A stretch of 7,551 bases of DNA, taken from NCBI GenBank assembly GCA_016209155.1, contig JACQWU010000084.1, positions 1 through 7,551 of the forward strand, read 5' to 3'. Positions 1 to 7,551 of the stretch are shown here, piece after piece; within the stretch, counting starts at the first letter, position 1; each line of letters opens with the position of its first letter. The stretch comes from Candidatus Desantisiibacteriota bacterium. GTDB taxonomy: Bacteria; JACRDZ01. The notes beneath the pieces were generated by a model that worked only from the letters and a program-made list of their open reading frames with translations, was not told the DNA's origin and ran no database searches. A program made the position numbers and the translations under genes.

Positions 1-669
1 AATTTTGACGCTCATAACATTAAGTGGGAAAAAAGAGACATATTTATTATCAGCAAGGGGCATGGTTCAATTTCGTTTTACCCTATACTTGCGGATTTTG
101 GCTATTTTAATAAACATGAGCTGAGCAGGGTATGTAAAGAAGGTTCGTTCCTGGGCGGAATACCTGATCCTTTAATACCCGGATATGAGACGATGAATGG
201 TTCGCTGGGACATGGTCTGGGAGTAGCATGCGGTATTGCGCTGGCATTAAAAAAGAAAAAAAGGAAAGAAAGGGTTTTTGTGCTTATCGGTGATGGCGAG
301 TTATACGAAGGATCTGTATGGGAAGCTGTTATGTTTGCCGGTGAGCATAAACTGGACAACCTGATATTGATAATTGATAACAATAAAATCTGCATGCTTG
401 ATTTTTGTAAAAAAATTTTGGACATAGAACCTCTTGATGAGAAATTTAAAGTACATAAATGGACAGTTTCAAGAGTTAACGGTCATGATGTAGAAAAGTT
501 GTATAACTCTTTAGTAATACTGACAAAAGATAAAAGAAAAGAACCGAAAGTATTGATAGCAGATACAACCAAGGGCAAGGGAGTTAAGAGTCTTGAGAAA
601 GATTCCTTATGCCATATCAGGAGCTTAAAAGAAGAAGAGATAGATTTAATAATATCGGAGTTAAAATGA
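1..669 (+). CDS. Transketolase N-terminal subunit (5' partial)
   Basis: Thiamine-diphosphate (ThDP) binding half of a split transketolase, which moves two-carbon ketol units between sugar phosphates with its partner half. The reading frame is open from base 1, so the start lies outside the window; by family comparison roughly the first 50-60 residues are missing. Counting from base 1, the SKGHG motif at residues 19-23 carries the conserved His of the active site. GDG at 97-99 begins the ThDP/Mg motif, which closes at Asn128 (IDNN). Y-E-G at 102-104 and W-E-A follow the usual transketolase pattern. The frame stops at TGA 667-669 without any C-terminal domain, and the next gene starts inside this stop (ATGA), which fits a two-subunit enzyme. 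An A-rich stretch near 250-270 encodes a Lys/Arg cluster. Split transketolases occur in pentose phosphate metabolism and in specialised pathways; the substrate cannot be read from this sequence. Confidence 0.93.
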   Translation, partial: NFDAHNIKWEKRDIFIISKGHGSISFYPILADFGYFNKHELSRVCKEGSFLGGIPDPLIPGYETMNGSLGHGLGVACGIALALKKKKRKERVFVLIGDGELYEGSVWEAVMFAGEHKLDNLILIIDNNKICMLDFCKKILDIEPLDEKFKVHKWTVSRVNGHDVEKLYNSLVILTKDKRKEPKVLIADTTKGKGVKSLEKDSLCHIRSLKEEEIDLIISELK

Positions 670-1631
670 AGATTGAAAATAAAAAAGTAATGAGAGATGT
701 ATTAATTGAAAATATTTGTAACCGTATGCATGAAGATAAAAGTTTATTCTTTTTAACTGCTGATTTTGGAGCCCCGAAACTGGATAAACTAAAGGAAGAT
801 TTTAAAGACAGGTTTATAAATGTAGGTATTGCCGAGCAGAATTTAATAAATGTTTCAACCGGTTTAGCTTTAGAGGGTTTTACCGTGTATGCATACGCTA
901 TTGCTCCTTTTATTACAATGAGGGCATATGAACAGGTCCGAAATAATCTTTCACTATTATCGCAAATAAAAGAGATCAATATAAATATGATAGGTGTGGG
1001 TGCAGGTTTAAGCTACGATGTTTCAGGCCCGACTCATCACTGTCTGGAAGATATCAGCATAATGAGAACATTGCCCAATATTGATGTTTTTTCTCCGAGT
1101 GATTGGATGCTTGCCGGGAAATTTTTGGATTATTCGATAAAAGTAAAAAGGCCGAAATATATTAGATTAGACAGCAAGCCGCTGCCCCGAATTTATGAAG
1201 AAACAATGAATTTAGATTTGCAAAAAGGATTCTATGAGCTGGCAAAAGGAGAAAAAGTGTGTTTTGTTTCTACCGGATATGTGACACATACTGCTATAAA
1301 AGTAGTAAATAATTTAAAAAAAATCAATACTAATATCGGACTCATTGATATGTTTTTACTTAAACCATTCAATGAAGATTTATTTTATAAAACATTGAGT
1401 AAATATAATTGTATTATAACCATTGAAGAGGCATTCATCAATAAAGGCGGATTGGACAGCCTGGTTTCTATTGTACTCGAAAACAGGAATTCAAAAATAA
1501 AATTAAAAAGAATGGGATTTGAAGATAAACATGTTTTTGAAATGGGCGGCAGGGAACATCTGCATAGAATAAACGGCTTAGACGAAGAAACTATTGCTAA
1601 AAAAGTTAGAGATATACTAAAGGAAATATAA
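666..1631 (+). CDS. Transketolase C-terminal subunit
   Basis: Second half of the split transketolase, 321 residues, holding the pyrimidine-binding domain and the C-terminal domain. The GIAEQN motif carries the Glu that activates the ThDP aminopyrimidine ring. GPTHH-LED and YIRLD follow in the usual order, and the C-terminal domain shows STGYVTH, TIEEA and a GG-L glycine turn. I chose ATG 666 because it overlaps the upstream stop as ATGA, has GGAG at 657-660 five bases before it, and gives the normal family N-terminus. An in-frame ATG at 609 would only add residues read from within the upstream gene. The coupling implies equimolar synthesis with the N-terminal subunit. Stop TAA 1629-1631 overlaps the next start. 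The sequence is also related to the C-terminal part of DXP synthase, but the two-gene arrangement and the partner's motifs favour transketolase. Confidence 0.93.
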   Translation: MKIENKKVMRDVLIENICNRMHEDKSLFFLTADFGAPKLDKLKEDFKDRFINVGIAEQNLINVSTGLALEGFTVYAYAIAPFITMRAYEQVRNNLSLLSQIKEININMIGVGAGLSYDVSGPTHHCLEDISIMRTLPNIDVFSPSDWMLAGKFLDYSIKVKRPKYIRLDSKPLPRIYEETMNLDLQKGFYELAKGEKVCFVSTGYVTHTAIKVVNNLKKINTNIGLIDMFLLKPFNEDLFYKTLSKYNCIITIEEAFINKGGLDSLVSIVLENRNSKIKLKRMGFEDKHVFEMGGREHLHRINGLDEETIAKKVRDILKEI

Positions 1632-2884
1632 TGAATGGGAGAATCGATATTGTATTAGTTAATCCCGGTGACAGGAAACAGATCTATAAGGATTTAGATA
1701 AAGATTATTCAGCTATTGAACCCCCCTTTTGGATTGCAGTAATTGCGGCTTTTTTGAGGAATAATAAATTTAATGTGGTAATTCTGGATTCCAACGCTGA
1801 AAATATTTCACCTGATGAAACCGCTGAGAAAATAAATCAGATTAATCCGTTATTATCGGCAGTAATAGTCTATGGTTCTCAGCCGTCTGCGTCAACACAC
1901 AATATGACAATTGCAGGGAAAATTTGTAAAGCAATAAAAAAAAATACTTCTGTAAAGGTAGCGATCGGAGGTCTTCATCCGTCAGCATTGCCTGAAAGAA
2001 CAATAAAAGAAGAAAGCGTGGATTTCGTAATAGAGGGAGAGGGTCCCTTTACATTAAAAAATCTCCTCGAAGTATTAAGGTCTGAAGGAAATGATTATTC
2101 CGGTATCAGGGGTTTATGGTATCGCGAAAATAATATTATTTTAAATAATCCGAGAGCGCCTCTTATAAACAATCTTGATGAAGGTCTGCCTATTGCTGCA
2201 TGGGATTTGCTTCCGATGAAAAAATATAAGGCGCATAACTGGCATTGTTTTGATGATATTGAAAATAGAATGCCGTATGGAGCTGTTTATACGAGCCTGG
2301 GATGCCCTTATTCCTGTGTTTTTTGCTGTATTAATGCGCCGTTCGGTAAACCCGGTATACGTTATAGAAGTCCTGAACTGGTTGTTGAAGAAATAGGAAT
2401 ATTAGTAACTAAATACGGGATAAAAAATATTAAAATTGTTGATGAGTTGTTTGTTTTAAGCCAGAAGCATTATATGACAATAGTTGATTTATTGCTTAAG
2501 AAAAATTATGACCTGAATTTTTGGGTATATGCAAGGGTGGATACTATAAAATTTGAAAATTTAACGAAAATGAAAAAAGCCGGGATTAACTGGATTGCAT
2601 TGGGTATTGAAACAGCAAATCCGGAGGTAAGAGACGGCGCGGAAAAAAGAATGAGAGTTAAGGATATTAAAAATGTTGTGCGTGAAATACAAAATGCAGG
2701 TATCAGTGTAATAGGTAATTATATTTTCGGTTTACCTGAAGACAATTTAAATACAATGCAGGAAACTCTTGACATGGCAATGGATCTAAACTGTGAGTTT
2801 GCTAACTTTTATTGCGCTATGGCATATCCGGGATCAAAGCTTTATGATATAGCTATAAGAGAGGGCTGGCAGCTCCCGAAATAA
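1631..2884 (+). CDS. B12-binding-like radical SAM protein, C-terminus truncated
   Basis: Radical SAM enzyme of 417 residues with an N-terminal cobalamin-binding-like domain (about 1-150; PPFWIAVIAAFLR, IGGLHP, EGEGP). No DxHxxG motif is visible, so any cobalamin would be bound without the lower His ligand. The radical SAM core begins near residue 220; the cluster motif CPYSCVFC supplies Cys225, Cys229 and Cys232. The start is ATG 1631, overlapping the upstream TAA by one base, with AAGGA about 6 bases before it, so it is translated as the third gene of the transketolase operon. The protein ends at EGWQLPK. From memory, relatives continue with W-S-G-Y-SQ and then some 50 or more further residues, so the 3' end appears to be lost where the sequence switches to the converging gene. 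The reaction is unknown; relatives include methyltransferases and other C-C chemistry enzymes, and a sugar or lipid modification would fit the neighbours. Activity after truncation is uncertain because the SAM core is nearly complete. Confidence 0.85.
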   Translation: MNGRIDIVLVNPGDRKQIYKDLDKDYSAIEPPFWIAVIAAFLRNNKFNVVILDSNAENISPDETAEKINQINPLLSAVIVYGSQPSASTHNMTIAGKICKAIKKNTSVKVAIGGLHPSALPERTIKEESVDFVIEGEGPFTLKNLLEVLRSEGNDYSGIRGLWYRENNIILNNPRAPLINNLDEGLPIAAWDLLPMKKYKAHNWHCFDDIENRMPYGAVYTSLGCPYSCVFCCINAPFGKPGIRYRSPELVVEEIGILVTKYGIKNIKIVDELFVLSQKHYMTIVDLLLKKNYDLNFWVYARVDTIKFENLTKMKKAGINWIALGIETANPEVRDGAEKRMRVKDIKNVVREIQNAGISVIGNYIFGLPEDNLNTMQETLDMAMDLNCEFANFYCAMAYPGSKLYDIAIREGWQLPK

Positions 2885-3805
2885 AAATGTTTTTTCGATA
2901 GAGATTTCAGGCTCCCAGCCTGTTTCTTTTTTAAATTTATCTGTGCAGGGTATTTGCAACGTTACATCAGAAGGTCTCATTAATGCAGGATCTATTTTAA
3001 TTTCAAATTTGGTTTTGGAAAATGATAATAATATATCCAGAGATTCACCGATTGTCATTGTTCTATTGCCGCCTATATTATATACATCGCCATGTTTTCC
3101 TTTTTGGACCATTATCCAGTATGCCCTGACAGCATCTCTTACATCGCAGAATGTGCGGACGGATTTTAAGTTTCCGACTCTGATTATAGAACTTGTGAGT
3201 CCTAATTCTCCGGATGCAACCTGCTTTGCAAAAAAAGACATGGCAAATACGTCACCCCGGCGCGGTCCGGTATGCGTGAACATTCTTGTGCGGATTGTTT
3301 TCATTCCGTATGACAGCCAATACTGCAATGCAACCATATCCTCGCCTACTTTACTAACAGCATAGGGGGAAGCCGGTCTGAAAGGACAGGTTTCTTTGAT
3401 AGGTACATCTGCTTCAGTAACCTGTCCATATACTTCTGATGATGAGCATATATGAATTATAGGATCTATTTCTAATATTCTGACTGCTTCAAGCAAATTC
3501 GTTGTTCCGATAACATTTGTCCATAATGTATGAATAGGGGAATTAAAGCTTGTTAAAACATAACTTTGTGCTGCTAAATGGAAAATAACATCCGGTTTTA
3601 CAGCTTTAAAATGTCTGATTAATGCGCTCAAATCACAAAGGTCTGCATCAAGGAGAGAGATCTTATTGTAAATTTTTTCAAGATTATCTTTAGGGCTTCT
3701 CCACCTGCATAGACCATAGATGTCATGACCTTCATTTAAATTTAAAATGTATTCTGCAAGATGACTTCCAACAAATCCTGTCACACCTGTAATCAATACT
3801 TTCAC
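2834..3805 (-). CDS. NAD(P)-dependent sugar epimerase/dehydratase, GDP-mannose 4,6-dehydratase-like, altered C-terminus
   Basis: Extended SDR enzyme acting on a nucleotide sugar, 323 residues from the chosen start. The Rossmann motif is G7-V-T-G10-F-V-G13. SSSEVYG at 121-127 holds the catalytic Ser/Glu region, and Y148-A-V-S-K152 is the Tyr-Lys pair. RPSD at 277-280 followed by a K-E-T-G-W helix is typical of GDP-mannose dehydratases and GDP-4-keto-6-deoxymannose reductases. I chose GTG 3805 over ATG 3820: GGAGG lies 8 bases before the GTG, no Shine-Dalgarno precedes the ATG, and the GTG gives the family N-terminus (M-K-V-L-I-T-G). The gene begins 20 bases after the nucleotidyltransferase stop, forming an operon. 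Residues 308-323 (after SIEKTF) do not resemble the family and are read antisense through the radical SAM gene, so the normal last 10-20 residues are missing. Loss of this short helix may not abolish activity. Dehydratase versus reductase or epimerase cannot be decided here. Confidence 0.88.
   Translation of the reverse strand: MKVLITGVTGFVGSHLAEYILNLNEGHDIYGLCRWRSPKDNLEKIYNKISLLDADLCDLSALIRHFKAVKPDVIFHLAAQSYVLTSFNSPIHTLWTNVIGTTNLLEAVRILEIDPIIHICSSSEVYGQVTEADVPIKETCPFRPASPYAVSKVGEDMVALQYWLSYGMKTIRTRMFTHTGPRRGDVFAMSFFAKQVASGELGLTSSIIRVGNLKSVRTFCDVRDAVRAYWIMVQKGKHGDVYNIGGNRTMTIGESLDILLSFSKTKFEIKIDPALMRPSDVTLQIPCTDKFKKETGWEPEISIEKTFLFRELPALSYSYIIKL
2864..2920. repeat. Imperfect inverted repeat over the convergent joint
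   Basis: The left arm is 2864-2882 (GGCTGGCAGCTCCCGAAAT) and the right arm is 2904-2920 (ATTTCAGGCTCCCAGCC). The reverse complement of the right arm matches the left arm apart from two substitutions and a two-base gap. The 21-base spacer contains A-runs and T-runs that can pair further (CGAAA...TTTCG). On the plus strand the right arm is followed by TGTTTCTTTTTT, so it could act as a terminator for the left operon. Both arms lie within coding codons (G-W-Q and G-W-E), so chance similarity is possible. Confidence 0.5.
2879..2887. other. Putative rearrangement or chimera joint
   Basis: Both flanking genes lose family resemblance here. The plus-strand radical SAM gene ends after codon 2879-2881 (Lys) at TAA 2882-2884. 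The minus-strand SDR is family-like through the Phe codon at 2887-2885, then runs antisense into the radical SAM gene. Normal convergent genes would each have their own C-terminus and some spacer. The joint lies in the A-rich tract AAATAAAAA, so a few bases could belong to either side. Confidence 0.6.
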
Positions 3806-3818
3806 AAAGTTATCCTCC
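3803..3818 (-). promoter_or_regulatory. Shine-Dalgarno deciding the GTG start of the SDR gene
   Basis: Reading the minus strand, GGAGGA (3818-3813) is followed by TAACTTT and then GTG (3805-3803). The gap from GGAGG to GTG is 8 bases. The upstream in-frame ATG (3820-3818) has only an A/T run before it and itself overlaps this site, so it is the less likely start. Confidence 0.75.
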
Positions 3819-3825
3819 ATATTTT

Positions 3826-4545
3826 TTATTTTTTAAAGTTTTCTGCAATAATAATATCTTCCGGTGAATTTACATTTATATATTTATCACTAATAATAAA
3901 TGATTTTACAACTTTTCCATCATCAATAGCGCATTGCAGTAAATCAGGGAATTCTTTTTCTTTTCTTATATGATGTATTGGTGTGAAATCAATATAATTA
4001 AATATTTCATTTTTAAATATACAATTACCCGTACCCATATAATTATTAAGCGGATTATGCGGTTTTTCCACCAGTCTATATATTGTATTTTCATTATCCT
4101 GAACAAGTGTATAAGTTTTTTTTATTAAATTTTTGTCATCAACCCATAAAATACCGCATATTGCAAATATATCATTTTTTTTAAACTCATTGATCATTTC
4201 CTGATGTTTTGAGTTAACTGATATTTCATCTCCGAGTAATAGTAAAAAATCATCCCCTGAAATAGTCTCTTTAGCGCATTCCATTGCATGAACAAGACCT
4301 CTCTGCTCAGGTTGAATAACATATTTCAGCCTTTTATTCTTATATTTAATGCCATAGGTATTAATTATCTCCTCAGCCCTGTATCCGACCACAATAATGA
4401 TTTCATTAATATCAGTATTTGAAGCATAGTCAAGACTATTTTCAATAAGAGGTCTGCCGTTTACCATAATCATGCATTTATTTTTTGAGCTGGAAAGCTC
4501 ATCGAGCCTTTTACCTCTGCCGCCTGCCAGAATTAATGCTTTCAT
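3826..4545 (-). CDS. Sugar-1-phosphate nucleotidyltransferase
   Basis: GT-A fold NTP-transferase, 239 residues, joining a sugar-1-phosphate to a nucleoside triphosphate to give an NDP-sugar and pyrophosphate. The N-terminal LAGGRGKRL signature (residues 6-14) binds the NTP phosphates, and Lys23 corresponds to the conserved signature Lys. GDE at 105-107 supplies the metal-binding Asp106. EKP at 160-162 and GTGNCIF at 171-177 are the sugar-site elements, and NVNSPEDI near 225-232 is the closing motif. At 239 residues it is a single catalytic domain without the left-handed beta-helix of GlmU-type enzymes. The start ATG 4545 has AAGGAGA six bases upstream. It is the first gene of the minus-strand operon, downstream of a good promoter, and is followed after 20 bases by a GDP-mannose-dehydratase-like gene. 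Supplying GDP-mannose would be logical, but glucose-1-phosphate or another sugar phosphate is equally possible from the motifs alone. Confidence 0.88.
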   Translation of the reverse strand: MKALILAGGRGKRLDELSSSKNKCMIMVNGRPLIENSLDYASNTDINEIIIVVGYRAEEIINTYGIKYKNKRLKYVIQPEQRGLVHAMECAKETISGDDFLLLLGDEISVNSKHQEMINEFKKNDIFAICGILWVDDKNLIKKTYTLVQDNENTIYRLVEKPHNPLNNYMGTGNCIFKNEIFNYIDFTPIHHIRKEKEFPDLLQCAIDDGKVVKSFIISDKYINVNSPEDIIIAENFKK

Positions 4546-4636
4546 TATATTTCTCCTTGCATAAAATGGAAATTAATGTTATTATATTATAGTTGGGTTA
4601 AATTTAAGATAAAGCATCTATATCTATTTATTGGCT

Positions 4637-4666
4637 ATAATACACTGATTTAAGCTTTAATGTCAA
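4637..4666 (-). promoter_or_regulatory. Sigma-70-type promoter for the nucleotidyltransferase-SDR operon
   Basis: On the minus strand, TTGACA (4666-4661, exact consensus) is followed by an 18-base spacer and TATTAT (4642-4637, five of six to consensus). Transcription would start near 4630, leaving a leader of about 85 bases before ATG 4545. No operator or riboswitch fold was recognised in that leader. Confidence 0.6.
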
Positions 4667-4675
4667 TTTATATAT

Positions 4676-4699
4676 CTGCCTGTCTGTCCATCTGCCCCT
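4676..4699. repeat. Degenerate 8-base tandem repeat
   Basis: Three head-to-tail units, CTGCCTGT, CTGTCCAT and CTGCCCCT, sit in the divergent intergenic region between the nucleotidyltransferase and htpG. They lie just upstream of the minus-strand promoter's -35 box and could be a binding site or slippage relic. TGTCTG at 4681-4686 can pair with CAGACA at 4705-4710. Confidence 0.4.
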
Positions 4700-4705
4700 A
4701 AATTC

Positions 4706-4726
4706 AGACATTAGACCATAGACTAT
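4706..4726. repeat. Degenerate 7-base tandem repeat (AGACNNT)
   Basis: Three units, AGACATT, AGACCAT and AGACTAT, run head to tail and are followed by a partial AG. The remainder of 4546-4797 is A/T-rich and holds the two promoters and the ribosome binding sites, with no gene recognised in either strand. Confidence 0.4.
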
Positions 4727-4740
4727 AGGTTAAAATCTAT

Positions 4741-4769
4741 TTGTAATTTATTAATAAGTCATCTAAAAT
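4741..4769 (+). promoter_or_regulatory. Possible promoter for htpG
   Basis: TTGTAA (4741-4746, four of six to TTGACA), a 17-base spacer and TAAAAT (4764-4769, five of six to TATAAT) lie about 28 bases before the htpG start. In such A/T-rich sequence this can arise by chance. No CIRCE inverted repeat (TTAGCACTC-N9-GAGTGCTAA) was seen, so HrcA control is not supported. Confidence 0.35.
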
Positions 4770-4797
4770 TTAAAAATATAAAAAACAGGAGGATAAA

Positions 4798-6651
4798 ATG
4801 GAAGAAAAGGGAACCAAAAAACATGAATACGAATATAAAGCCGAGATGAAGCAGCTTTTGGATATTATTATCCATTCACTTTACACGCACCCGGAGGTTT
4901 TTTTGCGTGAACTTATTTCGAATGCTTCTGATGCTTTGAATAAGGTAAGATTCAAAAAACTAACAGAAGAAAATATTTTAGATCCGGATAGCGAATTGGG
5001 AATAAAAATTGATTTTGATTCTGAAAAACATACTTTTTCAATTGAAGATAATGGGATAGGAATGACAGAGGAAGACCTTATTAATAACATAGGCACAGTG
5101 GCGAAATCCGGAACAATTGAATTTGTAAAAAAGCTGAAAGAAGAGAATAAACCTTTTGATGAAAACCTGATAGGTAAATTCGGAGTAGGATTTTATTCCG
5201 TTTTTATGGTTACGGACGAAGTTACGATTGAAACACGTTATTTGAACAAAAGTTCAAAAGGCTATAGCTGGAAGTCAAAAGGCGAAGGGACATATACAAT
5301 TGAGGAAATTGATAAAAAGGAAAGAGGCACTAAAATTTTTTTTAAACTAAAGGACTCTGCTTTAGAATTTTCTGAAGAATATAGAATAAAGGAGATAATA
5401 AACAAATATTCCAATTTTGTTGATTTTCCGGTTTTTTTGAAAAAAGAAAAAATTAATACAGTAAGCGCACTATGGTACAGGAAATCAGGCGATCTTAAAG
5501 ATACTGAACTTAATGAATTTTATAAATTTATATCCGATGATTTTGAAGAACCGCTTGCTCATCTTCATATTTCTGTCGAAGGTACTGTGAATTTCAAAGC
5601 GCTTTTATTTATTCCAAAGTCAGCTCCAATGGATTTTTTAAGAACAAGAGATGTTAAATCAATTAATCTTTATTCAAATAAAATTTTAATTCAGGATGAT
5701 TGCAAAGAAGCCCTTCCAGAATATTTGAGATTTGTGAAAGGTGTGGTTGATTCTATAGATCTGCCTTTGAATGTTTCACGTGAAGTAACGCAAAAAAGCC
5801 CCGCAATGTCCAAAATAAAAAATGCGATAACCGCAAAAATTTTATCATTTTTACAGGAAATTGCAAATAATGAACCGCAAAAATATAAGGAGTTTTATAA
5901 AAATTTTGGTCCGCTCCTAAAAACAGGAATAAATACGGATTTTTCAAGCAGAGATAAAATTATAGAACTTTTAAGATTTGAATCAACCTTATTGAAAAAA
6001 GACGAACTGACTTCCTTGAAAGAGTATGTGTCTCGCATAAAAGAAAATCAGAAAGAAATATATTATGTTTCGGGTGAAAAAAGAGAAGAACTTGAAAAAA
6101 ATCCTAATCTGGAATATTTCAGAAAAAACAGTATTGAGGTTTTGCTTTTAACAGAACCGGTTGATATCTTTATTGTTCCTACACTTATGGAATATGATAA
6201 AAAGCATCTAAAATCAATTGAGAAGGCAGATATCGATCTTGCACCTGAAGATAAAATAGAAAAACCCGATGATAATCTTTCAAAATCGTTGATATCACTC
6301 TTTAAGGAAACATTAAAAGATAAAGTGGAAGATGTTGTATCTTCAAAGAGACTTGTTGATTCAGCCGTAACTTTAGTTGTAGGGAAAAATGCACTGGATC
6401 CTCAGCTCGAAAAAATGATGAAAATGATGAATAAGGGAAGCGTCGATTCAAAAAAAATATTGGAAGTAAATTTGTCTCATCCTTTAATCCGAAATCTATC
6501 TAAGATTTACATCGCTGATTCAAACAGTCCTTTATTAAAAAAATGCATATTTCAGTTATATGACGGAGCTTTATTTTTGGACGGTACTCTGCCCTCATCA
6601 TCTGATTTCATAAAGCGAATGACAGAGTTGATGGAAGATGCTACGGATTGA
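4798..6651 (+). CDS. htpG: Chaperone HtpG (bacterial Hsp90)
   Basis: Cytosolic ATP-dependent chaperone that works as a dimer in late folding and remodelling of client proteins, usually with DnaK. It is 617 residues long, close to the E. coli length, and appears complete. The N-terminal GHKL ATPase domain has E38-L-I-S-N42 (catalytic Glu and Mg-binding Asn), D84-NGIGM, GTVAKSG at 99-105 and G126-KFGVGFYS forming the lid and phosphate contacts. The middle domain contains DLPLNVSRE with Arg328, the residue that reaches the ATP gamma-phosphate. The C-terminal dimerisation domain covers roughly the last 120 residues and ends in an acidic stretch, without the eukaryotic MEEVD tail. The start ATG 4798 has a strong AGGAGG (4787-4792) five bases upstream. 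The gene stands alone: it is divergent from the nucleotidyltransferase and followed by a hairpin repeat. Base composition resembles the neighbouring genes. Nothing is visibly broken. Confidence 0.98.
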   Translation: MEEKGTKKHEYEYKAEMKQLLDIIIHSLYTHPEVFLRELISNASDALNKVRFKKLTEENILDPDSELGIKIDFDSEKHTFSIEDNGIGMTEEDLINNIGTVAKSGTIEFVKKLKEENKPFDENLIGKFGVGFYSVFMVTDEVTIETRYLNKSSKGYSWKSKGEGTYTIEEIDKKERGTKIFFKLKDSALEFSEEYRIKEIINKYSNFVDFPVFLKKEKINTVSALWYRKSGDLKDTELNEFYKFISDDFEEPLAHLHISVEGTVNFKALLFIPKSAPMDFLRTRDVKSINLYSNKILIQDDCKEALPEYLRFVKGVVDSIDLPLNVSREVTQKSPAMSKIKNAITAKILSFLQEIANNEPQKYKEFYKNFGPLLKTGINTDFSSRDKIIELLRFESTLLKKDELTSLKEYVSRIKENQKEIYYVSGEKREELEKNPNLEYFRKNSIEVLLLTEPVDIFIVPTLMEYDKKHLKSIEKADIDLAPEDKIEKPDDNLSKSLISLFKETLKDKVEDVVSSKRLVDSAVTLVVGKNALDPQLEKMMKMMNKGSVDSKKILEVNLSHPLIRNLSKIYIADSNSPLLKKCIFQLYDGALFLDGTLPSSSDFIKRMTELMEDATD

Positions 6652-6670
6652 GACAAATGATGGATATTTA

Positions 6671-6747
6671 ACCACAGAGGCACACAGACACAGAGAAAGA
6701 AAAAAAATTATTATAATTATTACTCTGTGCCTCAGTGTCTCTGTGGT
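6671..6747. repeat. Hairpin-forming inverted repeat, possible bidirectional terminator
   Basis: Two 25-base arms, 6671-6695 (beginning ACCACAGAGGCAC) and 6723-6747 (ending GTCTCTGTGGT), are complementary at 21 of 25 positions, with one further G-T wobble. The loop of 27 bases is almost pure A/T. The 3' arm is followed by a run of A on the plus strand, and the 5' arm is preceded by ATTTA, so it lacks a clear U-tract for plus-strand termination. The ACCACAGAG...CTCTGTGGT type is familiar as a dispersed intergenic repeat in various bacteria. It lies 19 bases after the htpG stop and could insulate or stabilise the htpG mRNA. Confidence 0.8.
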
Positions 6748-6791
6748 AAAAAAATAAAGCTCGTTGTAATGTAAGCATGGGAGAAATGAAC

Positions 6792-7551
6792 ATGAAACTT
6801 TTATTAACCTCAGTTTTTAAGCCATTTGGTGTTGATGACCAATATGGACGTAAAGAAAATATTATGGAATTATACCATAATCAGATAACCAGAGAACAGG
6901 GGATATTTTCCCTTCGGTACAGCCATAGGAGTTTTGGTTTATATCTTATGGCGGAAAATATAGAATGCCCAACTGTTGTTCTTGATTTTCCATCCATGAG
7001 ATGTTTTATCAGAGAAATTAAAAAAAGTTATGACTATATCGGAATTTCTTTTATCACTCCAAACTTTATAAAAGCAAAAAAAATGGCGGAACTTATTCGA
7101 AAATTTAGCCCCAAAACAAAAATTATTCTTGGCGGACATGGGACCCAAATTCCAGATATTGAGAGTTTAATTGATTGTGACTATGTTGCCCGCGGGGAAG
7201 GAATATCATGGCTCAGAAAATTTTTTAATGAAAAAATTGATGCTCCGATAAAACATCCTGTCATCCCTTCTGCTGAAAATAAGAGATTTATGGGTATACC
7301 GCTTTTGGGCAAATCAGGTATTCTCATACCCGGTGTAGGGTGTCCAAACCGCTGCCGTTTTTGCAGTACAACACACAACTTTGATTTTATTCATATCCCG
7401 TTTTATAAAACAGGAAAAGAGCTTTATGATATTTGCGCCGCTATGGAGAAAAAATTCGGATGTATGGATTTTTTTGTGATGGATGAAAATTTTCTTAAAA
7501 ATAAAAAACGGGCTATGGAACTTCTCGACATTATGAAAAAGAATAATAAAA
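6792..7551 (+). CDS. B12-binding-like radical SAM protein (3' partial)
   Basis: The frame is open to the right edge (253 complete codons visible from the chosen start), so the 3' end is missing. The N-terminal half (about 1-150) resembles a cobalamin-binding domain: MKLLLTSVFKPFGVDD opening, I-G-I-S-F, then I-I-L-G-G-H-G and RGEG. No DxHxxG His ligand is visible. The radical SAM cluster motif CPNRCRFC supplies Cys184, Cys188 and Cys191, followed by a DENF motif typical of strand 3 in the core. Three in-frame ATGs occur (6777, 6786, 6792). GGAG at 6780-6783 is 8 bases before 6792, only 2 before 6786, and overlaps the region just after 6777, so 6792 is preferred. The protein is clearly different from the radical SAM protein at 1631, so the two are not duplicates. 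The reaction is unknown; the family is widespread in anaerobes and poorly characterised. Confidence 0.9.
   Translation, partial: MKLLLTSVFKPFGVDDQYGRKENIMELYHNQITREQGIFSLRYSHRSFGLYLMAENIECPTVVLDFPSMRCFIREIKKSYDYIGISFITPNFIKAKKMAELIRKFSPKTKIILGGHGTQIPDIESLIDCDYVARGEGISWLRKFFNEKIDAPIKHPVIPSAENKRFMGIPLLGKSGILIPGVGCPNRCRFCSTTHNFDFIHIPFYKTGKELYDICAAMEKKFGCMDFFVMDENFLKNKKRAMELLDIMKKNNK

Follow-up and report, generated by a model that had tools for sequence, protein, structure and literature searches.

The window, the whole stretch of DNA analysed here, is the complete contig C44 (7,551 bases) of a draft genome of 3.08 Mb in 352 contigs that is estimated to be 78.8% complete. On the forward strand, a split transketolase and a gene for a B12-binding radical SAM protein form a cassette that meets an SDR gene on the reverse strand, the radical SAM and SDR genes both belonging to sugar pathways; a sugar-nucleotide transferase gene stands behind the SDR gene (Table 1). 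Further along the contig htpG was found on the forward strand, and after it a second radical SAM gene of which the contig holds the start. A strong imperfect palindrome (ACCACAGAGGCACA... / ...CTCTGTGGT) lies 3' of htpG at positions 6671-6747. It has a DNA fold z-score of -5.4, and a further copy of one arm was found on contig C346 (L137:1600-1612). It is probably a dispersed intergenic repeat or a terminator.

Table 1. Features around the meeting point of the radical SAM and SDR genes (window coordinates)
Feature	Position	Strand	Remarks
Transketolase N-terminal half (tktN)	1..669	+	5' part lost at contig start; upstream member of the tktN-tktC-radical SAM cassette
Transketolase C-terminal half (tktC)	666..1631	+	
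B12-binding radical SAM gene	1631..2884	+	417 aa; C-terminus EGWQLPK; 3'-truncated
Inverted join	2879..2885	no strand	
SDR open reading frame, overall	2834-3820	-	328 aa
SDR, native part (GDP-mannose 4,6-dehydratase-like, PF16363)	2885..3820	-	Last ~11-16 residues missing
Spurious extension of the SDR frame, 16 codons + stop	2834..2884	-	Antisense to the radical SAM gene
Sugar-nucleotide transferase (PF00483)	3826..4545	-	Same direction as SDR

Truncation of the two genes and the site of the join

The radical SAM protein contains a B12-binding domain (PF02310, residues 29-145) followed by a radical SAM domain (PF04055, residues 221-382), both complete in Pfam. The first-pass annotation, which stated that relatives continue for tens of residues past EGWQLPK, was borne out. 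When the protein was aligned to close homologues it ended early, and all nine relatives (47-76% protein identity over residues 1-417) ran 71-83 residues beyond its last codon, with the additional C-terminal tail strongly conserved in each. Compared in codon register with five relatives, DNA identity was 67-79% (32-38 of 48 nucleotides) through base 2881 and 25-33% (6-8 of 24), as expected by chance, from base 2882. Judged from these alignments, the gene is cut and the part lost is the conserved C-terminal tail of ~73 residues. Its stop codon, TAA, is contributed by the sequence across the join.

The SDR is covered by PF16363 (GDP_Man_Dehyd; profile 1-327 of 332, E 1.5e-76). Its score fell under the cut-off of the TIGR01472 gmd model, and it is described here as GDP-mannose 4,6-dehydratase-like with no exact enzyme assigned. 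Up to about SIEKTF it is matched by 11 homologues taken from whole genomes (37-53% identity), and all of these then continue past this point; only one of the 11 alignments extends to the end of the window's reading frame. The C-terminal end of nine of the 11 is a D-x-L/V-x-Y-W helix, given in the first-pass annotation as D-L-L-x-Y-W, and the window SDR lacks it. After SIEKTF it reads LFRELPALSYSYIIKL, a stretch of 16 residues whose codons lie antisense to those of the radical SAM gene, in agreement with the positions given at first pass. The hexamer coding score, which is +0.24 to +0.59 per codon in the preceding windows, falls to -0.44 in this tail. Neither truncated gene has a frameshift or an internal stop.

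The SDR keeps its family likeness as far as 2885; should the codons TTA-TTT be native, the limit moves to 2879 (the SDR of the relative L054 reads T-L-D-F-L-L at this position). As the identity of the radical SAM gene ends at 2881, the alignments confine the join to about 2879-2885. Both reading frames thus depart from their families at a single point, as had been claimed, with a spacing of about 0-6 bases rather than the 8 first estimated. Microhomology of 0-6 nt at the join is possible and is allowed by the A/T-rich bases. No suitable inverted repeat or recombination site was found at 2879-2885, and there was no recombinase or transposase among the genes of the contig identified by Pfam or NCBIfam. 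No mobile element was found at the join either. A repeat-mediated inversion was rejected, as suitable repeats were lacking and the join region had no second copy in the genome. The GC content is even across the join (0.350 vs 0.341) and htpG, to its right, matches the same phylum (65%), so both halves of the contig may belong to this genome.

In L054, whose radical SAM protein is 76% identical to that of the window, a single strand carries tktN-tktC-radical SAM-GHMP kinase-nucleotidyltransferase-oxidoreductase-glycosyltransferase-SDR, and the SDR gene lies about 4 kb downstream of the radical SAM gene, its start being about 3.7 kb from the stop codon of the latter. Unlike the window, L054, L057 and L050 have a complete radical SAM gene followed by co-directional genes, with no convergent SDR. 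A convergent SDR adjoining the radical SAM gene was found in none of the relatives examined, among which the sequences of L049 and L051 extend only a short way past that gene. The relatives were also searched for the same C-termini, which at first pass had been named with the arrangement as marks of a native border, and every C-terminus was different and longer. Because the two genes of L054 lie on the same strand, the window is read as an inverted join that came with a deletion of what lay between them. Relative to L054 the window SDR appears inverted and fused, with the DNA between missing, though this is a comparison with a single relative whose SDR is only 50% identical and it shows the type of rearrangement, not the exact source distance. 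The alignments confirmed a non-native inverted join, and the earlier proposal that a head-to-head join removed both 3' ends is supported, both proteins being shortened relative to their homologues.

Search for the lost tail and for other joins

The missing 3' end of the radical SAM gene was sought in the same assembly, as the first-pass annotation had proposed. A query with the tail of the L054 protein gave no match even at E 10, while it detected the tail in two more distant control genomes with E values of 5e-19 and 3e-18. With the same probe and its positive controls, no reciprocal join was found elsewhere in the assembly. As the assembly is 78.8% complete, the tail could lie in the unassembled fifth.

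Convergent gene pairs were surveyed in a sample of 102 contigs, of which 94 (about 855 kb) were readable; the eight unreadable ones included C46, C136, C191, C221 and C226 (<3 kb, 0% GC, N). The median gap in the 69 convergent pairs found was +29 b. The radical SAM/SDR overlap of 51 b was the second largest, and only one other pair overlapped by at least 30 b (2/69 in all). Six overlaps, that of the window included, were of at least 15 b. The other five showed no clear double truncation in Pfam, several of the proteins having no or only partial matches.

A second join was detected separately, as the gene piece involved was too short for the overlap survey. The GHMP kinase gene, which in L054 comes directly behind radical SAM, sits in the genome under study on contig C214, where a fragment of purF meets a shortened glycosyltransferase gene head-on at about position 550 (L067 375-960). 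The purF fragment is 57 codons long and covers no more than positions 1-57 of 432; C227 carries the gene in full. The first 530 bases of C214 have a GC content of 43.6%, a value reached by about 2% of the 530-base stretches in the sample, and the rest 30.7%. The C214 join is probably a chimera, and it possibly includes DNA of another organism.

Origin of the join

The absence of the radical SAM tail from the assembly and the second truncating join on C214 favour an artefact. We infer, with a probability of roughly 0.64, that the join in the window is a chimera made in vitro or in silico, during amplification or assembly, rather than in the cell. The strand carrying the two transketolase halves and the radical SAM gene would have been joined inside the radical SAM gene at about 2881. 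Its partner would be the opposite strand, carrying the nucleotidyltransferase and SDR genes and joined inside the last codons of the SDR. During amplification or library making, a displaced 3' end may have paired with a neighbouring displaced strand through a few complementary A/T bases and primed synthesis there; alternatively, an assembler may have followed a wrong edge. Either route would join the segments in inverted orientation and lose the DNA between them, and the shortened C-termini and the antisense end of the SDR would be by-products without function.

Of the chimeras formed in multiple displacement amplification (MDA), 85% are inverted, and most join sequences that lie <10 kb apart and lose the DNA between them, usually at a few complementary bases; the inverted form with deletion, under 10 kb, made up 337 of 475 (Lasken and Stockwell 2007, PMC1855051). 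This anatomy fits the join in the window well. Segments in opposite orientation, a sharp join and A/T bases permitting microhomology are shared, and, going by L054 only, a few kb probably separated the two segments in the source. Counting against MDA, no record of methods points to such amplification of the sample, and long inverted repeats within a contig, a sign of MDA hairpins, were missing from the sampled contigs, which held only short ones of 28 b or less. Chimeras of short-read metagenome assembly also share features with this genome, namely a fragmented draft (352 contigs) and, on C214, a truncating join with a step in composition. They often form at repeats shared between genomes, and no repeat was found at the join in the window. 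An assembler error would give the same consensus as an MDA chimera.

A recent deletion-inversion in the cell would likewise give an identical consensus. Surface-polysaccharide clusters are often rearranged, and a real, recent inversion or deletion-inversion in such a cluster could have cut both genes and left remnants that keep their core domains. We consider this possible, though less likely than an artefact. It is consistent with the agreement of GC and gene content on both sides of the join and with the gene order around the cassette, which varies among the relatives, and in a genome only 79% complete, failure to find the tail does not settle the matter. However, a balanced inversion requires a reciprocal join that carries the radical SAM tail; no such join was found, and the one in the window is free of transposases, repeats and recombination sites. 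Neither truncated gene has decayed, and C214 provides a second truncating join in the same assembly. The choice between artefact and genomic rearrangement, left open at first pass, is narrowed towards an artefact by the absent tail and the C214 join.

Readings in which the short proteins are functional fare much worse. The gene border could be native, the short C-termini natural and the 16 antisense codons a functional end of the SDR, and the core domains are indeed complete (radical SAM to 165/166 of its profile, GDP_Man_Dehyd to 327/332). The tail is, however, kept in 9/9 radical SAM relatives, 11/11 SDR homologues differ beyond SIEKTF, DNA identity breaks at a single base (2881/2882) and none of the relatives examined has the arrangement. 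A native border is thus very improbable, and was rejected on the C-termini of the relatives and the identity break. Slightly more improbable still is a genuine deletion-inversion in this lineage whose products, a radical SAM enzyme short of its conserved tail and an SDR with a new, antisense-coded C-terminus, are both still expressed and working.

The join is most likely an ordinary defect of a draft genome, with no new biology or mechanism. The convergent radical SAM/SDR pairing and the short C-termini should not be taken as biology, and inferences about gene neighbourhoods and C-termini drawn from contigs C44 and C214 are untrustworthy. Convergent genes that overlap by tens of bases offer a cheap flag for such joins.

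The cassette in other genomes

In L049, L051, L054 and L057 the order and strand of tktN, tktC and the radical SAM gene are the same as in the window, and the radical SAM proteins are 67-76% identical to that of the window. The cassette is one of surface-sugar clusters. The split transketolase and radical SAM cassette is common to MAGs of several phyla at about 70% identity, and the records that carry it are titled Omnitrophota, Planctomycetes, Deltaproteobacteria and Arcobacter. The cassette looks to have spread horizontally.
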